Below, in pieces: positions 1 to 64,000 of a stretch of DNA of 64,000 bases; the stretch's first letter is position 1; each line of letters opens with the position of its first letter. This DNA is from Streptomyces sp. P3 (GTDB lineage: Bacteria; Actinomycetota; Actinomycetes; Streptomycetales; Streptomycetaceae). The stretch lies in assembly GCF_003032475.1 (NCBI RefSeq), contig NZ_CP028369.1:5890001-5954000 (forward strand), given 5' to 3'. The translations under genes and the position numbers were made by a program. The notes beneath the pieces were generated by a model, which was not told the origin of the DNA, ran no database searches, and saw only the letters and a program-made list of their open reading frames with translations.

Positions 1-1122
1 AACCATCGCCGAGTGGTACTTCTCGGCGCCCGCCGCGGACTGCCGCCACTGGAAGAAGCACACCGCGTCCGCGCCGTGCGCCACGTGCAGCAGCGAGTCG
101 CGGGCCAGGTCGCCGGGCCGCTTGGCCACGTTGACGGGCTGCCAGTTGACCGCGCTGGTGGAGTGCTCCATCAGGAACCACGGCCGGCCCCCCGCGATGC
201 CGCTGACGAGGTTCGCGGAGAACGACAGCTCGTCGCGGTCCTGCGGGCCGGGGTGCACGTAGTGGTCGTTGGAGACGAAGTCGATCTCGCTCGCCCAGTC
301 CGCGTAGTTCATGCCCTTGGTGCCGCCCATCACCATGAAGTTGGTGGTGACCGGGATCGCGGGGGTGATCTCCCGCAGGATCTCCCGCTCGGCGACCAGG
401 TGGTCCTTGAGGGCGTCCGAGGAGAACCGCTTGAAGTCCAGCTGCTGGGTCGGGTTGGGGTGCGAGGCGGCCAGCCGGGGCGGCAGGATCTGCTCCCAGT
501 CGCTGTAGCGCTGCGACCAGAACGCCGTTCCCCAGGCGTGGTTGAGTGCGTCGAGGCTGCCGTAGCGGGCGCGCAGCCAGACCCGGAAGGCGCGGGCGGC
601 GTCGTCCGAGTGGTCGTAGACGTTGTGGCAGCCCAGCTCGTTGGAGACGTGCCAGGCGACGAGGGCCGGGTGGTCCTTGTAGCGGCCGGCGATCTCCCGG
701 ACCAGCCGCAGGGCGTGCTCGCGGAAGACGGGCGAGGTGGGCCGCCAGTGCTGGCGCGCCCCCGGCCACAGGGTCTCGCCGTTCGCCGTGACCGGCAGGA
801 TCTCGGGGTGCGCGGTGGTCAGCCACGGGGGCGGGGAGGCGGTGGCGGTGGCCAGGTCCACGCCGATCCCGCCGGCGTGCAGCAGGTCCATGACCTCGTC
901 GAGCCAGCCGAAGTCCCAGGTGTCCGGGCCCGGCTGGATGCGGGCCCAGGAGAAGATCCCCACGGAGACGATGGTGACGCCGGCCTCCTGCATCAGCCGG
1001 ACGTCCTGCTCCCACACGTCCCTGGGCCACTGCTCGGGGTTGTAGTCGGCGCCGTAGGCCAGACGCGGAGCGGGGTCACCGTCCGCCCCGCTCAGCATGC
1101 GGGACTGGAGGGTGGAGATCAT
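1..1122 (-). CDS. GH42 beta-galactosidase, C-terminus cut by window edge
   Basis: Hydrolyses terminal beta-galactosides, most likely in the cytoplasm since no signal peptide is seen. The 374 visible residues are the TIM-barrel domain. Near the start is Y-G-A-D-Y-N-P-E-Q-W-P, typical of GH42. The acid/base Glu is in V-S-N-E-L-G-C-H (about residue 161) and the nucleophile Glu in F-L-M-E-H-S-T (about residue 317), so the active site is intact as far as seen. The trimerisation and C-terminal domains lie outside the window. Start is the ATG at 1122 with GGAAGGA just upstream; an in-frame ATG follows 8 codons later. It is the fourth gene after two permeases and a binding lipoprotein, 115 bp downstream of the latter, so imported galactosides are probably cleaved here. 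Family call is firm; the natural substrate is not known. Confidence 0.93.
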   Translation of the reverse strand, partial: MISTLQSRMLSGADGDPAPRLAYGADYNPEQWPRDVWEQDVRLMQEAGVTIVSVGIFSWARIQPGPDTWDFGWLDEVMDLLHAGGIGVDLATATASPPPWLTTAHPEILPVTANGETLWPGARQHWRPTSPVFREHALRLVREIAGRYKDHPALVAWHVSNELGCHNVYDHSDDAARAFRVWLRARYGSLDALNHAWGTAFWSQRYSDWEQILPPRLAASHPNPTQQLDFKRFSSDALKDHLVAEREILREITPAIPVTTNFMVMGGTKGMNYADWASEIDFVSNDHYVHPGPQDRDELSFSANLVSGIAGGRPWFLMEHSTSAVNWQPVNVAKRPGDLARDSLLHVAHGADAVCFFQWRQSAAGAEKYHSAMV

Positions 1123-1237
1123 GGCGGTCCTTCCGAAGGTGGTGCACGGGGGCGGCGCGGCCCGGGTGCCGCGCCGCCCGGCGTTTACTGCTGTGCTGGT
1201 GCTCGTGCCGACCGCTGCGCGGTCGACTGCTTCCCCG

Positions 1238-2575
1238 CTACTTCTGGATGGTGAAGCCCTGCTCCTCGCCGTACTTGACCGAGGCGTCCTGCCAGGCCTT
1301 CAGGCCGTCCGCCAGCTTGGTCCCGGAGACGTACGCCTTGCCGACCGTGTCGTTGAAGATCGAGTTGGCGTACGGCTGGAACGGGAGGTACGACCAGTCG
1401 CTCGCCACGTTCGCGGCGGAGTCGGCGAAGATCTTGTTCGCCTCCTGGCCGTCGAAGTAGTCGAACTTCTTGCTCTGGAACGCGGGCGACTCGAGCTCCG
1501 CCTTGGTGGCGGGGAAGGCGCCCTCGCTGATGCGGGTGGCGACACCGGCGCCGGAGTTGGCGTACTCGGTGAAGGCGTAGGCGAGTTCCTTGTTCTTGGC
1601 CAGCGTCGGGACGGCCAGCGAGCTGCCGCCGTTCTCCGCGCTCGCCTTGTCGCCCTTGGTCCAGGCCGGCATGGGCGCGGCGCGCCACTGGCCCTTGGCG
1701 TTCGGGACGCCGGTGGCGAAGTTGGCGGGCATCCAGGCGCCGGTGGCCAGGGTGGCTATGGTGCCGTCGCCCAGGCCCTTGTACCAGTCGTCGGTCCAGC
1801 CGTTGACCGGGGCGAGCAGCTTCTCGCTGATCAGCTGCTGCCAGACCGTCTCGTACTTCTTGGCGCCCGCGTCGTCGAAGTTGACGCCGAGCTTGGTGCC
1901 GTCGACCTTGTAGGGGCGCGAACCGGCCTGCCACAGCAGGGAGGTGGTGAGGCCCGCGTCACCGAGGTCGCTGGTGATGTAGGCCTTCGGGTCGGCCTTG
2001 TGGAGCTTGCGGGCCGCGTCCAGGTACTCGTCCCAGGTGGTGGGGACGGCGATCTTGTACTTGTCGAAGACCGTCTTGTTGTAGAACAGCGCCATCGGAC
2101 CCGAGTCCATCGGCAGGCCGTAGACCTTGTCGCCGTCGCTGACCGCGTTCCACGGGCCCGGCGTGTACTTCGACGCCAGCTTGTCGGCGCCGTAGGGGGC
2201 CAGGTCGGTCAGGCCCTTGGTGAGGGAGTACTGGCCGAGGGCGAAGTACTCGACCTGGGCGACGTCCGGGACGCCCTTGCCGGCCGAGATCGCGTTGGAC
2301 AGCGCGGTGTAGTGCTTGTCGCCGGAGCGCTCGCTGACCAGGTTGACCTTGACCTTCGGGTACTTCTTCTGGAAGTCGGCGGCCACGGTCTTCAGGGTGG
2401 GCTCCCAGGCCCAGACCGTGATGTCGCCGCCCTTGTCCAGGGCTGCCTGGAGGTCGCCGGCCGAGACCGCCTTGGTGTCGGAGTCGCCGTCCGAGCCGCC
2501 GCAGGCGGTGACGCCCAGGGCCAGGGTGGAGACGAGGGCGATGCCGCGCAGGATGCGGCTCGTTGTTCTGCGCAT
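1238..2575 (-). CDS. Sugar ABC transporter substrate-binding lipoprotein
   Basis: A 445-residue extracellular solute-binding protein (family 1, MalE-like) that should capture an oligosaccharide for the two permeases encoded just upstream. It has a basic N-terminus, a hydrophobic stretch and a lipobox L-G-V-T-A-C with lipidated Cys25, followed by a Gly/Ser/Asp linker. The mature start has I-T-V-W-A-W-E, and T-K-G-L-T-D-L-A-P-Y plus F-Y-N-K-T-V-F are typical of sugar-binding members. A longer reading to 2668 exists, but its 31 extra residues are His/Pro-rich and lie before the signal peptide; ATG 2575 with GGAAG upstream is preferred. The gene follows both permease genes instead of preceding them, an unusual order for this transporter type. 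Regulation by the divergent LacI protein is inferred from the operators at 4593-4655. Confidence 0.93.
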   Translation of the reverse strand: MRRTTSRILRGIALVSTLALGVTACGGSDGDSDTKAVSAGDLQAALDKGGDITVWAWEPTLKTVAADFQKKYPKVKVNLVSERSGDKHYTALSNAISAGKGVPDVAQVEYFALGQYSLTKGLTDLAPYGADKLASKYTPGPWNAVSDGDKVYGLPMDSGPMALFYNKTVFDKYKIAVPTTWDEYLDAARKLHKADPKAYITSDLGDAGLTTSLLWQAGSRPYKVDGTKLGVNFDDAGAKKYETVWQQLISEKLLAPVNGWTDDWYKGLGDGTIATLATGAWMPANFATGVPNAKGQWRAAPMPAWTKGDKASAENGGSSLAVPTLAKNKELAYAFTEYANSGAGVATRISEGAFPATKAELESPAFQSKKFDYFDGQEANKIFADSAANVASDWSYLPFQPYANSIFNDTVGKAYVSGTKLADGLKAWQDASVKYGEEQGFTIQK

Positions 2576-2664
2576 GGGGCTTCCACTTCTTCGTGGGTGG
2601 GACGGGTGAGGGTGGGGGTGATGCTGGTAAGGCCTAAATGTGGGGCTTGGGGGTGTCTTCCACG

Positions 2665-3588
2665 TCACTCCTTGACGCTTCCGGCGGCGAGGCCGGACTG
2701 CCAGTACTTCTGGAGGAACAGGAAGGCGGCGATCAGCGGAAGGATCGTCAGCAGGGACCCCGTGATCACCAGGTTGAAGATCACGTCACCGCCGATGGTC
2801 TGCGCCTGGGAGCTCCAGGCGCTCAGACCCAGCGTCAGCGGGTACCAGTCCGGGTCCTTCAGCATGATCAGGGGGAGGAAGTAGTTGTTCCAGGTGGCGA
2901 CCGTGGTGAACAGCAGCACGGTCACGATCCCGGGGGCCAGCAGCGGCAGCGCGACCTGGAAGAAGGTCCGCACCTCGCTCGCCCCGTCCATCCGGGCCGC
3001 CTCCAGCAGCTCGGTCGGGATCGCCTCCGCGGCGAACACCCACATCAGGTAGAGGCCGAACGGCGACACCAGCGACGGGATGATGACCGCCCAGGGGGTG
3101 TCGGTCAGCCCCATCTTGCTGAACATCAGGAAGGTGGGCACCGCCAGCGCCGTACCCGGCACGGCCACCGCGCCGATCACCACGGCGAACACGGCGCGCC
3201 TGCCGGGGAACTGGAACTTCGCCAGCGCGTACCCGCCGAGCACGGCCAGCAGCGTCGCGCCGCCCGCGCCGAGCCCCACGTACAGCAGGGTGTTCAGCAG
3301 CCAGCGGCCGAAGATACCGTCGTGGTAGGTGAAGGTGTCCCGGACGTTGTCCCACAGGGCGAAGTCGTGGGCGAACCAGAGGCCGTTGGAGTCGGCCAGG
3401 CCGGCCTGGGTCTTCGTCGAGTTGATGATCAGCCAGATCAGCGGCACCACGGTGTAGAGGACCATCAGGGCCATCAGCACCGTCAGCAGCACGTTGCGCT
3501 TCGGCTTGCCGGGGGTGTGCTTCTTTCGGGGGGTCCGCAGTCGGGGCGCGGCGCTCTTCGCGGGGGAGGCGGTGACAGAGGTGCTCAT
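2665..3588 (-). CDS. Sugar ABC transporter permease, MalG type
   Basis: Inner-membrane subunit of the carbohydrate importer, 307 residues. After a basic cytoplasmic tail (residues 1-32) there are six predicted membrane segments starting at V-L-L-T-V-L-M-A. The EAA loop that contacts the ATPase is present as E-A-A-R-M-D-G-A-S-E (from about residue 196). It starts only 4 bp after the stop of the MalF-type gene, so the two are translationally linked. No ATP-binding subunit is encoded in this operon; streptomycetes usually supply a shared ATPase (MsiK) from elsewhere. The next gene, the binding protein, is 89 bp downstream. Confidence 0.94.
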   Translation of the reverse strand: MSTSVTASPAKSAAPRLRTPRKKHTPGKPKRNVLLTVLMALMVLYTVVPLIWLIINSTKTQAGLADSNGLWFAHDFALWDNVRDTFTYHDGIFGRWLLNTLLYVGLGAGGATLLAVLGGYALAKFQFPGRRAVFAVVIGAVAVPGTALAVPTFLMFSKMGLTDTPWAVIIPSLVSPFGLYLMWVFAAEAIPTELLEAARMDGASEVRTFFQVALPLLAPGIVTVLLFTTVATWNNYFLPLIMLKDPDWYPLTLGLSAWSSQAQTIGGDVIFNLVITGSLLTILPLIAAFLFLQKYWQSGLAAGSVKE

Positions 3589-3592
3589 CGGG

Positions 3593-4519
3593 TCACGCTT
3601 CCTTGCGCATGCCGCGCAGCTGGACGGCGTAGGCGACGATCATCGTGATGACGCCCATGATGATGGCCACCGTCGCGGAGTAGTTGTGCTGCTGGCCGTT
3701 GAAGGACAGCGAGTACGTGTAGAAGTTCGGCGTGAAGTCCGTGGTGATGGAGTTCAGCGCCAGCGGGCGCAGGATGCTCGGCTCGTTGAAGAGCTGGAAG
3801 CTGCCGATGATCGAGAAGATCGTGGCGATGACGATGGCTCCCCGGATCGCGGGCAGCTTGATCGAGCGGATGATCCGCCACTGGCCCGCGCCGTCGATCT
3901 CCGCCGCCTCATACAACGAGGTCGGGACGACGCGCAGTGCCGAGTAGAAGATCAGCATGTTGTACCCGACGAACTCCCAGGTCACGATGTTGCCGATGGA
4001 GGCGAGCACCCAACCGGGGGAGAGCAGGTCGGGCAGCGTGACACCGAACGCGGAGTTGATGTCGCCCACCAGGCCGTACTTGGTGCCGTACATGAAGCCC
4101 CACATCAGGGTGGCGACCACGGCGGGCACGGCGTACGGCAGGAAGATCGTGATGCGGAAGAAGCTCTTGCCGTAGAGCCGGCCGCTGTCCAGTGCCAGCG
4201 CCACCAGCAGGGCGATGCCGAGCATGAGCGGCACCTGGACCGCCAGGAAGAGCGCCACCCGGCCGACGGCGCCCCAGAAGGCTTCGTCCTGCAGGGCCCG
4301 GGTGTAGTTGTCCAGGCCGACGAACTGGTTTCCGCCGATGAGCTGGTTCCGGAAGAGGCTGAGGTAGATCGAATACACGATCGGGGCCAGGAAGACCAGC
4401 GCGAACACGGCCACGAACGGGCCGAGGAAACCCCACCCGGTCCAGGAGCGGCGGTCCCGTTTCGCCGGAGGCGGTGCCGGCCGCGGCTCGGCGGCCACCG
4501 GCGGTTGCAGCGTCGTCAT
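3593..4519 (-). CDS. Sugar ABC transporter permease, MalF type
   Basis: First gene of the galactoside operon: a 308-residue membrane subunit that pairs with the MalG-type protein. A Pro/Arg-rich tail precedes the first membrane segment (W-G-F-L-G-P-F-V-A-V-F). The ATPase-contact loop reads E-A-A-E-I-D-G-A-G-Q-W-R. A longer reading to 4633 would run through the operator at 4593-4610 and adds a non-conserved leader, so ATG 4519 is chosen; GAGGAA lies about 7 bases upstream. The promoter is probably TTGTAC, 17 bp, GATGTT on the minus strand, whose -10 lies inside the 4593-4610 operator; this explains repression by the divergent LacI protein. Confidence 0.93.
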   Translation of the reverse strand: MTTLQPPVAAEPRPAPPPAKRDRRSWTGWGFLGPFVAVFALVFLAPIVYSIYLSLFRNQLIGGNQFVGLDNYTRALQDEAFWGAVGRVALFLAVQVPLMLGIALLVALALDSGRLYGKSFFRITIFLPYAVPAVVATLMWGFMYGTKYGLVGDINSAFGVTLPDLLSPGWVLASIGNIVTWEFVGYNMLIFYSALRVVPTSLYEAAEIDGAGQWRIIRSIKLPAIRGAIVIATIFSIIGSFQLFNEPSILRPLALNSITTDFTPNFYTYSLSFNGQQHNYSATVAIIMGVITMIVAYAVQLRGMRKEA

Positions 4520-4592
4520 GTAGTTCCTCGCTCGTCCAGTCCTGGAACCGGCGGTGTTGCGCGGAGATTTCCGGGCGCCCCACCGCCACCAT

Positions 4593-4610
4593 GATGTTTG
4601 CGTAAACATC
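4593..4610. promoter_or_regulatory. LacI-type operator, copy 1 (near-perfect palindrome)
   Basis: GATGTTTG-CGTAAACATC, an 18-bp inverted repeat with one mismatched pair. It overlaps the inferred -10 (GATGTT, minus strand) of the transporter/GH42 operon. It shares the half-site ATGTTT/AAACAT with copy 2, about 45 bp away. Binding by the LacI protein of 4758-5804 is inference from position and symmetry. Confidence 0.8.
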
Positions 4611-4639
4611 AGCCACGCAAGAGGGCTGTACAAGCTGTT

Positions 4640-4655
4640 ATGTTTACGTAAACAT
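4640..4655. promoter_or_regulatory. LacI-type operator, copy 2 (perfect 16-bp palindrome)
   Basis: ATGTTTACGTAAACAT is a perfect 16-bp palindrome with the central CG typical of LacI-family operators. It covers a plausible -35 (TAAACA, 4649-4654) of the lacI-type gene, whose -10 would be TACACT at 4672-4677 (17-bp spacer), and lies upstream of the -35 of the divergent operon. So one regulator could repress both directions. Confidence 0.85.
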
Positions 4656-4757
4656 CTGATGGCGGCATGTCTACACTGCCCCGATAACGAAGGTCAAGGG
4701 CCCTCCGGGGAGACTGTGACAGCGGAGCCGACGGAAAGGTGGGCACACGGGGTGGAC

Positions 4758-5804
4758 ATGGCCGAAAGAACACCGGCGAGAGGGTCGCGGCGGCCGCGGG
4801 CCACGGCCTCCATGGCCGACGTCGCACGGCTCGCGGGGGTGTCCTCGCAGACGGTGTCCCGGGTCTCCAACGGTTACGCCGGGGTGAACGAGGAGACCCG
4901 TCGGCAGGTGCTCGAAGCCATGAAGGAACTCGGCTACCGGCCCAACAGTGCCGCCCGGGCCCTCAAGCGCGGCGAGTTCCGCACGATCGGCGTCATCACC
5001 TTCACGCTGTCCACCACCGGCAATGTGCGCACCCTGGAGGCGATCGCCACCTCGGCGGCGGAAGAGGGCTACGCGGTGACGCTGCTCCCGGTGGCCGTCC
5101 CCACCTCCGACGAGGTGCGCGGCGCGTTCTCCCGGCTGGAGGAACTGGCCGTCGACGCGGTCATCGTCATCATGGAGGTGCACCTGCTCGACGCGGCGAC
5201 CGTCAAACTCCCGCCGCACGTCCAGGTCGTCGTGGTGGACTCCGACGCCGGCGACCACTACACCGTCGTCGACACCGACCAGGCCGGCGGCACCCGCACC
5301 GCCGTCCAGCACCTCCTCGACCTCGGCCACCGCACCGTCTGGCACCTGGGCGGACCCGCGGACTCGTTCGCCGCCCAGCGTCGCGCGGACGCGTGGCGTG
5401 CCGCCCTCGCCGAGGCGGGCCGGCCGGCCCCGCCCCTCGTCCGCGGCGACTGGTCGGCGGAGTCCGGCTACCGGGCAGGCCTCGAACTCGCGGCCCACGA
5501 GGAGTGCACGGCCGTCTTCGTGGCCAACGACCAGATGGCACTGGGGCTGCTCCGGGCCCTGCACGAAGGCGGCCGCCGGGTGCCCGAGGACGTCAGCGTC
5601 ATCGGCTTCGACGACATTCCCGAGGCGAGTTCCTTCCTGCCCCCGCTCACCACCCTGTACCAGGACTTCGCCGAGGTGGGCCGGCTCTGTGTCCGGGCCG
5701 TGCTGCGCAAGATGCGCCCGGACGGCGCCGAGCACGGGACCACGCTGGTGCCGACACGGCTCGTCCTGAGGCAGAGCACGGCCCCGCCGCCCGGGGTGGA
5801 CTGA
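4758..5804 (+). CDS. LacI-family repressor of the galactoside operon
   Basis: A 348-residue DNA-binding regulator. The helix-turn-helix is at about residues 19-40 (M-A-D-V-A-R-L-A-G-V-S-S-Q-T-V-S-R-V), followed by the hinge helix N-S-A-A-R-A-L-K and a periplasmic-binding-protein-like effector domain ending in F-D-D-I-P-E and P-L-T-T-L-Y-Q. Divergent from the transporter/GH42 operon with two palindromes between, so it most likely senses a galactoside and represses both units. Start is uncertain: ATG 4758 is used; GTG 4752, two codons earlier, is better spaced from GGAAAGG (4734-4740), and GTG 4716 is also possible. None changes the HTH. Confidence 0.92.
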   Translation: MAERTPARGSRRPRATASMADVARLAGVSSQTVSRVSNGYAGVNEETRRQVLEAMKELGYRPNSAARALKRGEFRTIGVITFTLSTTGNVRTLEAIATSAAEEGYAVTLLPVAVPTSDEVRGAFSRLEELAVDAVIVIMEVHLLDAATVKLPPHVQVVVVDSDAGDHYTVVDTDQAGGTRTAVQHLLDLGHRTVWHLGGPADSFAAQRRADAWRAALAEAGRPAPPLVRGDWSAESGYRAGLELAAHEECTAVFVANDQMALGLLRALHEGGRRVPEDVSVIGFDDIPEASSFLPPLTTLYQDFAEVGRLCVRAVLRKMRPDGAEHGTTLVPTRLVLRQSTAPPPGVD

Positions 5805-5961
5805 CGCCGGGCCGCGCAGGCCGCCCCGTCCCGGGCGGCGGCGTCGGCGCGGGGCGCCCTCGTCGAGCGCCGCCCGGGGCCGCCCGCGCCAGGCCCGGCT
5901 GCTCGACGACGGCACGGCGAGCAAGGCGACTCGGGGCGGGCCGGCTTCCGGGAGCGACCGC

Positions 5962-6615
5962 TCACCTCGGGTGTTCGCCCACGGCCCGGGCCGCCGTACG
6001 CCAGGCCGTGGTGACCGCGAGCCGCGCGGCCGTCGTCCCGCGCTCCGTCTCCGCGGGCAGCCGCAGCGGCGCGCCCAGGTGGACGTGGCAGTGCGGGCGC
6101 CGCACCGGCGCGGTCAACGTGCCCGCCAGCTGCTTCACGGCCGAGCCGGAGGTGATGCGCCGGGCGCCCGCATGGCCCACCGGCACCACCAGCGCGCCGG
6201 TCGCCTGCGCCAGGCGGGCCAGCCCGGTGCGGAACGGTTCGGGCGCGGTCGCCGCCGCGTCCCTGCGGCGCGGCAGCCCGCCCTCGCCGTACAGCAGCAC
6301 GTGCCGACCGCCGGCCAGCGCCTCGGCGGCGGCGTCGAGGGCCAGCGCCGCGTGCGTCGTGCGGCGGTGGACCGGGATGTGTCCCTCCCGGGTCAGCGCC
6401 CGGCCGAGCAGCGGTATGCGCCACAGCCCCGCGGTCGCCATGACCACCGGGTCCAGCTCGAACCGCCGAAGGGCGGCCATGACGACGGCGGGGTCGGCCA
6501 GGGAGTCGTGGTTGGCCACGAAGATGCTGCCCGCGGGCAGCCGCAGCTTGATCTCACTGGTGACGGTGAGCCGCCCGAAGAGCGGCGTCAGGGCGATGAC
6601 AGCACGGCTGAACAC
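5962..6615 (-). CDS. PlsC-type 1-acyl-glycerophosphate acyltransferase family protein
   Basis: A 217-residue membrane-associated acyltransferase expected to transfer a fatty acyl chain to a lysophospholipid-like acceptor. The catalytic N-H-X4-D motif is N-H-D-S-L-A-D-P (His36, Asp41) and the acceptor-binding motif is Y-G-E-G-G (Glu111). Between them, R-E-G-H-I-P-V-H-R-R corresponds to the third conserved block. The family's usual length is 200-260 residues. It stands alone, convergent with the LacI gene. Streptomycetes carry many PlsC paralogues, so the true acceptor cannot be told from sequence. Confidence 0.88.
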   Translation of the reverse strand: MFSRAVIALTPLFGRLTVTSEIKLRLPAGSIFVANHDSLADPAVVMAALRRFELDPVVMATAGLWRIPLLGRALTREGHIPVHRRTTHAALALDAAAEALAGGRHVLLYGEGGLPRRRDAAATAPEPFRTGLARLAQATGALVVPVGHAGARRITSGSAVKQLAGTLTAPVRRPHCHVHLGAPLRLPAETERGTTAARLAVTTAWRTAARAVGEHPR

Positions 6616-6804
6616 GAGGATGCCTCTCCGTAAGGGCGGTCGGAGCCTCAGTGTCAGGGGTCCGGCCCGGCCGCGCCTGAGTACCGCTACTCAGATCCGC
6701 CGCCGAACACCGCCCGGAAGCAGCGGTGTTCACCGCCCCGTCGGGGGCATGCGCAAAAAGCAGCGGCTCCTCGGAAGGAGCCCCACCCCGAAAGGACGGA
6801 CCCC

Positions 6805-6981
6805 GTGGTCGCCATCGTCTCGGCAGTGCTGTTCTTCATCGCCTTCCTGATCAACGCGGCGGACATCTCCACCAACGACACCTTCACCTCCACCAACCTC
6901 ATGCTCCTCGGCCTGACCGCGCTCGCCCTGCACGTCGCGGGCGTCGGCAGCGGCTGGCCGGTGCGTGGCCGCCGGCGCTGA
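6805..6981 (+). CDS. Small two-segment membrane protein (58 aa)
   Basis: GTG at 6805 follows AAAGGACGGA at good spacing and opens a 58-codon frame. The product has two hydrophobic segments (about residues 1-18, [16 protein letters not shown], and 32-50, [15 protein letters not shown]) joined by a polar Thr/Asn/Asp/Ser stretch, with an Arg-rich C-terminal end. This is the layout of a small conserved streptomycete membrane protein of unknown function. It lies 112 bp upstream of phosphoglucomutase on the same strand. No function is proposed. Confidence 0.65.
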
Positions 6982-7093
6982 GCACACGGCCGGCGACCCG
7001 CGCGAAAAGCCGGCCCGTACTCGCGGACAGCCGCTCCCACGAGGGAAGATGGGACCGCACGGCAATGGTCAACTGATGTGGAGGAGCGGGCAC

Positions 7094-8734
<1,641 letters not shown>

Positions 8735-8768
8735 GCGCCTGCGGGGGCGCGGGGCGGCGTCCGGCGCT

Positions 8769-8805
8769 GCCGCCGCCGCTCCCGCCGGTGTTCCGCGGCG
8801 GCGGC
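8769..8805 (+). terminator. GC-rich hairpin after pgm
   Basis: GCCGCCGCCGC (8769-8779) pairs perfectly with GCGGCGGCGGC (8795-8805), an 11-bp stem with a 15-base loop, 35 bp after the pgm stop. There is no T-run, as is common for streptomycete terminators. Confidence 0.55.
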
Positions 8806-8953
8806 CGGGTGCTGCCGGGCTCCGCGGGCGCACCCCTGTGCGGTGTGTCTGTCGGGCCCGGGGGCACGGCCGCTATGATCCTCTCAAGGTAAAATGTGAG
8901 GTTTGCCCGAAAAGGGCGTCCTCCCGACGAGCTGCCGTCCCGCCGGAGTGATC

Positions 8954-9802
8954 ATGTCCCGCAAGCGCACCACGGACGACGGCGACGAGCTGCTGGCCAG
9001 ACTCGGATCGCTGACCGCCCAGGCGCGTGAGCGCGCGGAGCAGCAGCGCTCCCGCGTCGAGCTGGCCCTCGCCCTGCAGCGCGGCATGCTGCCCCGCGAC
9101 CTGCCGTCCGGCCCCGGTTTCCGGCTGGCCGTGCAGTACGCGCCTGCCTGCCACGGGCTCAACGTGGGCGGCGACTGGTACGACGCCTTCGCCATGCCGG
9201 ACGGGCGCGTCGGCCTGTCCATCGGCGACGTGCAGGGCCACAACATAGAGGCGACCGCCTTCATGGGCCAGGTCCGGGCCGGACTGCGCGCCCTGGCCTC
9301 CGTGACCGGGGAGCCGGGCGAACTGCTCGCGCGGACCAACGACCTGCTCCTCTCCCTCGGCAGCGAACTCTTCGCCACCTGCACGTTCATGCGGCTCGAT
9401 CCCGCCACCGGTGTGCTCGAGAGCGCCAGGGCGGGCCACATCCCGTGCGTGTGGGCCACCGCGGACGGCAAGTCCGGCGTCGCCGAGGACGAGGGCGGAC
9501 CGCCGCTGGGTGTCCAGGAGGGCTCGGACTATCCCGTCACGCGCTACCGGCTCACCAAGGGCGGAGTGTTCGTCCTGCTCACGGACGGTGTGGTCGAAGG
9601 GCCGACGCTGAGCGTCGAGGAGGGCCTCGACCAGGTCGTACGGCTCGCGGGCATAGCCGCCGTCGCGCAGATGGAGGCGGGTGCGCTCGCCGCCGCGGTG
9701 ATCAAGGGCGCCGAGCGGGTCGGCCACGAGGACGACGCGGCGGTGCTGGTGGTGGGACACGACGGGCTGGTGGCGCCGGAAGTGCCCCGCGTCCAGCCGT
9801 AG
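8954..9802 (+). CDS. SpoIIE/PP2C-type serine phosphatase, stand-alone domain
   Basis: A 282-residue phosphatase of the RsbU/SpoIIE family, which usually dephosphorylates anti-anti-sigma (STAS) proteins. It has a short helical lead-in (residues 1-45; Q-R-G-M-L-P-R-D-L-P marks the domain start) and the full catalytic domain: G-G-D-W-Y-D-A-F, I-G-D-V-Q-G-H-N, A-G-H-I-P and L-T-D-G-V-V-E give the metal-binding Asp residues. No GAF, PAS or membrane sensor is attached. The start at ATG 8954 is favoured over 8903 because CCGGAGTG lies just ahead and the upstream residues are not conserved. The next gene, a MASE1 membrane protein, starts 41 bp later and may be its sensory partner; that is inference. 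Confidence 0.9.
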   Translation: MSRKRTTDDGDELLARLGSLTAQARERAEQQRSRVELALALQRGMLPRDLPSGPGFRLAVQYAPACHGLNVGGDWYDAFAMPDGRVGLSIGDVQGHNIEATAFMGQVRAGLRALASVTGEPGELLARTNDLLLSLGSELFATCTFMRLDPATGVLESARAGHIPCVWATADGKSGVAEDEGGPPLGVQEGSDYPVTRYRLTKGGVFVLLTDGVVEGPTLSVEEGLDQVVRLAGIAAVAQMEAGALAAAVIKGAERVGHEDDAAVLVVGHDGLVAPEVPRVQP

Positions 9803-9843
9803 GGCCGGACGGCGGGCAGGACTCAGCCGGAGGAAGGGAGGCG

Positions 9844-10872
9844 GTGCCGCTCGCCTCGCCGACAGCGCGGGGCCGGTGTCTGATGGCTGCTGTGGTGGGT
9901 TTCGAGGTTCTGCGCAGGCCGGCCGGCTTCGTCGTGCTGACGCTGGCCGTCGCCCTCTGCTACTACGCGGCGGGGCGGCTGGGCCTCATGCGGGAGCTCG
10001 TCGTCGAGGGCGCCGTGTTCACCCCCATCTGGCCGCCCACCGGCGTCGCGGTGGCCTGTCTGCTGCTCTTCGGGCTCCGCTGCGCGCCGGGCATCGCCCT
10101 CGGGGCCTTGCTCGTCATCATGTCCCTGACCTCGCTGCGCCCCGTGGTGATCGGCAACCTGCTGGGCAACACCGCCGCCCCGGTATGCGCGTACCTCCTG
10201 CTGCGCAGAGTGGGCTTCCGCACCGATCTGGCCCGACTGCGCGACGGCCTCGCACTGGTGTTCCTGGGGGCGCTCACCGCGATGCTGGTGAGCGCGACCG
10301 TGGGCGTAGGGCTGCTGCTGCTCACCGACCGCCTCGGCGCGCACAGCTTCTGGCCCGTGTGGCTCGCCTGGTGGGTGGGCGACGCGATGGGCGTGCTGCT
10401 CGTCACCCCGGTGCTGCTGCTGCTGTCCGCGGTGCGCCTGCCCCTGGACCTGTCGCGCTGGAAGGAGGCCACGGGACTGGCCCTCAGCGCCTGCGTCCTG
10501 GTCCCGCCGGCCACCCGGAGTTCCGTGAGCCTGCTGTTCCTGGTCTACCCGCTGCTGATCTGGGCGGCGTTGCGCTTCCAGCTCGCCGGCAGCATGCTGT
10601 GCGCCCTGTTCACCTCGGTGCTGGCCACCGTCGCCGCGACGGACGCCGTCGGACCCTTCGAGGATCTGACCCGGATCGAGGTGATGATCAAACTCCAGGC
10701 CTTCAACGGCACGATGGCCCTGACCGCCCTGCTCCTCTCCGCGGTGATCGCCGAGCAGCGCAACACCCGCCGCTCCGTGGAACGCGCCTGCCAGGAACTG
10801 GTCGAGGTCCTGGAACACCTCACCGCGGGCGAGGCCCCGCCCGGCCGCCCCCCGAAGGACGCCGGGGACTGA
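9844..10872 (+). CDS. MASE1-domain integral membrane protein
   Basis: A 342-residue polytopic protein whose segments (A-L-C-Y-Y-A-A-G-R-L-G-L, F-T-P-I-W-P-P-T-G-V-A-V-A, V-W-L-A-W-W-V-G-D-A-M-G) match the MASE1 sensor fold, an eight-helix membrane domain normally fused to output domains. Here the C-terminus is only a short charged helix (E-Q-R-N-T-R-R-S-V-E-R-A-C-Q-E-L), so output must come from another protein. GTG 9844 is chosen because GGAGGAAGGGAG sits directly upstream; ATG 9883 is an alternative. The preceding stand-alone SpoIIE phosphatase is an obvious candidate partner. Confidence 0.85.
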   Translation: MPLASPTARGRCLMAAVVGFEVLRRPAGFVVLTLAVALCYYAAGRLGLMRELVVEGAVFTPIWPPTGVAVACLLLFGLRCAPGIALGALLVIMSLTSLRPVVIGNLLGNTAAPVCAYLLLRRVGFRTDLARLRDGLALVFLGALTAMLVSATVGVGLLLLTDRLGAHSFWPVWLAWWVGDAMGVLLVTPVLLLLSAVRLPLDLSRWKEATGLALSACVLVPPATRSSVSLLFLVYPLLIWAALRFQLAGSMLCALFTSVLATVAATDAVGPFEDLTRIEVMIKLQAFNGTMALTALLLSAVIAEQRNTRRSVERACQELVEVLEHLTAGEAPPGRPPKDAGD

Positions 10873-10998
10873 CGGCGCCGCAGGCGCCGGGTCACCACCG
10901 GGACGTGCGTGTCACCGGCGATGTCAGTGCCTGCGCCTACGGTTCGGTGTGTGGGACTCGCCGGAACGGCCGCGGGCCCGCCTGGGGAGAGGTGTGTC

Positions 10999-12453
10999 AT
11001 GTCTACCGGGTCCAGCACGCTGTCCACGACGTATCTGGAGCTGTCGCAGGACGACGGCGGCGCGCACAAGTTCTACGAAGTCACCGTCGACGGCACGGTG
11101 GTGACGGTGCGGTACGGGCGGATCGGCGCCACGGGCCAGGTGCAGACGACCGCCTTCCCCACCGTCGAGAAGGCGCGCGCCGCCGCCGCGAAGAAGGTCG
11201 GGGAGAAGGTCCGCAAGGGCTATGCGCCGGCCGTCGCCGGGCAGCGCGCCCCCCGCGCGGTCACGCGCCGTCAGGTCGCTTCGGCGCCGTCCACGGCGCG
11301 TGCGGTGGCACCGGTGCTGTGGCGGTTCCGCACCGGCTCCTCCGCCTTCGGCATCCACGTGGACGACGACCACTGCTGGGTCGGCAACCAGGGGGGCGAC
11401 GTCTACACCCTCGACCACGAAGGCGGTGTCCTCGCCCGGTTCAACCTGCCGGACGGCGTGAAGTGCCTGGTCGCCGACGACTTCTGGATCTACGCCGGAT
11501 GCGACGACGGCAAGGTGTACGACCTGTCCTCGAAGCTGCCGTTCGCGGCGTACGACATCACCGCGGACGTCGACATCTTCTGGCTGGACATCCACGAGGG
11601 CGTGCTGAACGTCTCCGACCGGGGCGGCAGGCTCACCGTCATCGACCACGAGGACGAGCACCAGTGGGCCCGCCGCAGCCAGGGCGAGCACGCCTGGATG
11701 GTCCGCGCCGACGACCGCGGCGTCTACCACGGCCACCACCGGGGCGTCACCGCCTACGCGCCCGACGGCGGCGGCGAACTCTGGCACACCCCCACCCGTG
11801 GCGGCGTCCTCTTCGGCTGGCAGGAGGACGACGCCGTGTACGCGGGCACCGCGCACCGGGTGGTCCAGCGGCTGTCGAAGGCGACCGGCGCGATCGAGGC
11901 CACGTACGGCTGTGACAGCGCGGTGTACTCCTGTGCCACCTCGCCGGGCGGCCGGTTCGTGTTCGCGGGTGACGCGTCGTCGTCCGTCTACTGCTTCGAC
12001 CGGGACGGCACCCGCCTGTGGAAGCTCGGCACCGGCGGCGGCTCGGCCCTGTCGATGCAATACCACGACGAACGGCTGTACCTGGTGACCACGGACGGCT
12101 CGCTGGTCTGCGTGGACGCGAGCGAGACGGCCGTCTCCGCGGCGCAGCAGGGCACCGTGCCGGTGGCGCGGGACGTGAAGCTCGCCGCGGTGCTGCCGAC
12201 CTACGCCCCGGCCACCGCCGTGAGCGCGGTGGCGACGGTCGCCCAGGCCCCCGTCGGCGCCGTCGTCGTCGAGTGCGTCCGGGAAGGCGGCCGGGTCCGC
12301 GTGCACGTGGTCTCCGACGGCTACGACACCTCGTGGAACGTGCAGTTCCCGCGCGAGATACGCGAGCCCGGGGCGCGGTACGTCGTGGACGCCCTGCACT
12401 CGGCGGCCGGCGGCTTCTACCGGGTCCGCGGTGACATCCGACGCCTGTTGTGA
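10999..12453 (+). CDS. WGR-domain protein with C-terminal beta-propeller
   Basis: A 484-residue protein. Residues about 1-80 form a WGR domain (Y-L-E-L-S-Q-D-D-G-G, K-F-Y-E-V, V-R-Y-G-R-I-G-A-T-G-Q), a module linked in PARP-like proteins to nucleic-acid binding. After an Ala/Arg-rich linker, residues about 110-410 carry repeated PQQ/WD-like blades (W-V-G-N-Q-G-G-D-V-Y, Y-A-G-C-D-D-G-K-V-Y, F-A-G-D-A-S-S-S-V-Y). A final 80-residue section (V-V-V-E-C-V-R-E-G-G-R-V) is of unknown type. No signal peptide, so cytoplasmic. Start ATG 10999 follows GGGGAGAGGTG. The function is not known; a DNA- or RNA-damage-linked scaffold would be a guess. Confidence 0.85.
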   Translation: MSTGSSTLSTTYLELSQDDGGAHKFYEVTVDGTVVTVRYGRIGATGQVQTTAFPTVEKARAAAAKKVGEKVRKGYAPAVAGQRAPRAVTRRQVASAPSTARAVAPVLWRFRTGSSAFGIHVDDDHCWVGNQGGDVYTLDHEGGVLARFNLPDGVKCLVADDFWIYAGCDDGKVYDLSSKLPFAAYDITADVDIFWLDIHEGVLNVSDRGGRLTVIDHEDEHQWARRSQGEHAWMVRADDRGVYHGHHRGVTAYAPDGGGELWHTPTRGGVLFGWQEDDAVYAGTAHRVVQRLSKATGAIEATYGCDSAVYSCATSPGGRFVFAGDASSSVYCFDRDGTRLWKLGTGGGSALSMQYHDERLYLVTTDGSLVCVDASETAVSAAQQGTVPVARDVKLAAVLPTYAPATAVSAVATVAQAPVGAVVVECVREGGRVRVHVVSDGYDTSWNVQFPREIREPGARYVVDALHSAAGGFYRVRGDIRRLL

Positions 12454-12461
12454 GCGGGCCG

Positions 12462-12489
12462 CCGCCGGGGCGCGTTCGCGCTCCGGCGG
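12462..12489. terminator. Hairpin between convergent genes
   Basis: CCGCCGGGGCGC (12462-12473) pairs with GCGCTCCGGCGG (12478-12489) around a GTTC loop: 12 bp with one G-U wobble. It lies just after the WGR-protein stop in a convergent gap and could serve both strands. Confidence 0.6.
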
Positions 12490-12594
12490 GGGGTGACGGC
12501 ACGTCGCCCCCGCCACGACGCCCCTGGCGGGCTGTCACGGCGGAGGCGAGGTCCGTTCGCCCGCGCGGCGCTGCGGGCGGCGTCCGGCCGTCGG

Positions 12595-13410
12595 CTACGG
12601 CTTGCGGGCGAGGCCGCCGTGCTCGCCGATCACGGCCGGGGCCGGGGAGGCGGCCTCCGGACGCCACAGCGGGACCGAGACGACCCCGGGCTCCAGCAGC
12701 TCCAGACCGTCGAAGTAGGCGGTGATCTCGTCGACCGTACGCAGGTTGTACGGGACCGCGCCGCTCTCGTTGTAGGCGTCCTGGGCCTGCTCGAAGACCG
12801 GGTCCACGCCCCGCGACCCGTCGTTGACGGACAGGTAGCTCCCGGAGGGCAGTGCGGCCATCAGCCGGGTGACGACGGAGCGGGCCTCGTCGTAGTCGGC
12901 GACGTGGCCCAGGATGTTGCTGAGGATGAGCGCCGTGGGGCGGGTGAGGTCCAGCGTCTCGGCGGCGGCGGCCAGGATGCGCTCGGGCTCCAGCACGTTG
13001 GCGTCGACGTAGGCGGTCGCGCCCTCCGGGGTGGAGGTGAGCAGGGCGCGGGCGTGGGCGAGGACCAGCGGATCGTTGTCGACGTAGACGATCCGGGTCT
13101 CGGCGGCGAGGCGCTGGGCGACCTCGTGGGTGTTCTCGGCGGTCGGCAGGCCGGTCCCCACGTCGAGGAACTGGCGAATGCCGGCCTCTGCCACGAGGAA
13201 CGTGATGTTGCGGCGCAGGAAGGCACGACTGCTGCGGGCGATGGTCACGATGCCGGGGAAGACGGCGGTGTACGCGTCGCCGGCCTCCTCGTCGACGGGG
13301 TAGTTGTCCTTCCCGCCCAGCCAGTAGTTCCAGATGCGGGCCGAGTGCGGCACCGTCGTGTCGATCTTCTGAGGGGCCGCCGGTCCGGGCGTGGTGACAT
13401 GGTCGGTCAT
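12595..13410 (-). CDS. SAM-dependent methyltransferase, DUF574 family (copy 1)
   Basis: A 271-residue member of the actinobacterial DUF574 (Methyltransf_19) family, expanded in streptomycetes and without a known substrate. Seen: the N-terminal signature P-H-S-A-R-I-W-N-Y-W-L-G-G-K-D-N-Y, the SAM-binding loop F-L-D-V-G-T-G-L-P-T (about residues 81-90), V-Y-V-D-N-D-P-L-V-L for motif II and the C-terminal L-L-E-P-G-V-V-S-V-P-L-W-R-P. ATG 13410 is preferred to the longer reading from 13455, which adds 15 non-conserved residues. It is monocistronic and convergent with the WGR gene. A paralogue lies at 15327-16133. Confidence 0.9.
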   Translation of the reverse strand: MTDHVTTPGPAAPQKIDTTVPHSARIWNYWLGGKDNYPVDEEAGDAYTAVFPGIVTIARSSRAFLRRNITFLVAEAGIRQFLDVGTGLPTAENTHEVAQRLAAETRIVYVDNDPLVLAHARALLTSTPEGATAYVDANVLEPERILAAAAETLDLTRPTALILSNILGHVADYDEARSVVTRLMAALPSGSYLSVNDGSRGVDPVFEQAQDAYNESGAVPYNLRTVDEITAYFDGLELLEPGVVSVPLWRPEAASPAPAVIGEHGGLARKP

Positions 13411-13659
13411 GAGGGGCGTCCGTCTTTCAGCCGTGGCGTGAGCAGGTCGAGCCACAACTTACGTCCCAACGGCCATGTTACGGACACCAGTTAACATTTT
13501 CGTTCGGTTCCAGCAGCCTTTCGGCACAATTGCCTGGTGTGGCGCGGAAGCGCGCCCGGAAGTCGTCGACGACCGGGCCGACGACCGGGCGAACTACCGG
13601 AGGGGCGCACGGGCCGACGCCCGGACGGCCGGGGGCGTTGGACCGGTACCGTGGCCGCC

Positions 13660-14196
13660 GTGAAGACAGGCACCCGGGAGACCCGGCTGGTCGTGCTGCG
13701 CGGCAACAGCGCCTCGGGCAAGTCCTCGGTGGCGGCGGGCCTGCGCGACCGGTTCGGCCGAGGCCTGGCCCTCGTGGGGCAGGACAACCTCCGCCGCGCC
13801 GTGCTGCGCGAGCGTGACCGGCCGGGGGCGGCGAACATCGGGCTGATCGACGCCGTCGCCCGCTACGCCCTGGACGCCGGCTACCACGTCGTCCTCGAGG
13901 GACTCCTGTACGCCGACCACTACGGCGCGATGCTCGCCCGGCTGCGCGCCGACCACCGCGGCCCCACCCACGCCTACTACCTCGACGTGCCGTTCGCCGA
14001 GACCCTGGTGCGCCACGCCACCAAGCCGATCGCGCACGAGGTGGGCGAGGAGGACCTGCGCGACTGGTACCGCCCCCTGGATCTGCTGCCGGGCGGGGCC
14101 GAGGCCGTCATCGGGGCGGACAGCACCCTCGGCGACACCGTCGAGCGCATTCTGCGCGACACGGGCCTGGACCGCCTGCCGCCGACGGACCGCTGA
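13660..14196 (+). CDS. P-loop kinase-like ATPase
   Basis: A 178-residue nucleotide-binding protein. The Walker A loop is G-N-S-A-S-G-K-S-S (residues 15-23), followed by V-V-L-E-G-L-L-Y-A-D-H-Y for the Walker B-like strand and a lid region rich in Arg/His. The fold resembles shikimate/gluconate/chloramphenicol-type small-molecule kinases; the phosphoryl acceptor is not known. GTG 13660 is chosen: a TACCGT -10 element (13647-13652) lies 7 bp upstream, fitting leaderless transcription, and no ribosome-binding site is seen. GTG 13651 is an alternative. It lies convergent with, and 34 bp from, the APH-fold gene. Confidence 0.75.
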   Translation: MKTGTRETRLVVLRGNSASGKSSVAAGLRDRFGRGLALVGQDNLRRAVLRERDRPGAANIGLIDAVARYALDAGYHVVLEGLLYADHYGAMLARLRADHRGPTHAYYLDVPFAETLVRHATKPIAHEVGEEDLRDWYRPLDLLPGGAEAVIGADSTLGDTVERILRDTGLDRLPPTDR

Positions 14197-14230
14197 CCGG
14201 CGTCCCGCGTGCTGTGCCGGTCGACTGCCC

Positions 14231-15277
14231 TCACCACACGGACTCCAGGCACTCCGCCAGCCGTGCGACGGAGTTCGGATCCGGCAGATCCCGCAGCGAG
14301 GCGAGGACCTGACCGCTCGCGAACTCCCGTTGCGTGGGCGTCACCGCCGGATCGATCGCGGACTCGGCCTGCACGCGGACGTAGTTCAGGGACGTCGCGA
14401 AGAGCATCGAGAACGAGTCCGGGCCCCCAAGGACGGGGCGGCCCCCGGCTTCCCGGTACGCGCGCACCAGCCGCCGGGCGGACCCGGCGTCGAAGTGGTT
14501 GCCGCCGGACCACACGAACACGGCCTGCGCGAGTTCACGCCCCGCCGACGTCGGCCCGGCGTTGTCCCAGTCGAGGAGAACCGGCCCGTGCGGCCCCACC
14601 AGCACGTTCTGGGGCTGCACGTCGAGATGCGACGTCACCACCTCCTCACCGGCGGCCGGAACGCCGTCGGCGACGGACGGAGTGACATGGCGGGCGAGCT
14701 CCCCGGCCGACGAGGAGACGAACCGGCCCAGGGCGTCGGCCCAGGGCACACCGGCCCGCCGCACCCGCGAGTGGAGCCTCGCCCAGTCCTCGGGCGAAGG
14801 GCAGCGCTCGTACCAGGGATCGGGCGTCCCGGTCTCCCGCGCCCCCACCCGGTGCAGGGCGGCGAGCGTCCGGCCGCACCAGTGGAGGATCTCCGGGTCG
14901 CGGGAGTCCGCCCGGGCTCCGTCGACCCACTCGTACAGCTTCACGCGGGGCCCGTCGGGCGAACCGCCGAGCCGGGTGAGGTAGGCGCCGGCACGGTCGG
15001 GGAAGAGCCGCGGAGAGGCGATGCCCAGCCTCTCCGCGGCGTCGCGCAGCGCGGACTCCCGCAGAACCTGCTCTTCGTCACCGTCGAAGAGCAGCTCCTT
15101 CACCGCCCATGCCGTCCCGCCCGGCGGGCCGCCCGCCGGGCCGTCGGTCGTGTGCGTCCGCGTCAGCTTCCAGATCTGTCCGAGCGCGCCACGGGCGACC
15201 GGTTCCATGGCCCAGTCACCGGAGCCCAGCGCGTACGCGTCCGCGACGACGTCAGCCATGGCGCCCGTGCCGTGCAT
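14231..15277 (-). CDS. Aminoglycoside-phosphotransferase-fold kinase
   Basis: A 348-residue APH-family (protein-kinase-like) phosphotransferase. The ATP-site lysine is probably in A-V-K-E-L-L (Lys60). The Brenner motif is S-H-L-D-V-Q-P-Q-N (His217, Asp219, Asn224) and the metal-binding motif L-L-D-W-D-N (Asp236). The acceptor is unknown: the family covers aminoglycoside, homoserine, choline and other small-molecule kinases, so a resistance role should not be assumed. ATG 15277 has GGGAG 6 bases upstream; a longer frame to 15421 overlaps the preceding methyltransferase. It is probably the last gene of an operon with the DUF574 methyltransferase 49 bp upstream. Confidence 0.82.
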   Translation of the reverse strand: MHGTGAMADVVADAYALGSGDWAMEPVARGALGQIWKLTRTHTTDGPAGGPPGGTAWAVKELLFDGDEEQVLRESALRDAAERLGIASPRLFPDRAGAYLTRLGGSPDGPRVKLYEWVDGARADSRDPEILHWCGRTLAALHRVGARETGTPDPWYERCPSPEDWARLHSRVRRAGVPWADALGRFVSSSAGELARHVTPSVADGVPAAGEEVVTSHLDVQPQNVLVGPHGPVLLDWDNAGPTSAGRELAQAVFVWSGGNHFDAGSARRLVRAYREAGGRPVLGGPDSFSMLFATSLNYVRVQAESAIDPAVTPTQREFASGQVLASLRDLPDPNSVARLAECLESVW

Positions 15278-15326
15278 GTGCGACTCCCGTCGAACGGTCG
15301 GTGTCGGTGTCGGTGTGGCGGACCGG

Positions 15327-16133
15327 TCACGGCTTGATGCCGACGCCCGTCCAGAGGCTGACCGTGGCGTCCGTGGCCTCGACGGCGCCGTCCGGACGCC
15401 AGCGGTGGCCGACCGTGACACCGGGGTCGAGGAGGTCGAGCCCGTCGAAGAAGCGGGTGACGTCCTGCCGCGAGCGGAACTGCACGGGCGTGCCCGCGCT
15501 CGTGTAGATGTCGGTGACCTTCTGCCAGGTGCCCGGGTCGAAGTCGGGCGTGCAGTGGCTGAGGGCCAGCGCGCTGCCCGACGGCAGGGCGTCCAGCAGC
15601 CGTCCCACGATGCCGTACGGGTCCTGCGCGTCGGTGACGAAGTGCATGAGCGCGTTGAGGGACAGGGCCACCGGCCGGTCCAGGTCGAGCACGTCGGCCA
15701 GGGCGGGCGCGTCGAGCAGCGCCCCGGGGTCGTTCACGTCACCGTGGACGTAGGCCGTGCGGCCCTGGGGCGTGCTGCGCATCAGCCGCTCCGCGTACTT
15801 GAGGACGAGCGGGTCGTTGTCGGCGTAGACGACGCGAGCGTCGGGGACCACGGACTGGGCGACCTGGTGCAGGTTGGGCTCGGTGGGAATGCCGGTGCCG
15901 ATGTCCAGCCACTGGCGGATGCCGTGCTCGCGCGCGAGGACCCGGGTCGCCCGGTGCATGAACGCGCGGTTCTCCCGGGCGCACACGAAGATGCCCGGGT
16001 AGACCGACGCCACGGTCTCCGCGGCCCGCTCGTCCACGTCGAAGTGGTCCTTGCCGCCGAGGTAGTAGTCGTACATCCGGGCGGAGTGCGGCCTGCTGGT
16101 GTCGATGTCCCGCGCGGCGTTCGAGGTGGTCAT
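15327..16133 (-). CDS. SAM-dependent methyltransferase, DUF574 family (copy 2)
   Basis: A 268-residue paralogue of the protein at 12595-13410. Diagnostic blocks are R-P-H-S-A-R-M-Y-D-Y-Y-L-G-G-K-D-H-F, W-L-D-I-G-T-G-I-P-T (SAM loop, about residues 75-84), V-V-Y-A-D-N-D-P-L-V-L and L-D-L-L-D-P-G-V-T-V. The substrate is unknown for the family. It sits 84 bp downstream of a DUF397 gene and 49 bp upstream of the APH-fold gene, all on the minus strand, so these probably form one transcription unit headed by the XRE regulator. Confidence 0.9.
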   Translation of the reverse strand: MTTSNAARDIDTSRPHSARMYDYYLGGKDHFDVDERAAETVASVYPGIFVCARENRAFMHRATRVLAREHGIRQWLDIGTGIPTEPNLHQVAQSVVPDARVVYADNDPLVLKYAERLMRSTPQGRTAYVHGDVNDPGALLDAPALADVLDLDRPVALSLNALMHFVTDAQDPYGIVGRLLDALPSGSALALSHCTPDFDPGTWQKVTDIYTSAGTPVQFRSRQDVTRFFDGLDLLDPGVTVGHRWRPDGAVEATDATVSLWTGVGIKP

Positions 16134-16217
16134 CCTGTGCCTTTCGGTGGTGTGCGTGGGGGGTGTCCGGCGGATCGCGCCGGTGGGCGGACGCCTTGCG
16201 CCGTCCGTGCCCGGGTC

Positions 16218-16490
16218 TCAGCCGGCCGTGAGATGGTCGGCGAGGCCCCGTTTGACGCCCGCGACGAACGCGGCGATCTCCTCGGGGGTGTAGATCAGCG
16301 CCGGGCCTGCGGGATCGGTCGACTGCCGCATCGCCACGCGCCCGTCGGCCAGCTGCTTCGTCTGCACGCACTGGCCGCCGTTGGGGCCGCTCCAGGGCGA
16401 CTCCCAGCCGTGCTCGCCGAGATCGGAGGCGGGCATCCCGTTGTAGACGTGGTGGTGGGCGCGGCCGTCGACGCCTTGTACACCGGTCAT
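16218..16490 (-). CDS. DUF397 protein
   Basis: A 90-residue DUF397 protein, recognisable by W-E-S-P-W-S-G-P-N-G-G-Q-C-V and the C-terminal Y-T-P-E-E-I-A-A-F-V-A-G-V-K-R-G-L-A. Such proteins are nearly always encoded next to an XRE/DUF5753 regulator and act in the whiJ-type developmental systems of streptomycetes (known for the S. coelicolor whiJ and abaA loci). Its ATG overlaps the stop of the XRE gene by 4 bp (TCAT on the plus strand), so the two are translationally coupled. An in-frame N-terminal extension to 16838 runs antisense inside the XRE gene and is not real. Confidence 0.92.
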   Translation of the reverse strand: MTGVQGVDGRAHHHVYNGMPASDLGEHGWESPWSGPNGGQCVQTKQLADGRVAMRQSTDPAGPALIYTPEEIAAFVAGVKRGLADHLTAG

Positions 16491-17359
16491 GAGTACTCCT
16501 TGCGCATCCGGTTCAGGAGTGCCCTGCTGTCGTTGTCCGAGGTCAGCAGGGACATGCGGTTGTGCGCCTCCAGATGGGCCGCGACGTCGGAGCGCTGGTC
16601 CAGATAGACGGCGCCGGAGAGGATCTCGGTGTAGACGATGTCGGGCAGCTCCGGCTCCTCGAACCGGAAGTAGGTGAACGGGGCGCAGGCGCCGACGTGG
16701 GCGCCTGCCGCGAACGGCACGACGTCCACGCTGACATGCTCCAGTTCCGACACCTCCAGCAGCCGGTCGATCTGCTCCCGCATCACCTCGGCCCCGCCCA
16801 CCACCCGGTGCAGTACGGTCTCCTCCAGCACCACCCACAGCGTGGGCGCGTCGGCTCTCTCCAGCAGGCTCTGGCGGCGCAGCCGCAGGTCGACGCGGCG
16901 CCGCAGATCGTCGTCCCGGTCATCTGGAAAACCACCGCCCAGGACTTCGCGCGCGTAACGCGCGGTCTGCAGCAGCCCGGTGACGTAGTGGGGCTCGTAG
17001 GCGCGCAGCGTCCGGGCCGCGGTCTCCAGGCTGACGTAGGCGCTGAACCAGCTCGGCAGCACGTCGCGGTAGGGGTGCCACCAGCCCGGCTCGTTGGCCC
17101 GCTCGGCGAGACCGACGAACTCCTCGATCTCCTGCCGGCCCGCCCCGTACGTCTCCAGCAGGATCTCCACGTAGAGCGGCCGCAGTCCGACCTCAGCCTT
17201 CTCCAGGCGTCGTACGGTCAGCGGTTTGACCCGCAGCGCCCTGGCCGCGTCCTCCAGCGAGACGCCCGCGTTCCGGCGCCGCTCCTGCAGGCGCCGGCCG
17301 AGGATCATGCGCAGCACGGTGGGCGCACTGGTGCCCGCGCCCGAACGGCCTTCGCTCAC
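16487..17359 (-). CDS. XRE-family regulator with DUF5753 domain (WhiJ-like)
   Basis: A 290-residue transcription regulator: helix-turn-helix at about residues 16-60 (L-G-R-R-L-Q-E-R-R, V-S-L-E-D-A-A-R-A-L-R-V, V-R-R-L-E-K-A-E), then a DUF5753 domain (P-H-Y-V-T-G-L-L-Q-T, V-V-L-E-E-T-V-L-H-R, S-V-D-V-V-P-F). Members pair with a DUF397 protein that probably modulates DNA binding. It is coupled to the DUF397 gene downstream and divergent from an RsbW-like ATPase, reproducing the three-gene whiJ-type set. The AT-richer stretch at 17435-17495 between the divergent genes is the likely promoter/operator region. The role in development or secondary metabolism is inferred from the family only. Confidence 0.92.
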   Translation of the reverse strand: MSEGRSGAGTSAPTVLRMILGRRLQERRRNAGVSLEDAARALRVKPLTVRRLEKAEVGLRPLYVEILLETYGAGRQEIEEFVGLAERANEPGWWHPYRDVLPSWFSAYVSLETAARTLRAYEPHYVTGLLQTARYAREVLGGGFPDDRDDDLRRRVDLRLRRQSLLERADAPTLWVVLEETVLHRVVGGAEVMREQIDRLLEVSELEHVSVDVVPFAAGAHVGACAPFTYFRFEEPELPDIVYTEILSGAVYLDQRSDVAAHLEAHNRMSLLTSDNDSRALLNRMRKEYS

Positions 17360-17669
17360 GCCTACCTCCTGGGGAGAGACACCGCCGAGAGTCCGGCAGC
17401 GGCACGCCGGAGCGGCCGGGCGGATATCGGCTTGTTGAAATTATCAGGCCGTCGGTTGCAGCTTGAACTTCCTTACGAGCATAGTTACTTGCGTGAACCA
17501 CGCCGCCGAACCCGCGCGTTCCCCCGTCAAGCTCCGCCATCCCCGCGTGAGTCGGATCGTTCGGGAGTTCACCGGCGCAGGGCCCGCCCGGAACACCCCC
17601 TCCTCCTGGGCCTCTTGCTCACCTTCCCCGGCCTCTGGCTGCTCCCGCCCCCCACGGAAGGCGACCACC

Positions 17670-18107
17670 GTGTCCCCCCACGCGACCTCTCCCCAGTTCT
17701 TAGACACCTGGAGCCCGGACCGGACGCACTGGCTCGAACTCCCCGCGCACCGCTCCAGCGTGTCGATCGCCCGTCGCTCCATGACCATGTGGCTGACCGC
17801 GTGGCGGCTGCCGGGCGAGCTGTGCGCGGACGCCGTCCTGCTCGTCTCGGAACTGGCCACCAACGCTGTACGGCACACCCTCGGCACCCGGTTCCTGTGC
17901 GGGGTCGGACTCGTCACCGAGGGATGCCTGCGCCTGGAGGTGCACGACCACGACCGCACCGGTCGCGGCCTGCCGCGCTGCGAACCCGGCCCGGACGACG
18001 AGGGCGGCCGCGGGCTGCTCCTCGTGGAGCAGCTCTCCCAGGACTGGGGCGTGGACCGGTCCAGACTCACCGGCGGCAACGCGGTGTGGGCGACCCTGGC
18101 GGACTGA
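17670..18107 (+). CDS. RsbW-like ATP-binding protein (anti-sigma kinase type)
   Basis: A 145-residue GHKL ATPase domain of the kind found in anti-sigma kinases and in the whiJ/abaA sets. N-box: L-L-V-S-E-L-A-T-N-A-V-R-H; G1 box V-H-D-H-D-R; G2 D-E-G-G-R-G-L-L-L-V. GTG 17670 has GGAAGG about 10 bases upstream and places the start where these domains usually begin; the frame stays open back to 17463, but the extra sequence is Ser/Pro/Arg-rich and unlike a fold. A leaderless start at GTG 17493 is possible. It ends in a hairpin (18118-18147). Confidence 0.82.
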   Translation: MSPHATSPQFLDTWSPDRTHWLELPAHRSSVSIARRSMTMWLTAWRLPGELCADAVLLVSELATNAVRHTLGTRFLCGVGLVTEGCLRLEVHDHDRTGRGLPRCEPGPDDEGGRGLLLVEQLSQDWGVDRSRLTGGNAVWATLAD

Positions 18108-18117
18108 GCGCAGGCAC

Positions 18118-18147
18118 CCCGGGCGGGGTGTCCGCTCCCCGCCCGGG
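18118..18147. terminator. Strong hairpin between convergent genes
   Basis: CCCGGGCGGGG (18118-18128) pairs perfectly with CCCCGCCCGGG (18137-18147) around an 8-base loop. It lies between the convergent ATPase and GAF-SpoIIE genes, so it may terminate both. Confidence 0.7.
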
Positions 18148-18166
18148 CGTCAGCGGCCCGCCGGCG

Positions 18167-19633
18167 TCAGCGGTCCGCGGGCGTCAGTTCGGCGAGCAGC
18201 AGGGTGCGGTCGTCGGCTCCGGCCGTACCGGACGCGGCGTGCAGGAGCCGTCGGCACAGGGACGGCAGCGCGTCCCGCGGGTCGCCGTCCACGGCTTCGG
18301 CGGCGGCCGCGTCCACGGTGCGCGCGAGGCGGGCGATCTCGTGGTCGATGTCGGCGTCGCGGGACTCGACCAGACCGTCGCTGTAGAGGACCAGCAGGGC
18401 GGGGTCGGGCACGCTCAGCACGGTCTCCTCGTAGTCGCCCGCGCCCAGTCCCAGGGGCAGACCCGCCCCGGCCAGCGCGACGGGCGCGGTCCGGCCCCGC
18501 GGACCGCGCAGCAGCGGGGGAGGGTGGCCCGCCCCCACCAGGGTGCAGGTGCGTCGGCGGGCGTCCCACTCGGCGTAGATGCAGGTGGCGAAGGAGACGC
18601 CGGGGGAGTCCCCGGCGAGGGCGTCGAGTCGTCCGACGAGGTCGGCCGCGGGTATGTCCAGCGCCGCCAGGGTCCGGACGGCGGTGCGGAGCTGAATCAT
18701 CGCGACGGCGGACTCGGGCCCGTGCCCCATCGCGTCCCCGACGATCAGACTGACCCGGTCGCCGGGCCGCTTCAGTATGTCGGACCAGTCGCCGCCGACG
18801 AGATTGCCGTGCCCGGCCGGCAGACAGCCGTGGGCGGCGCGGCAGCCTCCGAACTCCTCGGCGGCGCCGGACGGCAGGCTGTTGCGGATGGCCAGCGCGG
18901 TGCGCCGCTCGCGCTCGTACCGGCGCGCGTTGTCCAGGGCGACGGCGGTCCGCGCGGCCAGCGCCTCCGCGGCGGCCACGTCGGCCGTGCCGAACGGCGG
19001 CCGGCCCGGTCCCCTCGTGCAGTTGACGAAGCCGATCGCCTTGTCCCGCAGCCGCAGCGGGACGACCAGGAAGGACGTCACGCGCTGCAGGTCGCCGGCG
19101 CGTGCGTCGCCGTCGCGCGGACCGACGAGCCGTCCGCGGGTGTGCGGGTCCACCGCGTCGAGCACCCGTGGCTGTCCGTCGGCGAGAGCGCGGGCATAGG
19201 GCGTCCGGCGGGAGTGGGCGACCACCTCGCCGACCGGCAGCGCGTCCTCCCAGTCCGCATGCGCGCCCGGCCCGACACGCAGCGCCGTCCGGCGCACCTC
19301 GACCCGGAGGTCGTCCGCGCGCACGCGCGCGTTCTCCTCGAGACGCCAGCGCTCCAGCAGGTACACGGAGGCCGCGTCGCAGAACCCGGGGGTCAGCGCG
19401 TGCACGAGATGGTCGGCGGTCATCCGCAGGTCGAGTTCCGTGCCGATGACGTCGGCGGCGGGCGAGAACGCCGACCGGCGTGGGGAGGGCAGGGCCGCGG
19501 ACGGGGCGGGGGCGGCGCTGTGCGGTTCGTTCCGCAGGGTCGTGCCTTTCCAGTGGGGGCTCCGGCCGTGCGACGGGGTGAGGGGGAGCCGCCGCGCACC
19601 CTCGCTCACTATATGATGACGCGTCAAATTCAC
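18167..19633 (-). CDS. GAF-SpoIIE serine phosphatase
   Basis: Up to 488 residues. A GAF-type sensory domain spans about residues 60-245 ([29 protein letters not shown]), followed by a SpoIIE/PP2C domain ([37 protein letters not shown]). It would dephosphorylate an anti-anti-sigma factor in response to a GAF ligand. The start is unclear: GTG 19633 and GTG 19606 are in frame without a ribosome-binding site, and a CTG at 19537 has a well-placed GGAAAGG. The first 55 residues are not conserved-looking. Q-R-G sequences at the domain junction are replaced by A-I-R-N-S-L-P-S-G. Confidence 0.85.
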
Positions 19634-19766
19634 TGGCCAGAAGGCTAGTTGTGAAGATCACCACCAAGGGCCCGGCCGTCGGCGGCAGCACGTCCGAGCC
19701 GCCCGGGGGAGCCCCCGCCAGCGGCGCTCCAGAGCGTTGTCAGTGGTGGCGGGCAGGATGACCGGC

Positions 19767-21935
19767 ATGACAACACGTGGTGCAGTGATCGGGGACGCCG
19801 CCGCCTACGCGCAGGCGGTCGAGGACGCGGTGAAGGCGTCGGCGGCGTACTACGCGTCCGGCACGTCGGGGCTGGACGACGACGACTACGACCGGCTGGT
19901 GCGGTCCATCGCGGCCTGGGAGGCCGAGCATCCGGAGCAGACGCTCGCCGACTCCCCGACGGGGAAGGTCGCCGGCGGGGCCGTGGTCGGCGACGTCCCG
20001 CACACGGTGGCCATGCTGAGCCTGGACAACGTGTTCTCGCCCGAGGAGTTCACGGCGTGGACCGTCTCGCTGACCAGACGCGTCGGCCGCGAGGTCACCC
20101 GGTTCAGTGTGGAGCCGAAGCTCGACGGCCTGGCGATCGCGGCCCGCTACCGGCAGGGCCGGCTGACACAGCTCGTCACCCGGGGCGACGGGACGGCCGG
20201 GGAGGACGTCTCGCACGCGATCGGCACCGTGGAGGGTCTGCCGGCCGAACTGGCGGAGCCGGTCACGGTGGAGGTGCGCGGCGAAGTCCTGATGACGAAC
20301 GCCCAGTTCGAGCACGCCAACGAGGTGCGCACCGCGCACGGCGGAGCACCGTTCGCCAACCCCCGCAACGCCGCCGCGGGCACGCTGCGCGCCAGGGAAC
20401 GCGCCTACACCGTCCCGATGACGTTCTTCGGCTACGGCCTGCTGCCCCTCGCCGACTCCGACCCGGCTCTCGCCGAGCGGCTGCGGGAGAGCGCGCACAG
20501 CGACCTCATGACCGAGGCCGCCGCGCTCGGCGTGAACACCACGGCCACCACGGCCGTGCCCGGCATCACCGCGGCCACCGTCGAGGAGGTCCTGGCCCGG
20601 GTGGCGGAGACGGCAGCGCTGCGCGCGGCGCTGCCCTTCGGGATCGACGGGATCGTCGTCAAGGCCGACCTGGCCGCCGACCAGGCGGCCGCCGGATCCG
20701 GTTCACGCGCCCCGCGCTGGGCGATCGCCTTCAAACTGCGGGCCGTGGAGAAGATCACACGGCTGCTGGCGGTGGAGTGGAACGTGGGCCGCACCGGCGT
20801 CATCGCCCCGCGTGCCGTCCTGGAGCCGGTGGAGATCGAGGGGTCCACCATCACCTACGCCACCCTGCACAACCCGTCCGACATCACCCGCCGCGATCTG
20901 CGCCTCGGCGACCGGGTGATGGTCCACCGGGCCGGTGACGTCATCCCGCGCGTCGAGGCCCCCGTCGCCCATCTGCGCACCGGCGAGGAACAGCCCATCG
21001 TCTTCCCCGAGACCTGTCCGCGGTGCGGGTCGGACATCGACACCAGCGAGCAGCGCTGGCGCTGCGAGAACGGCCGCAACTGCCATCTCGTCGCCTCCCT
21101 GTCCTACGCCGCAGGGCGCGACCAGCTGGACATCGAGGGACTCGGCCACACCCGGGTCGTCCAGCTCGTCGACGCCGGACTGGTCGCGGACCTCGCCGAC
21201 CTCTTCACCCTGACCCGGGACCGGTTGCTGGGCCTGGAGCGGATGGGGGAGACCAGCACGGACAACCTGCTGGCGGCGCTGGCCGCCGCCAGGTCGCAGC
21301 CGCTGTCCAGGGTGCTGTGCGCGCTAGGCGTCCGCGGCACCGGCCGTTCGATGTCGCGGCGCATCGCCCGGCACTTCGCCACCATGGACCACCTGCGGGC
21401 CGCCGACGCCGAGGCCATCCGGCAGGTCGAGGGCATCGGTGCCGAGAAGGCCCCGTCGATCGTCGCCGAACTCGCCGAACTGGCCCCGCTCATCGACAAA
21501 CTCGTCGGGGCCGGGGTGAACATGACCGAGCCGGGTGCCACCCCGCCCCTGCCCCGGACAGCCGCGGCGGCCGACGGAAACGAAGGCGAAGGCACGGAAG
21601 GCGAAGGCACGGAAGGCGCGAAGAGCACGGAAGGCGCCGACGCGGCGGCCGGCCCCGGGCCGCTGGCCGGGATGACCGTGGTCGTCACCGGCGCGATGAC
21701 CGGAGCGCTGGAGAAGCTGAGCCGCAATCAGATGAACGAGCTCATCGAACGGGCCGGCGGCCGCTCCTCCTCCAGCGTCTCCGGGAGGACCTCTCTCGTG
21801 GTGGCCGGGGAGGGCGCCGGATCCAAGCGCGCCAAGGCCGAGACCCTCGGCGTCCGCCTCGCCGCGCCCGACGAGTTCGCCGCTCTGGTCGCCGATCTCC
21901 TCGACCCGGACGCCGGCGCCCGGCCGTCGGCGTGA
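19767..21935 (+). CDS. ligA: NAD-dependent DNA ligase
   Basis: Seals DNA nicks using NAD. At 722 residues it has the whole LigA architecture: Ia and adenylation domain with active-site lysine in [10 protein letters not shown] (Lys118), OB fold, a zinc finger near residues 418-441 (C-P-R-C, then [10 protein letters not shown]), HhH region ([21 protein letters not shown]) and a C-terminal BRCT domain from about residue 632. A Glu/Gly/Thr-rich insert (about residues 600-632) encoded by short direct repeats separates HhH and BRCT. ATG 19767 has GGCAGGA at good spacing. Streptomycetes often carry more than one ligase; whether this is the essential copy cannot be seen here. Confidence 0.95.
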
Positions 21936-22047
21936 CGGCCACGACGGCAGCCGTCCACCGCTCCCGGGCCGACGATCGGCGCCCGATCCGGCCGGTGATC
22001 CGCACCACTTGGCGGCGGAGAGCGACGTCACGCCAGGTGGTGCGGTA

Positions 22048-22076
22048 TTGGCCGGGCGCGCGACACGCGGTACCGT
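22048..22076 (+). promoter_or_regulatory. Promoter of the cbtB-cbtA riboswitch transcript
   Basis: TTGGCC (22048-22053), a 17-bp spacer and TACCGT (22071-22076) form a good vegetative-type promoter. The expected start, near 22083, is just ahead of the riboswitch P1 helix at 22089. Confidence 0.65.
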
Positions 22077-22088
22077 CGCTCTGATATC

Positions 22089-22195
22089 GACGACGTCAGC
22101 ACGGAAGCCGGTGAAAATCCGGCACGGTCGCGCCACTGTGAACGATGCGTCCCTCCTCGAGGGGCACATCAAGAGTCAGACCCGGAGCCGTCGTC
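22089..22195 (+). promoter_or_regulatory. Cobalamin riboswitch upstream of cbtB-cbtA
   Basis: The conserved core is present: GGAAGCCGGTGAAAATCCGG (from about 22103), then GGTCGCGCCACTGTGA, a variable hairpin (CCCTCCTCGAGGGG) and a B12-box-like GAGTCAGACC near 22173. GACGAC (22089-22094) can pair with GTCGTC (22190-22195) as P1. The start codon of cbtB follows 48 bp later. Adenosylcobalamin binding should reduce expression of the cobalt transporter. Confidence 0.9.
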
Positions 22196-22242
22196 CTGTG
22201 CACCACCGAGATGGGACGCGAACTCCCAGAGGAGGCCCTGCC

Positions 22243-22464
22243 ATGGCGCAGCATGTCGCCCAGCCGACCCCCACCACCCCTGCGGTCCCCGCAAAGCTGC
22301 CGCTGAAGGACATCGCCCCCTGGGCGGTCTTCTTCGGCGTCCTGATGCTGGTCCTGCTGTACTTCGTCGGCGCCGAACAGGGCGCCACCTCCGTCGTCTC
22401 CGGCGAGGGAGTCCACGAGTGGGTGCACGACGCACGCCACCTTCTCGGCTTCCCCTGCCACTGA
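22243..22464 (+). CDS. cbtB: CbtB, small subunit of cobalt transporter
   Basis: A 73-residue membrane protein with one hydrophobic helix (about residues 27-43, A-V-F-F-G-V-L-M-L-V-L-L-Y-F-V) and the diagnostic C-terminus E-W-V-H-D-A-R-H-L-L-G-F-P-C-H, whose His/Cys residues probably bind cobalt. CbtB and CbtA form a predicted cobalt uptake system found under cobalamin riboswitch control, as here. Start ATG 22243 has AGAGGAGG upstream. CbtA follows 20 bp later. Confidence 0.93.
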   Translation: MAQHVAQPTPTTPAVPAKLPLKDIAPWAVFFGVLMLVLLYFVGAEQGATSVVSGEGVHEWVHDARHLLGFPCH

Positions 22465-22484
22465 CGAGGGACGCCGCACACCCG

Positions 22485-23243
22485 ATGAACTCCGCAACGG
22501 TAAGAAACCTGCTCGTCCGCGGCATGCTCGCCGGCCTCGCGGCCGGCGTGCTCGCCCTGGTCGTCGCCTACTTCCTCGGTGAGCCGAACGTCGACGGTGC
22601 GATCGGCTTCGAGGAGTCCCACGCGCCCGCCCACGAGCACGAGGTCGAACTCGTCTCCCGCGGCCTCCAGTCCACCGCGGGCCTCGCCACCGGCGTGCTG
22701 GTGTACGGGGTCGCCTTCGGCGGCATCGCCGCCCTCGCCTACTGCTTCGCGCTCGGCCGCGTCGGCCCCTTCACCCCCCGGGCCACGGCGCTCCTGCTCT
22801 CGGGAGCGGCGCTGCTCACCGTGTACGTCGTCCCGTTCCTCAAGTACCCGGCCAATCCGCCGGCGGTCGGTGACCACGACACCATCGCCAAGCGGACCAC
22901 CCTCTACTTCCTGATGATGGTGCTCGGCGTGCTCCTCGCACTCGCCGCCGTGATCGCGGGCAAACGGCTCGCACCGGGACTGGGCGCCTGGTACGCGACG
23001 GTCGTCGCCGTCCTCGGCTTCACCGTCGTGATCGGGCTGGCCTACGCGTTCCTGCCCGCCGTCAACGAGGTGCCGGCGGACTTCCCGGCGACCCTGCTGT
23101 GGCGGTTCCGGCTCTCCTCGCTCGCCCTGCAGATCACGATGTGGGCGGGCTTCGGCCTCGTCTTCGGGGAACTGGCCGAACGGCTGCTGAACCCGAAGCC
23201 CGCCGCGATCCCCGCGGGAACGGCGGTGACCGCCTCGCGCTAG
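22485..23243 (+). CDS. cbtA: CbtA, cobalt transporter membrane subunit
   Basis: A 252-residue protein with about five to six membrane segments and the family blocks H-E-H-E-V-E-L-V-S-R-G-L-Q-S-T, L-K-Y-P-A-N-P-P-A-V-G and L-W-R-F-R-L-S-S-L. The His/Glu cluster H-A-P-A-H-E-H-E (about residues 46-53) in the first loop is a likely metal-binding site. ATG 22485 is chosen; an upstream in-frame start would overlap cbtB. With CbtB it should supply cobalt for B12 synthesis. Confidence 0.92.
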   Translation: MNSATVRNLLVRGMLAGLAAGVLALVVAYFLGEPNVDGAIGFEESHAPAHEHEVELVSRGLQSTAGLATGVLVYGVAFGGIAALAYCFALGRVGPFTPRATALLLSGAALLTVYVVPFLKYPANPPAVGDHDTIAKRTTLYFLMMVLGVLLALAAVIAGKRLAPGLGAWYATVVAVLGFTVVIGLAYAFLPAVNEVPADFPATLLWRFRLSSLALQITMWAGFGLVFGELAERLLNPKPAAIPAGTAVTASR

Positions 23244-23279
23244 CCAGGTCGCGGACTCGCGGTCCCGGAGACCGACGAC

Positions 23280-23318
23280 GATCGGGCGGACGCGGCCTCA
23301 GGCCGTCTCCGCCCGATC
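23280..23318. terminator. Long hairpin overlapping the end of the minus-strand gene
   Basis: GATCGGGCGGACGCGGCC and GGCCGTCTCCGCCCGATC (about 23280-23318) pair over 18 bp with two mismatches around a TCA loop. That TCA is the stop codon of the minus-strand gene, so the hairpin contains its last codons and can terminate cbtA transcription from the other side. Confidence 0.65.
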
Positions 23319-23879
23319 CAGCGGGAGCCCCAGCCGCAGGTTCCAGCGGCCGCCGCGCCCGCTGACGGTGGTGGCCGTCAGCGGCGGCACGTCCAGCCGC
23401 CAGAAGGCCGCGGCGGACGCCCCCAGCACATGCACCACCGCGGCCCGTACGATCTCCGGTTCGACGACGGCCAGGATGCGTCCCTCGCCTTCGGCAGCCG
23501 TCTCCAGCCAGCGGGCCACCCGTTCGCACAGATCCCGCACGGACTCGCCGCCGTGCGGCGCCGACGTGGGATCCGCGAGCCAGCGGGCCACCGCCTCCGG
23601 CTCGGCGGCACCGACCTCGCCGAGCGTCAGGCCCCGCCACCGGCCCACCTCCAGCCCCGCCAACTCCCTCACCTCCGGCGCGTCGAGTCCGAGGGCCGCC
23701 GCCGTCTCACCGCACCGCACACCGGGCGAGACGAGGACCCGCGAGGCTGCGGGCAGGGTCCCGGCCGCGGCGCGGGCGAGTGCCGCCCCGGCGGCGTCGA
23801 TCGGGGCCCCGTCGTCGAATCGGGCCTGCCGCAGCGACGAACTCGTCGCGGGCGAGACGAAAACGACCCGGATGGTCAT
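23298..23879 (-). CDS. Histidine-phosphatase-superfamily protein lacking the catalytic residues
   Basis: A 193-residue protein with the phosphoglycerate-mutase-like fold: V-L-V-S-P-G-V-R-C-G-E-T-A-A-A-L-G matches the conserved S-P-x-x-R-x-x-E-T-A block and H-G-G-E-S-V-R-D-L-C-E-R-V the middle block. The catalytic R-H-G/E motif at the N-terminus is replaced by V-F-V-S-P-A-T-S-S-S, and the second catalytic His (normally in V-x-H-G) by V-V-E-P-E-I-V-R-A. So it is probably not a phosphatase. It lies between the cobalt transporter and the B12 importer; family members next to such genes are often annotated as CobC-like phosphatases. ATG 23879 has AAGGAG upstream; the reading to 24032 is an unconserved extension. 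Confidence 0.8.
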   Translation of the reverse strand: MTIRVVFVSPATSSSLRQARFDDGAPIDAAGAALARAAAGTLPAASRVLVSPGVRCGETAAALGLDAPEVRELAGLEVGRWRGLTLGEVGAAEPEAVARWLADPTSAPHGGESVRDLCERVARWLETAAEGEGRILAVVEPEIVRAAVVHVLGASAAAFWRLDVPPLTATTVSGRGGRWNLRLGLPLDRAETA

Positions 23880-24051
23880 ATGGCGGCTCCTTCTGAAGCG
23901 GTCGACGAAGGTACGGGTCTGGCGGCGCGGAGCGCCCCCGCCGCGGTCGCGCGGAGGACGTGGGGCCTGCAGGACACGGAGCGCCCAGGACGTGGCGCGC
24001 AGAACGTGGTCGCGGGGGGACGGCGGCGCCACCCGCCCCCGCGACGGACGG

Positions 24052-24966
24052 TCAGCCCGCCGACGGCCGCACGCCGCCCGGCCGTCCCTCGTGCCGCTGA
24101 TCCTCGTCCCCAGGCTTCCCGCTCCACCGCGCCCGGTCCTGGCGCCCGCCGTCCTGACGCTCCCAGTTCCGCTCGGCGGGCAGGGCGCCCAGGAAGCGTA
24201 TGTGCGGGCGGCCGTCGGGGCCGTCGCGGGTGAGGCGGGCCCGCACTCCGTAGACGTCGGCGATCAGCGCCTCGGTGAGTACGTCCTGCGGTGTGCCGCC
24301 GGCCACCGCCCGGCCCTGTTTGAGGACGACGACCCGGTCGCAGTACATCGCCGCCAGGTTCAGATCGTGCAGCGCGACGACAGTGGTCACTCCGAGCTCG
24401 GTGATCAGGTCCAGCAGCGCGAGCTGGTGCTGGATGTCGAGGTGGTTGGTGGGTTCGTCCAGCAGCAGCTCCCGCGGCTGCTGGGCGAGCGCGCGGGCGA
24501 CCTGGACACGCTGGCGCTCCCCGCCGGAGAGGGTGTGCCACAGACGGCCGGCCCGGTCGCCGAGACCGGTCCGCTCCAGCGCGGAACGGACCGCCGCCTC
24601 GTCCTCGGCCGACGCGGCGCCCCAGGCCCGGCGATGCGGGACACGGCCCAGACGCACGACGTCCAGGACGCTCAACGCGACCTGCGTGTCGGCCTGTTGC
24701 TCCACGACGGCGATCCGTCGGGCCACCGCCCGCCGCCCGAGCTGCGCCAGCGGACGGCCGTCGAGGGTGACGACGCCCGAGGCGGGGGCGAGGACGCCGG
24801 CGAGCAGACGCAGCAGCGTGGACTTGCCGGAACCGTTCGGACCGAGCAGGCCGGTGACGGTCCCCGGGCGCAGCGTGAGGCCGACGCCGTCCAGGATCGG
24901 CGAGCCGCCCGCCGCGTAGGCGAGGCGGTCGCCGCGCAGGCCGGCGTCGTCGGCGGTCCCGGTCAT
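24052..24966 (-). CDS. btuD: Cobalamin/corrinoid ABC transporter ATPase
   Basis: A 304-residue ATP-binding subunit of a FecE/BtuD-type importer. Walker A G-P-N-G-S-G-K-S-T (42-50), Q-loop E-Q-Q, signature L-S-G-G-E (146-150), Walker B L-L-L-D-E-P (167-172) and the H-loop V-A-L-H-D-L-N are all present. The last 40 residues form a charged, Arg/Glu/Gln-rich tail. Its ATG overlaps the permease stop by 4 bp. The chain btuF-btuC-btuD is overlapped throughout and lies behind a cobalamin riboswitch, which makes B12 or a corrinoid a better substrate guess than an iron siderophore. A frame extending to 26076 is a shadow of the permease gene. Confidence 0.92.
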   Translation of the reverse strand: MTGTADDAGLRGDRLAYAAGGSPILDGVGLTLRPGTVTGLLGPNGSGKSTLLRLLAGVLAPASGVVTLDGRPLAQLGRRAVARRIAVVEQQADTQVALSVLDVVRLGRVPHRRAWGAASAEDEAAVRSALERTGLGDRAGRLWHTLSGGERQRVQVARALAQQPRELLLDEPTNHLDIQHQLALLDLITELGVTTVVALHDLNLAAMYCDRVVVLKQGRAVAGGTPQDVLTEALIADVYGVRARLTRDGPDGRPHIRFLGALPAERNWERQDGGRQDRARWSGKPGDEDQRHEGRPGGVRPSAG

Positions 24967-26030
24967 TTCGCGCTCCTGGTCCGGTACAGGACGAGGACGA
25001 ACGCGGGCACGCCGATCAGCGAGGTCACCACGCCCACCGGAACCTCCTGCGGGTCCAAGGCGGTGCGGGCGAGGGTGTCCACCCACACCAGGAACACGGC
25101 CCCCGCCAGAGCGGTGGCCGGCAGCAGCCGGGTGTGTCCGGGACCGGTCAGGGCGCGGGCCGCGTGCGGGAGCACGAGGCCGACGAAGCCGATCGCCCCC
25201 GACGAACTGACCAGAGTGGCCGTCAGCAGGGCGGTGGCGCACAGCAGGACCAGCCGGGTGCGGGCCACGTGCACCCCCAGCGAGGCGGCCGCGTCCTGGC
25301 CGAACGCGAAGGCGTCCAGCGTCGTCGCGTACCCCGCGCACACCAGCAGCACCGCGACCAGCACCGCCAGAGCCGGGCCCACGTCCGCCCAGTCGGCCCC
25401 GCTGAGCGAGCCGAGCAGCCAGAACAGCACCCCCCGGGTGGTCTCCGCGTCGGCGGTCGTCATAACGACGAACGAGGTGAGTGCCGAGAACAGCTGCATC
25501 GCCGCCACCCCGGCGAGCACCACGCGGTCCGTGGCGCCGCCCAGGGTGTGACTGAGCAGCAGCACCAGCGCGAAGGACACCGCCGCGCCCAGGAAGGCGC
25601 CCCCGGACACCGACAGGACTCCGCCGCCCGCCCCGAGCACGACCACCACGACCGCGCCCGTCGAGGCGCCGGAGGAGATCCCGAGGACGAACGGGTCGGC
25701 GAGCGGGTTGCGCAGCAGGGACTGCATCACCGCGCCGCACACGGCGAGTCCCGCGCCGCACACCGCGGCGAGCAGGGTCCGCGGCAGCCGCAGATTCCAC
25801 ACGATGCCCTCTCTCAACGGTGTCAACCCGGCTTCGCCGAAGCCGAGACGGGCGGCCACCGTGGACCACACGTCCCCGACCGCGATGTCCGCCGGACCGA
25901 TGGTGATGGCCACGGCGACGGACGCGCACAGCAGCGCGAGACCGGCCGCCCACAGCAGTACGTGGCGCAGCCCTCGCGCCGCCACGGCCGCCACCGCGGG
26001 CGCGGCTGCCGCCGGGCGCGCGGCGCTCAT
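24963..26030 (-). CDS. btuC: Cobalamin/corrinoid ABC transporter permease
   Basis: A 355-residue FecCD/BtuC-family permease with about ten membrane helices. Typical blocks: W-N-L-R-L-P-R-T-L-L-A-A, G-A-V-M-Q-S-L-L-R-N-P-L-A-D-P-F-V-L-G-I and I-G-F-V-G-L-V-L-P-H-A-A-R. ATG 26030 overlaps the stop of the binding-protein gene by 3 bp, and its own stop overlaps btuD. A longer frame to 27209 is antisense or out-of-register shadow of btuF and is rejected. Substrate is inferred from the riboswitch. Confidence 0.92.
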   Translation of the reverse strand: MSAARPAAAAPAVAAVAARGLRHVLLWAAGLALLCASVAVAITIGPADIAVGDVWSTVAARLGFGEAGLTPLREGIVWNLRLPRTLLAAVCGAGLAVCGAVMQSLLRNPLADPFVLGISSGASTGAVVVVVLGAGGGVLSVSGGAFLGAAVSFALVLLLSHTLGGATDRVVLAGVAAMQLFSALTSFVVMTTADAETTRGVLFWLLGSLSGADWADVGPALAVLVAVLLVCAGYATTLDAFAFGQDAAASLGVHVARTRLVLLCATALLTATLVSSSGAIGFVGLVLPHAARALTGPGHTRLLPATALAGAVFLVWVDTLARTALDPQEVPVGVVTSLIGVPAFVLVLYRTRSAK

Positions 26031-27067
26031 CCCGCGAGACCGTACGCGCGCAGTGCCGACGCCACTTTCTCCACACCCTCGACCGTGCGCACGGTCGGGT
26101 TCAGCGCCTGCCCGGACAGCAGCACGTACCGCTTCTTCCGCACCGCGGTCATGTTCCTGGTGACCGGATCGGACTCCAGGAACGCGATCTTCTTGGCCGC
26201 GGTCTCGGCCGTCTGCTGCCTGCGGCTCAGATCGCCGATGACGAGGACGTCCGGGTCGCGGTCGGCGACCGACTCCCAGTTGACCTGCGGCCACTCCTCC
26301 TCGGTGTCGTCGAAGACGTTCCTCGCGCCGAGTTCGCGGGTGATGGCACCGGGGGCGCCGCAGCAGCCTGCCAGGTAGGGGGACCGGGAGTCGGCGAACC
26401 AGTACAGGAGGGTGACGTTCTCGGCGTCGAGTCCGGAAGCGGCCCTGCTCACCCGGGACTTCAGTGCGGCCACCAGGGTCTCGCCCCGCTTCACGACCCC
26501 GAAGACGCGGGCCAGGTCGCGTACTTCGCCGTAGACCGCGTCCATGGTCAGCGGCTCGGTACGGACGCCGTCGCCGCCGCCGCTGTTGTCCTTGCCCGCG
26601 CAGTCGGAGGGGGAGAGATAGGTCGGGACCCCGAGCTTCTCGAACCGGTCGCGGGTCGCCACCCCGCCCTTGCCGAGCGTGGAGGCGAACGAGGCGGCCA
26701 CGAAGTCGGGTTCGACGTCCAGGACCTTCTCGAAGGAAGGCGCGTTGTCGGCCAGCCGCGTCACCCCGGCGCCGGCCTTCTCGAGGCTCCTGGGCAGCGG
26801 GTCGGTCCAGGTGGCGGTGCCCGCCAACCGGTCGGCGAGCCCGAGGGAGAGCATGATCTCCGTCGTTCCCTGGTTGAGGGAGACCGCCCGCCGAGGGGGC
26901 GTGTCGATCCGCACCCGCCGTCCGCAGTTGTCGAGCGTGACCGGCCGGCCGGCCGCCTCGCTGCCGGCGGAGGACGCAGAGGAGGCGGCGGAGCCGCCGC
27001 AGCCGGTCGACAGGAGCGCGCCCGCCAGGAACAGGACGGCAGAGCGGACGGGACGTGCGAACGGCAC
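26027..27067 (-). CDS. btuF: Cobalamin/corrinoid-binding lipoprotein
   Basis: A 346-residue periplasmic-binding-protein-type lipoprotein (class III, BtuF/FepB fold). Signal peptide with lipobox L-L-S-T-G-C (Cys23). Domain blocks: R-R-A-V-S-L-N-Q-G-T-T-E-I-M-L-S-L-G-L, D-R-D-P-D-V-L-V-I-G-D. An unusual run C-C-G-A-P-G (about residue 242) and D-C-A-G-K-D-N-S could form a disulphide. GTG 27067 has AAGGA upstream. It is first in the operon, behind the riboswitch. It could bind B12, cobinamide or a related corrinoid. Confidence 0.9.
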   Translation of the reverse strand: MPFARPVRSAVLFLAGALLSTGCGGSAASSASSAGSEAAGRPVTLDNCGRRVRIDTPPRRAVSLNQGTTEIMLSLGLADRLAGTATWTDPLPRSLEKAGAGVTRLADNAPSFEKVLDVEPDFVAASFASTLGKGGVATRDRFEKLGVPTYLSPSDCAGKDNSGGGDGVRTEPLTMDAVYGEVRDLARVFGVVKRGETLVAALKSRVSRAASGLDAENVTLLYWFADSRSPYLAGCCGAPGAITRELGARNVFDDTEEEWPQVNWESVADRDPDVLVIGDLSRRQQTAETAAKKIAFLESDPVTRNMTAVRKKRYVLLSGQALNPTVRTVEGVEKVASALRAYGLAG

Positions 27068-27122
27068 GGAGATTCCTTCGGCGTCGAGGGCTCAAGCGCG
27101 AAGCCCGGTCGTACGGTGCGCT

Positions 27123-27149
27123 CCTCCGGCCGGTCTGCGACACCGGAGG
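27123..27149 (-). terminator. Hairpin between riboswitch and btuF (possible expression platform)
   Basis: CCTCCGG (27123-27129) pairs with CCGGAGG (27143-27149) around a 13-base loop. It follows the B12 box directly in the transcribed (minus) direction and could be the part whose folding changes when ligand binds. No T-run is present. Confidence 0.45.
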
Positions 27150-27300
27150 CCGCCAGCAGGTCTTCGGACTCGGGGTCATCCGGGCGAGGCGCCTTCCCGG
27201 AGCGCGCACGCGTTCCAGTGGCCGAAAGCCCCGCCCGTCGCCCTTACCGCTGCGCGTCAGCTCCGGAGTTCCACCGGATTCCCTGACCCCTGCGCGCCCG
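27150..27300 (-). promoter_or_regulatory. Cobalamin riboswitch upstream of btuFCD
   Basis: On the minus strand: GGGAATCCGGTGGAACTCCGG (about 27284-27264), then AGCTGACGCGCAGCGGTAAGG, GCCACTGGAACG, CTCCGGGAAGGCG and the B12 box CCGAGTCCGAAGACCTGC (about 27173-27156). These are the ordered signature elements of the AdoCbl class. It lies in the leader of btuF, whose start codon is about 85 bp further on. The 5' limit is approximate. Confidence 0.93.
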
Positions 27301-27665
27301 GGGCGCGCACGAGTACGACTGGCCTCGGCAAGCTACCACAGGCTTCGGGGCCTCTGGCGGGGGTGACCTTCGGCACATCGGAGGTATCCGGCCCGACAAG
27401 TGCTTTCATCGTGCACCTGTTGCTCATCACGCACTGTTCCCGCAGGGAAAGCACGTGTCACCCGATCTCTGACGGAGCGTCACATGGGCATGGGAGAACC
27501 GGAGAACGGCCGGGCACTTACTTTCAGGTGCGTTGATTCGCGTGGGAGGACGCGCTCCGGGCCGCCGTTCCAGCGCCTAGTCTGTGGTCCGGACCCCACC
27601 GGGCCTTCCCCCGCAGCGTGGGCGGGATCTCCGCCCGTCACCACCGAGAACAGGCGGCCGAGGGC
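27301..27665. other. Divergent intergenic region without a gene
   Basis: Between the btuF leader and the kinase gene. I see no convincing ORF. It should hold the btuF promoter (minus strand; GTAGCT near 27335 is a weak -10 candidate) and the kinase promoter (TAGTCT near 27580 is a weak -10 candidate). Neither has a clear -35. Confidence 0.5.
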
Positions 27666-30311
27666 ATGCAGCCACTGCGCCCAGAAGACCCCGAGCAGCT
27701 CGGGCCCTATCGGCTCGTGGCCCGACTCGGCGCCGGCGGCATGGGCCGGGTCTATCTGGCCCGGTCGTCGGCCGGCCGCGTCGTCGCGGTCAAGGTGATC
27801 CGTCCCGAGATGGCCGACGACGACAACTTCCGCATCCGCTTCCGGCGGGAGGTGGCGGCCGCGGCGGCGGTCGGCGGCGCCTACACGGCGCACGTCGTGG
27901 ACGCCGCCCCGGACGACGTGACGCCCTGGCTCGCCACCGACCACGTACCCGGCCCCACCCTGGCCGAAGCGGTCGCCGCGCACGGGCCGCTGCCGGTGGA
28001 GACGGTCCTCGCACTGGGCGCGGGTGTCGCCGAGGCGCTGATGGCGGTGCACGCCGAAGGGCTTGTGCACCGTGACCTCAAACCGTCCAACGTGCTTCTC
28101 GCGGCGGACGGCCCGCGGGTCATCGACTTCGGCATCGTGCGCGCCCGCGACGGTTATGAACTCACCGGTTCCGGCACGCTGTTCGGCTCGCTCGACTACA
28201 TGTGCCCGGAGCAGGCCACCGGGGATCCGATGGGCCCGGAGGGCGACGTCTTCTGCCTCGGCTCGGTGCTCGCCTTCGCCGCGTCGGGCCGCTCGCCGTT
28301 CGGCGGGGCGGTGGGCGCGGCTCTGCTCTACCAGGTGGCCCACGGGTCGCCCGACCTGAGCCTGGTGCCCGAACCACTGGACAAGATCATCAGTCTCTGT
28401 CACGCCAAGGACCCGGCCCTGCGGATCCACCCCGACCGGCTCTCCGCGGCCTGCGCCCCGGGCGGTGCCGAACAGGTGCTGACACAGGGCTGGTTGCCCC
28501 GGCCGGTGGCTGCCATGGTCACCGCCCACCGGGCGGCCGTGCGGGACCTGGACCGCCTGGCGGTGGACGAGGTCCCGCGTCCCGGAGCCTTCGCGCCGCC
28601 TGCGCCGGACGGCGAGCCCGTCGCAGAGCCTGTCGAGCCCTACCGGCGGAGGGCGGCCCGCGCCGCCGTCGACCGGTCGGCGTACGGCGTTCCCGCGAGC
28701 GAGTGCGCAGGCGAAGGTGCAGACGACAGCAGGGGCGGAAACCGGAACGGAAACAGTACCGAGACCAGAAACGGAAAGGGCCGCGGCGAGGGCGCCGGGG
28801 CGGTCGGCGGTGCGGAATTCTCCACGGTGCTGCCGGGAGCCGAGTCGTTCGTCTCGCCGGACGAGCCGGCCCGGGCCCGATCCCCATTCCAGTCCCAGGC
28901 GCCGACCCAGGCGCAGGCGCTCACGCGGGTCGGCTCTCGGGCAGAAGCCCGAGCCCAGGCCGCAGTCCGGGCCGCAGAGCGATCCGAAGCCCCGGCCGCG
29001 GACCTGTCCGAAGCCCCGTCGCAGGGCGAGGCCGAAGACCGGCCCAGGGCGCGAGCACAGGCGCCGGAGCCGGCGCAGGTGCGGTCGCAGGCGCCGGGTT
29101 CGACGCCGTTGCCGCAATCGGCGTCGAAACGTTCCGCCACGCCGACGCACCACCGGGCCCCGGTGCGCACCGGAGTCGCCCGGCGCACGGTCCTGGCGGC
29201 GACCGCCGGCGCGGCACTGGTCGCGGGTGGGGCACTGGCCCTCCGCAAAACGCCGGACACGGAAACGGCGCGTCCGCTCGGCCGGGCCCCCGAGCCGGCG
29301 TGGGTCTACCGGGGCGGACCGCTGCTGCAGGCCCCGGCGGTCTTCCACGACGGCACAGCCCTGCTGAAGACCCGCCCGGGTGACATGATCGGCCTGGACG
29401 TGGAGAACGGCTCCCGGCCCCGTTGGGTGTACCAGGGCGTCAGCCTCTCACCCGGGCCCGTCCTGCTGATCCACGGCGCCGCGGTCGCGCTGGGCACGGG
29501 CGCGACGGTGATCGGCGGCGCGGAGCAGTTCACCCTCGACTTCGGAGAGGACTACCGCTTCGACCAGTTGCTCGGCGGCTACGACGATCACAGCGTCTCG
29601 GTGCTCGGTGCCAAGCTGCAGCGCCGGCCGGGGGAGCAGGGCGTGGCGACCTCCACCGACTCCGTGTTCAGCGTCGACATCGAGGCGCGTCAGGCCCTCG
29701 TCATACCGATCGATCCGCAGGACGTCGGCATCGCGCTGCAGCCCGTCATCACCGACGAGTACTTCGTCTACGCCGACGGACTGCGCAACGTCGCCGTCCG
29801 CGGCACCCGTGACGGCGGCAGCCTGCGCTGGCGGCACCCGGTGGGATACGACCTCAGGCCGGGCGTGGCCGTGCTCGGGCAGACCGTCTTCGCGATCGGC
29901 TCCGAGCTCATCGCCCTCGACCTGGGCACCGGGAGGCTCCGGTGGAACGCGAAGGCGCAACGGGGCATGTACGCCTCGCTCGGAGCCGTCGGCAACACCG
30001 TCTACGTCACCGGCACGGACCCCTGCGGCGTGTACGCGTTCGACGCGCGCAACGGCTCCCGGCGCTGGTTCTGCGAGACTCCCCGCCTCGACGTGGACAG
30101 CCCGGTCGCGGTGGGCGCAAACGCCGTGTACGTGACGGCCTTCGAGAACAAGGACGGCTTCTACGCGATCGACACCGCCTCGGGGCGTCTGCTGTGGAAC
30201 TTCACCGACGGCCGGGAGACCGGCGTCAACCGGTGGCAGCTCTCCTGCGACGGCGCCGGACACCTGGTGGCCCTGCACTTCGACCGGGTCTACGGACTGC
30301 CCGTCACCTGA
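27666..30311 (+). CDS. AfsK-like Ser/Thr protein kinase with PQQ-type beta-propeller
   Basis: An 881-residue kinase. The N-terminal catalytic domain (about 14-270) has G-A-G-G-M-G (22-27), Lys43 in A-V-K-V-I, H-R-D-L-K-P-S-N (Asp137), D-F-G (154-156) and G-S-L-D-Y-M-C-P-E-Q. A long Ala/Gln/Glu/Ser-rich linker (about 300-500) precedes one membrane helix (about 505-527, A-A-T-A-G-A-A-L-V-A-G-G-A-L-A-L), and the outer part (about 540-881) is a PQQ-like beta-propeller with blades such as V-F-A-I-G-S-E-L-I-A-L-D-L-G-T-G. This is the layout of AfsK, which phosphorylates AfsR in streptomycete secondary metabolism. Whether it is the AfsK orthologue or a paralogue cannot be decided. ATG 27666 is chosen; GTG 27618 is in frame. 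Confidence 0.9.
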   Translation: MQPLRPEDPEQLGPYRLVARLGAGGMGRVYLARSSAGRVVAVKVIRPEMADDDNFRIRFRREVAAAAAVGGAYTAHVVDAAPDDVTPWLATDHVPGPTLAEAVAAHGPLPVETVLALGAGVAEALMAVHAEGLVHRDLKPSNVLLAADGPRVIDFGIVRARDGYELTGSGTLFGSLDYMCPEQATGDPMGPEGDVFCLGSVLAFAASGRSPFGGAVGAALLYQVAHGSPDLSLVPEPLDKIISLCHAKDPALRIHPDRLSAACAPGGAEQVLTQGWLPRPVAAMVTAHRAAVRDLDRLAVDEVPRPGAFAPPAPDGEPVAEPVEPYRRRAARAAVDRSAYGVPASECAGEGADDSRGGNRNGNSTETRNGKGRGEGAGAVGGAEFSTVLPGAESFVSPDEPARARSPFQSQAPTQAQALTRVGSRAEARAQAAVRAAERSEAPAADLSEAPSQGEAEDRPRARAQAPEPAQVRSQAPGSTPLPQSASKRSATPTHHRAPVRTGVARRTVLAATAGAALVAGGALALRKTPDTETARPLGRAPEPAWVYRGGPLLQAPAVFHDGTALLKTRPGDMIGLDVENGSRPRWVYQGVSLSPGPVLLIHGAAVALGTGATVIGGAEQFTLDFGEDYRFDQLLGGYDDHSVSVLGAKLQRRPGEQGVATSTDSVFSVDIEARQALVIPIDPQDVGIALQPVITDEYFVYADGLRNVAVRGTRDGGSLRWRHPVGYDLRPGVAVLGQTVFAIGSELIALDLGTGRLRWNAKAQRGMYASLGAVGNTVYVTGTDPCGVYAFDARNGSRRWFCETPRLDVDSPVAVGANAVYVTAFENKDGFYAIDTASGRLLWNFTDGRETGVNRWQLSCDGAGHLVALHFDRVYGLPVT

Positions 30312-30425
30312 GGCCGACGGGACCACCACTCTTTCGGCCCGCGGCGCGCGGCGGCCGACGCGCGGGCACCTGAGCCCGGTGCCAGGCTGAGGACGTTGAC
30401 GGATCTGCGAAAGGGCAACGCCGTG

Positions 30426-31220
30426 ATGACCACCGACCCCACCCCCGGGGCCCCCTGCTGGCTCGACCTCGGCGCCCCCGACGTCCCGGCCGCCGCGGCC
30501 TTCTACGGCGCCGTGCTGGGCTGGCGGTACGAGCCCATGGAGGGACAGGGCGCGGAGGGCGGGATGTTCCAGAAGGACGGCAAGACCGTCGCCGGGCTCG
30601 GCCGGCTGACCGAGGAGGGGGCCCGCTCCGCCTGGATGATCTACTACACGGTCACCGACGCGGACGCCACGACCCGGGCCGTCGAGAGTGCCGGAGGCAC
30701 CGTGCGGCTGGCGACCAGGGATCTCGGCGACTGGGGCCGGATGGCGCAGTACAGCGACCCGCTGGGCGGCCAGTTCGCGGTCTGGCAGCCGGGGAAGAAC
30801 GCCGGCTTCGAGCTCGTGGACGAGCCGGGCTCGCTGTGCTGGACCGAGCTGTACACGACCGACGCCCCGGCGGCGAAGGAGTTCTACGGCAGTGTGTTCG
30901 GCTGGCGTTTCAGCCCGATGGAGCTGCCGGGGGGCGGGGGTGGCGAGTACTCCCTCATCACGCCGGAGGGCCTGCCCGAGGAGCGCATGCAGGGCGGTGT
31001 CATGCAGTTGCGTGCGCAGGACCTCGCCCTGACGGACGGACGGCCCTACTGGCACCCGGTCTTCGCCGTCGCCGACTGCGACGCCGCGGTCGCCGCCGTC
31101 ACCGGGAACGGCGGCAGTGTGCAGATGGGCCCGCAGGACGCGCCGGGCGTCGGCCGGCTGGCCGTCTGTCTCGACCCGTCGAACGCGGACTTCGTGGTGC
31201 TCACCCCGACCGGCGGCTGA
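30426..31220 (+). CDS. VOC-superfamily protein with two glyoxalase-like domains
   Basis: A 264-residue protein made of two tandem vicinal-oxygen-chelate modules (about 8-125 and 133-262). The repeats P-A-A-A-A-F-Y-G-A-V-L-G-W-R-Y and P-A-A-K-E-F-Y-G-S-V-F-G-W-R-F show the duplication. Cytoplasmic; the family includes glyoxalases, dioxygenases and antibiotic-binding proteins, and metal ligands cannot be assigned with confidence. ATG 30426 follows AAAGGG; GTG 30423 is equally possible. It ends 9 bp from the convergent GntR gene. Confidence 0.88.
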   Translation: MTTDPTPGAPCWLDLGAPDVPAAAAFYGAVLGWRYEPMEGQGAEGGMFQKDGKTVAGLGRLTEEGARSAWMIYYTVTDADATTRAVESAGGTVRLATRDLGDWGRMAQYSDPLGGQFAVWQPGKNAGFELVDEPGSLCWTELYTTDAPAAKEFYGSVFGWRFSPMELPGGGGGEYSLITPEGLPEERMQGGVMQLRAQDLALTDGRPYWHPVFAVADCDAAVAAVTGNGGSVQMGPQDAPGVGRLAVCLDPSNADFVVLTPTGG

Positions 31221-31229
31221 GCCGGGACC

Positions 31230-31949
31230 TCAGGCGGCCGTACCGCCCGGACCGGGGACGCCCTCGGTGCGCAGGTGCTCTCTGAGCCACCCCTCGGTGG
31301 TGCTCACGTGCATCAGGGCGGCGGCCTGGCTGAGGGCGGCGTCGCGGGCGGTCAGCGCCATGAAGATCGCCTCGTGCTCGGCAAGGGTGCGGCCCCCGGC
31401 CTGGTCGTCGACCAGACCGCGCCAGATGCGGGCGCGCAGCGTGCGACCGGAGACGCCCTCGAGCAGGGCGAGCAGTGACTCGTTGCCGGTGGCGGCCACG
31501 ACGGCGCGGTGGAACGCCGCGTCATGCGCGTTGAGCAGTTCGACGTCGTCGCGGGCCGCCCGCATGGCGTCCAAGTGCCGCTCGACCTCGGCCAGTTGGT
31601 CGTCGGAGATCCGGGTCGCGGCCAGCGCGGTGGCCATCGGTTCGAGAAGCCGTCGCACCTCCATGAGGTCCTGCAGTGCGGCCGAGTCGCCCTGCAGCAG
31701 CTCCACCGCCCCGCCGAGCCCTTCCAGGAGCAGACTGGGCTGCAGGCTGGTCACATAGGTGCCGTCGCCGCGCCGGACCTCCAGGATCCGGGCCACGGCC
31801 AGCGCCTTGACCGCCTCGCGGGCCAGGTTGCGGGAGAGTCCGAGCTGGGCGGCCAGGTCCGGTTCCGGCGGGAGCTTCGACCCCGGGGGCAGAGCGCCGG
31901 TGCGGATGAGCTCACGGATCTGCTCGATGGCCCTGTCCGTCAGAGACAA
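31230..31949 (-). CDS. GntR-family regulator, FadR/FCD type
   Basis: A 239-residue regulator with an N-terminal winged helix (about 1-70; L-P-P-G-S-K-L-P-P-E-P-D-L-A-A-Q-L-G-L-S and V-R-R-G-D-G-T-Y-V) and a C-terminal FCD effector domain (E-V-R-R-L-L-E-P, N-A-H-D-A-A-F-H-R-A-V, E-H-E-A-I-F). FCD proteins bind small organic acids through a metal held by Asp/His residues like these. The TTG at 31949 is chosen because GGGAGGAG lies 6 bases upstream and family length fits. The frame stays open to GTG 32243 and encodes a 15-residue repeat (see findings). It is divergent from the DUF6807 gene, its likely target. Confidence 0.87.
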   Translation of the reverse strand: MSLTDRAIEQIRELIRTGALPPGSKLPPEPDLAAQLGLSRNLAREAVKALAVARILEVRRGDGTYVTSLQPSLLLEGLGGAVELLQGDSAALQDLMEVRRLLEPMATALAATRISDDQLAEVERHLDAMRAARDDVELLNAHDAAFHRAVVAATGNESLLALLEGVSGRTLRARIWRGLVDDQAGGRTLAEHEAIFMALTARDAALSQAAALMHVSTTEGWLREHLRTEGVPGPGGTAA

Positions 31950-31982
31950 CGCGAGCTCCTCCCTTCCCGAGGGTGACGTCGA

Positions 31983-32117
31983 TGGTACTCGGCCGACGGA
32001 GGGAATCGAGCCGGTGGTCGGGGTCACCGGGATCCGGTCGACAAAGAGGATCGAGCCGGCGGTCGGCGTGAGCGGGCTCCGGCCGGCCCTGGGGGCCGCG
32101 CCGGTGGTCGGCGGGCC
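31983..32117 (-). repeat. Three direct copies of a 45-bp unit before the GntR gene
   Basis: Read on the minus strand, the region encodes three 15-residue copies of a pattern like x-T-P-T-T-G-S-I-x-x-V-x-R-x-P, in frame with the GntR gene. The nucleotide copies share ATCGAGCCGGTGGTCGG-like cores spaced 45 bp apart. It could be a repeated regulatory element or an N-terminal extension of the regulator. Confidence 0.7.
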
Positions 32118-32248
32118 GGTGACCGCGCCGTACCGGCCCGTCCACCGCCCGGGACGGTGACCCCGCGAACCGTCCCGGGCTCCGACGCGGGAACATGCGA
32201 GGGCGGGAACGATTCCGTGAAGGCTCTCGTCGCATTCGGACACAGGGG

Positions 32249-32278
32249 TTGTCCTGACATTCGCCGCGCCCTTAGGGT
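32249..32278 (+). promoter_or_regulatory. Probable promoter of the DUF6807 gene, with AAGCGCTT palindrome downstream
   Basis: TTGTCC (32249-32254), 18-bp spacer, TAGGGT (32273-32278). A perfect 8-bp palindrome AAGCGCTT lies at 32293-32300 in the untranslated leader and could be an operator. The same octamer occurs at 45356-45363 upstream of the arabinoside operon promoter. Confidence 0.5.
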
Positions 32279-32350
32279 CGCCTCACGGGAGCAAGCGCTT
32301 TCTCCGCTCCGTCACCCACACGGCGACTGCAAGGGCCCCGAGGAGCGCGC

Positions 32351-33289
32351 ATGAGCATCCGAGTCAGTCACGCGTACGGCGAGCACATCGCGGTCGCGGC
32401 GGCGGACGGGACGGAGATCCTCCGGTACGTCTACCGCCCCGACCCCGACGCGTTCGAGTCGCCCAAGCCCTACGCGCACCCGGTGCGCACCCTCGCCGGC
32501 CGCACCGTGACCGGCTACCGGCCCAGTGACCACCGCTGGCACAAAGGCCTGCAGATGACGGCGAGTCACCTCTCCGGCCAGAACTTCTGGGGCGGCAACT
32601 CCTACGTCCACGGTCGGGGCTACCTGGCGCTGCCCGAACGCGTCGGTTCGATGCGGCACGACGGCTTCCCGGCGTTCACGGTGACCGACGACAGGCTCGC
32701 CGTCACCGAGCAGCTCACCTGGGTCACGCACGGCGGCGAGGAATGGGCGCGCGAGCAGCGGGGCCTCACGGTCCACTCCGTCGACGAAGCGGCCGGAGCG
32801 TGGGCGCTGGACTGGTCGATCCGGCTCACCAACATGCGTGACGCACCGCTCGTCTTCGGCTCCCCGACCACCGCCGGGCGCGAACCGGCCGGCTACACCG
32901 GTCTGCAGTGGCGCGGCCCCCGCGACTTCACCGGCGGCGCCGTGTTCGTCCCGGACACCGGGGCGGGCGCCGGCGCGGACGCCGACAAGCTGATGGGCGC
33001 CCAGGGGCCGTGGCTCGCCTTCACCGCCGAGCACGACGACGTCGACGCCCACTCCACCCTCGTCTTCGCGCATGCGCCCGAGAACCTCGACGGGCGGAGC
33101 GCCATCCACGAGTCGCACTGGTTCGTACGCTCCGAACCGATCCCGACGGTCGCGTTCTCCTGGGCGTTCTTCGAGGAGTTCGCACTGCCGCCGGGCGAGT
33201 CCTTCGCCTACCGCTACCGGGTGGTCGTCGCCGACGGCGTCTGGGACCGCGAGCGCGTGAGCGCGTATCTGCGCACCCTCCCGTGGTGA
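32351..33289 (+). CDS. DUF6807 (PmoA-like) family protein
   Basis: A 312-residue cytoplasmic protein of the DUF6807 family, often labelled PmoA-like although unrelated in function to methane oxygenase as far as known. Signature blocks: Y-V-Y-R-P-D, P-Y-A-H-P-V-R-T-L-A-G, D-H-R-W-H-K-G-L and E-S-H-W-F-V-R. Family members frequently sit with sugar or inositol catabolic genes and FCD-type regulators, as here, and the H-R-W-H-K-G motif suggests a carbohydrate-binding or catalytic site. GAGGAG precedes the ATG at 32351. No reaction is established. Confidence 0.85.
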   Translation: MSIRVSHAYGEHIAVAAADGTEILRYVYRPDPDAFESPKPYAHPVRTLAGRTVTGYRPSDHRWHKGLQMTASHLSGQNFWGGNSYVHGRGYLALPERVGSMRHDGFPAFTVTDDRLAVTEQLTWVTHGGEEWAREQRGLTVHSVDEAAGAWALDWSIRLTNMRDAPLVFGSPTTAGREPAGYTGLQWRGPRDFTGGAVFVPDTGAGAGADADKLMGAQGPWLAFTAEHDDVDAHSTLVFAHAPENLDGRSAIHESHWFVRSEPIPTVAFSWAFFEEFALPPGESFAYRYRVVVADGVWDRERVSAYLRTLPW

Positions 33290-33600
33290 GCGCGTCCGCG
33301 CCGGAGCCGGCCGCACCCGACGACCGGCTCCCCCACCTCCGCCTCGATGACCCTCTCGCACCTGGACCTGCACCCGCACCCGCCGCTGTGCCCTCGCGCA
33401 GGGCGTAGCAGCGTGCCGGGCGGGGACCGCACCCGCTAGGTGGGCGAGGGGCCGCGGGGGCTTACGTCGCGACCGGGCCGGGCGCACCGGCGCGACGCCC
33501 ACACGGAGAGCCGTCCACCATGGCGCGGGCGCGGGCCGAGGCCGGCGGCCGGAGTCGGCCGCCCGTGCGCGCCGTCGTGTCCGCCCGGTCGCGCGGTGCG
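33290..33600. other. Gene-free GC-rich spacer
   Basis: Between the convergent DUF6807 and ABM genes. Frames are open in several registers because of GC content, but none has a ribosome-binding site with a recognisable product. No clear perfect hairpin was found. Confidence 0.5.
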
Positions 33601-33924
33601 TTACGCGCCCTTGGGCGGCACCTGCTGGACGACCTCGAACGACCAGAGGGTGGAGGCCGAGGCGGCGGGCTTGGGACGCTCGCCCTCCGCGCCGCCCCGG
33701 TGCGCCGCCCGCATCGGGCCCTCGGCCCACGCCCGGAACGACTCCTCGTCACGCCAGCGCGTGTAGACGAGGTAGGTGTCGGTGCCCTCCACCGGGCGGA
33801 GCAGCTCGAACCACTCGAAGCCGTCGGAACCCTCGACGGCGTGTCCGCGTGCGGCGAAGCGCTTCTCGAGGGTCTCCCGCTGCTCCGCCGGGACGGTCAG
33901 TACGTTGATCTTGACTACGCTCAT
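33601..33924 (-). CDS. Antibiotic-biosynthesis-monooxygenase (ABM) domain protein
   Basis: A 107-residue ferredoxin-like-fold protein: V-V-K-I-N-V-L-T-V at the start, F-A-A-R-G-H-A-V, G-F-E-W-F-E-L-L-R-P and Y-L-V-Y-T-R-W-R-D-E-E-S-F-R-A-W form the ABM block. Relatives are small quinone-forming monooxygenases or haem-degrading enzymes of the IsdG type; W-R-D-E-E-S-F-x-A-W with a nearby His is the haem-oxygenase-like form, so haem degradation is possible but unproven. ATG 33924 follows a G-rich ribosome-binding site. Confidence 0.88.
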   Translation of the reverse strand: MSVVKINVLTVPAEQRETLEKRFAARGHAVEGSDGFEWFELLRPVEGTDTYLVYTRWRDEESFRAWAEGPMRAAHRGGAEGERPKPAASASTLWSFEVVQQVPPKGA

Positions 33925-34080
33925 CCCCCCATCCTGCCCCCGCGGGCGCACCGGCCGGCGGCCACCCCACCGGTTCGGCGGTTCGCGGACCCGCCGTGGG
34001 ACCGTGCCGCGCGGCGGGGCGGAGTCGCCACCCGCCCGCCCGGCGGGGCGCGCGCCCGCATCCGGCGTACCGTCGGAAGT

Positions 34081-36213
34081 GTGGACGACCAGGTCGACCG
34101 TCTCGTGTCCCGCGTCGCGCGCGAGCTGGGCGCGCGGGCGGACGAGGTGACCGCCGACGTGGAGAAGGCTCTGCGACGGGACCTTCCCGCGCTCTGGGAG
34201 ACCCCGGAGATGGGCCGCACGGTGTCGAAGAACGTCGCCGAGTACATCGTGACCGGGCTGTCCGGCCTGGCGCGCTCTGTCGAGCCGGAGCTGATCGAGG
34301 CACCGCCGGGCGCCCTGGAGCGCGCTCGACGCCTGGCCCGGTACGGCATGACCCTGGACGCGATGCTGCGGGCCTTCCGGCTGGCGCAGGGCGTCGTCCT
34401 CGACCGGCTGATCGCGGAGCTGCCGCGGTTCACCGCCGACGCGCCCCTGGTCAGCAGGGCGACCCGGTATGTGGTCGCGTCGACGACCGGGTACATCGAC
34501 CGCACCTCGGAACAGGAGGTCAGCGCCTTCCAGGAGGAGCGCGACCGCCGACGGCAGTGGCGGCTGGAGATGGTGAACGAGGCGGGCGTGCGCATCGGGA
34601 CCACTCTGGACGTCGCCCGCACCACCCAGGAGCTCGCCGACCTCGCCGCGGAGCGGTTCGCGGACCTCGTCACCGTCGACCTGCTGGACTCCGCGCTGCA
34701 CGGCGACGACACCCCGGGTCAGGACCGGCTCGCCGTGCGCCGGGTCGCGCGGGCGCCCGCGGCCGCACGCGAAGCGCAGCCCCCCGCCGTCGCCGCGCGG
34801 CAGCTGACCACCTGCGTCGACGGATCACCGACCGCACGCGCCCTGGCCACCGGACGGCCCTCCCGGCACCACGGCCACCAAAGCCTGGACGGGCACCGCA
34901 TCCACTCCACCCTGGTGGTGCCGCTGCGCGCCCGCGGCAGCACGCTGGGCGTCGCCGAGTTCTGCCGGCACCGCAACCCCGACCTCTACGACGACGATGA
35001 CCTGCTGCTCGCCCAGGAGATCGCCGCCCGGGCGGCGATCGCCGTCGACAACGCCCGCCGCTACACGCACGCCCGGGCCACCGCGCTCACCCTGCAGCGC
35101 AGTCTGCTCCCGCGGCACGCCCCCCGGCAGTCGGCAGTGGAGGTCGCCCACCGGTATCTGCCGGCCGGCGGTCAGGCCGGCGTGGGCGGCGACTGGTACG
35201 ACGTCATCCCGCTGTCCGGGGCCCGGGTGGCCCTGGTGGTCGGCGACGTGGTCGGCCACGGCATCCACGCCGCCGCCACCATGGGCCGGCTGCGGACCGC
35301 GGTGCGCACTCTCGCCGACATCGACCTGCCGCCCGACGAACTCCTCACGCACCTGGACGACGTGGTGCTGCGCCCCTCCGGCGAGGCCTCCGACGACCCG
35401 GACGAACACCTCGGCGAGACGGGGGCCACCTGCCTGTACGCCGTCTACGACCCCGTCTCCCGCCGGTGCACCCTGGCCCGCGCCGGCCACGTCCCACCGG
35501 CCCTGACCAGCCGGGACGGCACGGTCGAGCTGCTGGAACTGCCGCCCGGGCCGCCGCTGGGCCTGGGTGGCCTGCCCTTCGAGGCGATGGAGGTGGAACT
35601 GCCCGAGGGCAGCCTGATCGCCCTGTTCACCGACGGCCTGATCGAGGCCCGCGACCACGACGTCGACGCGGGCCTGACACGGCTGCGCCACGCCCTCGCC
35701 CGCCCGGAGGCCTCCCTGGAGGCGATCTGCGACACCGTCCTGGAAACCATGCTGCCCGACCGTCCGGACGACGACGTCGCCCTCCTCCTCGCCCGCACCC
35801 ACGCCCTCGGCGCACGCCAGGTCGCCACCTGGGATCTGGACGCGGACCCGGCCGCCGTCGCCCGGGCCCGTTCGTACGTCTCCCGGCAACTGGGCGAGTG
35901 GGGCCTTGCGGACCTCGCCTTCACCGCCGAGCTGGTGGTCAGCGAACTGGCCACCAACGCCATCCGCTACGGCCGGCCCCCGATCAGGCTGCGCCTCATC
36001 CACGACCGCGGGCTGCTGTGCGAGGTCTCCGACGGCAGCCACACCACCCCGCACCTGCGCCGGGCCCGGGTCTTCGACGAGGGCGGACGTGGCCTGCTGC
36101 TGGTCGCCCAGCTGGCGGAGCACTGGGGCACCCGCCACGCCCGCCGCGGCAAGACGGTCTGGGCCGGACTGAGCGAGTCGGCGCAGTTCCCGGCGTCGGC
36201 GTTCGCCGGGTGA
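34081..36213 (+). CDS. Multidomain SpoIIE phosphatase with GAF and RsbW-like ATPase domains
   Basis: A 710-residue cytoplasmic signalling protein. Domain order: helical N-terminal domain (about 1-150) like those at the N-terminus of PucR/RsbRD proteins; short coiled-coil (Q-E-E-R-D-R-R-R-Q); GAF (about 175-340); SpoIIE/PP2C (about 350-575; G-G-D-W-Y-D-V, V-V-G-D-V-V-G-H-G, F-T-D-G-L-I-E-A-R, D-D-D-V-A-L-L); and a C-terminal GHKL ATPase (about 590-705; V-S-E-L-A-T-N-A-I-R-Y-G, D-E-G-G-R-G-L-L-L-V). Such fusions combine the phosphatase and kinase of a partner-switching cascade in one chain. GTG 34081 has TACCGT 7 bp ahead of it and GGAAG, fitting leaderless or short-leader transcription. The frame is open further upstream through antisense sequence and is not used. 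Confidence 0.9.
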   Translation: MDDQVDRLVSRVARELGARADEVTADVEKALRRDLPALWETPEMGRTVSKNVAEYIVTGLSGLARSVEPELIEAPPGALERARRLARYGMTLDAMLRAFRLAQGVVLDRLIAELPRFTADAPLVSRATRYVVASTTGYIDRTSEQEVSAFQEERDRRRQWRLEMVNEAGVRIGTTLDVARTTQELADLAAERFADLVTVDLLDSALHGDDTPGQDRLAVRRVARAPAAAREAQPPAVAARQLTTCVDGSPTARALATGRPSRHHGHQSLDGHRIHSTLVVPLRARGSTLGVAEFCRHRNPDLYDDDDLLLAQEIAARAAIAVDNARRYTHARATALTLQRSLLPRHAPRQSAVEVAHRYLPAGGQAGVGGDWYDVIPLSGARVALVVGDVVGHGIHAAATMGRLRTAVRTLADIDLPPDELLTHLDDVVLRPSGEASDDPDEHLGETGATCLYAVYDPVSRRCTLARAGHVPPALTSRDGTVELLELPPGPPLGLGGLPFEAMEVELPEGSLIALFTDGLIEARDHDVDAGLTRLRHALARPEASLEAICDTVLETMLPDRPDDDVALLLARTHALGARQVATWDLDADPAAVARARSYVSRQLGEWGLADLAFTAELVVSELATNAIRYGRPPIRLRLIHDRGLLCEVSDGSHTTPHLRRARVFDEGGRGLLLVAQLAEHWGTRHARRGKTVWAGLSESAQFPASAFAG

Positions 36214-36342
36214 CGGCGACGGCCGGCGCGTGCGTCGAAACCGACGCCGCCACCACGGGAAAGGGAACGGGAACGGCGGCGTCACCAGGGGGCCGGCGGC
36301 CCGTGTCTTGCCTGCCCGGTCCGCCGGGCGCACGCTGGTCCT

Positions 36343-37101
36343 ATGAGTGCGCGGGACGGCCCCACGCTCATCAACTCCGTGCAGCGGGCATTCCGTCTGC
36401 TGGAGGCGGTGAGCGAGCACGACAACGGCGCGCCGGCGAAACAGCTGGCACGGGAGGCCGGGCTGCCCCTGGCCACCGCCTACCACCTGCTGCGAACCCT
36501 GGTTCACGACGGCTACCTGCAAAAACTCGAGGACGGCGGGTTCATCCTCGGTGACCGGCTGCGTACGCTGCACACCGCGGGCCGCGGCCAGGCGCTGCTC
36601 GGCCGGGTCCGTCCGACGCTCGCCGCGCTGCGGGACGAGCTGACGACCGCCGCCTACCTCACGTTCTACGAGGAGGGCGAGATCCGGGTCGCCGAGATCG
36701 TGGACGGTCCGCGGACGCCCCGTGTGGACCTGTGGGTCGGTTTCGAGGACGCGGGGCACGCCACCGCCCTCGGCAAGTCCGTCCTGCGGGAGATGAACGA
36801 CGACGCCCGGCAGGACTACCTCTCGCGCCACCAGCTCGCCGACCTCACCCCGAGGACCATCACCAGCGCTCCGGAACTGATCCGGCGACTGGACGACTCG
36901 CCCGTGGCCCCGGCCGTCACCGACCTCGAGGAGTACGCCCTCGGCACGGTCTGCGTCGCCGTCCCCGTCTACAGCGGCGACGTCATCGGCTCGCTCGGCG
37001 TCTCCCTGCCCGCCGACCGGCTGTCCCGGATCGAGCAGGTACGGGACCGGCTGATCCCCACCGCGAACCGCGTGACCAGGACTCTTTCTCTGGGCGCCTG
37101 A
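36343..37101 (+). CDS. IclR-family transcription regulator
   Basis: A 252-residue regulator with an N-terminal winged helix (about 8-70; A-F-R-L-L-E-A-V-S, A-G-L-P-L-A-T-A-Y-H-L-L-R-T-L) and an IclR effector domain (G-H-A-T-A-L-G-K-S-V-L, E-E-Y-A-L-G-T-V-C-V-A-V-P-V, G-S-L-G-V-S-L-P). Effectors are usually small aromatic or aliphatic acids. The target is not evident: it lies between two SpoIIE phosphatase genes on the same strand. ATG 36343 lacks a clear ribosome-binding site. Confidence 0.9.
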   Translation: MSARDGPTLINSVQRAFRLLEAVSEHDNGAPAKQLAREAGLPLATAYHLLRTLVHDGYLQKLEDGGFILGDRLRTLHTAGRGQALLGRVRPTLAALRDELTTAAYLTFYEEGEIRVAEIVDGPRTPRVDLWVGFEDAGHATALGKSVLREMNDDARQDYLSRHQLADLTPRTITSAPELIRRLDDSPVAPAVTDLEEYALGTVCVAVPVYSGDVIGSLGVSLPADRLSRIEQVRDRLIPTANRVTRTLSLGA

Positions 37102-37172
37102 TCGTTCATTATCTGAAAAGCTGCGCCTTGTGAGTGACGGCAGCCCTCCCTTTTCCTAGAGGAAACGGACAT

Positions 37173-38369
37173 ATGCGATGTGCCGCGGGGCACGGTGAGG
37201 ACTGCATAACCAGCATGAGTCAGGCCCGGAAGCATGGTGGCGACCCCATCCCGACGCGGCTGTTCGGAAGCCGGCCGGCAGGTCCCCTCCTGCCCGTCCT
37301 GATCGTCTTCGTCGTCGTGCTCGTCGATCTCGTCGGCGGAGCGGGGATGACCTGGCTGCCCCTGCTGGCGGCCGGCCCCGCGCTGGCCGCCACCACGAAC
37401 GGGCCGCGCGGTGTTCTCTGCGTCGGACTCCTGGCCGCCGTGCTCGGCGCGACCCTCGGCACCCGGGACGGGGCGCCCGGCACGGAGCTGACGGCCGTGC
37501 TGGCCGCCCTGCTGGCCGTCACCCTGGCGAGCGCCCTCGCCGGCGCGCTGCGCTCACGCCGGGAGCAGGTACTCGCCGACGTCCGCTCCGTCGCGGAGGC
37601 TGCGCAGCACGCGCTGCTGAAGCCGGTCCCCGCCACGGTCGGCCCCTTCGAGGTCGCCGTCCGCTACAGCGCGGCCGCCGCGGAGGCGAGGATCGGCGGA
37701 GACCTCTACGCGCTGGTGCCCACCCCCTACGGCGTCAGGCTGATCGTCGGCGATGTGCGGGGCAAGGGGCTGCCCGCCGTGGGGACCGCCGCCCTCGTGG
37801 TCGGCGTCTTCCGCGAAGCCGCCTACGACGAGCCCGATCTCCTCGCCGTCGTCGACAGGATCGAGCGAAGCCTGGCGCGCAACCTCGGCGCCGACGACTT
37901 CGTCACCGCCGTCGTCGCCGGGCACCCGCGGCCGGGGGAGCTGGAAGTGGTCAACTGCGGACACGCGCCGCCGCTGCTGGTGCGTTCGTCCGAGGACGTC
38001 GTGGCCGTCGAGAGCCCCCACCCGGCGCCGCCCCTCGGTCTGCGCGCCCTCACCGACCAGCGGCCCGACCTCCAGGTGCTGCCGTTCGCCGACGGGGACC
38101 AACTGCTGCTCTACACGGACGGCGTCATCGAGGCCCGCGACCGCCACCGGGAGTTCTACCCGCTCGCCGAAGGACTGTCCCGCCACCTCTGCGACGAGCC
38201 GGCGCGCACGCTCGACTCGATCCACGAGGAACTGCTGACGCACGTCGGCGGACGACTGCACGACGACGCGGCGCTGCTGCTGATCCGCAAGCCGACGGCA
38301 GGCGCGACCGACGCCGACGTCGCCCAACCGGCCCTGGAAGGACTGGCGTTGGGGGAGAGCGCGGTGTGA
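37173..38369 (+). CDS. Membrane-anchored SpoIIE phosphatase
   Basis: A 398-residue protein. Residues about 37-125 contain three or four membrane helices (L-L-P-V-L-I-V-F-V-V-V-L-V-D-L, L-L-A-A-V-L-G-A-T-L, L-L-A-V-T-L-A-S-A-L-A-G), followed by a SpoIIE/PP2C domain (I-G-G-D-L-Y-A-L, I-V-G-D-V-R-G-K-G, N-C-G-H-A-P-P, Y-T-D-G-V-I-E-A-R, D-D-A-A-L-L). The G-D-V-R-G-K-G form is typical of this membrane subfamily. ATG 37173 follows GAGGAAA at 7-base spacing; GTG 37134 and ATG 37215 are alternatives. Confidence 0.9.
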   Translation: MRCAAGHGEDCITSMSQARKHGGDPIPTRLFGSRPAGPLLPVLIVFVVVLVDLVGGAGMTWLPLLAAGPALAATTNGPRGVLCVGLLAAVLGATLGTRDGAPGTELTAVLAALLAVTLASALAGALRSRREQVLADVRSVAEAAQHALLKPVPATVGPFEVAVRYSAAAAEARIGGDLYALVPTPYGVRLIVGDVRGKGLPAVGTAALVVGVFREAAYDEPDLLAVVDRIERSLARNLGADDFVTAVVAGHPRPGELEVVNCGHAPPLLVRSSEDVVAVESPHPAPPLGLRALTDQRPDLQVLPFADGDQLLLYTDGVIEARDRHREFYPLAEGLSRHLCDEPARTLDSIHEELLTHVGGRLHDDAALLLIRKPTAGATDADVAQPALEGLALGESAV

Positions 38370-38426
38370 CCTCGGTGACCCGGGCGACCTCTGTGATCGC
38401 CCTGCCCGGTGTCGCAGACTGTGCTC

Positions 38427-39245
38427 ATGACACGCATGAGGAAGATCGCGGCCGCCCTGCTGGCCGCATCGGGCGCACTGCTCGCGCTACCCCCCACCGC
38501 CTCTGCCGGCCCCGCCGCCTCCGCGCTCAGCCCCACACGCGCGGCGGACGGCACCCTCTCCCGCAGGACCTTCGTCCGCGAGAACTTCGACCGACTCCCG
38601 CTCGGTCCGGTCACCGCGGGCCACGGCTGGACCACCGACGCCAAGGACGGTTCCCTGACCGTCGAGCCCAGCGCGACCGGCCACGGCCGCGAACTGCGGC
38701 TGCACACGGAGGGCAACGGACGCGCCTTCCTCGTCCTGTCCGACCTCGCGCCCGCCGGGAACAGCCTCTGGGCCCGGCTGCGGCTGCGTGTCGACCGGTT
38801 CCCGATCGCGCCCGACTGGGCGCACTGGACCGTCGCCGAGGCGTCCGGGTCCGACGCCCCCACGCTGGTACGCCCGTTGGGCGGCCAGTACGTTCCCACC
38901 TCGCAGGCGAACTTCTGGGGCGTCGGCTCCGACCTCGGCCCCACCGGCGACTGGACCGCGTGGCGCACCTCCGCCCCCGCCACGGCCGGGACCTGGAGCT
39001 GCGTGGAGTTCCACCTCGACGCCACCGACAACCGCGTCACCGTGTACCAGGACGGCGTGGAGCGCTCCGATCTGACCGTCTCCACCAAGGAGCACGGCGG
39101 CAGCGCGGACGACTTCGTCTTCCCGCGCTTCGACACCCTCAAGCTGGGCTGGCAGCTGTACCAGTCCGGCCCGACGCCGTCGTCGTACGACGTCCGCATG
39201 GACGACGTGGCGCTCAGCACCCGGCGCGTCGGCGGATGCGCCTGA
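38427..39245 (+). CDS. Secreted Cip1-like carbohydrate-associated protein
   Basis: A 272-residue exported protein: Sec signal peptide (basic start, A-A-L-L-A-A-S-G-A-L-L-A-L, cleavage after A-S-A near residue 28). The mature part is a beta-rich domain with F-V-R-E-N-F-D-R-L-P-L-G, A-N-F-W-G-V-G-S-D and F-P-R-F-D-T-L-K-L-G-W-Q-L-Y. This resembles the Cip1 core domain, a fold related to polysaccharide lyases and first known from cellulolytic fungi. Catalytic residues cannot be assigned. Two close ATG codons (38427, 38436). It ends at a strong hairpin facing the arabinoside locus. Confidence 0.7.
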   Translation: MTRMRKIAAALLAASGALLALPPTASAGPAASALSPTRAADGTLSRRTFVRENFDRLPLGPVTAGHGWTTDAKDGSLTVEPSATGHGRELRLHTEGNGRAFLVLSDLAPAGNSLWARLRLRVDRFPIAPDWAHWTVAEASGSDAPTLVRPLGGQYVPTSQANFWGVGSDLGPTGDWTAWRTSAPATAGTWSCVEFHLDATDNRVTVYQDGVERSDLTVSTKEHGGSADDFVFPRFDTLKLGWQLYQSGPTPSSYDVRMDDVALSTRRVGGCA

Positions 39246-39266
39246 CGGCACCGTGTGAGACACGCG

Positions 39267-39297
39267 TCGGCGGGGCGTCGGTGCGACGCCCCGCCGA
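39267..39297. terminator. Bidirectional hairpin terminator
   Basis: TCGGCGGGGCGTCG (39267-39280) and CGACGCCCCGCCGA (39284-39297) form a perfect 14-bp stem with a GTG loop between two convergent genes. Confidence 0.75.
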
Positions 39298-39326
39298 AGT
39301 CCGTCGGGCCCTTGGGGGCTGCCGGG

Positions 39327-40484
39327 TCAGGACAGGAAGCTCCCGTAGGGGCCGCCCAGGATCTGGTTCTTCTGGCTCTGGCTGAAGTGGGTGTTCGGGT
39401 AGTCGTAGAAGGACGCGGACATCGGTGTGCCGTCGGTCGAGGACGAGTCGGGCAGGCCGAACGCGTGCCCGAGCTCGTGCACCATCCCGCCGTACCAGCG
39501 GTTCATCGACTGTCCGCTGGTGCCGGCGGCGCCGTCGGCGTCATGCCCGCTCAGGACGACCCAGCCGGGGCTCGCGCCCCCGCCCGCGCCTTCTCCCTCG
39601 GCGCTGATCTCGCCCACGTTGAGCCAACGGCTGTCGGGGTTGTTCAGGCCGAACTTCCTGGCGAGTTCGTTCTGCATGTTGGTGACGGCCCACCAGTAGC
39701 GGTCACCGCCGTTGGGTGTGTTCTCGTACCAGCTGCGCGGCTGGTCGCCGTTGACGACCTCCACGACGGTGGTGTTCAGCTTGAAGGTCTTGCCGAGCTC
39801 CTGCTGGTAGTAGCGCTGCGCCTCGCGCATCACCTTGGCGATGCCGTCGGGATACCGCTGGTCGAAGGGAACGTCGGACGGCTTCAGCCAGTACACCCGG
39901 ACGGTCTTCGTGGGTGGCGGGGTCGAGCCGCCGCCGCTGCCGGTGAAGCCGGCCAGCCGCCAGGTCCGGGCCCCCGTTCCGGTGCAGGGCAGTTGGACGA
40001 GGCCGGTGCCGGAGGCCGAGGAGTCTCCCGCCGGGGTGACGCACTTGCCGGAGGACACCGACTGCAGGCCGAAGACGTTGGTCGTGCCGCTGACGGTCAC
40101 GGGCACCAGACGGAACTTCTGGCTCGCGCCCGTGCCGCAGGCCCGCTGGACGATCGTGGCGTTGTCGGCGCCGGACGCCCCGTTGACGTCCACGCACCGC
40201 CCGCCGGTCGTGCCGACGGTGTACTGGTCGGTGGTCCCGCCGACCGGGGTGAAGGTGAAGTTCTGGTTGGGCTCGCCGTGGCAGGTCCACTGGATGAGCT
40301 GGAGGCCGTCGGCGGTGGAACTGCCCGGCACGTCCAGGCAGTTGCCGCCGCTGCGGTTCACCGCGGTGGAGCTGAACGCCGTGGCGGCGTGAACGGGCGG
40401 CGCGATCGCCACGGCTCCCGTCACCGCGCCGAACATCAGCGTGAGCACCAGCGCCCACAGGGGCAGGAATCGGGATCGGGTCAT
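39327..40484 (-). CDS. Secreted metalloprotease with ricin-type lectin domain
   Basis: A 385-residue exported protein. Signal peptide about 1-33 (V-H-A end); a ricin B-type beta-trefoil follows (about 36-185; G-G-N-C-L-D-V-P-G, G-G-R-C-V-D-V-N-G, S-G-K-C-V-T-P-A-G); then a Thr/Pro linker and a protease domain whose zinc site is H-E-L-G-H-A-F-G-L-P-D (His336, Glu337, His340, Asp346). H-E-x-x-H-x-x-G-x-x-D with Asp as third ligand is the snapalysin (M7) pattern, here in a larger protein. The lectin resembles that of the next gene (GH43), implying a shared polymer target. ATG 40484; the GH43 stop is 4 bp upstream, so it is operon-linked. Confidence 0.85.
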   Translation of the reverse strand: MTRSRFLPLWALVLTLMFGAVTGAVAIAPPVHAATAFSSTAVNRSGGNCLDVPGSSTADGLQLIQWTCHGEPNQNFTFTPVGGTTDQYTVGTTGGRCVDVNGASGADNATIVQRACGTGASQKFRLVPVTVSGTTNVFGLQSVSSGKCVTPAGDSSASGTGLVQLPCTGTGARTWRLAGFTGSGGGSTPPPTKTVRVYWLKPSDVPFDQRYPDGIAKVMREAQRYYQQELGKTFKLNTTVVEVVNGDQPRSWYENTPNGGDRYWWAVTNMQNELARKFGLNNPDSRWLNVGEISAEGEGAGGGASPGWVVLSGHDADGAAGTSGQSMNRWYGGMVHELGHAFGLPDSSSTDGTPMSASFYDYPNTHFSQSQKNQILGGPYGSFLS

Positions 40485-40488
40485 CCGG

Positions 40489-41985
40489 CTACTCCCCCGA
40501 GGGTGCGGGCAGGGTGGTGCCGAGGGCCACGGGTGTGCCGAAGTTCGGCGTGCCGTCGGCGTTCCAGGTGAACTTCTGCGCTCTGGTGCTCCTGTTCATG
40601 TCGCAACCGCCGCTCGTCGAGTTGTTGGCGTGGTAGACGATCCAGTCCTCGGTGCCGTCCGGCGACTTGAAGAAGCCGTTGTGCCCGGGGGCGTACACGC
40701 CGTTGGCGTTGGACCGCTGGAAGACCGGGTTAGGCGACTTGACCCAGGAGGAGGAACTGAGCGGGTCGCCGCCGTTGTAGGTGAGCATGCCCAGCTTGTA
40801 GTCGGGCGTGGAGCAGTGACTGGCCGAGTAGACGATGAACGTCTTCCCGCCCCGCTGGAGGACCTCGGCGCCCTCGTTGACCGCGCCGCCCACCGTCTCC
40901 CAGCTGTAGGTCGGCGTGGAGAGCACGCGCCGGGTGCCGCTCGCCGTCCACGGGTTGGACAGCGGCCGGATGAACATGGGCTGCGAGCCGTTGTAGAAGG
41001 TGCCCAGCAGGTAGAGCCGGCCGTCCAGTTGGAGGATGCCCGGGTCGAGCTCCCAGGTGTTGTCCTGGGTCGGGTCGAGCAGGTCGGCCTTGAAGCTGTA
41101 GGGGCCCATCGGATCGAGGCCCGCGCTCTCCAGCACGTGGATCCGCTGGGTGCCCAGGTCGTAGGGCTCCCGTCCGGCGGTGTAGTAGAAGTACCACCGC
41201 TTGCCGTTCGGACCGTCGAGCAGATGGAACTCGGGAGCCCACATGGTGCCGGCGCCGTTGGGCCGGGTGAGGTTGAAGATCACCTGGTCGGAGGCGGAGG
41301 CGAGGCCGGCGAGGGTGCTGGCCTTGCGCATGGTGACGGTCGAGTTCCAGGTCGTGGTCGCGAGATAGTAGTAACCGTTGTAGTACGTCAGCCAGGGGTC
41401 GGGCCCGTGCTGGGACAGCGGGTTGGTGAAGGTCTTGGTCCCGGTGCCGCCGCCGGCGAAGGCGGGCAGCCGCCACACCCGGCCGTTCGCCGTGGCGCAG
41501 GGCAGCTGCACCAGGTTGGTGTCGGAGGCCGACGAACCGCCGCCCGGCGTCACGCACTTGCCCGAGCTCACGGAGACCAGATTGAAGGTCTTGTCGGTTC
41601 CGCTCACCGCCACCGGCACGAGCCGCCACTGCTGGTTGGTCCCGCCGTGGCAGGGCCACTGGATGATCGCCGCGTTGTCCGCCGTGGACGCCCCGTAGAC
41701 GTCGACGCACTGGCCGGACTGCCCGGTGATCGTGTAGGTGTCGGCGGTGCCGGAGACCAGGGTGTACCCGAAGTTCTGGTTGGCGCCCGAGGCGCAGGAG
41801 AAGGCCCGTAGCTGGGCCCCCGCCGTCGTCGAACCACCGGGCAGGTCGAGGCAGTTGCCGCCGTTGAGGTTGACCCCCGTCGAGGTGAACGCGACGGCGG
41901 CGGAGGCGGTGGGCGGAGCCACCAGGAAGGCGACCGCCACAAGGAGCGCCGCGAAAAGCGCGGACAGGCATCTGGAACGGGTCAC
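40489..41985 (-). CDS. Secreted GH43 glycosidase with ricin-type lectin domain
   Basis: A 498-residue exported enzyme. Signal peptide about 1-29, ricin B-type lectin about 31-180 (G-G-N-C-L-D-L-P-G, G-Q-C-V-D-V-Y-G), then a GH43 five-bladed propeller. Candidate catalytic triad: Asp in H-G-P-D-P-W-L, Asp in E-L-D-P-G-I-L and Glu in N-E-G-A-E-V-L. GH43 enzymes are mostly alpha-L-arabinofuranosidases, arabinanases or xylosidases; the W-A-P-E-F-H-L and Y-S-A-S-H-C-S forms fit arabinofuranosidase-like members. GTG 41985 overlaps the stop of the upstream glycosidase gene by 4 bp. A 1307-codon open frame covering this gene and the antisense of the next is a shadow. Confidence 0.92.
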   Translation of the reverse strand: MTRSRCLSALFAALLVAVAFLVAPPTASAAVAFTSTGVNLNGGNCLDLPGGSTTAGAQLRAFSCASGANQNFGYTLVSGTADTYTITGQSGQCVDVYGASTADNAAIIQWPCHGGTNQQWRLVPVAVSGTDKTFNLVSVSSGKCVTPGGGSSASDTNLVQLPCATANGRVWRLPAFAGGGTGTKTFTNPLSQHGPDPWLTYYNGYYYLATTTWNSTVTMRKASTLAGLASASDQVIFNLTRPNGAGTMWAPEFHLLDGPNGKRWYFYYTAGREPYDLGTQRIHVLESAGLDPMGPYSFKADLLDPTQDNTWELDPGILQLDGRLYLLGTFYNGSQPMFIRPLSNPWTASGTRRVLSTPTYSWETVGGAVNEGAEVLQRGGKTFIVYSASHCSTPDYKLGMLTYNGGDPLSSSSWVKSPNPVFQRSNANGVYAPGHNGFFKSPDGTEDWIVYHANNSTSGGCDMNRSTRAQKFTWNADGTPNFGTPVALGTTLPAPSGE

Positions 41986-44900
41986 GGTCCGTACACCTTT
42001 GCTTCGAGGAGGCCGACGGAGTTGGAGCCGTTGCCGGTGAGCAGCACCCGTAGCCGGGTGGTGCTCACGGCGGTGAAGGAGACGGTGTCGTACTGGTTCT
42101 TGGCCAGCGGGTAGCCGCTCGCGCCGGGCACGTCGGCGTAGGCGCTGCCGTTCCAGTACTGGAGCTTCCAGGAGGCCGGCATGTCGATGCCCTCGTCGTC
42201 GTCGAAGAAGTACACGTCGGCCTTGTTGACGGTCTTCGCGGACGGCCAGGTCAGTTCGGCCCACTGCTGCCCGGTCTCCGGCCAGGTGCCCCAGCGCGGG
42301 TTGACCGTGTCGTTGGACGACGGCGGGTCGATCCCGTCGTTGACCGCGGCGACGCTCTCCCAGGGGGAGGTGTAGGACGCCGTCGCCGTCGCGGACGTGG
42401 CCAGGTTGGCCGGTGGCTGAGGCGGCTGGACACCGCCCCGGTTGTACGCCTTGACCTCGGTGAGACCGGTCTTGGCGCCGGAGGCGTTGGTGGCCAGGAT
42501 CCGCACGCGCTGGGCGGTGACCGCGGGGAAGCGCACCAGGTTGTAGTTGGCCCGTGGCGCCGAAGGGCTCTTGGTCTGGCCAGGCACGTCCACCCACGCA
42601 CTGCCGTTGTGGTACTGGACGGCGTAGGCGGACGGCGCCCGGTAGGTCCCCGAGGCCGGGCGGCTGTCCTTGAAGTACAGGCGCATCTCGTTCAGGGTGC
42701 GCGCCGTGCCGAAGTTCAGTTCGTACCAGTCCTGGCCGTTGGGGGACCCGCCGGCTCCCCAGAAGGGCTCGTTGGTGGGATAGCCGTCCACCGCGCCGGA
42801 GGTGCTGCTGCCGGAGCCGGTGTACGAGGCGCTGGTCGTCGCCCCGGTGGCGAGGTTGGTCAGGTCGGCGGTGAGGTCGACACCGGCCTTGGCGAGCATG
42901 TCGACCATCCGGGGGCTGTTCTGCACCACCTGCTGGGGTGCCTGCAGTCCGGACACGGCCGTGTGGTGGGTGACCGTGCCGCTCGTGGTGACATCGCCGG
43001 TGGCGGGGTCCCAGGTGAAGGGCACGAGTGAGTTGACGGTGGCGGCCCGGGTGCCGTTGACGTAGATCGAGTAACCCTCCGGGACGCCGGGATAGCGCAC
43101 CACCCCGTCGGCCGGGTCGTCCCAGACGATCGACAGGTCGGCGTTGCGGTAGCGGAGGTTGTTGACGGTGAAGTGGCTCCAGCCGATGTTGATGGGGGAG
43201 ACCTCCACCTTGGCGTCGTTGCGCGGCCGGAGCCCGGCGACGTCCTCGATCACCGTCCAGTTGCTGCTGCCCAGGATGTTGTGGTGGATCCATGAGCGGT
43301 AGTCGATGTTGCTGCCGTTCCAGTCGGCCCAGAACTCGTTGGCGTCGGGCCACTGGGTGTTGCCGCCGACGTACTGCGCCCAGGTGTTCCAGTAGAGGAG
43401 CTTCTTGTAGTCCGTGGCGTTCATCCACGAGTTGGGGTAGTTGCGCAGCACGGAGGAGTACAGCCGGAACTGCACGGTGGAGTTGATGGTGGAGAAGTTG
43501 TTGGAGCCGGGGTTGCCGGCGTCCGCCGCTGCCTTCTTGTCGGCCTGGTTGGCGGTGTAGAAGGGGAAGACCGGGTACTGCGCGGGGTCGTCGTAGAGGC
43601 GCAGGGCCTGCTTGTACGTCACCGTGTTGGGGACGGCGCCGACCGAGAACGGGTAGTAGTTGTTGATCTCCTTCCAGGGGACCCACTCGTTGGTCGACTT
43701 CAGCCGGTGCTCGAAGAGCTGCCGGTTCGGGTTCCACAGGACGTTGACGATGGCGTCCTTGATCTGCGTCGCGAGGGTGCGCATCTCGGCGGCCTTGGCG
43801 GTGTTGCCGGTCGCCTCGTAGGCCTGCGCGGCGGCGAGCGCGCCGCTGTACTGGTAGGCGGACTCGGCTCGGTCCATGTTGCCCGGCTTCCAGTGGAAGG
43901 ACACCGCGTCGGCGTCGTTGCCGGTCAGCGCGCCCCAGTCGTACTCGATCAGCTTGTTGTTGTCGTGGTCGTAGTAGGCGAGCTGCCCCTTGACGTCGCC
44001 CTCGGCGTAGCGGGCGAGGTTGCCGGCGATGGCCGGCTGCCCGCCGTGGATCTGGTAGCTCTTCCAGGCTGCTTCGGCGATGTACTGGGTGTAGCTGTTG
44101 GACCAGTTCTCCGGGTCGCCGGGGTTGTCGAGGAAGCGGCCGCCCTTGGAGGTCTGCCCGACGCTGAGCCAGTCCCCGTAGGCGTAGGACGGGTCGCGCA
44201 GGTACTTGAGGTCGTCGATGTGCATGGGCTGGGTCAGCGCGATCGCGTTGTTGTACCCGAGGACGCCCTCGGTCGACGTCGGGAACTGGAAGGTCTGCCC
44301 GGGGATGTCGGCGTCGAGGTTGTTGAAGCGCATCAGCCACCAGCGGTAGTAGATGTTCTTCTTGATCGCGGGCTCGGGCACGTCGATGTAGGGCACGTTC
44401 TTCGCCCACCACAGGTTGTAGGCCTTGACGTGGGTGGCGAAGGCGGTGGCGTCGCTGTAGCCCGCGTACGCGTTGTACTCGGTGAGCGAGTCGGGGAGCT
44501 CGTCGGTGACGAAGCCCATCACGACCTTCGTGGTCACCGTGGCGCCGGCGCCGACGGTGACGGACCGGTTCAGGCCGCCGCCGGAGACGCTGAAACCGTC
44601 GCCGGTGAGCCGCGGCCGGATGGTGGTGAGGTTGTTGTAGGCGTTCACCTGGCCGGTCAGTTCGCTGCCGCTTCCCGACGTGGCGTACGGCGACGTCGCC
44701 CGCAGCTGCAAGGTGGTGGAGCTGCTGCCGTTGTTCTTGATCGACAGGTTGGTGACGGCGACGTTGTTCTCGGTGATGAACTTGGTCTGGGTGACCGCGA
44801 TCGAGCCGCTGGTGTGGACGCTCCTCCAGTGGCTCGGAACCTGCCGGCGCTGGGAGACCTGCTCGGTGAAGGTACCCGGGGTGATCGCGACGGTGTAGGC

Positions 44901-45242
44901 GTTGTTGTCGTTGATGCTCTCCCAGTAGGCGACATGGCCGCCGAAACCGAGAACCGCCGGGTCGTGGGTCTTCATGAAGAGCGCACGCCCCCGGCTCATC
45001 AGCCAGGGTCCGGCCGGGTCGTCGCCGGAGCGGGCGAGCAGACGGTCCATCCAGAAATCGGTGCCGGAACTCTCGGCGTCGTAGATGCTGCGCATCATGT
45101 CACCGGGCGTGTAGGCGACGGGCGGTGCCGGGATCGCGGGCCCGCTGAAGACGGGGAACCCGATGGTCTGCGCGGCGGAGGCCGGGCTGACGGAACAGAC
45201 GGAACACAGGATGAGCACGAGGGCGACGAGGAGGCGCTTCAT
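41982..45242 (-). CDS. Large secreted six-hairpin glycosidase (MGH1-like) with two carbohydrate-binding-like domains
   Basis: First gene of the minus-strand operon: 1086 residues with signal peptide about 1-24 (S-P-A-S-A-A). An N-terminal beta-sandwich (about 40-270) precedes an alpha/alpha barrel of the MGH1-like glycosidase clan (Y-R-W-W-L-M-R-F, T-S-T-E-G-V-L-G-Y-N, W-P-D-A-N-E-F-W-A-D-W, S-W-I-H-H-N-I-L-G). Two discoidin-like domains end the chain (about 800-945 and 950-1086), each starting N-L-A-T-x-A-T. Members of this group are found next to GH127 and GH43 enzymes; specificity is unproven. ATG 45242 has GAGAGGGAG upstream. It is translationally coupled to GH43. Confidence 0.85.
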   Translation of the reverse strand: MKRLLVALVLILCSVCSVSPASAAQTIGFPVFSGPAIPAPPVAYTPGDMMRSIYDAESSGTDFWMDRLLARSGDDPAGPWLMSRGRALFMKTHDPAVLGFGGHVAYWESINDNNAYTVAITPGTFTEQVSQRRQVPSHWRSVHTSGSIAVTQTKFITENNVAVTNLSIKNNGSSSTTLQLRATSPYATSGSGSELTGQVNAYNNLTTIRPRLTGDGFSVSGGGLNRSVTVGAGATVTTKVVMGFVTDELPDSLTEYNAYAGYSDATAFATHVKAYNLWWAKNVPYIDVPEPAIKKNIYYRWWLMRFNNLDADIPGQTFQFPTSTEGVLGYNNAIALTQPMHIDDLKYLRDPSYAYGDWLSVGQTSKGGRFLDNPGDPENWSNSYTQYIAEAAWKSYQIHGGQPAIAGNLARYAEGDVKGQLAYYDHDNNKLIEYDWGALTGNDADAVSFHWKPGNMDRAESAYQYSGALAAAQAYEATGNTAKAAEMRTLATQIKDAIVNVLWNPNRQLFEHRLKSTNEWVPWKEINNYYPFSVGAVPNTVTYKQALRLYDDPAQYPVFPFYTANQADKKAAADAGNPGSNNFSTINSTVQFRLYSSVLRNYPNSWMNATDYKKLLYWNTWAQYVGGNTQWPDANEFWADWNGSNIDYRSWIHHNILGSSNWTVIEDVAGLRPRNDAKVEVSPINIGWSHFTVNNLRYRNADLSIVWDDPADGVVRYPGVPEGYSIYVNGTRAATVNSLVPFTWDPATGDVTTSGTVTHHTAVSGLQAPQQVVQNSPRMVDMLAKAGVDLTADLTNLATGATTSASYTGSGSSTSGAVDGYPTNEPFWGAGGSPNGQDWYELNFGTARTLNEMRLYFKDSRPASGTYRAPSAYAVQYHNGSAWVDVPGQTKSPSAPRANYNLVRFPAVTAQRVRILATNASGAKTGLTEVKAYNRGGVQPPQPPANLATSATATASYTSPWESVAAVNDGIDPPSSNDTVNPRWGTWPETGQQWAELTWPSAKTVNKADVYFFDDDEGIDMPASWKLQYWNGSAYADVPGASGYPLAKNQYDTVSFTAVSTTRLRVLLTGNGSNSVGLLEAKVYGP

Positions 45243-45307
45243 GGGCTCCCTCTCCGGTTGGCGGTATCGGGGTGTCATGCGCCTGACATACGTGCGAGGA
45301 AACTCAC

Positions 45308-45363
45308 CTAAAAGGTTTTCGCAACGTAGGAGCGAGCTGATGCCGTGTCAAGGGAAAGCGCTT
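45308..45363 (-). promoter_or_regulatory. Promoter and putative LacI operator of the glycosidase operon
   Basis: On the minus strand TTGACA (45351-45346), 17-bp spacer, TACGTT (45328-45323). Directly downstream is GCGAAAACCTTTTAGG (45322-45307), almost the same as the element after the -10 of the opposite operon. An AAGCGCTT palindrome (45356-45363) sits just upstream of the -35. Confidence 0.75.
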
Positions 45364-45407
45364 GAGCACGAGTTCACCGGCCGCACCGGAGCCCCGGGGA
45401 GCGCGGT

Positions 45408-46436
45408 TCAGGACAGCGGCGCTGTCGACTCCCGGATGACCACCCGGCCGCGCACCGTCTCGATCCCCGAGCGCCGCGCGCCGCCGATCGCGAGGAAGAG
45501 GGCGTGCGCGGCCGCCCGCCCCACCTGTTCCAGGTTCATGTCGACGCTGGTCAGCGGCGGGCGCGAAGAGGCGGTCAGGACCTGCCAGTTGTCGAAGCCC
45601 ATCACCGCCACGTCCTCCGGCACCCGGTGACCGCGCTCCCGCAGGACGTCCATGACGCCGCGGGCTATCTGGTCGCTGCCGCACAGCACGGCGTCGAGAT
45701 CCGGATGCCGGTCCAGCAGCAGCGCGGTGGCCGCCCGCCCCCAGCCCTCCGTCCAGGCGCCGAACCGTGGTTCGCCGACCGGCGCGAGACCGGCGTCGGC
45801 CAGCGCGGCCCCGGCGCCCTCGGCCCGCTCCCGCGCCGCGACGTACCCGGGGTCGCCGGTGATGTGCGCGATCCGGGTGCGCCCGCAGGCCAGCAGGTGT
45901 TCCACCGCGGTCCGGCCGGCGTCGACGCTGTCGGGGACGATGGACAGATCCGCCGGATCGTCCGACGGCGCGTAGGCGTAGACCACGGGCACGGGCAGCT
46001 CGCGCCCCAGGGACGGGCGGGGGTCGGTCCGGCTGCCCACCACGATGAGTCCGTCGACGCGGCGTCCCAGGAGCGCCCGGACATGGTGCTGTTCACGGAT
46101 GGCGTCGCCCCGGGCGTCACACAGGAACACGGCGACCTCGCCCGCCCCGAACGCGTCCTCCGCGCCCATCAGGATCGGGATGCTGAAACGGCCCTCGAGG
46201 TCGCTGGTGAGCAGCCCCACGGTGCCCGACCGTCCCACGAGCAGTCCGCGGGCCAGCTGGTTCGGCCGGAAGGCCAGCCGCTCGGCGGCCTCGATCACCC
46301 GCTGCCGGGTCTCGGCGCGCACCTGGCTGCGGCCGTTGAGCGCCTTGGACGCGGTGGCGATGGACACGCCGGCCAGCCGGGCGACGTCACTGAGCGTGGC
46401 GGGGTGCGAACGAGAGGTGCCGGGGGCCGGTGTCAT
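45408..46436 (-). CDS. LacI-family regulator of the arabinoside locus
   Basis: A 342-residue repressor-type protein. The helix-turn-helix is T-L-S-D-V-A-R-L-A-G-V-S-I-A-T-A-S-K-A-L (about residues 13-32), with hinge N-Q-L-A-R-G-L and an effector domain (D-G-L-I-V-V-G-S-R, C-G-S-D-Q-I-A-R-G, M-G-F-D-N-W). It lies between the glycosidase operon (same strand, downstream) and the divergent transporter/GH127 operon; both have the same putative operator. ATG 46436 has GGAGA upstream; an upstream in-frame extension is non-conserved. Effector probably arabinose or a short arabinoside (inference). Confidence 0.92.
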   Translation of the reverse strand: MTPAPGTSRSHPATLSDVARLAGVSIATASKALNGRSQVRAETRQRVIEAAERLAFRPNQLARGLLVGRSGTVGLLTSDLEGRFSIPILMGAEDAFGAGEVAVFLCDARGDAIREQHHVRALLGRRVDGLIVVGSRTDPRPSLGRELPVPVVYAYAPSDDPADLSIVPDSVDAGRTAVEHLLACGRTRIAHITGDPGYVAARERAEGAGAALADAGLAPVGEPRFGAWTEGWGRAATALLLDRHPDLDAVLCGSDQIARGVMDVLRERGHRVPEDVAVMGFDNWQVLTASSRPPLTSVDMNLEQVGRAAAHALFLAIGGARRSGIETVRGRVVIRESTAPLS

Positions 46437-46555
46437 GAGGGTCTCCTGTCGCGCGGCGCGTGAGTAAACCGTACGCGAGTTGTTTCGGCCGGGGCCCGGC
46501 CGGGACGGTTTCACAGGTTTCGGTGGAGCCCGCAATACCGCTTGCTGCAGGGGGA

Positions 46556-46600
46556 TTGACGGGCTGTCAGTCGGGTCCTAGTTTTCAGAAAGCCTTTTCG
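46556..46600 (+). promoter_or_regulatory. Promoter and putative LacI operator of the transporter/GH127 operon
   Basis: TTGACG (46556-46561), exact 17-bp spacer, TAGTTT (46579-46584), then CAGAAAGCCTTTTCGG (46586-46601) over the expected transcription start. The last block matches the one at 45322-45307 in 13 of 16 positions. Confidence 0.78.
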
Positions 46601-46640
46601 GTTCCTTTCCGTTCGAAGAGCCCACACTAGGGGGATCGTC

Positions 46641-47954
46641 ATGGGGAGCACGACCGGACCACGTGGACCCGTCCGCAGACTCACCGTCGGCGTCGTCGCG
46701 TTCCTCGCCACCGCGAGCCTGATCACGGCCTGCGGATCGGGGGACGGCGACTCCGCCGGCGGGTCCGACCGGAGTGCCGACGCCAAGGGCGTCGACGACG
46801 GCGCCACGCTGACCATGTGGACACGGGCGGCGACCCGGCCGCAGAGCGAGGCCCTGGTCAAGGCCTACAACGCCAGTCACAAGAACAAGATCGAGCTGAC
46901 CGTCGTCCCCACCGACGACTACCAGGCCAAGGTGGGTGCGGCGGCCGGCTCCCACGACCTCCCCGACCTCTTCGCCTCCGACGTGGTGTTCGTGCCGAAC
47001 TACACCACCAGCAAGCTCTACGCCGACCTCACCGAGCGCATCGACGCCCTGCCGTTCGCCGCGAGCCTGGCCCAGTCACACATCAAGGCCGGCACGTACG
47101 AGGGCAGGAAGTACGTCGTCCCGCACACGCTGGACCTGTCGGTGCTCTTCTACAACAAGGACCTCTACCGCAAGGCCGGGCTCGACCCGGAGAAGCCGCC
47201 CGCCACCCTCGCCGACTGGGACCGCCAGGCCCGGGCCGTGGACGCGCTCGGCGGCGGAGTCGACGGCACCTTCTTCGGCGGCAACTGCGGCGGCTGCGGC
47301 GTCTTCACCTGGTGGCCGTCCATCTGGGCCGGGGGAGAGGATGTGCTGAACAAGGAGGGCACCGGGGCGAACCTCGACTCCGCCACCGCGAAGAAGGTCT
47401 ACGACACCTACCGCGGATGGGTGAAGGACGACATCGTGGCCCCCGGCGCGCGCGACGAGACCGGCGCCACCTGGACCGGTGTCTTCCCCAAGGGCAAGGT
47501 CGGGGTCATGCCCATGCCGTCGACCACGCTGGGCCTGATGCCCAAGAACCTCGACCTCGGCGTCGCACCCATCCCCGGGCCCGACGGCGGCAAGTCCACC
47601 TTCGTCGGCGGCGACGCCGTCGGCGTCTCGGCCACCAGCAAGAAGGTCGACCAGGCCTGGAACTTCCTCGCCTGGTCACTGGGAGACGAGGCCCAGGTGA
47701 ACGTGGTCGCCGCGCACAAGGACGTCGTGGCCCGCACCGACCTCGCCGCCAACAAGTACTCCGCCGCCGACCCCCGTCTGGTCGCCATCAACCAGTTGGT
47801 CGCGGACGGCCGCACCCCGTACGCCCTGAAGTTCGGACAGACCTTCAACGACCCCAACGGGCCCTGGCTGTCCATGATGCGCGACGCGGTCTTCGGTGAC
47901 GGGGCGTCGCTCGACAAGGACAACAAGGCCGTCACCGCCTCCCTGGCCGACTGA
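46641..47954 (+). CDS. Sugar ABC transporter substrate-binding lipoprotein (arabinoside locus)
   Basis: A 437-residue family-1 binding protein. Lipobox L-I-T-A-C (Cys31) after a Tat-compatible R-R-L-T-V start, then a Gly/Ser/Asp linker; L-T-M-W-T-R-A-A-T-R begins the mature domain and a Cys pair in N-C-G-G-C-G is unusual. It should bind oligosaccharides released by the secreted glycosidases. ATG 46641 follows AGGGGGA. First gene of an operon that continues with two permeases and two arabinofuranosidases. Confidence 0.93.
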   Translation: MGSTTGPRGPVRRLTVGVVAFLATASLITACGSGDGDSAGGSDRSADAKGVDDGATLTMWTRAATRPQSEALVKAYNASHKNKIELTVVPTDDYQAKVGAAAGSHDLPDLFASDVVFVPNYTTSKLYADLTERIDALPFAASLAQSHIKAGTYEGRKYVVPHTLDLSVLFYNKDLYRKAGLDPEKPPATLADWDRQARAVDALGGGVDGTFFGGNCGGCGVFTWWPSIWAGGEDVLNKEGTGANLDSATAKKVYDTYRGWVKDDIVAPGARDETGATWTGVFPKGKVGVMPMPSTTLGLMPKNLDLGVAPIPGPDGGKSTFVGGDAVGVSATSKKVDQAWNFLAWSLGDEAQVNVVAAHKDVVARTDLAANKYSAADPRLVAINQLVADGRTPYALKFGQTFNDPNGPWLSMMRDAVFGDGASLDKDNKAVTASLAD

Positions 47955-48102
47955 TCCGCACGACCTCGCCCGACGCGGTACGACGCGGGCGCACGGCACG
48001 GACGAACGACGCGGGCGCACGGCACGGATGCACGGCACGGACACGCGGCCGGACGCCGTGCTCCCGCACGACCCCTCCCACCGCACACGGCAGAGGAGAG
48101 CC

Positions 48103-49065
48103 ATGCAGGTCAAGGCGCCCGACCGGGCGACCGCCGAGCACCCGCCCCCGACACGGCGCCCAGCCCGCAGCCCCCGCCCCGCCGCCCCGCGCCGGCATTC
48201 CCGAAGGATCCAGGGGCTCGGTTACGCCGCCCCCACGGCCGTCTTCGTCACCGTCTTCTTCCTGCTGCCCCTGGTGCTCGTCGGACAGATGTCCCTCGAC
48301 GAATGGCCGCTGCTCGCGGGGGACCAGGGCGCCAACGCCCCCGAGAACTACACCGACGTCATGGACAGCCCGCTGTTCTGGCCCGCAGTGCGCTTCACCC
48401 TCCTCTACACGGCGGTCGTCACCGTCGTCCTCCTGGGTCTTGCCCTGCTGCTCGCCCTGCTCGTCCAGGAGTCCCGCCCCGGCGCCGGCTTCTTCCGCAC
48501 GGTCTACTTCCTGCCGGGCGCAGTCGGCCTGGCCTCGGCCTCGCTGCTGTTCTGGGGCCTGTACAGCCCCACCACCGGACCGCTCAGCAGCATCCTCGAG
48601 CACCTCGGCCTCGTCGACGACCCGGTGTCCTTCCTCGGCACCCCCACCTCCGCGCTGCTGTCGACGGTCTTCCTCGTCGTCTGGAAGTTCGCCGGCTTCT
48701 ACATGCTGATCCTCCTCGTGGGTCTCCAGCGCATCCCGCACGAGGTGTACGAGGCCGCCCGGATGGACGGCGCGAGCCGCGGCCAGATCTTCCGTTCCAT
48801 CACCCTGCCGCTGCTGCGTCCGTCGCTCGCCCTGTCCCTGCTGCTCTGCGTCACCGGCTCACTGCTGGCCTTCGACCAGTTCTTCGTCCTCACCAAGGGC
48901 GGACCCGACAACAGCACCGTCACCGTCGTGCAGCTCATCTACCGCGAGGCGTTCCAGCGGCTGAACCTCGGCACCGCGGCCGCCCTGTCCATCCTCGTGC
49001 TGGGCGCGCTGCTCCTGCTGAACGCCCTGCAGTTCCGCGGTCTGCGCCGCTCCGACGAGTCATGA
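48103..49065 (+). CDS. Sugar ABC transporter permease, MalF type (arabinoside locus)
   Basis: A 320-residue permease: Pro/Arg-rich cytoplasmic tail (1-35), then six membrane helices. ATPase-contact loop E-A-A-R-M-D-G-A-S-R. ATG 48103 follows AGAGGAGAG exactly. The frame is open to 47896 but upstream codons overlap the binding-protein gene. 148 bp separate it from the binding-protein gene; its stop overlaps the next start (ATGA). Confidence 0.93.
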   Translation: MQVKAPDRATAEHPPPTRRPARSPRPAAPRRHSRRIQGLGYAAPTAVFVTVFFLLPLVLVGQMSLDEWPLLAGDQGANAPENYTDVMDSPLFWPAVRFTLLYTAVVTVVLLGLALLLALLVQESRPGAGFFRTVYFLPGAVGLASASLLFWGLYSPTTGPLSSILEHLGLVDDPVSFLGTPTSALLSTVFLVVWKFAGFYMLILLVGLQRIPHEVYEAARMDGASRGQIFRSITLPLLRPSLALSLLLCVTGSLLAFDQFFVLTKGGPDNSTVTVVQLIYREAFQRLNLGTAAALSILVLGALLLLNALQFRGLRRSDES

Positions 49066-49916
49066 CCCCCGCCTCCTGGAGAAGGGACCCCACGGTGCTC
49101 ACCCGAGCCCTCGGCCGGACGCCCCACTACGTCGTCTCCGCAGGACTGGCCGTCATCTTCCTCTTCCCGCTGGTGTGGAACGCCTGGGCGTCGGTCAGCG
49201 CCCAGCCCGGCACCGCGCAGGAGTCCGGCTACGGCCTCGGCAACTACCGCACGCTGCTCGACTACGACGCCGGACTGTGGCGCTACCTCGGCAACAGCGC
49301 CGTCGTCTCCGTGCTCACCGTCGCCCTGACGCTCGGGGTCTCGCTGCTCGGCGGCTACGCCTTCGCACGCTTCGAGTTCCCGGGCAAGAACCTGCTGTTC
49401 CTGCTGACGCTGGCGATCCTCATGGTCCCGTACGCCACCCTGCTCATCCCGCTCTACGTGCTGCTCGGCAGGCTCCATCTGCAGAACTCGCTGCTCGGAC
49501 TGAGCCTGGTGCTGGCGATGTTCCAACTGCCTTTCGCCACCTTCATGATGCGGATCTCCTTCGAAGCGGTGCCGCGAGAACTGGAGGAGTCCGCCCTCGT
49601 CGACGGCTGCGGCACCGCGGGCGCGCTGCGCCGGGTCCTGCTCCCGGCGGTGCGGCCGGGACTGATCACCGTGGGTCTCTTCGCCTTCCTCGCGGCCTGG
49701 AACGACTTCATCGCACCGCTGATCCTCATTTCCGACAGCCAGAAGGCCCCGCTGCCGCTCGCCGTCGCGAACCTGCGGCAGCAGAGCATGGGCGCCGTCG
49801 ACTACGGCGCCACCGAGGCCGGGGTGGTGGTCCTCGCCGTGCCCTGCCTGCTCCTCTTCCTGCTGCTCCAACGGCACTACGTGCGGGGCTTCATGTCGGG
49901 CGCGCTCAAGGGCTGA
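49062..49916 (+). CDS. Sugar ABC transporter permease, MalG type (arabinoside locus)
   Basis: A 284-residue permease with six helices, beginning 4 bp inside the preceding gene. The EAA loop is partly altered: L-E-E-S-A-L-V-D-G-C-G-T-A-G, keeping the D-G. As with the 2-4 kb operon, no ATPase gene accompanies it, so a shared MsiK-type ATPase is expected. An open frame from 48303 is a shadow in the MalF-type gene. Confidence 0.92.
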   Translation: MTPASWRRDPTVLTRALGRTPHYVVSAGLAVIFLFPLVWNAWASVSAQPGTAQESGYGLGNYRTLLDYDAGLWRYLGNSAVVSVLTVALTLGVSLLGGYAFARFEFPGKNLLFLLTLAILMVPYATLLIPLYVLLGRLHLQNSLLGLSLVLAMFQLPFATFMMRISFEAVPRELEESALVDGCGTAGALRRVLLPAVRPGLITVGLFAFLAAWNDFIAPLILISDSQKAPLPLAVANLRQQSMGAVDYGATEAGVVVLAVPCLLLFLLLQRHYVRGFMSGALKG

Positions 49917-50000
49917 GGCGCCCGCCCGACCGCCCGGACCGCCGCGGAGGCCGGACCGGCCCCGACCGGCGGGACCGCGGGGACCGACCCGGACGGCCGA

Positions 50001-50030
50001 CCGACCCCGACCGACCCCGACCGACCCGGA
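50001..50030 (+). repeat. Short tandem decamer repeat
   Basis: CCGACCCCGA occurs twice in exact tandem followed by CCGACCCGGA, inside a CCGACC-rich spacer between the permease and GH127 genes. Probably slippage-derived; no function seen. Confidence 0.7.
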
Positions 50031-50101
50031 CCCATTCGGACCGACGACCACCTGGACACCCTTGACGGGCAACCGAGAGGACGAACCGAAGGCATGAACT
50101 G

Positions 50102-52192
50102 GTGAGGGAGAACACGACGCGGTCAGCCGTCCTGCCGGTGGCGCCGAGCCGGGGGCGGCTGCGACCGCTGGGTCTCGACGAGGTCAGGATCACCGGGGGC
50201 TTCTGGGCCCGGCGCCGACAGGTCAACGCGACCGCGACAATCGACCACTGCCGCGACTGGATGGAACGCGTCGGCTGGACCGGCAATTTCCGCGCCGCGG
50301 TGGAAGGCCGGATCCACCGGGACCGGCGTGGCCGCGAGTTCGCCGACTCCGACGTCTACAAGCTGATCGAGGCCATGGCCTGGGAGGCCGCCCACGGCTC
50401 CGGCGCCGCCCTCGACGCGCAGATCGCCGCACTCACCGACACCATCGCACCCGCCCAGGAACCGGACGGCTACCTCAACACCGCCTTCGGCCGCCCCGGT
50501 CAACAGCCCCGGTACAGCGACCTCGAGTGGGGCCACGAGCTGTACTGCTACGGGCATCTGATCCAGGCCGGCGTGGCCCAGACCCGGGCCCGCGGTGAGG
50601 GCGAGCTGGCGAAGATCGCCCGGCGCGCCGCCGACCACGTGTGCGCGGCCTTCGGCCCCGGCGGCATCGAACGCGTCTGCGGACACCCGGAGATCGAGAC
50701 GGCCCTGGTGGAACTGGCCCGGGCGACCGGCGAACAGCGCTACCTCGACCAGGCCGCGCTCTTCGTCGACCGTCGCGGCCGGCACACCCTCGCCGAGCCC
50801 GAGTTCGGCCGCGCCTACTACCAGGACGACGTGCCCGTCCGGGAGGCGACCGCGCTGCGCGGCCACGCCGTACGTGCCCTCTACCTCGCGGCCGGCGCCG
50901 TCGACGTGGCGGTGGAGACCGGGGACGACGCCCTGCTCGACTCGGTCGTCCGGCAGTGGGAGGCCGCGGTCGCCCGGCGCACCTACCTGACCGGCGGCAT
51001 GGGCTCCCACCACCGGGACGAGTCCTTCGGCGACGACTTCGTCCTGCCCCCTGACCGCGCCTACTCGGAGACCTGCGCGGCCGTCGCCTCCGTGATGCTC
51101 AACTGGCGGCTGCTGCTGGCCACCGGCGAACCGCGCTACGCCGACCTCGCCGAGCGGACCCTGTTCAACGTGGTGGCGACCTCGCCGTCACAGGACGGCA
51201 GGACCTTCTTCTACGCCAACACCCTGCACCGGCGCCGCCGCGGCACGACACCCGCCGCCGACGCGCAGAGCCCGCGCGCCGAATCGGGCCTGCGCGCCCC
51301 CTGGTTCGCGGTGTCGTGCTGTCCGACCAACGTGGCGCGGACCCTCGCCCTGCTGCCCGCCTATCTGGCGACGGCCGACGACGACGGGGTGCAACTGCAC
51401 CAGTACGCCGACGCCGAGCTCGCCACCTCCCTCTCCGAGGGCCGGGACGTCGCCCTGCACGTGCGCACCGACTACCCGTCCGACGGCAGCGTCACCGTAC
51501 GGATCGACCGCTCGCCGGAGCACCCCTGGACCCTGTCGCTGCGGGTGCCGGCATGGGCGACGGGCGACGCCGCCCGACTGGTCGACCCGGACGGGGTGCG
51601 CCGTGCCGTGACGCCGGGTACGGCCGCCGTCACCCGGCGCTTCCGGCCCGGCGACGAGATACGGCTGGAGCTGCCCGTGGCCCCGCGCTGGATCGCACCC
51701 GACCCCCGCATCGACGCGGTACGCGGCACCGCCGCCGTGCAGCGCGGGCCGCTCGTCTACTGCGCCGAGTCCGTCGACCTCCCGCCGGGCCACGAGGTGG
51801 ACGCCGTCCGGGTGAACCCCTCCGTCCCGCCGCAGGACGGGCCGGACGGCACCGTCGTGGCGGCCGGCGCACTGGTCGCGGCCCCGGACGCACCACCAGG
51901 GGCGCAGGGCGGAAGGTCCGGCGAGCCGGCCGATTCCGCCGCAGACACAGACACACGCGCAGCCGCCGACACGGACGCAGCAGCAGGCGTGGACGCGGAG
52001 GGCGACGGCCGGGCGGTACCGGACGCCGACACACGGTGGCCGTACGCGCCGCTCGACGAGGCCGCCGTGCCGGACGGTGAGCGTGCCGACATCGTCCTCG
52101 TGCCCTATCACTCCTGGGCGAACCGCGGCCCCTCGACGATGCGCGTGTGGCTGCCGACGACGCGACCGCCGACCGAACCCCCCGGCAGATAG
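50102..52192 (+). CDS. GH127 beta-L-arabinofuranosidase (HypBA1-like)
   Basis: A 696-residue enzyme without a signal peptide, so probably cytoplasmic. It belongs to DUF1680/GH127, whose founding member HypBA1 cleaves beta-1,2-linked L-arabinofuranosyl disaccharide from hydroxyproline-rich glycoprotein glycans. The zinc site is intact: S-E-T-C (Glu323, Cys325) and C-C-P-T-N (Cys406, Cys407), matching HypBA1 Glu338/Cys340/Cys417/Cys418. The middle region includes G-H-E-L-Y-C-Y-G-H-L. An Ala/Asp-rich insert (about 600-650) precedes the last strand. Start GTG 50102 has GAAGG 9 bases upstream; an ATG-AAC-TGG-TGA minigene (50094-50105) overlaps the start and could couple initiation. Confidence 0.92.
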   Translation: MRENTTRSAVLPVAPSRGRLRPLGLDEVRITGGFWARRRQVNATATIDHCRDWMERVGWTGNFRAAVEGRIHRDRRGREFADSDVYKLIEAMAWEAAHGSGAALDAQIAALTDTIAPAQEPDGYLNTAFGRPGQQPRYSDLEWGHELYCYGHLIQAGVAQTRARGEGELAKIARRAADHVCAAFGPGGIERVCGHPEIETALVELARATGEQRYLDQAALFVDRRGRHTLAEPEFGRAYYQDDVPVREATALRGHAVRALYLAAGAVDVAVETGDDALLDSVVRQWEAAVARRTYLTGGMGSHHRDESFGDDFVLPPDRAYSETCAAVASVMLNWRLLLATGEPRYADLAERTLFNVVATSPSQDGRTFFYANTLHRRRRGTTPAADAQSPRAESGLRAPWFAVSCCPTNVARTLALLPAYLATADDDGVQLHQYADAELATSLSEGRDVALHVRTDYPSDGSVTVRIDRSPEHPWTLSLRVPAWATGDAARLVDPDGVRRAVTPGTAAVTRRFRPGDEIRLELPVAPRWIAPDPRIDAVRGTAAVQRGPLVYCAESVDLPPGHEVDAVRVNPSVPPQDGPDGTVVAAGALVAAPDAPPGAQGGRSGEPADSAADTDTRAAADTDAAAGVDAEGDGRAVPDADTRWPYAPLDEAAVPDGERADIVLVPYHSWANRGPSTMRVWLPTTRPPTEPPGR

Positions 52193-52373
52193 CCGTGCAC
52201 CGGCCGGGCGCAGCCGTGCGCCGCGGGAAGCGCCGGGCCGGCGCATGGACCCGGGCGCACGGAACGGGCGCCCGCGCCGGCGTGCCGCGCCCGGCCTTCG
52301 GCGACATCCCTCCGACCGTGACATCCCCACTGTCCGACCCGACCACCCACGCCCCCACGATGGGAGTCCGACC

Positions 52374-54560
52374 ATGTCCCAACCCCCCTCTCGCCGCGGT
52401 CTGCTGAGACTGGCCGCCGGGACCGCGGCCGCAGTGCCGCTGCTGCACGCGACGCCCGCGGCGTCCCGTGCCGCCGCCGAGCCGGCCACGGCGACAGCGG
52501 CGTCCCGGGCGTCCGCCGTCCCTGCGGCTCCCGCTGCGGTCGCCGCGCCCGTCCCGCCGACCTGGGCGGTCCAGCCCTTCGCCCTGGACCGGGTGACGCT
52601 CGGCGACGGCGTCTTCCGTCGCAAGCGCGACCTGATGCTCGGCTACGCCAGGTCCTACCCCGCCGACCGGATCCTCGCCGTCTTCCGGGCCAACGCCGGG
52701 CTCGACACCCGCGGCGCCCGGCCGCCGGGCGGCTGGGAGACCTCCGACGGCAATCTGCGCGGCCACTACGGCGGCCACTTCCTCACGCTCGTCGCCCAGG
52801 CGTACGCCGACACCCGCGAGAGCGCGCTGAAGACCAAGCTCGATCACCTGGTGACCGCACTGGGCGAGTGCCAGACGGCGCTGGCCGACCACGGCTCGCC
52901 GAAGCCGAGTCACCCCGGCTATCTGGCGGCCTACCCGGAGACCCAGTTCATCCTGCTCGAGAGCTACACGACCTACCCCACCATCTGGGCCCCCTACTAC
53001 ACCTGCCACAAGATCATGCGCGGGCTGCTCGACGCGCACACCCTGGGCGGGAACGCGCAGGCGCTGACCATCGCCTCGAAGATGGGCGACTGGGTGCACA
53101 GCCGCCTCGGCCGGCTGCCGAAGGCGCAGTTGGAGCGCATGTGGTCGATCTACATAGCAGGCGAGTACGGCGGGATGAACGAGGTGATGGCGGACCTGTA
53201 CGCGCTCACCGGGCGGGCCGAGCACCTCGCAGCCGCCCGCTGCTTCGACAACACCGCGCTCCTGGACGCCTGCGCCGACGGCCGGGACGTCCTGGACGGC
53301 CGGCACGCCAACCAGCACATCCCCCAGTTCACCGGGTACGTACGGCTCTTCGACCACACCGGTGAGGAGGAGTACGCGGCCGCGGCCCGCAACTTCTGGG
53401 GCATGGTCGTGGGTCCGCGCACCTACAGCCAGGGAGGCGCCGGCAAGGGGGAGATCTTCCGGGCCCGGGGGGCGATCGCGGCCACCCTCGGCGACGACAA
53501 CGCCGAGACCTGCGCGACGTACAACATGCTCAAACTGAGCCGTCAGCTGTTCTTCCACGCGCCGGACGCCGCCTACATGGACTACTACGAGCGCGGCCTG
53601 ACCAACCACATCCTGGCCTCCCGCCGGGACGCGAGCAGCACGACCAGCCCGGAGGTCACCTACTTCGTCGGCATGGGCCCGGGGACGGTGCGCCAGTACG
53701 ACAACACCGGTACCTGCTGCGGCGGGACGGGCATGGAGAACCACACCAAGTACCAGGACTCGGTGTACTTCCGCTCGGCCGCCGGCGACGCGCTGTACGT
53801 CAACCTGTACCTCGCCTCGACCCTGCGGTGGCCGGAGCGGGGGCTCGTCCTGGAGCAGACGAGCGCCTACCCGGCGGAGGGCGTCCGCACGCTGACGTTC
53901 CGCGAGGGCGATGGCAGCCTCGACCTGAAGCTCAGGGTCCCGTCCTGGGCCACGGCCGGCTTCACCGTCGCCGTGAACGGGGTCCAGCAGCAGGCGTCGG
54001 CCTCCCCCGGCAGTTACCTCACCCTGCGCAGGAACTGGCGGCGCGGCGACCGGGTCACCGTCTCCGCGCCCTACCGCCTGCGCGTGGAGCGGGCGTCGGA
54101 CGACCCGTCCGTGCAGTCCCTCTTCCACGGGCCGGTGCTGCTGGTCGCGCGGAGCCAGGCGACGGATTTCCGGCAGTTCTCGTTCTACAAGGACTTCACC
54201 CTGCGCGGCGACCTGGCCGACGCGATCCGTCCCGAGGGCCGTCCGCAGTACTTCACCACACACGGTCTGACCCTGGCCCCGTTCCATGTGGCGGACGACG
54301 CCCGCTACCACGCCTACTTCCGGCGCGTGGAGCCGGTCGTCGTCTTCGGCAGGTCCGACTCGGGTGTGCCGAACCGCTCCCGCGGCGACGGCCTGACCTT
54401 CCTCGACGTCCTGTGGCAGCAGGCGCCTTTCGCGACCTCCGCCGCTTTTCTGGCCGCGGTACGCGCCCTGGCCGACGCCTGGCGGGCCGACGGGAGGTTC
54501 ACGGCCGCCGAACGGGACCGCGTCGTCGCCGCCGCCACCGCCGCGAACCTGCGCCGCTGA
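52374..54560 (+). CDS. Secreted DUF1680 beta-L-arabinofuranosidase (GH146-like)
   Basis: A 728-residue exported enzyme with a Tat-type signal (S-R-R-G-L-L-R-L-A-A-G-T-A-A; A-S-R-A region near residue 30). After an Ala/Pro-rich linker the DUF1680 fold begins at F-A-L-D-R-V-T-L-G-D-G. Zinc-cysteine motif A-E-T-C (Glu378, Cys380) and C-C-G-G-T-G-M-E-N-H (Cys448, Cys449), and G-H-Y-G-G-H-F-L-T-L are present; this C-C-G-G-T-G form and secretion suggest GH146 rather than GH127. It would act outside the cell on beta-L-arabinofuranosides, complementing the cytoplasmic GH127. ATG 52374 follows GGGAG; the frame open to 52077 overlaps GH127 in another register. Confidence 0.88.
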   Translation: MSQPPSRRGLLRLAAGTAAAVPLLHATPAASRAAAEPATATAASRASAVPAAPAAVAAPVPPTWAVQPFALDRVTLGDGVFRRKRDLMLGYARSYPADRILAVFRANAGLDTRGARPPGGWETSDGNLRGHYGGHFLTLVAQAYADTRESALKTKLDHLVTALGECQTALADHGSPKPSHPGYLAAYPETQFILLESYTTYPTIWAPYYTCHKIMRGLLDAHTLGGNAQALTIASKMGDWVHSRLGRLPKAQLERMWSIYIAGEYGGMNEVMADLYALTGRAEHLAAARCFDNTALLDACADGRDVLDGRHANQHIPQFTGYVRLFDHTGEEEYAAAARNFWGMVVGPRTYSQGGAGKGEIFRARGAIAATLGDDNAETCATYNMLKLSRQLFFHAPDAAYMDYYERGLTNHILASRRDASSTTSPEVTYFVGMGPGTVRQYDNTGTCCGGTGMENHTKYQDSVYFRSAAGDALYVNLYLASTLRWPERGLVLEQTSAYPAEGVRTLTFREGDGSLDLKLRVPSWATAGFTVAVNGVQQQASASPGSYLTLRRNWRRGDRVTVSAPYRLRVERASDDPSVQSLFHGPVLLVARSQATDFRQFSFYKDFTLRGDLADAIRPEGRPQYFTTHGLTLAPFHVADDARYHAYFRRVEPVVVFGRSDSGVPNRSRGDGLTFLDVLWQQAPFATSAAFLAAVRALADAWRADGRFTAAERDRVVAAATAANLRR

Positions 54561-54681
54561 CGGCACAGCCGCCTGCACCCGGGGAGACGCACGTCACATG
54601 CGGCCTCCGCCGCCGTCCGTCACACGTCGGCGGCGCGAGCCGTCATTGCCGTGTAAGCCCCGACACGGCAAGGAGATCATC

Positions 54682-55155
54682 ATGGAAGCGCGTCTCGACC
54701 TGCTCGGCACCCCGTTCGCCGGCACTCTGATGAAGCACTTCAACACGGCGGGCAAGGCCGTCGCGCGGTCCACGCTGCCCGGCACGGTCCAGCAACTGGT
54801 GATGCTGCGGGCCAGCCAGATCAACGGCTGCGGATTCTGCACCGACATGCACACCAAGGACGCCGTGCACGCGGGCGAGTCCGATCAGCGCCTGCACCTG
54901 GTCGCGGTGTGGCGGGAGGCCACGGTGTTCAGCGACGCCGAGCGCGCCGCGCTGGAGCTGACCGAGCAGGGCACGCGCATCGCCGACGCGGCGGGCGGCG
55001 TGCCCGACGAGGTCTGGGCGAACGCCCTGAAGCACTACGACGAGGAGCAGCTCACGGCCTTGGTGGCGCTCATCGCGCTCATCAATGCCTACAACCGTCT
55101 GAACGTCATCGTCCGGCAGCCCGCCGGCGGCTACCGGCCCGGCATGTTCGGCTGA
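54682..55155 (+). CDS. AhpD-like carboxymuconolactone-decarboxylase-family protein
   Basis: A 157-residue protein with the thioredoxin-like C-x-x-C motif N-G-C-G-F-C-T-D-M-H (Cys50, Cys53, His57) of AhpD-type peroxiredoxin-linked proteins. It probably reduces a hydroperoxide or supports peroxidase recycling. ATG 54682 has AAGGAG upstream; the frame to 54598 overlaps no conserved block. Followed by an 8-bp tandem repeat and a strong hairpin. Substrate unknown. Confidence 0.9.
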   Translation: MEARLDLLGTPFAGTLMKHFNTAGKAVARSTLPGTVQQLVMLRASQINGCGFCTDMHTKDAVHAGESDQRLHLVAVWREATVFSDAERAALELTEQGTRIADAAGGVPDEVWANALKHYDEEQLTALVALIALINAYNRLNVIVRQPAGGYRPGMFG

Positions 55156-55183
55156 CGGACTGACGGACTGACGGACTGACGGG
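55152..55183 (+). repeat. Four tandem copies of CTGACGGA
   Basis: Three exact and one variant octamer begin in the stop codon of the AhpD-like gene, giving several TGA triplets in different frames. Typical of polymerase slippage. Confidence 0.85.
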
Positions 55184-55217
55184 CGGGTATGTCCGCGACG
55201 GCGGACCGGCCGATCGC

Positions 55218-55262
55218 ACGACCGTGGCTCGAGGGGTGGCCCGCCCCTCGAGCCACGGTCGT
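55218..55262. terminator. Very strong 19-bp hairpin
   Basis: 55218-55236 pairs perfectly with 55244-55262 (core GACCGTGGCTCGAGGGG and its complement) around a 7-base loop TGGCCCG. It should end transcription of the AhpD-like gene. Confidence 0.85.
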
Positions 55263-55402
55263 ATCCGCTGTGCCCTCGGCTTCACGGAACGTGCACAACT
55301 GCCGCCGTGAACTTTAGGTTTCAAGCGCTACGCTCGTCGGCAGTCCGGGCGGGCCGCCCCCACGCCGTGCCGCTCGTATCCCCCCATGCTCAGGAGACTC
55401 GC

Positions 55403-56509
55403 GTGCGCGACGGCGACGTAGTGGTGATCGGCGGCGGCTATGCGGGCGTCCGCCTGGCGAAACGGCTGGACGCGACGGCCCGGGTCACGCTGGTCGACCG
55501 CAAGGACGTGTTCTTCCACCGTATCGCCTCCCTCCGCGCCGGTGTGCGTCCGGAGTGGTCGGTCACCCCGTTCATCCCGTACGACCGGCTGCTGCGCGAC
55601 GGCCGGATGGTCGTCGGCAAGGCGGTCCGCATCGACACCGCCGAACGCCACGTCGTCCTGGCCACCGGCGAGCGGCTGCCCTACGACGTGGTGGTGATCG
55701 CCACCGGCGCCGACTACCCCGAACCGGCCCGCTTCACCGGGACCACCGCCGAGGAGACCCTCAAGACGTTCGCCGGTCACCAGCGCGACGTCGCCGCCGC
55801 CGACCACGTCCTCGTGGTGGGCGGCGGTCCCTCCGGCGTCGAGCTCAGCGCCGAGATACGCCTGGCCCGGCCGGACGCCCGGGTCACTCTCGCGCACTCC
55901 GGTCCCGCGCTGCTGCACTCCACGGGCAGCGAGCGGGCCGGCCGCAAGGCGCAGGCCTGGCTGGAGTCCCACGACGTCGAGGTCCGGCTGGACTCGTTCA
56001 TGTCCCGCGGCAACGACTTCGGCACCTACCGCGACGGGCACGGCGGAGTTCTCGAAGCCGACCTCTCCTTCTGGGCGACCGGCACCACGCCCAACACACT
56101 GTGGCTGCGTCTGGCCGGGCTCGGCGACTGGCTGAACCCGGCCGGACACGTCAGGGTCGACCGCCGGCTCCGGGTCGAGGGGTGGCCGGACGTGTTCGCC
56201 GTCGGCGACGTCAACGACGCGACCGAACTCAAGATCACCCCCGCCGCGCTGGCCCAGGCCGACCTCGCAGCCCACAACATCCGCGGCTACCTGCAGAGTC
56301 CCGGCAGGCATCGCAGGGAGCCGCGCCTCTACCGGCCGCTCCAGCGCACGCCGCTGATCGTGCCCTTCGGTCCGACCGACGGGCTGACGTTGCTGCCCGT
56401 GCCGGGCGGCGAGAGCGCGGTGCTCGGCGGCCGCACCTCCGTCCTGGCCAAGGCGAAGACCCTCATGACCCCGTACATGCGCCGCCAGCTCGGCTACACC
56501 GCCACCTGA
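55403..56509 (+). CDS. FAD-dependent NADH-dehydrogenase/AIF-like oxidoreductase
   Basis: A 368-residue flavoprotein with two Rossmann sites: V-V-V-I-G-G-G-Y-A-G-V (from residue 6, FAD) and V-L-V-V-G-G-G-P-S-G-V-E (about 145-156, NAD(P)H), and the late FAD block V-F-A-V-G-D-V-N-D. This layout fits type-II NADH dehydrogenases and AIFM2/FSP1-like quinone reductases. GTG 55403 follows AGGAGA; the frame continues to 55307 without a ribosome-binding site. The electron acceptor is unknown, probably a quinone. Confidence 0.88.
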   Translation: MRDGDVVVIGGGYAGVRLAKRLDATARVTLVDRKDVFFHRIASLRAGVRPEWSVTPFIPYDRLLRDGRMVVGKAVRIDTAERHVVLATGERLPYDVVVIATGADYPEPARFTGTTAEETLKTFAGHQRDVAAADHVLVVGGGPSGVELSAEIRLARPDARVTLAHSGPALLHSTGSERAGRKAQAWLESHDVEVRLDSFMSRGNDFGTYRDGHGGVLEADLSFWATGTTPNTLWLRLAGLGDWLNPAGHVRVDRRLRVEGWPDVFAVGDVNDATELKITPAALAQADLAAHNIRGYLQSPGRHRREPRLYRPLQRTPLIVPFGPTDGLTLLPVPGGESAVLGGRTSVLAKAKTLMTPYMRRQLGYTAT

Positions 56510-56540
56510 CGGCCGTCCGCCGACGCCGCCCCCGGTCTCG

Positions 56541-58436
56541 CTACGTGTCGCCGTCCGCGTCACCCGGCGGCGGCCCGGGCTGCCGTATGAGGGGCAGGGC
56601 GTCCAGGTACTCGGGCGGGTGGTCGAAGGCCCGGGTCAGGGAGGCGAGATGGGGCTGGAGGCTGTGGGTGAGGGCATCGACGGCGGCCGGGAGCTCGTGC
56701 ACGTGGCGCGGGGTGATGTGGCCGTCGGCGAGGAGCAGGCCGGTGTGCGGGGTGAGGTGGGTGAGCAGGTAGAGGGCGGTGACCTCGGTGAGGAGGCGGC
56801 GGGCCGGTTCATGGGCCGTGCGGGCCGAGGTGGCCAGGAGGGCGTCCGCGGCCTGCAGCCTGATGTGGGCCTGAGCCTTCTGCAGCGCGGGAGCGGATGC
56901 CGTGTTCCAGCGGGCCTGCGGGTCGTGCGAGGGGCCCTGGCGCAGGGCTCGGTGTGCCTGCTCGTGGAAGGCGTGCTCGGTGCGGGCGAGCAGGTTGCGC
57001 AGGTGGTGGGGATTGGTGAGGACGGGCGGCCCGGCGTCCGGGACGGGCGGGGACGGCGGGTGGTGGAGCAGTTCCGCGGCCGCCTTGGTGGTGACGAGGA
57101 GGTTGTCGCCCTCCGCCGTGATGGTCCCCTCGATGTACTCGGAGAAGCCTGCGAGGTGGTTCGCGGGGAGAAGTCCCTGCGCGCCGCAGCGCTCCCGTGC
57201 CTCCAGCGCGATGGTGCGTGCCTCCCAGGTGATCCAGGCCTTGGCGAGCGCGACGAGGCGTTCGAGACCGGCACGGTCCGAGGCGTCGGGGCTGCTCCAC
57301 CGCGCGGTGAGCGAGCGGTGCAGGAACGTCATCGCGTAGGTGGTCGCGACGCCCTGGAGCAGTCGGCTGTGGTGGGTGCGGTGGGTGTTGATGGGCAGCC
57401 GCTGACCGGGCCGGGCTCCGCTGACGTGCCGGTGGTCGCCGTAGCGGACGGCGATGGCGAGCGCCGCGCGTGAGGCTCCGACGGCCGCGGCGCTCATGCA
57501 CAGCTTGCCGACGGTGACCCGGGAGATCGAGGTGAGGAAGCGTTTGCGGCGGTTGCCGAGGCTGCTGGTGAGGACGCCGTCGGGACCCAGTCGCCCGTGC
57601 TCGCCCTGAAGAAGGGCCCGGCGCGGCAGGGGCAGGTGGTCGAAGGAGGTGAGGCAGTGGTCGACGGGGGCGTTCGGACGCAGCGGGAGGGGTGTGACGG
57701 TGACGTGGGGAAGCGGTCCGTCGTGGTCGGTGAGCGGGGTCAGGAAGAGGAACACGCCGTGGTCCCGGTCGCCGACGAGCAGGCGGGCCGCCACGACGGC
57801 GCTCTTGGGGCCGCCCAGCGTGCTGGTGTTGGGCATGAACTTGGCGGCGCCGGGGTGGGGGGTGTGCAGGAGGAACCCGCCCGTCGCGGGGTCGAGACGG
57901 GCGGTGGTCTCCAGCGCGAAGGCGTCGTTGCCGTGGTCGACCTCGGTGCACAGGAACGTTCCGGTGCGTCGCAGCGCGGTGAACTCGGTCAGGTCCCTCG
58001 AGGGCTCGGCGTCGTGGTCGAGGAGGCTGCCGAGGAAGAGGTTGTAGTGGATGCTGGCGACGGTGGTGAGGCCGCCGCCGCCGTCCACGATGGCGGCCCA
58101 CTCGTGCAGCGCCGTGAGGAGGGCCGGGTCGGTCGCGAGCGACGCGGGGTCGGCCAGCAGGTCGTTGACCAGACGCAGCCAGGTGTAGGACTGCGCGGCC
58201 CGCTCCTCGGGAGTGAGACCCGGCCGGTGACGGAAGTCGTCCCGGGCTATGAGGCGGCGCCACGGGGCGTGGACGCGTTCCCGTTCGCCGTCCTGGTCGA
58301 AGAGCAGCCGGGTCAGCTCGCGGACGGTCGCCGCGTCGTCCCGCGCCTCGCCCTCGGCCGTGTCCGCGAAGGGGCGGGGACCGCTGCGGTCCGGTCCGGC
58401 GGGGCGCTCCGCGCCGTGGAATGCCAGAAGGGCCAT
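56541..58436 (-). CDS. aco: Acyl-CoA oxidase, Aco-like (butenolide biosynthesis)
   Basis: A 631-residue acyl-CoA dehydrogenase/oxidase-superfamily flavoenzyme: F-A-L-E-T-T-A and F-L-L-H-T-P-H-P-G-A-A-K-F-M-P-N match the acyl-CoA-oxidase substrate/FAD blocks, and E-A-R-E-R-C-G-A-Q-G-L the C-terminal region with the catalytic area. In S. avermitilis, Aco makes the unsaturated acyl precursor of avenolide and is encoded next to avaR1 and cyp17, the arrangement seen here. A primary-metabolic oxidase is the alternative. ATG 58436 has GGGGAG upstream; the frame to 58649 runs over the operator and is rejected. The promoter overlaps an autoregulatory-type site (58497-58525), so expression should be repressed by the receptor and released by its ligand. 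Confidence 0.87.
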   Translation of the reverse strand: MALLAFHGAERPAGPDRSGPRPFADTAEGEARDDAATVRELTRLLFDQDGERERVHAPWRRLIARDDFRHRPGLTPEERAAQSYTWLRLVNDLLADPASLATDPALLTALHEWAAIVDGGGGLTTVASIHYNLFLGSLLDHDAEPSRDLTEFTALRRTGTFLCTEVDHGNDAFALETTARLDPATGGFLLHTPHPGAAKFMPNTSTLGGPKSAVVAARLLVGDRDHGVFLFLTPLTDHDGPLPHVTVTPLPLRPNAPVDHCLTSFDHLPLPRRALLQGEHGRLGPDGVLTSSLGNRRKRFLTSISRVTVGKLCMSAAAVGASRAALAIAVRYGDHRHVSGARPGQRLPINTHRTHHSRLLQGVATTYAMTFLHRSLTARWSSPDASDRAGLERLVALAKAWITWEARTIALEARERCGAQGLLPANHLAGFSEYIEGTITAEGDNLLVTTKAAAELLHHPPSPPVPDAGPPVLTNPHHLRNLLARTEHAFHEQAHRALRQGPSHDPQARWNTASAPALQKAQAHIRLQAADALLATSARTAHEPARRLLTEVTALYLLTHLTPHTGLLLADGHITPRHVHELPAAVDALTHSLQPHLASLTRAFDHPPEYLDALPLIRQPGPPPGDADGDT

Positions 58437-58496
58437 GACCACTCCCCGTTGTCGCGGATTCGCACACCGGTACGTCTGGTTGCGCCGTCCGCCAAA

Positions 58497-58525
58497 AGAT
58501 ACGGACCTACCGGTTTTCTCATCAA
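58497..58525 (-). promoter_or_regulatory. aco promoter with autoregulatory (ARE-like) receptor site in the spacer
   Basis: Minus strand: TTGATG (58525-58520), 17-bp spacer, GTATCT (58502-58497). On the plus strand the same DNA reads AGATACGGACCTACCGGTTT, which fits the butyrolactone-receptor consensus A-n-A-T-A-C-n-n-A-C-C-n-n-n-C-G-G-T. A receptor bound here would cover both promoter boxes. Confidence 0.8.
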
Positions 58526-58713
58526 GTCGGAAACCGGCAATCCGGCCGGTCGTCGGTGGCGTGTTTTGAGGGGTTCCCGGGCCGCAGGAGCGCGCCTGGA
58601 GCGGATATGGCGAACTCACCGCCGAGGTCCGGGCGTTGCGGTGCCGCACGCCGCGGCCAACCTCCGATGGGCCGGTGGCCGCGGTGTCGGTGGACGTGAG
58701 CGGCGAGGTGGCA

Positions 58714-58737
58714 GGAGTCAGACCTGTCGGTATATTT
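58714..58737 (+). promoter_or_regulatory. ARE-like site over the receptor gene's -10 box
   Basis: GGAGTCAGACCTGTCGGTAT followed by ATTT keeps the A-C-C-n-n-n-C-G-G-T core but has a weaker left half. It overlaps a TATATT -10 (58731-58736), 40 bp before the receptor start, fitting autorepression. Confidence 0.55.
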
Positions 58738-58775
58738 TCGAGCCGGATTCGCCGGAGCTACCTCGGAGGTGGGGC

Positions 58776-59459
58776 GTGGCGCTGCAGGAACGGGCCGTCC
58801 GGACGAGGCGGGCCGTCCTCGTCGCGGCCGCGGCGGTGTTCGCCGAGGTGGGGTACGAGGCCGCGACGATCGCGGAGATCCTCGCCCGGGCCGGCGTGAC
58901 CAAGGGGGCGCTCTACTTCCACTTCTCCTCCAAGGAAGAGCTGGCGCAGGCCGTGCTGGCCGGCCAGCTGGAGACCGTCCCGGCCGTGCCCGCAAGGGAG
59001 TTGCTGCTGCAGCAGGGGCTGGACGAGGCCTTCGTCCTGGCCCATCTGCTGTCGGTGGGCGATCCGTTGGTCCAGGGAAGCATCAGACTGACCGTGGACC
59101 AGGGGGCGCCGACGGACGGGCTGGACCGGCGCGCGCCGATGAGCGGGTGGATCGCGCACAACGCGGACCTGCTGGGGCGGGCGAAGGAGCGCGGCGAGCT
59201 GCTGCCGCATGTCGATGTGGCCGCCGCCGCGCGGATGTTCGTGGGCGCGTTCACCGGGGTCCAGGTGCTGTCCAAGATCATGACGGGGCACGCGGACCTG
59301 CCGGAGCGGGTGGCGGACCTTCAGCGGCATCTGCTGGCCGGGGTCGCGGTGCCCGCCGTGCTGTTGCAGCTGGACACCGCCGCCGACCGGGGCGCCAGGG
59401 TGTACGAGGAGGCCGTGAAGGCCAGTTGGCCGACGGGACAGCCGCGGGCCGCCGGATGA
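58776..59459 (+). CDS. avaR1: Gamma-butyrolactone/butenolide receptor (ArpA/AvaR1-like, TetR superfamily)
   Basis: A 227-residue regulator. The N-terminus R-A-V-R-T-R-R-A-V-L-V-A-A-A-A-V-F and helix-turn-helix T-I-A-E-I-L-A-R-A-G-V-T-K-G-A-L-Y-F-H-F (about 31-50) are those of ArpA/ScbR/AvaR proteins. The ligand-pocket tryptophan is kept in M-S-G-W-I-A-H-N-A-D-L-L (Trp125). Ligand binding releases it from DNA. GTG 58776 has GGAGGTGGGG just upstream; the frame extends back through antisense of aco and is not coding there. Placement between divergent aco and downstream P450 is as in the avenolide locus; the actual ligand is unknown. Confidence 0.92.
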   Translation: MALQERAVRTRRAVLVAAAAVFAEVGYEAATIAEILARAGVTKGALYFHFSSKEELAQAVLAGQLETVPAVPARELLLQQGLDEAFVLAHLLSVGDPLVQGSIRLTVDQGAPTDGLDRRAPMSGWIAHNADLLGRAKERGELLPHVDVAAAARMFVGAFTGVQVLSKIMTGHADLPERVADLQRHLLAGVAVPAVLLQLDTAADRGARVYEEAVKASWPTGQPRAAG

Positions 59460-59590
59460 CCGCCGCGGCCTCGTCCGCAGGGGGCTGTGCGACGGCGCAC
59501 GCGGGTCGCCGAGCGACCGGCGGCCCCGGCCCGTCCGGCGGCGTGTGGGACCGGCGACCGGGCACGGGTGGTTTCCGGCGGTCGGCGTGA

Positions 59591-59688
59591 GGCGGCAGGT
59601 GCCTGCGAGTCGGCGGGCACGTGCGGGTCGGCAGGGGTGTCCGGGTCGTGAGGCGCGTGCGGGTCGTCGGGCGCGTGTGGGTCGGTGG
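59591..59688. repeat. 18-bp imperfect tandem repeat between receptor and P450 genes
   Basis: About 5.5 copies of GTCGNNNGGCGCGTGCGG at 59591, 59609, 59627, 59645, 59663 and 59681 (partial). The surrounding 59460-59835 gap (376 bp) holds no convincing gene; minus-strand reading gives a D-P-H-A-P-D-like periodic peptide, which I take as a by-product. Confidence 0.75.
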
Positions 59689-59835
59689 TTGAGGGTGGGG
59701 CGACAGGGGGAGGGGTCGGGCACCAACGGTTGTCCGGGGGCGTGGTTCCGCGTCCTCGGCTGAGAGGCGGGCGACCCCCTGCCTCCCGACCGGTGCGCAT
59801 GCCGACCCTGCTGGACCGACCCCGGGAGTTCGACG

Positions 59836-61071
59836 ATGGATACGACAGCCTGCCCCTACGCCCTGGACGTGACGGGGCGCGATCTCGCGGGCGAGGCAGC
59901 CATGCTCAGGGCCCAAGGCCCCGCCGTGCGGGTGGAGTTGCCGGGGGGAGTGGTCGCGTGGGCGGTGCTGCGTCAGCGCGAGGTGGAGCGGCTGCTGACC
60001 GATCCCCGGGTGTCGAAGGACGCGCGCCGGCACTGGCCGGAGCTGATCGAGGGGCGCATCAGTGAGGAGTGGCCGCTGTACCCCTGGGTGATCAACGAGA
60101 ACATGCTGTTCGCCTACGGCGACTCGCACACCCGGCTGCGCAGGCTGGTGGCGGGAGCGTTCACCGCGCGGCGTTCGGAGGCGATGCGGACACGAGTGGC
60201 ACAGATCGCGGCAGAGCTCGTCGACGGGCTCGCGGCGAGCCGGCCCAGGGAGCCGGTGGACCTGCGGGCCGCGTTCGCGGAACTGCTGCCGATGCGGGTG
60301 ATCTGCGAACTGTTCGGGGTGCCACAGGGCGAGGCCACCGACGCCCTGTGCGCGGCCCTGCACACGGTGTTCGGCACGACGATCAGCGGCCGGGAGATCG
60401 AGGCGGCCCGGCTGGAGGCCTTCGTCCGGCTGTCGGACCTGGTGAAGGCCAAGCGGGCCGAGCCGGGCGACGACCTCACGTCGCTGCTGATCCAGGCACG
60501 TGACCAGGAGGACCGGCTCACCGAGGAGGAACTCCTGGGCACCCTGTTCCTCATGATCGCCGGAGGGCAGGACACCACGGCCGCCCTGATCACCAACGCG
60601 GTCGGCGCGCTGCTGCGGTCGCCCGAGCAGCTGGAACACGTCAGGGCCGGCCGGGCGACCTGGCAGGACGTCGCTGCCGAGACGATGCGGGTGCACACCC
60701 CCGGGGCCTACTCGCCCATGAGGTTCGCCGTCGAGGACATCGATCTGGACGGCGTGCTGATCCGCAGGGGCGAGGCCATCCTCGTCAACTTCGCGGCGGG
60801 GGGCCGGGATCCGGAACGCTACGGGCCGCACGCCGAGCGGTTCGACGTGCTGCGCAAGGACCGTGACGGCCTCGGCTTCGGCCACGGGCCGCACCGCTGC
60901 CTGGGGGCGCCGTTGGCCGGAGTGGAGGCGGAGAGCGCCTTCGCCGCGCTCTTCGAGCGCTTCCCCCGCATGGAACTCGCCTGTGCGCCGGAGGAACTCC
61001 TGCCGTTGCCCAGTTTCCTGATGAACAGTTACCGGTCGCTTCCCGTCCGGCTCGTTCCCGTCCAGGCCTGA
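59836..61071 (+). CDS. cyp17: Cytochrome P450, Cyp17-like
   Basis: A 411-residue soluble bacterial P450 (class I, needing ferredoxin and reductase from elsewhere). Haem loop [10 protein letters not shown] with ligand Cys355; I-helix oxygen-activating A-G-G-Q-D-T-T (from residue 242); K-helix E-x-x-R as A-A-E-T-M-R. Gln replaces the usual Glu/His before D-T-T. In S. avermitilis, Cyp17 performs the hydroxylation step of avenolide synthesis and is encoded beside avaR1. ATG 59836 follows GGGAG at 8 bases. Identity as Cyp17 rests on context; the P450 call is firm. Confidence 0.9.
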
Positions 61072-61125
61072 ACCGGACATCGTGCCTGCGCCGTCGAAGA
61101 CCGAGGGCCGGGGAGCACGGACCGA

Positions 61126-61149
61126 AGATACCGCACACGCGGTTTACTT
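61126..61149 (+). promoter_or_regulatory. ARE-like operator before the second receptor gene
   Basis: AGATACCGCACACGCGGTTT and the next four bases fit the receptor consensus at most fixed positions and lie in a longer inverted repeat, CCGAAGATACCGC / GCGGTTTACTTCGG (61122-61152) with an ACAC centre. It is about 90 bp upstream of the TetR start. Confidence 0.75.
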
Positions 61150-61238
61150 CGGCACGGTCGCGATGGGATGCTCTCCCCGTTCCGCCGGACGCGGGACGCG
61201 GCTCTCCGCCGTCCGCGCAGGCTGGGGAGGAAGACCTG

Positions 61239-61883
61239 ATGGTCAAGCAGGCACGGGCGGTCCGCACCCGCCGGGCCCTTGTCCGGGCGGCGGCCGAGGT
61301 GTTCGCCGCCGAGGGGTACGCCGGGGCGTCCCTTCCGGCCATCAGCGAACGGGCGGGGGTGAGCAACGGCGCCCTGCACTTCCACTTCGCCAGCAAGCAC
61401 GACCTGGCGGCGGAGGTGGAGAGGGCGGCGGCGGACGGCGCGCAGCGCCTCGCCGAACGATGCCGCAGCCGGGCCGACACGCTGCTGCAGTCCCTCGTGC
61501 ACACGGCCTGCGCACTGCTGCTCGCGGTGGTCGCCGACCCCGTGATCCGGGCGGGGTTCCGGCTCAGCGGTGATCCCTCGCGCAAGGACGGTACGCGGCT
61601 GCTGCGCTGGTGGCAGGCGTGGGTGCAGGAGCTCGTCGTACAGGCGCAGCGCGACGGGGAGCTCGCGCGGGACGTCCCCGCCGACGTCGCGACGACCGTG
61701 ATCGTTGCCGCGACCGCGGGCTTCGAGGTGATGGGGGCGGCGGACCGCGAGGTGCTCTCGGTGGAACGCGTGACGCAGCTGTGGACCTTCGTCCTGCCCC
61801 GGCTGGCGGCCCCACCCGGGCACGCCTCGACGTCCAAGGGACCGCAGACACCGGTGGAACAGCAGGGCGACCAGGTGTATTGA
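61239..61883 (+). CDS. Second butyrolactone-receptor-like TetR regulator (AvaR2/ScbR2-like)
   Basis: A 214-residue protein homologous to the receptor at 58776-59459: Q-A-R-A-V-R-T-R-R-A-L-V-R-A-A-A-E-V-F and helix-turn-helix I-S-E-R-A-G-V-S-N-G-A-L-H-F-H-F-A-S-K. The ligand domain is more divergent (L-L-R-W-W-Q-A-W-V), as in pseudo-receptors such as ScbR2 that bind antibiotics or no lactone. ATG 61239 follows GGGGAGGAAG. The palindrome at 61122-61152 is its probable operator. In the avenolide cluster avaR2 and avaR3 occupy similar places; which one this matches is unclear. Confidence 0.9.
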   Translation: MVKQARAVRTRRALVRAAAEVFAAEGYAGASLPAISERAGVSNGALHFHFASKHDLAAEVERAAADGAQRLAERCRSRADTLLQSLVHTACALLLAVVADPVIRAGFRLSGDPSRKDGTRLLRWWQAWVQELVVQAQRDGELARDVPADVATTVIVAATAGFEVMGAADREVLSVERVTQLWTFVLPRLAAPPGHASTSKGPQTPVEQQGDQVY

Positions 61884-62045
61884 CCCGCAGGGTTGTCGAC
61901 TCGGGTGACGGGTGGCCGGCCTCCCAGTGCGGTGTGGCCGTCGGCGCGTGGGCTTCACAGGCGTGGACGACGGCGTTTGTGCGCCTGTCCCTCCCGGACA
62001 TAAGGCAGTTGGGCCTTCGTGTCCGCTGCCAGGAGAGGAGCGCCC

Positions 62046-62333
62046 GTGCCGCAGTCCGAAGAAGAGCCTCTCGTCGCGCTCGCGGCGCGCCTCGAGCATG
62101 ACGGCCCCCGCTTCGCCCGGGCGCCGCGCACCGGACGCCCCGCCCGGCCCCGCGAGTACCGCCGCACCTGGGCCCGCTGGACGCTGGCGGCGGGCCTGGC
62201 CGGGCTGACCGGCGGCGTCCTCCTGTCGCACGGACTGCTGATCGCGGCGGGGCTGGTCGTCACCGGCATCGGCGTGCAGCTTCTCGACGCGCACCGGGCG
62301 CGAGGGGGCCGCCGTCACCTTCCTCTCCGGTGA
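62046..62333 (+). CDS. DUF3040 small membrane protein
   Basis: A 95-residue protein with the DUF3040 start P-Q-S-E-E-E-P-L-V-A-L-A-A-R-L-E-H-D-G-P-R-F-A and one or two hydrophobic helices (about 43-80; L-A-A-G-L-A-G-L-T-G-G-V-L-L). GTG 62046 follows AGGAGAGGAG. Function unknown; DUF3040 genes are widespread in actinobacteria. Confidence 0.85.
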   Translation: MPQSEEEPLVALAARLEHDGPRFARAPRTGRPARPREYRRTWARWTLAAGLAGLTGGVLLSHGLLIAAGLVVTGIGVQLLDAHRARGGRRHLPLR

Positions 62334-62454
62334 GACGGAGAGCCCGCCTGCGCTGATAATCTTTACCGAGTACTTACGTTTCGCCGGGCGTCGACGCGCT
62401 CAGCCGTGGAGCGACGGCCGGCGGTCCGGTCACCGACGTGAGGGAGGGCGTGCC

Positions 62455-62550
62455 ATGGGTCGAGTCATCCCCGTGCGCGTCGACAACGCCGCCCGCGACC
62501 GCGTTCCGGATATCGGCGGTACCGGCCCGAGCGACTCCCCGCAGCGCTGA
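62455..62550 (+). CDS. Possible 31-residue protein
   Basis: ATG 62455 with GAGGGAGGG about 9 bases upstream opens a 31-codon frame: M-G-R-V-I-P-V-R-V-D-N-A-A-R-D-R-V-P-D, ending in S-P-Q-R. The preceding 62350-62395 is unusually AT-rich for this genome and could be its promoter. No homology recognised; it may not be a gene. Confidence 0.3.
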   Translation: MGRVIPVRVDNAARDRVPDIGGTGPSDSPQR

Positions 62551-62931
62551 CGCGTAGCTCCCCCCCGCACGGTGGGAGCCCCGCCCCTGCGGCCGGTACT
62601 GCCGCGCACGCGACCCCGCTGCCGCCGGCACGCCCCGGGCCGATCCGGCGGACCGCGCCTCGGTCCCGCTCGTCGGCCGCCCCGGTCGGTGTCCGGGGAA
62701 CGAACGGCTCTGCCGCCCGCGGCGTCAGCCCGCCTGCTCCGTGCGGTACCCCGGGCAGCGACCGGCCGCTCGGGAAAGTCCGCGTTCCACACACGTACGG
62801 CGGTCCGCCCCGCCCCCGCACCCCGGCGCCCGCGCGGGGGCGACACCGCCGGCTCCGCGAAAGCACAGACGCACCCCGCCGACCTCGACCGACGCGCCAC
62901 CACCGATCCCGACCGACGGAGGAAGACGCCC
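62551..62931. other. Gene-free spacer before the antiporter
   Basis: 381 bp of very GC-rich sequence without a frame that has both a ribosome-binding site and a recognisable product. In many streptomycetes a TrkA-C regulatory subunit precedes this antiporter; I do not see one here. Confidence 0.5.
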
Positions 62932-64000
62932 GTGCACGACACCACCGCCCTGCTCATCGAACTCGGGGCGATCATCCTCGCCCTGGGCCTGCTGGGACGC
63001 CTGGCGGGACGGGTGGGCTTCTCGCCCATACCCCTCTACCTGCTCGCCGGGCTCGCCTTCGGCCAGGGCGGCATGCTGCCCCTGGAGGCGAGTGCGGAGT
63101 TCATCGCCACCGGCGCCGAGATAGGGGTCATCCTCCTGCTGCTCCTGCTCGGCCTGGAGTACAGCGCCTCCGAACTCGTCACCAGCCTGAAGACCCAATA
63201 CCCCTCCGGCGCGGTCGACTTCGTGCTCAACGCCGTGCCCGGCGCGGCCGCGGCCCTGCTGCTCGGCTGGGGTCCGGTGGCCGCGGTGGCGCTGGCCGGC
63301 GTCACCTGGATCTCCTCCTCCGGCGTGATCGCCAAGGTCCTCGGAGACCTGCGCCGGCTGGGTAACCGGGAAACCCCGGTCGTCCTCGGCATCCTGGTCA
63401 TGGAGGACCTCTCCATGGCCGTCTACCTGCCGATCCTCACCGCCCTGCTCGCCGGCGTGAGCCTCGCGGGCGGCGCGCTCACCCTGCTGATCGCCCTGGG
63501 CACCGTGGGGGCGGTCCTGTACGTGGCGTTGCGGCACGGCCGGCTGATCAGCCGCGCGGTCTCCTCCGACAGCGCCGAGATGCTGCTGCTCGTCGTCCTC
63601 GGCCTGACCCTGGTGGTCGCCGGCATCGCACAGCGCCTCCAGGTCTCCGCGGCCGTCGGCGCCTTCCTGGTCGGCATCGCCCTGTCCGGCGAGGTGGCCG
63701 AGGGCGCCAGCAGTCTTCTCACCCCGCTGCGGGACCTGTTCGCCGCGGTCTTCTTCGTCTTCTTCGGACTGCACACCGACCCCGCGGCCATCCCGCCCGT
63801 CCTCTTCCCCGCCCTGGCTCTGGCCACCGTCACCACCCTGACGAAGATCGCCACCGGATACTGGGCGGCACGACGCGCCCGGATCTCGGTCAAGGGCCGG
63901 TGGAGGGCGGGCGGAACCCTGGTCGCGCGCGGTGAGTTCTCCATCGTCATCGCCGGGCTCGCGGTCGGCGTCGAACCGCGCATCGGACCGCTGGCGACCG
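62932..64000 (+). CDS. KefB-like cation:proton antiporter, C-terminus cut by window edge
   Basis: The first 356 residues of a CPA2-family antiporter with about ten membrane helices visible. Family blocks: V-G-F-S-P-I-P-L-Y-L-L-A-G-L, L-L-L-L-L-G-L-E-Y-S-A, W-I-S-S-S-G-V-I-A-K-V-L, V-M-E-D-L-S-M-A-V-Y (ion-binding Asp) and V-F-F-V-F-F-G-L-H-T-D-P. It likely exchanges K+ or Na+ for protons at the cell membrane. GTG 62932 follows GGAGGAAGA. Whether a TrkA-N/C domain follows lies outside the window. Confidence 0.92.
   Translation, partial: MHDTTALLIELGAIILALGLLGRLAGRVGFSPIPLYLLAGLAFGQGGMLPLEASAEFIATGAEIGVILLLLLLGLEYSASELVTSLKTQYPSGAVDFVLNAVPGAAAALLLGWGPVAAVALAGVTWISSSGVIAKVLGDLRRLGNRETPVVLGILVMEDLSMAVYLPILTALLAGVSLAGGALTLLIALGTVGAVLYVALRHGRLISRAVSSDSAEMLLLVVLGLTLVVAGIAQRLQVSAAVGAFLVGIALSGEVAEGASSLLTPLRDLFAAVFFVFFGLHTDPAAIPPVLFPALALATVTTLTKIATGYWAARRARISVKGRWRAGGTLVARGEFSIVIAGLAVGVEPRIGPLAT

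Follow-up and report, generated by a model that had tools for sequence, protein, structure and literature searches.

A probable self-regulating, avenolide-type butenolide hormone cassette in a Streptomyces chromosome

Avenolide-like hormones are thought to be made and sensed by many Streptomyces, in which they switch on antibiotic production. Four genes at positions 56541-61883 of the window (the whole stretch analysed here, 64,000 nucleotides) very probably form a self-regulating cassette for a butenolide hormone of this type, dependent on Aco and Cyp17. An Aco-type acyl-CoA oxidase gene, aco (56541-58436, minus strand, 631 aa), is followed on the plus strand by R1, a predicted AvaR1-type hormone receptor and repressor (58776-59459, 227 aa), a Cyp17-type cytochrome P450 (59836-61071, 411 aa) and R2, a second ScbR-family regulator that resembles a pseudo-receptor (61239-61883, 214 aa). 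The sequence-only reading had already proposed avenolide-type signalling here, and this is supported by the 66% identity of R1 to AvaR1, by the trees, by conserved linkage and by the operators. It had also claimed this order and these strands and called for a synteny comparison, in which the same divergent aco-receptor-P450 set recurred in 55 of 80 named loci, which argues against a chance arrangement; in 62 of the 80 the oxidase has an AvaR1-like receptor linked to it.

For aco, the ATG at 58436 was preferred to the first GTG (58649) because L005-L007, the three closest alignment rows to extend so far, all begin with MALLAFH. R1 was placed at a GTG (58776) preceded by GGAGG, and the P450 and R2 at the ATGs at 59836 and 61239. 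Compared with same-clade relatives, all four genes are under purifying selection, with dN/dS well below 1 (within the clade, 0.26-0.30 for Aco, 0.17-0.20 for the P450 and 0.09-0.15 for R1); the R2 comparison left out L004-L007, L034 and L035, where it matched the other receptor.

Profile searches assigned the oxidase to PF22924 and PF01756 and the P450 to PF00067. Oxidase residue Glu444 (TAEGDN motif; codon at 57111-57113, minus strand) is invariant across a 20-row alignment, and its counterpart in the acyl-CoA oxidase 1w07 is the EGDN glutamate, which we take to be the catalytic residue. The P450 likewise has its motifs intact, namely GGQDTT, ETMR and one of 10 letters. Our references for Aco and Cyp17 were proteins labelled Streptomyces avermitilis rather than records labelled aco or cyp17; to these the oxidase is 54% identical over 611 positions and the P450 62-63% identical. 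For scale, the excerpted literature gives published homologues at 53 and 63% identity to Aco and at 63 and 70% to Cyp17. A whole-genome search found aco as the sole match, and the P450 ranked first of 24 matches in its genome (E up to 1e-20).

In a quick tree with seven long rows flagged, the oxidase is separated from the outgroup, for which five other Streptomyces acyl-CoA oxidases were taken. It falls in a starred 12-row set (seven full cassettes, two with receptor, three unlabelled), nested in a set of 70 (55 full cassettes, seven with receptor, three oxidase-only, five unlabelled; support 91, not starred). The P450 falls among cassette P450s, together with two proteins labelled S. avermitilis, and away from the next-best P450s of its own genome. 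Tree and identity together thus mark the oxidase as an Aco-family member distinct from other acyl-CoA oxidases, and identity, genome rank and tree mark the P450 as Cyp17-family. A grouping of both enzymes with primary metabolism had been named beforehand as what would overturn the hormone reading; followed as far as possible, the trees did not refute it.

Both regulators are TetR proteins that exceed the curated cut-off of 150 bits for NCBIfam NF041196 (ScbR_bind_reg), with 204.9 and 179.6 bits, and 6wp7 is the top PDB match for R1. A search with AvaR1 over 392 genomes, among which S. avermitilis itself was not identified, gave a best match of 88%. R1, an AvaR1-type receptor gene divergent to aco and adjoining the P450, keeps the AvaR1 residues Gln64, Thr108, Trp127, Thr162, Gln165, Val158 and Phe161, to which the excerpted eLife study (PMC7347384) assigns lactone contact, chain contact or coupling. 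R2 has Ala, Ser, Ala and Glu at the positions of Gln64, Thr108, Thr162 and Gln165, and so lacks the lactone-contacting residues of a genuine AvaR1-type receptor; position 64 is Ala in 46 of 46 related second receptors, and the linked R2 family mostly has Trp130 and Val131. The claim that all four families have intact motifs therefore holds for the enzymes and for the lactone pocket of R1 and fails for the ligand residues of R2. The receptor tree, a fast one with long-branch warnings, was used only to separate R1 from R2. R2 is probably AvaR2-like rather than AvaR3-like, because AvaR3 has, according to the PMC5744401 excerpt, an additional stretch of 75 aa, which a protein of 214 aa could not accommodate.

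Exact matches to the AvaR1 operator consensus number four in the 9.85-Mb genome, against none for the reversed control, and two of them lie at this locus: AAACCGGTAGGTCCGTAT (58499-58516, minus strand), an autoregulatory element about 62 bp upstream of the aco ATG, and AAACCGCGTGTGCGGTAT (61128-61145, minus strand), about 93 bp upstream of the R2 ATG. Were sites evenly spread, the chance of two of four falling here would be about 2e-6, a figure softened by promoter base make-up. Relatives show the same concentration, their aco/receptor gaps having 119 sites in a total of 33.6 kb versus 53 in 1.10 Mb elsewhere, and the gap holds an operator with at most one mismatch in 61 of 62 receptor-linked loci. 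Beyond the aco site, the consensus scan of the window matched no operator belonging to R1 itself; a possible half operator, AGACCTGTCGG... (58720-58745, plus strand), was noted before R1 as a weak candidate, by eye and by comparison with the sites of relatives. With two mismatches allowed, the consensus loses its specificity in the window (eight matches, 4.89 expected, a count reached by 13 of 100 shuffles).

Scanning for a wider regulon gave no clear set. Beside the exact matches outside the locus (2889549 and 4806220), inspection by eye recognised no adjacent activator gene. A one-mismatch site at 911723-911740 of the genome precedes a predicted SARP activator gene (911.9 kb) by about 115 bp, the only such link noticed among 11 BTAD matches, where rough arithmetic expects about 0.03. 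It is kept as a lead because it also lies at the coding start of a divergent gene and because the one-mismatch consensus has 52 matches against 17 for the reversed control. A palindromic operator pattern was set aside, with 38 rows versus 17 for its reversed control; its best site outside the locus and the receptor promoters, at 6701156, falls in an open frame.

From these genes we infer a mechanism, including its chemistry, DNA binding, derepression and targets, in which Aco and the P450 would convert a branched fatty acyl-CoA into a 4-substituted butenolide. R1 would keep aco repressed and, acting at the operator before R2, that gene too, until the hormone arrives; binding of the hormone would then release R1, so that synthesis rises and a downstream cascade starts. 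R2, a putative second repressor with an altered pocket and common operators, would damp or end the response.

Production of a hormone, and its structure, are predictions from the genes, and the identity of the product is where the strongest alternative lies. R1 has Asn (codon at 59160-59162) where AvaR1 has Thr131, the residue that bonds the C10 hydroxyl of avenolide, and since this contact is replaced the hormone may differ from avenolide; the change makes avenolide a less likely product while leaving an avenolide-like one as likely as before. Asn is the commonest residue at this position (37 of 63 receptors, against 16 with Thr), and according to the excerpted literature S. albus, with Aco and P450 homologues, made butenolide 4 with no avenolide detected. 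A cassette of the same kind with a hormone dialect of its own, in which the butenolide tail departs from avenolide's in oxidation or branching and the receptor is of the Asn type, is accordingly plausible, its chance a little short of even, although Asn could bond the C10 hydroxyl as well. Divergence of Aco has a bearing on both sides of this question. Mean identity to four sister loci is 60% for Aco versus 75% each for R1 and the P450, and the stem branch of the Aco clade is long (0.67, quick oxidase tree); yet at columns conserved elsewhere the six clade rows have 8 fixed substitutions in 230, more than three of the five control groups (each with 3-6 rows) and much like the other two (0/231, 1/237, 2/237, 7/234 and 9/240). 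Because the divergence goes with Thr/His/Pro-rich compositional drift, it may be neutral, and a changed function for Aco is weakened as an explanation. Bolder, and rather doubtful in our estimation, is the idea that only a minority of cassettes use the avenolide dialect: the majority of Aco/P450 cassettes, ours among them, would make butenolides with differently oxidised tails and read them through Asn131 receptors, and the linked R2 family (with Ala64 and mostly Trp130/Val131) would sense a second signal and not a butenolide in the manner of AvaR1, making the cassette a two-input switch.

No AfsA-type synthase lies within the window, as the sequence-only reading had stated, but the genome does contain one 3.15 Mb away, in a locus at 9.10 Mb of AfsA, receptor, phosphatase-like, reductase-like and second receptor-like genes (phosphatase and reductase roles judged by eye). 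R1 might thus answer mainly to the gamma-butyrolactone of that locus, or be open to cross-talk, with the local enzymes contributing little, and the PMC7347384 excerpt does describe lactone residues common to receptors of both hormone classes. We consider this improbable, given the linkage of AvaR1-like receptors to the oxidase and the presence at the AfsA locus of a separate receptor, which scores 226.9 bits in NF041196 and shares no more than 42% identity with any of the others in the tree set. It is very unlikely that the cassette is silent or decaying, as the elevated Aco divergence and the lack of a matched full operator for R1 itself could suggest, since frames are open, catalytic motifs intact and dN/dS values low. 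Least credible is a role of the oxidase and P450 in everyday lipid metabolism or in the making of a different secondary metabolite; both families are broad, but trees, linkage and operators speak against it.

The avenolide-type cassette is clean, chromosomal and operator-bearing, and its complete genome also carries the AfsA-type locus, so one strain could be used to ask how two hormone systems divide their work. Testable predictions follow from the Asn/Thr131 split among R1-type receptors and from the change at position 64 that is uniform in R2-type proteins. They bear on hormone dialects, useful for picking chemical inducers of silent antibiotic clusters.

The locus is a fresh example of a well-described system, and strains of its near relatives, S. 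rishiriensis, Streptomyces sp. LUP30 and sp. yr375, stand in an excerpted eLife 2020 table. Their loci (L034, L035 and L037, the last being the same contig as L006) are the nearest named full cassettes, with mean identities of 78.2% for Aco, 90.5% for R1 and 86.5% for the P450; among the three, only L037 shows an R2 beside the P450. As in S. avermitilis, aco lies beside the receptor, the P450 adjoins it, one or more further receptor-like genes follow, and AvaR1-type operators and the lactone pocket are present. The resemblance in content and orientation that had been claimed holds for aco, receptor, P450 and a further regulator, and is similarity rather than identity because avaR3 sits between cyp17 and avaR2 there, by locus numbers (sav_3706 to sav_3702) in the PMC5744401 excerpt. 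This locus has one downstream regulator against two, Asn against Thr131, a P450 at 62-63% and an oxidase at 54% identity, and a predicted hormone. ScyA1/ScyR1 (S. cyaneogriseus), SnbU/SpbR (S. pristinaespiralis) and Orf16/Orf18/TylP (S. fradiae) are likewise Aco/receptor/P450 sets, each, in the excerpted sources, with one or more genes tested genetically and either situated in a known antibiotic cluster or demonstrated to affect one, whereas inspection by eye, with profiles on the four genes, recognised no antibiotic cluster or activator gene beside ours. Published behaviour of such close systems varies, in these same excerpts, since ScyR1 does not repress scyA1 and inactivation of snbU raises pristinamycin. 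AfsA-type gamma-butyrolactone and SRB-butenolide systems share the receptor family with the cassette described here, but their synthase is AfsA, where ours is an acyl-CoA oxidase.

The window (G000:C1:5890001-5954000) belongs to a genome (G000) of 9.85 Mb held in a single contig (C1). Four genes lie within window 56541-61883, and Pfam and NCBIfam profiles identify them as an acyl-CoA oxidase (aco; ATG at 58436, minus strand), a TetR-type receptor (R1; GTG at 58776, plus), a cytochrome P450 (start 59836, plus) and a second TetR-type protein (R2; start 61239, plus), the order and strands described in the sequence-only reading. R1 and R2 both exceed the curated cut-off for ScbR-family autoregulator-binding factors. 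Glu444, the predicted catalytic residue of the oxidase, is invariant in 20 of 20 aligned rows and aligns with the glutamate in the EGDN motif of 1w07, an acyl-CoA oxidase. The P450 contains the I-helix, ExxR and heme-loop motifs. By eye, the 376-bp R1-P450 gap holds short imperfect GTGCGGGTCG-like repeats at about 59560-59710, G-rich on the plus strand. Two large frames in succession at 50102-54560 may encode GH127-type glycosidases.

R1 is 66% identical to AvaR1, and its best PDB match is the AvaR1 structure 6wp7. The TP-A0356 cassette (L073), which appears to carry the receptor most similar to AvaR1 (88%) among the genus genomes drawn, was used as query for S. avermitilis proteins. The best 120 matches listed included two P450s and one oxidase labelled Streptomyces avermitilis, which were taken as Cyp17 and Aco by species label and family, as the records carry no such name. 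The window oxidase shares 54% identity with this oxidase over 611 aligned positions, and the window P450 62-63% with the two P450s. In reciprocal searches of G000, the S. avermitilis P450 ranked the window P450 first of 24 matches (E up to 1e-20; 62%, next 48%), and the sole match of the oxidase was the window gene, in two pieces.

To define a full cassette, we required a divergent receptor (>200 bits) and a P450 on the receptor's strand (>350 bits) beside the oxidase. Scanning named genome contigs gave 232 stretches encoding relatives, and among the best 80 of these 232 the full cassette occurs in 55, oxidase and receptor only in 7, and the oxidase only in 18. Three of the seven (L033, L036, L072) have contigs that end within 1.4 kb, L061 has its P450 on the opposite strand and L086 a P450 fragment; oxidase-only loci L091 and L112 have short flanks. 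In a quick oxidase tree of 90 rows, including five other Streptomyces oxidases, the window oxidase falls in a starred 12-row set, made up of 7 full cassettes, 2 loci with a receptor and 3 unlabelled rows, which is nested in a group of 70 rows (support 91, not starred) that contains all 55 full cassettes and 3 of the 18 oxidase-only rows; the five other oxidases stand apart. Similarly, a 61-row tree places the window P450 with cassette P450s, separate from three other P450s of G000. The trees thus group both enzymes with cassette proteins rather than with outside oxidases or own-genome P450s, which supports the proposed kinship with Aco and Cyp17.

Loci L087, L093, L094, L096, L100-L106, L108, L110 and L111 encode Aco relatives without an adjoining receptor or P450 of cassette type, ten of them forming one branch of the oxidase tree; L080 and L090 lie elsewhere in it, with a different P450 adjoining the oxidase. 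Oxidase matches (E up to 1e-60) were found in 122 of 392 genus genomes drawn, own genome counted, and at the same threshold in 35 PLSDB plasmid records, all Streptomyces, so plasmids too carry at least the oxidase gene.

Within the clade of the window locus, the oxidase has a dN/dS of 0.26-0.30, the P450 of 0.17-0.20, R1 of 0.09-0.15 and R2, with one orthologue there, of 0.23. The clade oxidase is Thr/His/Pro-rich and has a long stem branch in the oxidase tree, whereas the receptor and P450 beside it show an ordinary rate of divergence. In comparison with four sister loci, mean identity is 60% for the oxidase and 75% for both R1 and the P450; between these sister loci and eight other loci the three proteins are about equal (68, 68 and 71%). 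Thr+His+Pro+Arg content is 30-32% in three clade oxidases versus 24-26% in five others, and 8 of 230 conserved columns carry fixed changes, which lies between five control groups (0, 1, 2, 7 and 9). We read the excess divergence as mainly compositional drift, rather than proven new function.

Pocket residues were those assigned in the AvaR1-avenolide structure (PMC7347384). R1 retains Gln64, Thr108, Trp127, Val158, Phe161, Thr162 and Gln165, and Gln64, Thr108, Trp127 and Gln165 are invariant in 63 receptors (window plus 62). Position 131, which in AvaR1 bonds the avenolide C10 hydroxyl (same text), is Asn in 37 (R1 included), Thr in 16, Ser in 6, Gly in 2, and Asp and Val in 1 each. With the lactone residues kept and position 131 mixed, a lactone ligand for R1 is well supported, its tail being left undefined by the pocket. 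R2 retains Trp127 and has Ala64, Ser108, Trp130, Val131, Thr161, Ala162 and Glu165. The expectation of intact catalytic or ligand motifs in all four proteins thus held for the oxidase, P450 and R1, and failed for R2 at positions 64, 108, 162 and 165. Of the 62 linked loci (oxidase plus receptor), 46 have a second receptor-like gene, which in 37 of them immediately follows the P450 on the same strand (<900 bp); all 46 proteins have Ala at position 64. Given these pocket changes, the conserved Ala64 and the linkage, R2 is best read as a linked pseudo-receptor. Loss of lactone residues is no proof that R2 ignores the hormone, because AvaR2, a pseudo-receptor homologue, is reported in PMC5744401 to respond to avenolide and antibiotics.

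The AvaR1/AvaR2 operator consensus AWWCCRBBHDDNMSGTWT (PMC5744401) has four exact matches in the whole genome (reversed control, 0). Two of them are at the locus, one approximately 62 bp upstream of the ATG of aco and the other about 93 bp upstream of that of R2. Assuming an even spread of sites, the chance of two of four falling within the 5343 bp of the locus is ~2e-6; the true figure would be somewhat higher because promoters are less G+C-rich than genes. The aco/receptor gap has at least one site (up to one mismatch) in 61 of 62 receptor-linked loci, the exception being L044. Across these loci there are 119 sites in 33.6 kb of this gap versus 53 in 1.10 Mb elsewhere, a count that leaves out the P450-R2 gap. 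In the R1 promoter, inspection by eye shows a half site at most; PMC5744401 likewise describes an operator of half length at one avaR1 site.

Elsewhere in the genome, a one-mismatch operator (L150:9724-9741; G000:C1:911723-911740) precedes a predicted SARP activator gene by ~115 bp, which makes that gene a candidate target, but the site overlaps the start of a divergent gene. By eye, genes for an ABC transporter and a thioredoxin-like protein are close by. Palindromic operator-like sites at G000:C1:9775465-9775482 (exact) and 9775683-9775700 (one mismatch) lie just upstream of an ScbR-family receptor (9774765-9775331, minus), suggesting self-regulation of another receptor.

From the observed genes, orthology, operators and pocket, we infer how binding, chemistry and regulon may fit together. 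R1 would repress aco and, through the operator before it, R2. Aco and the P450 would make a butenolide, whose binding to R1 would free the operators and raise synthesis, and accumulating R2 may then close the switch. Inspection by eye revealed neither an activator nor an antibiotic cluster next to the locus. The window lacks an AfsA-type butyrolactone synthase, as the sequence-only reading had noted; the genome nonetheless has one at 9.10 Mb, in a locus that includes a receptor of its own. This locus (L140; G000:C1 about 9101.9-9106.3 kb) comprises AfsA (L140 3896-4942, minus) and, on the plus strand, a receptor divergent from it (5105-5791), a second receptor-like gene (7720-8340) and, between these two, genes judged by eye to be phosphatase-like (6012-6710) and reductase-like (6718-7578). 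There are therefore two candidate hormone systems in the strain, and five receptors in the genome exceed the ScbR-family cut-off.

Some novelty lies in the class of receptors with Asn131 and in the pocket of R2, neither of which we found stated in the partial texts covered by a non-exhaustive literature search. In the available accounts of relatives in S. cyaneogriseus, S. pristinaespiralis and S. albus, sign and targets differ by species. PMC12301235 quotes a figure of 24% of actinomycetes with avenolide activity, PMC5575351 reports avenolide-type genes in 74 of 415 streptomycete genomes at ≥50% identity, linkage not required, and PMC7347384 tabulates 90 genomes for such genes. Among the best 80 of 232 loci, the named full cassettes nearest to the window locus are those of three strains in that table, S. 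rishiriensis, LUP30 and yr375. The Aco/Cyp17-type butenolide cassette is a known kind, and the window locus is a further example of it.
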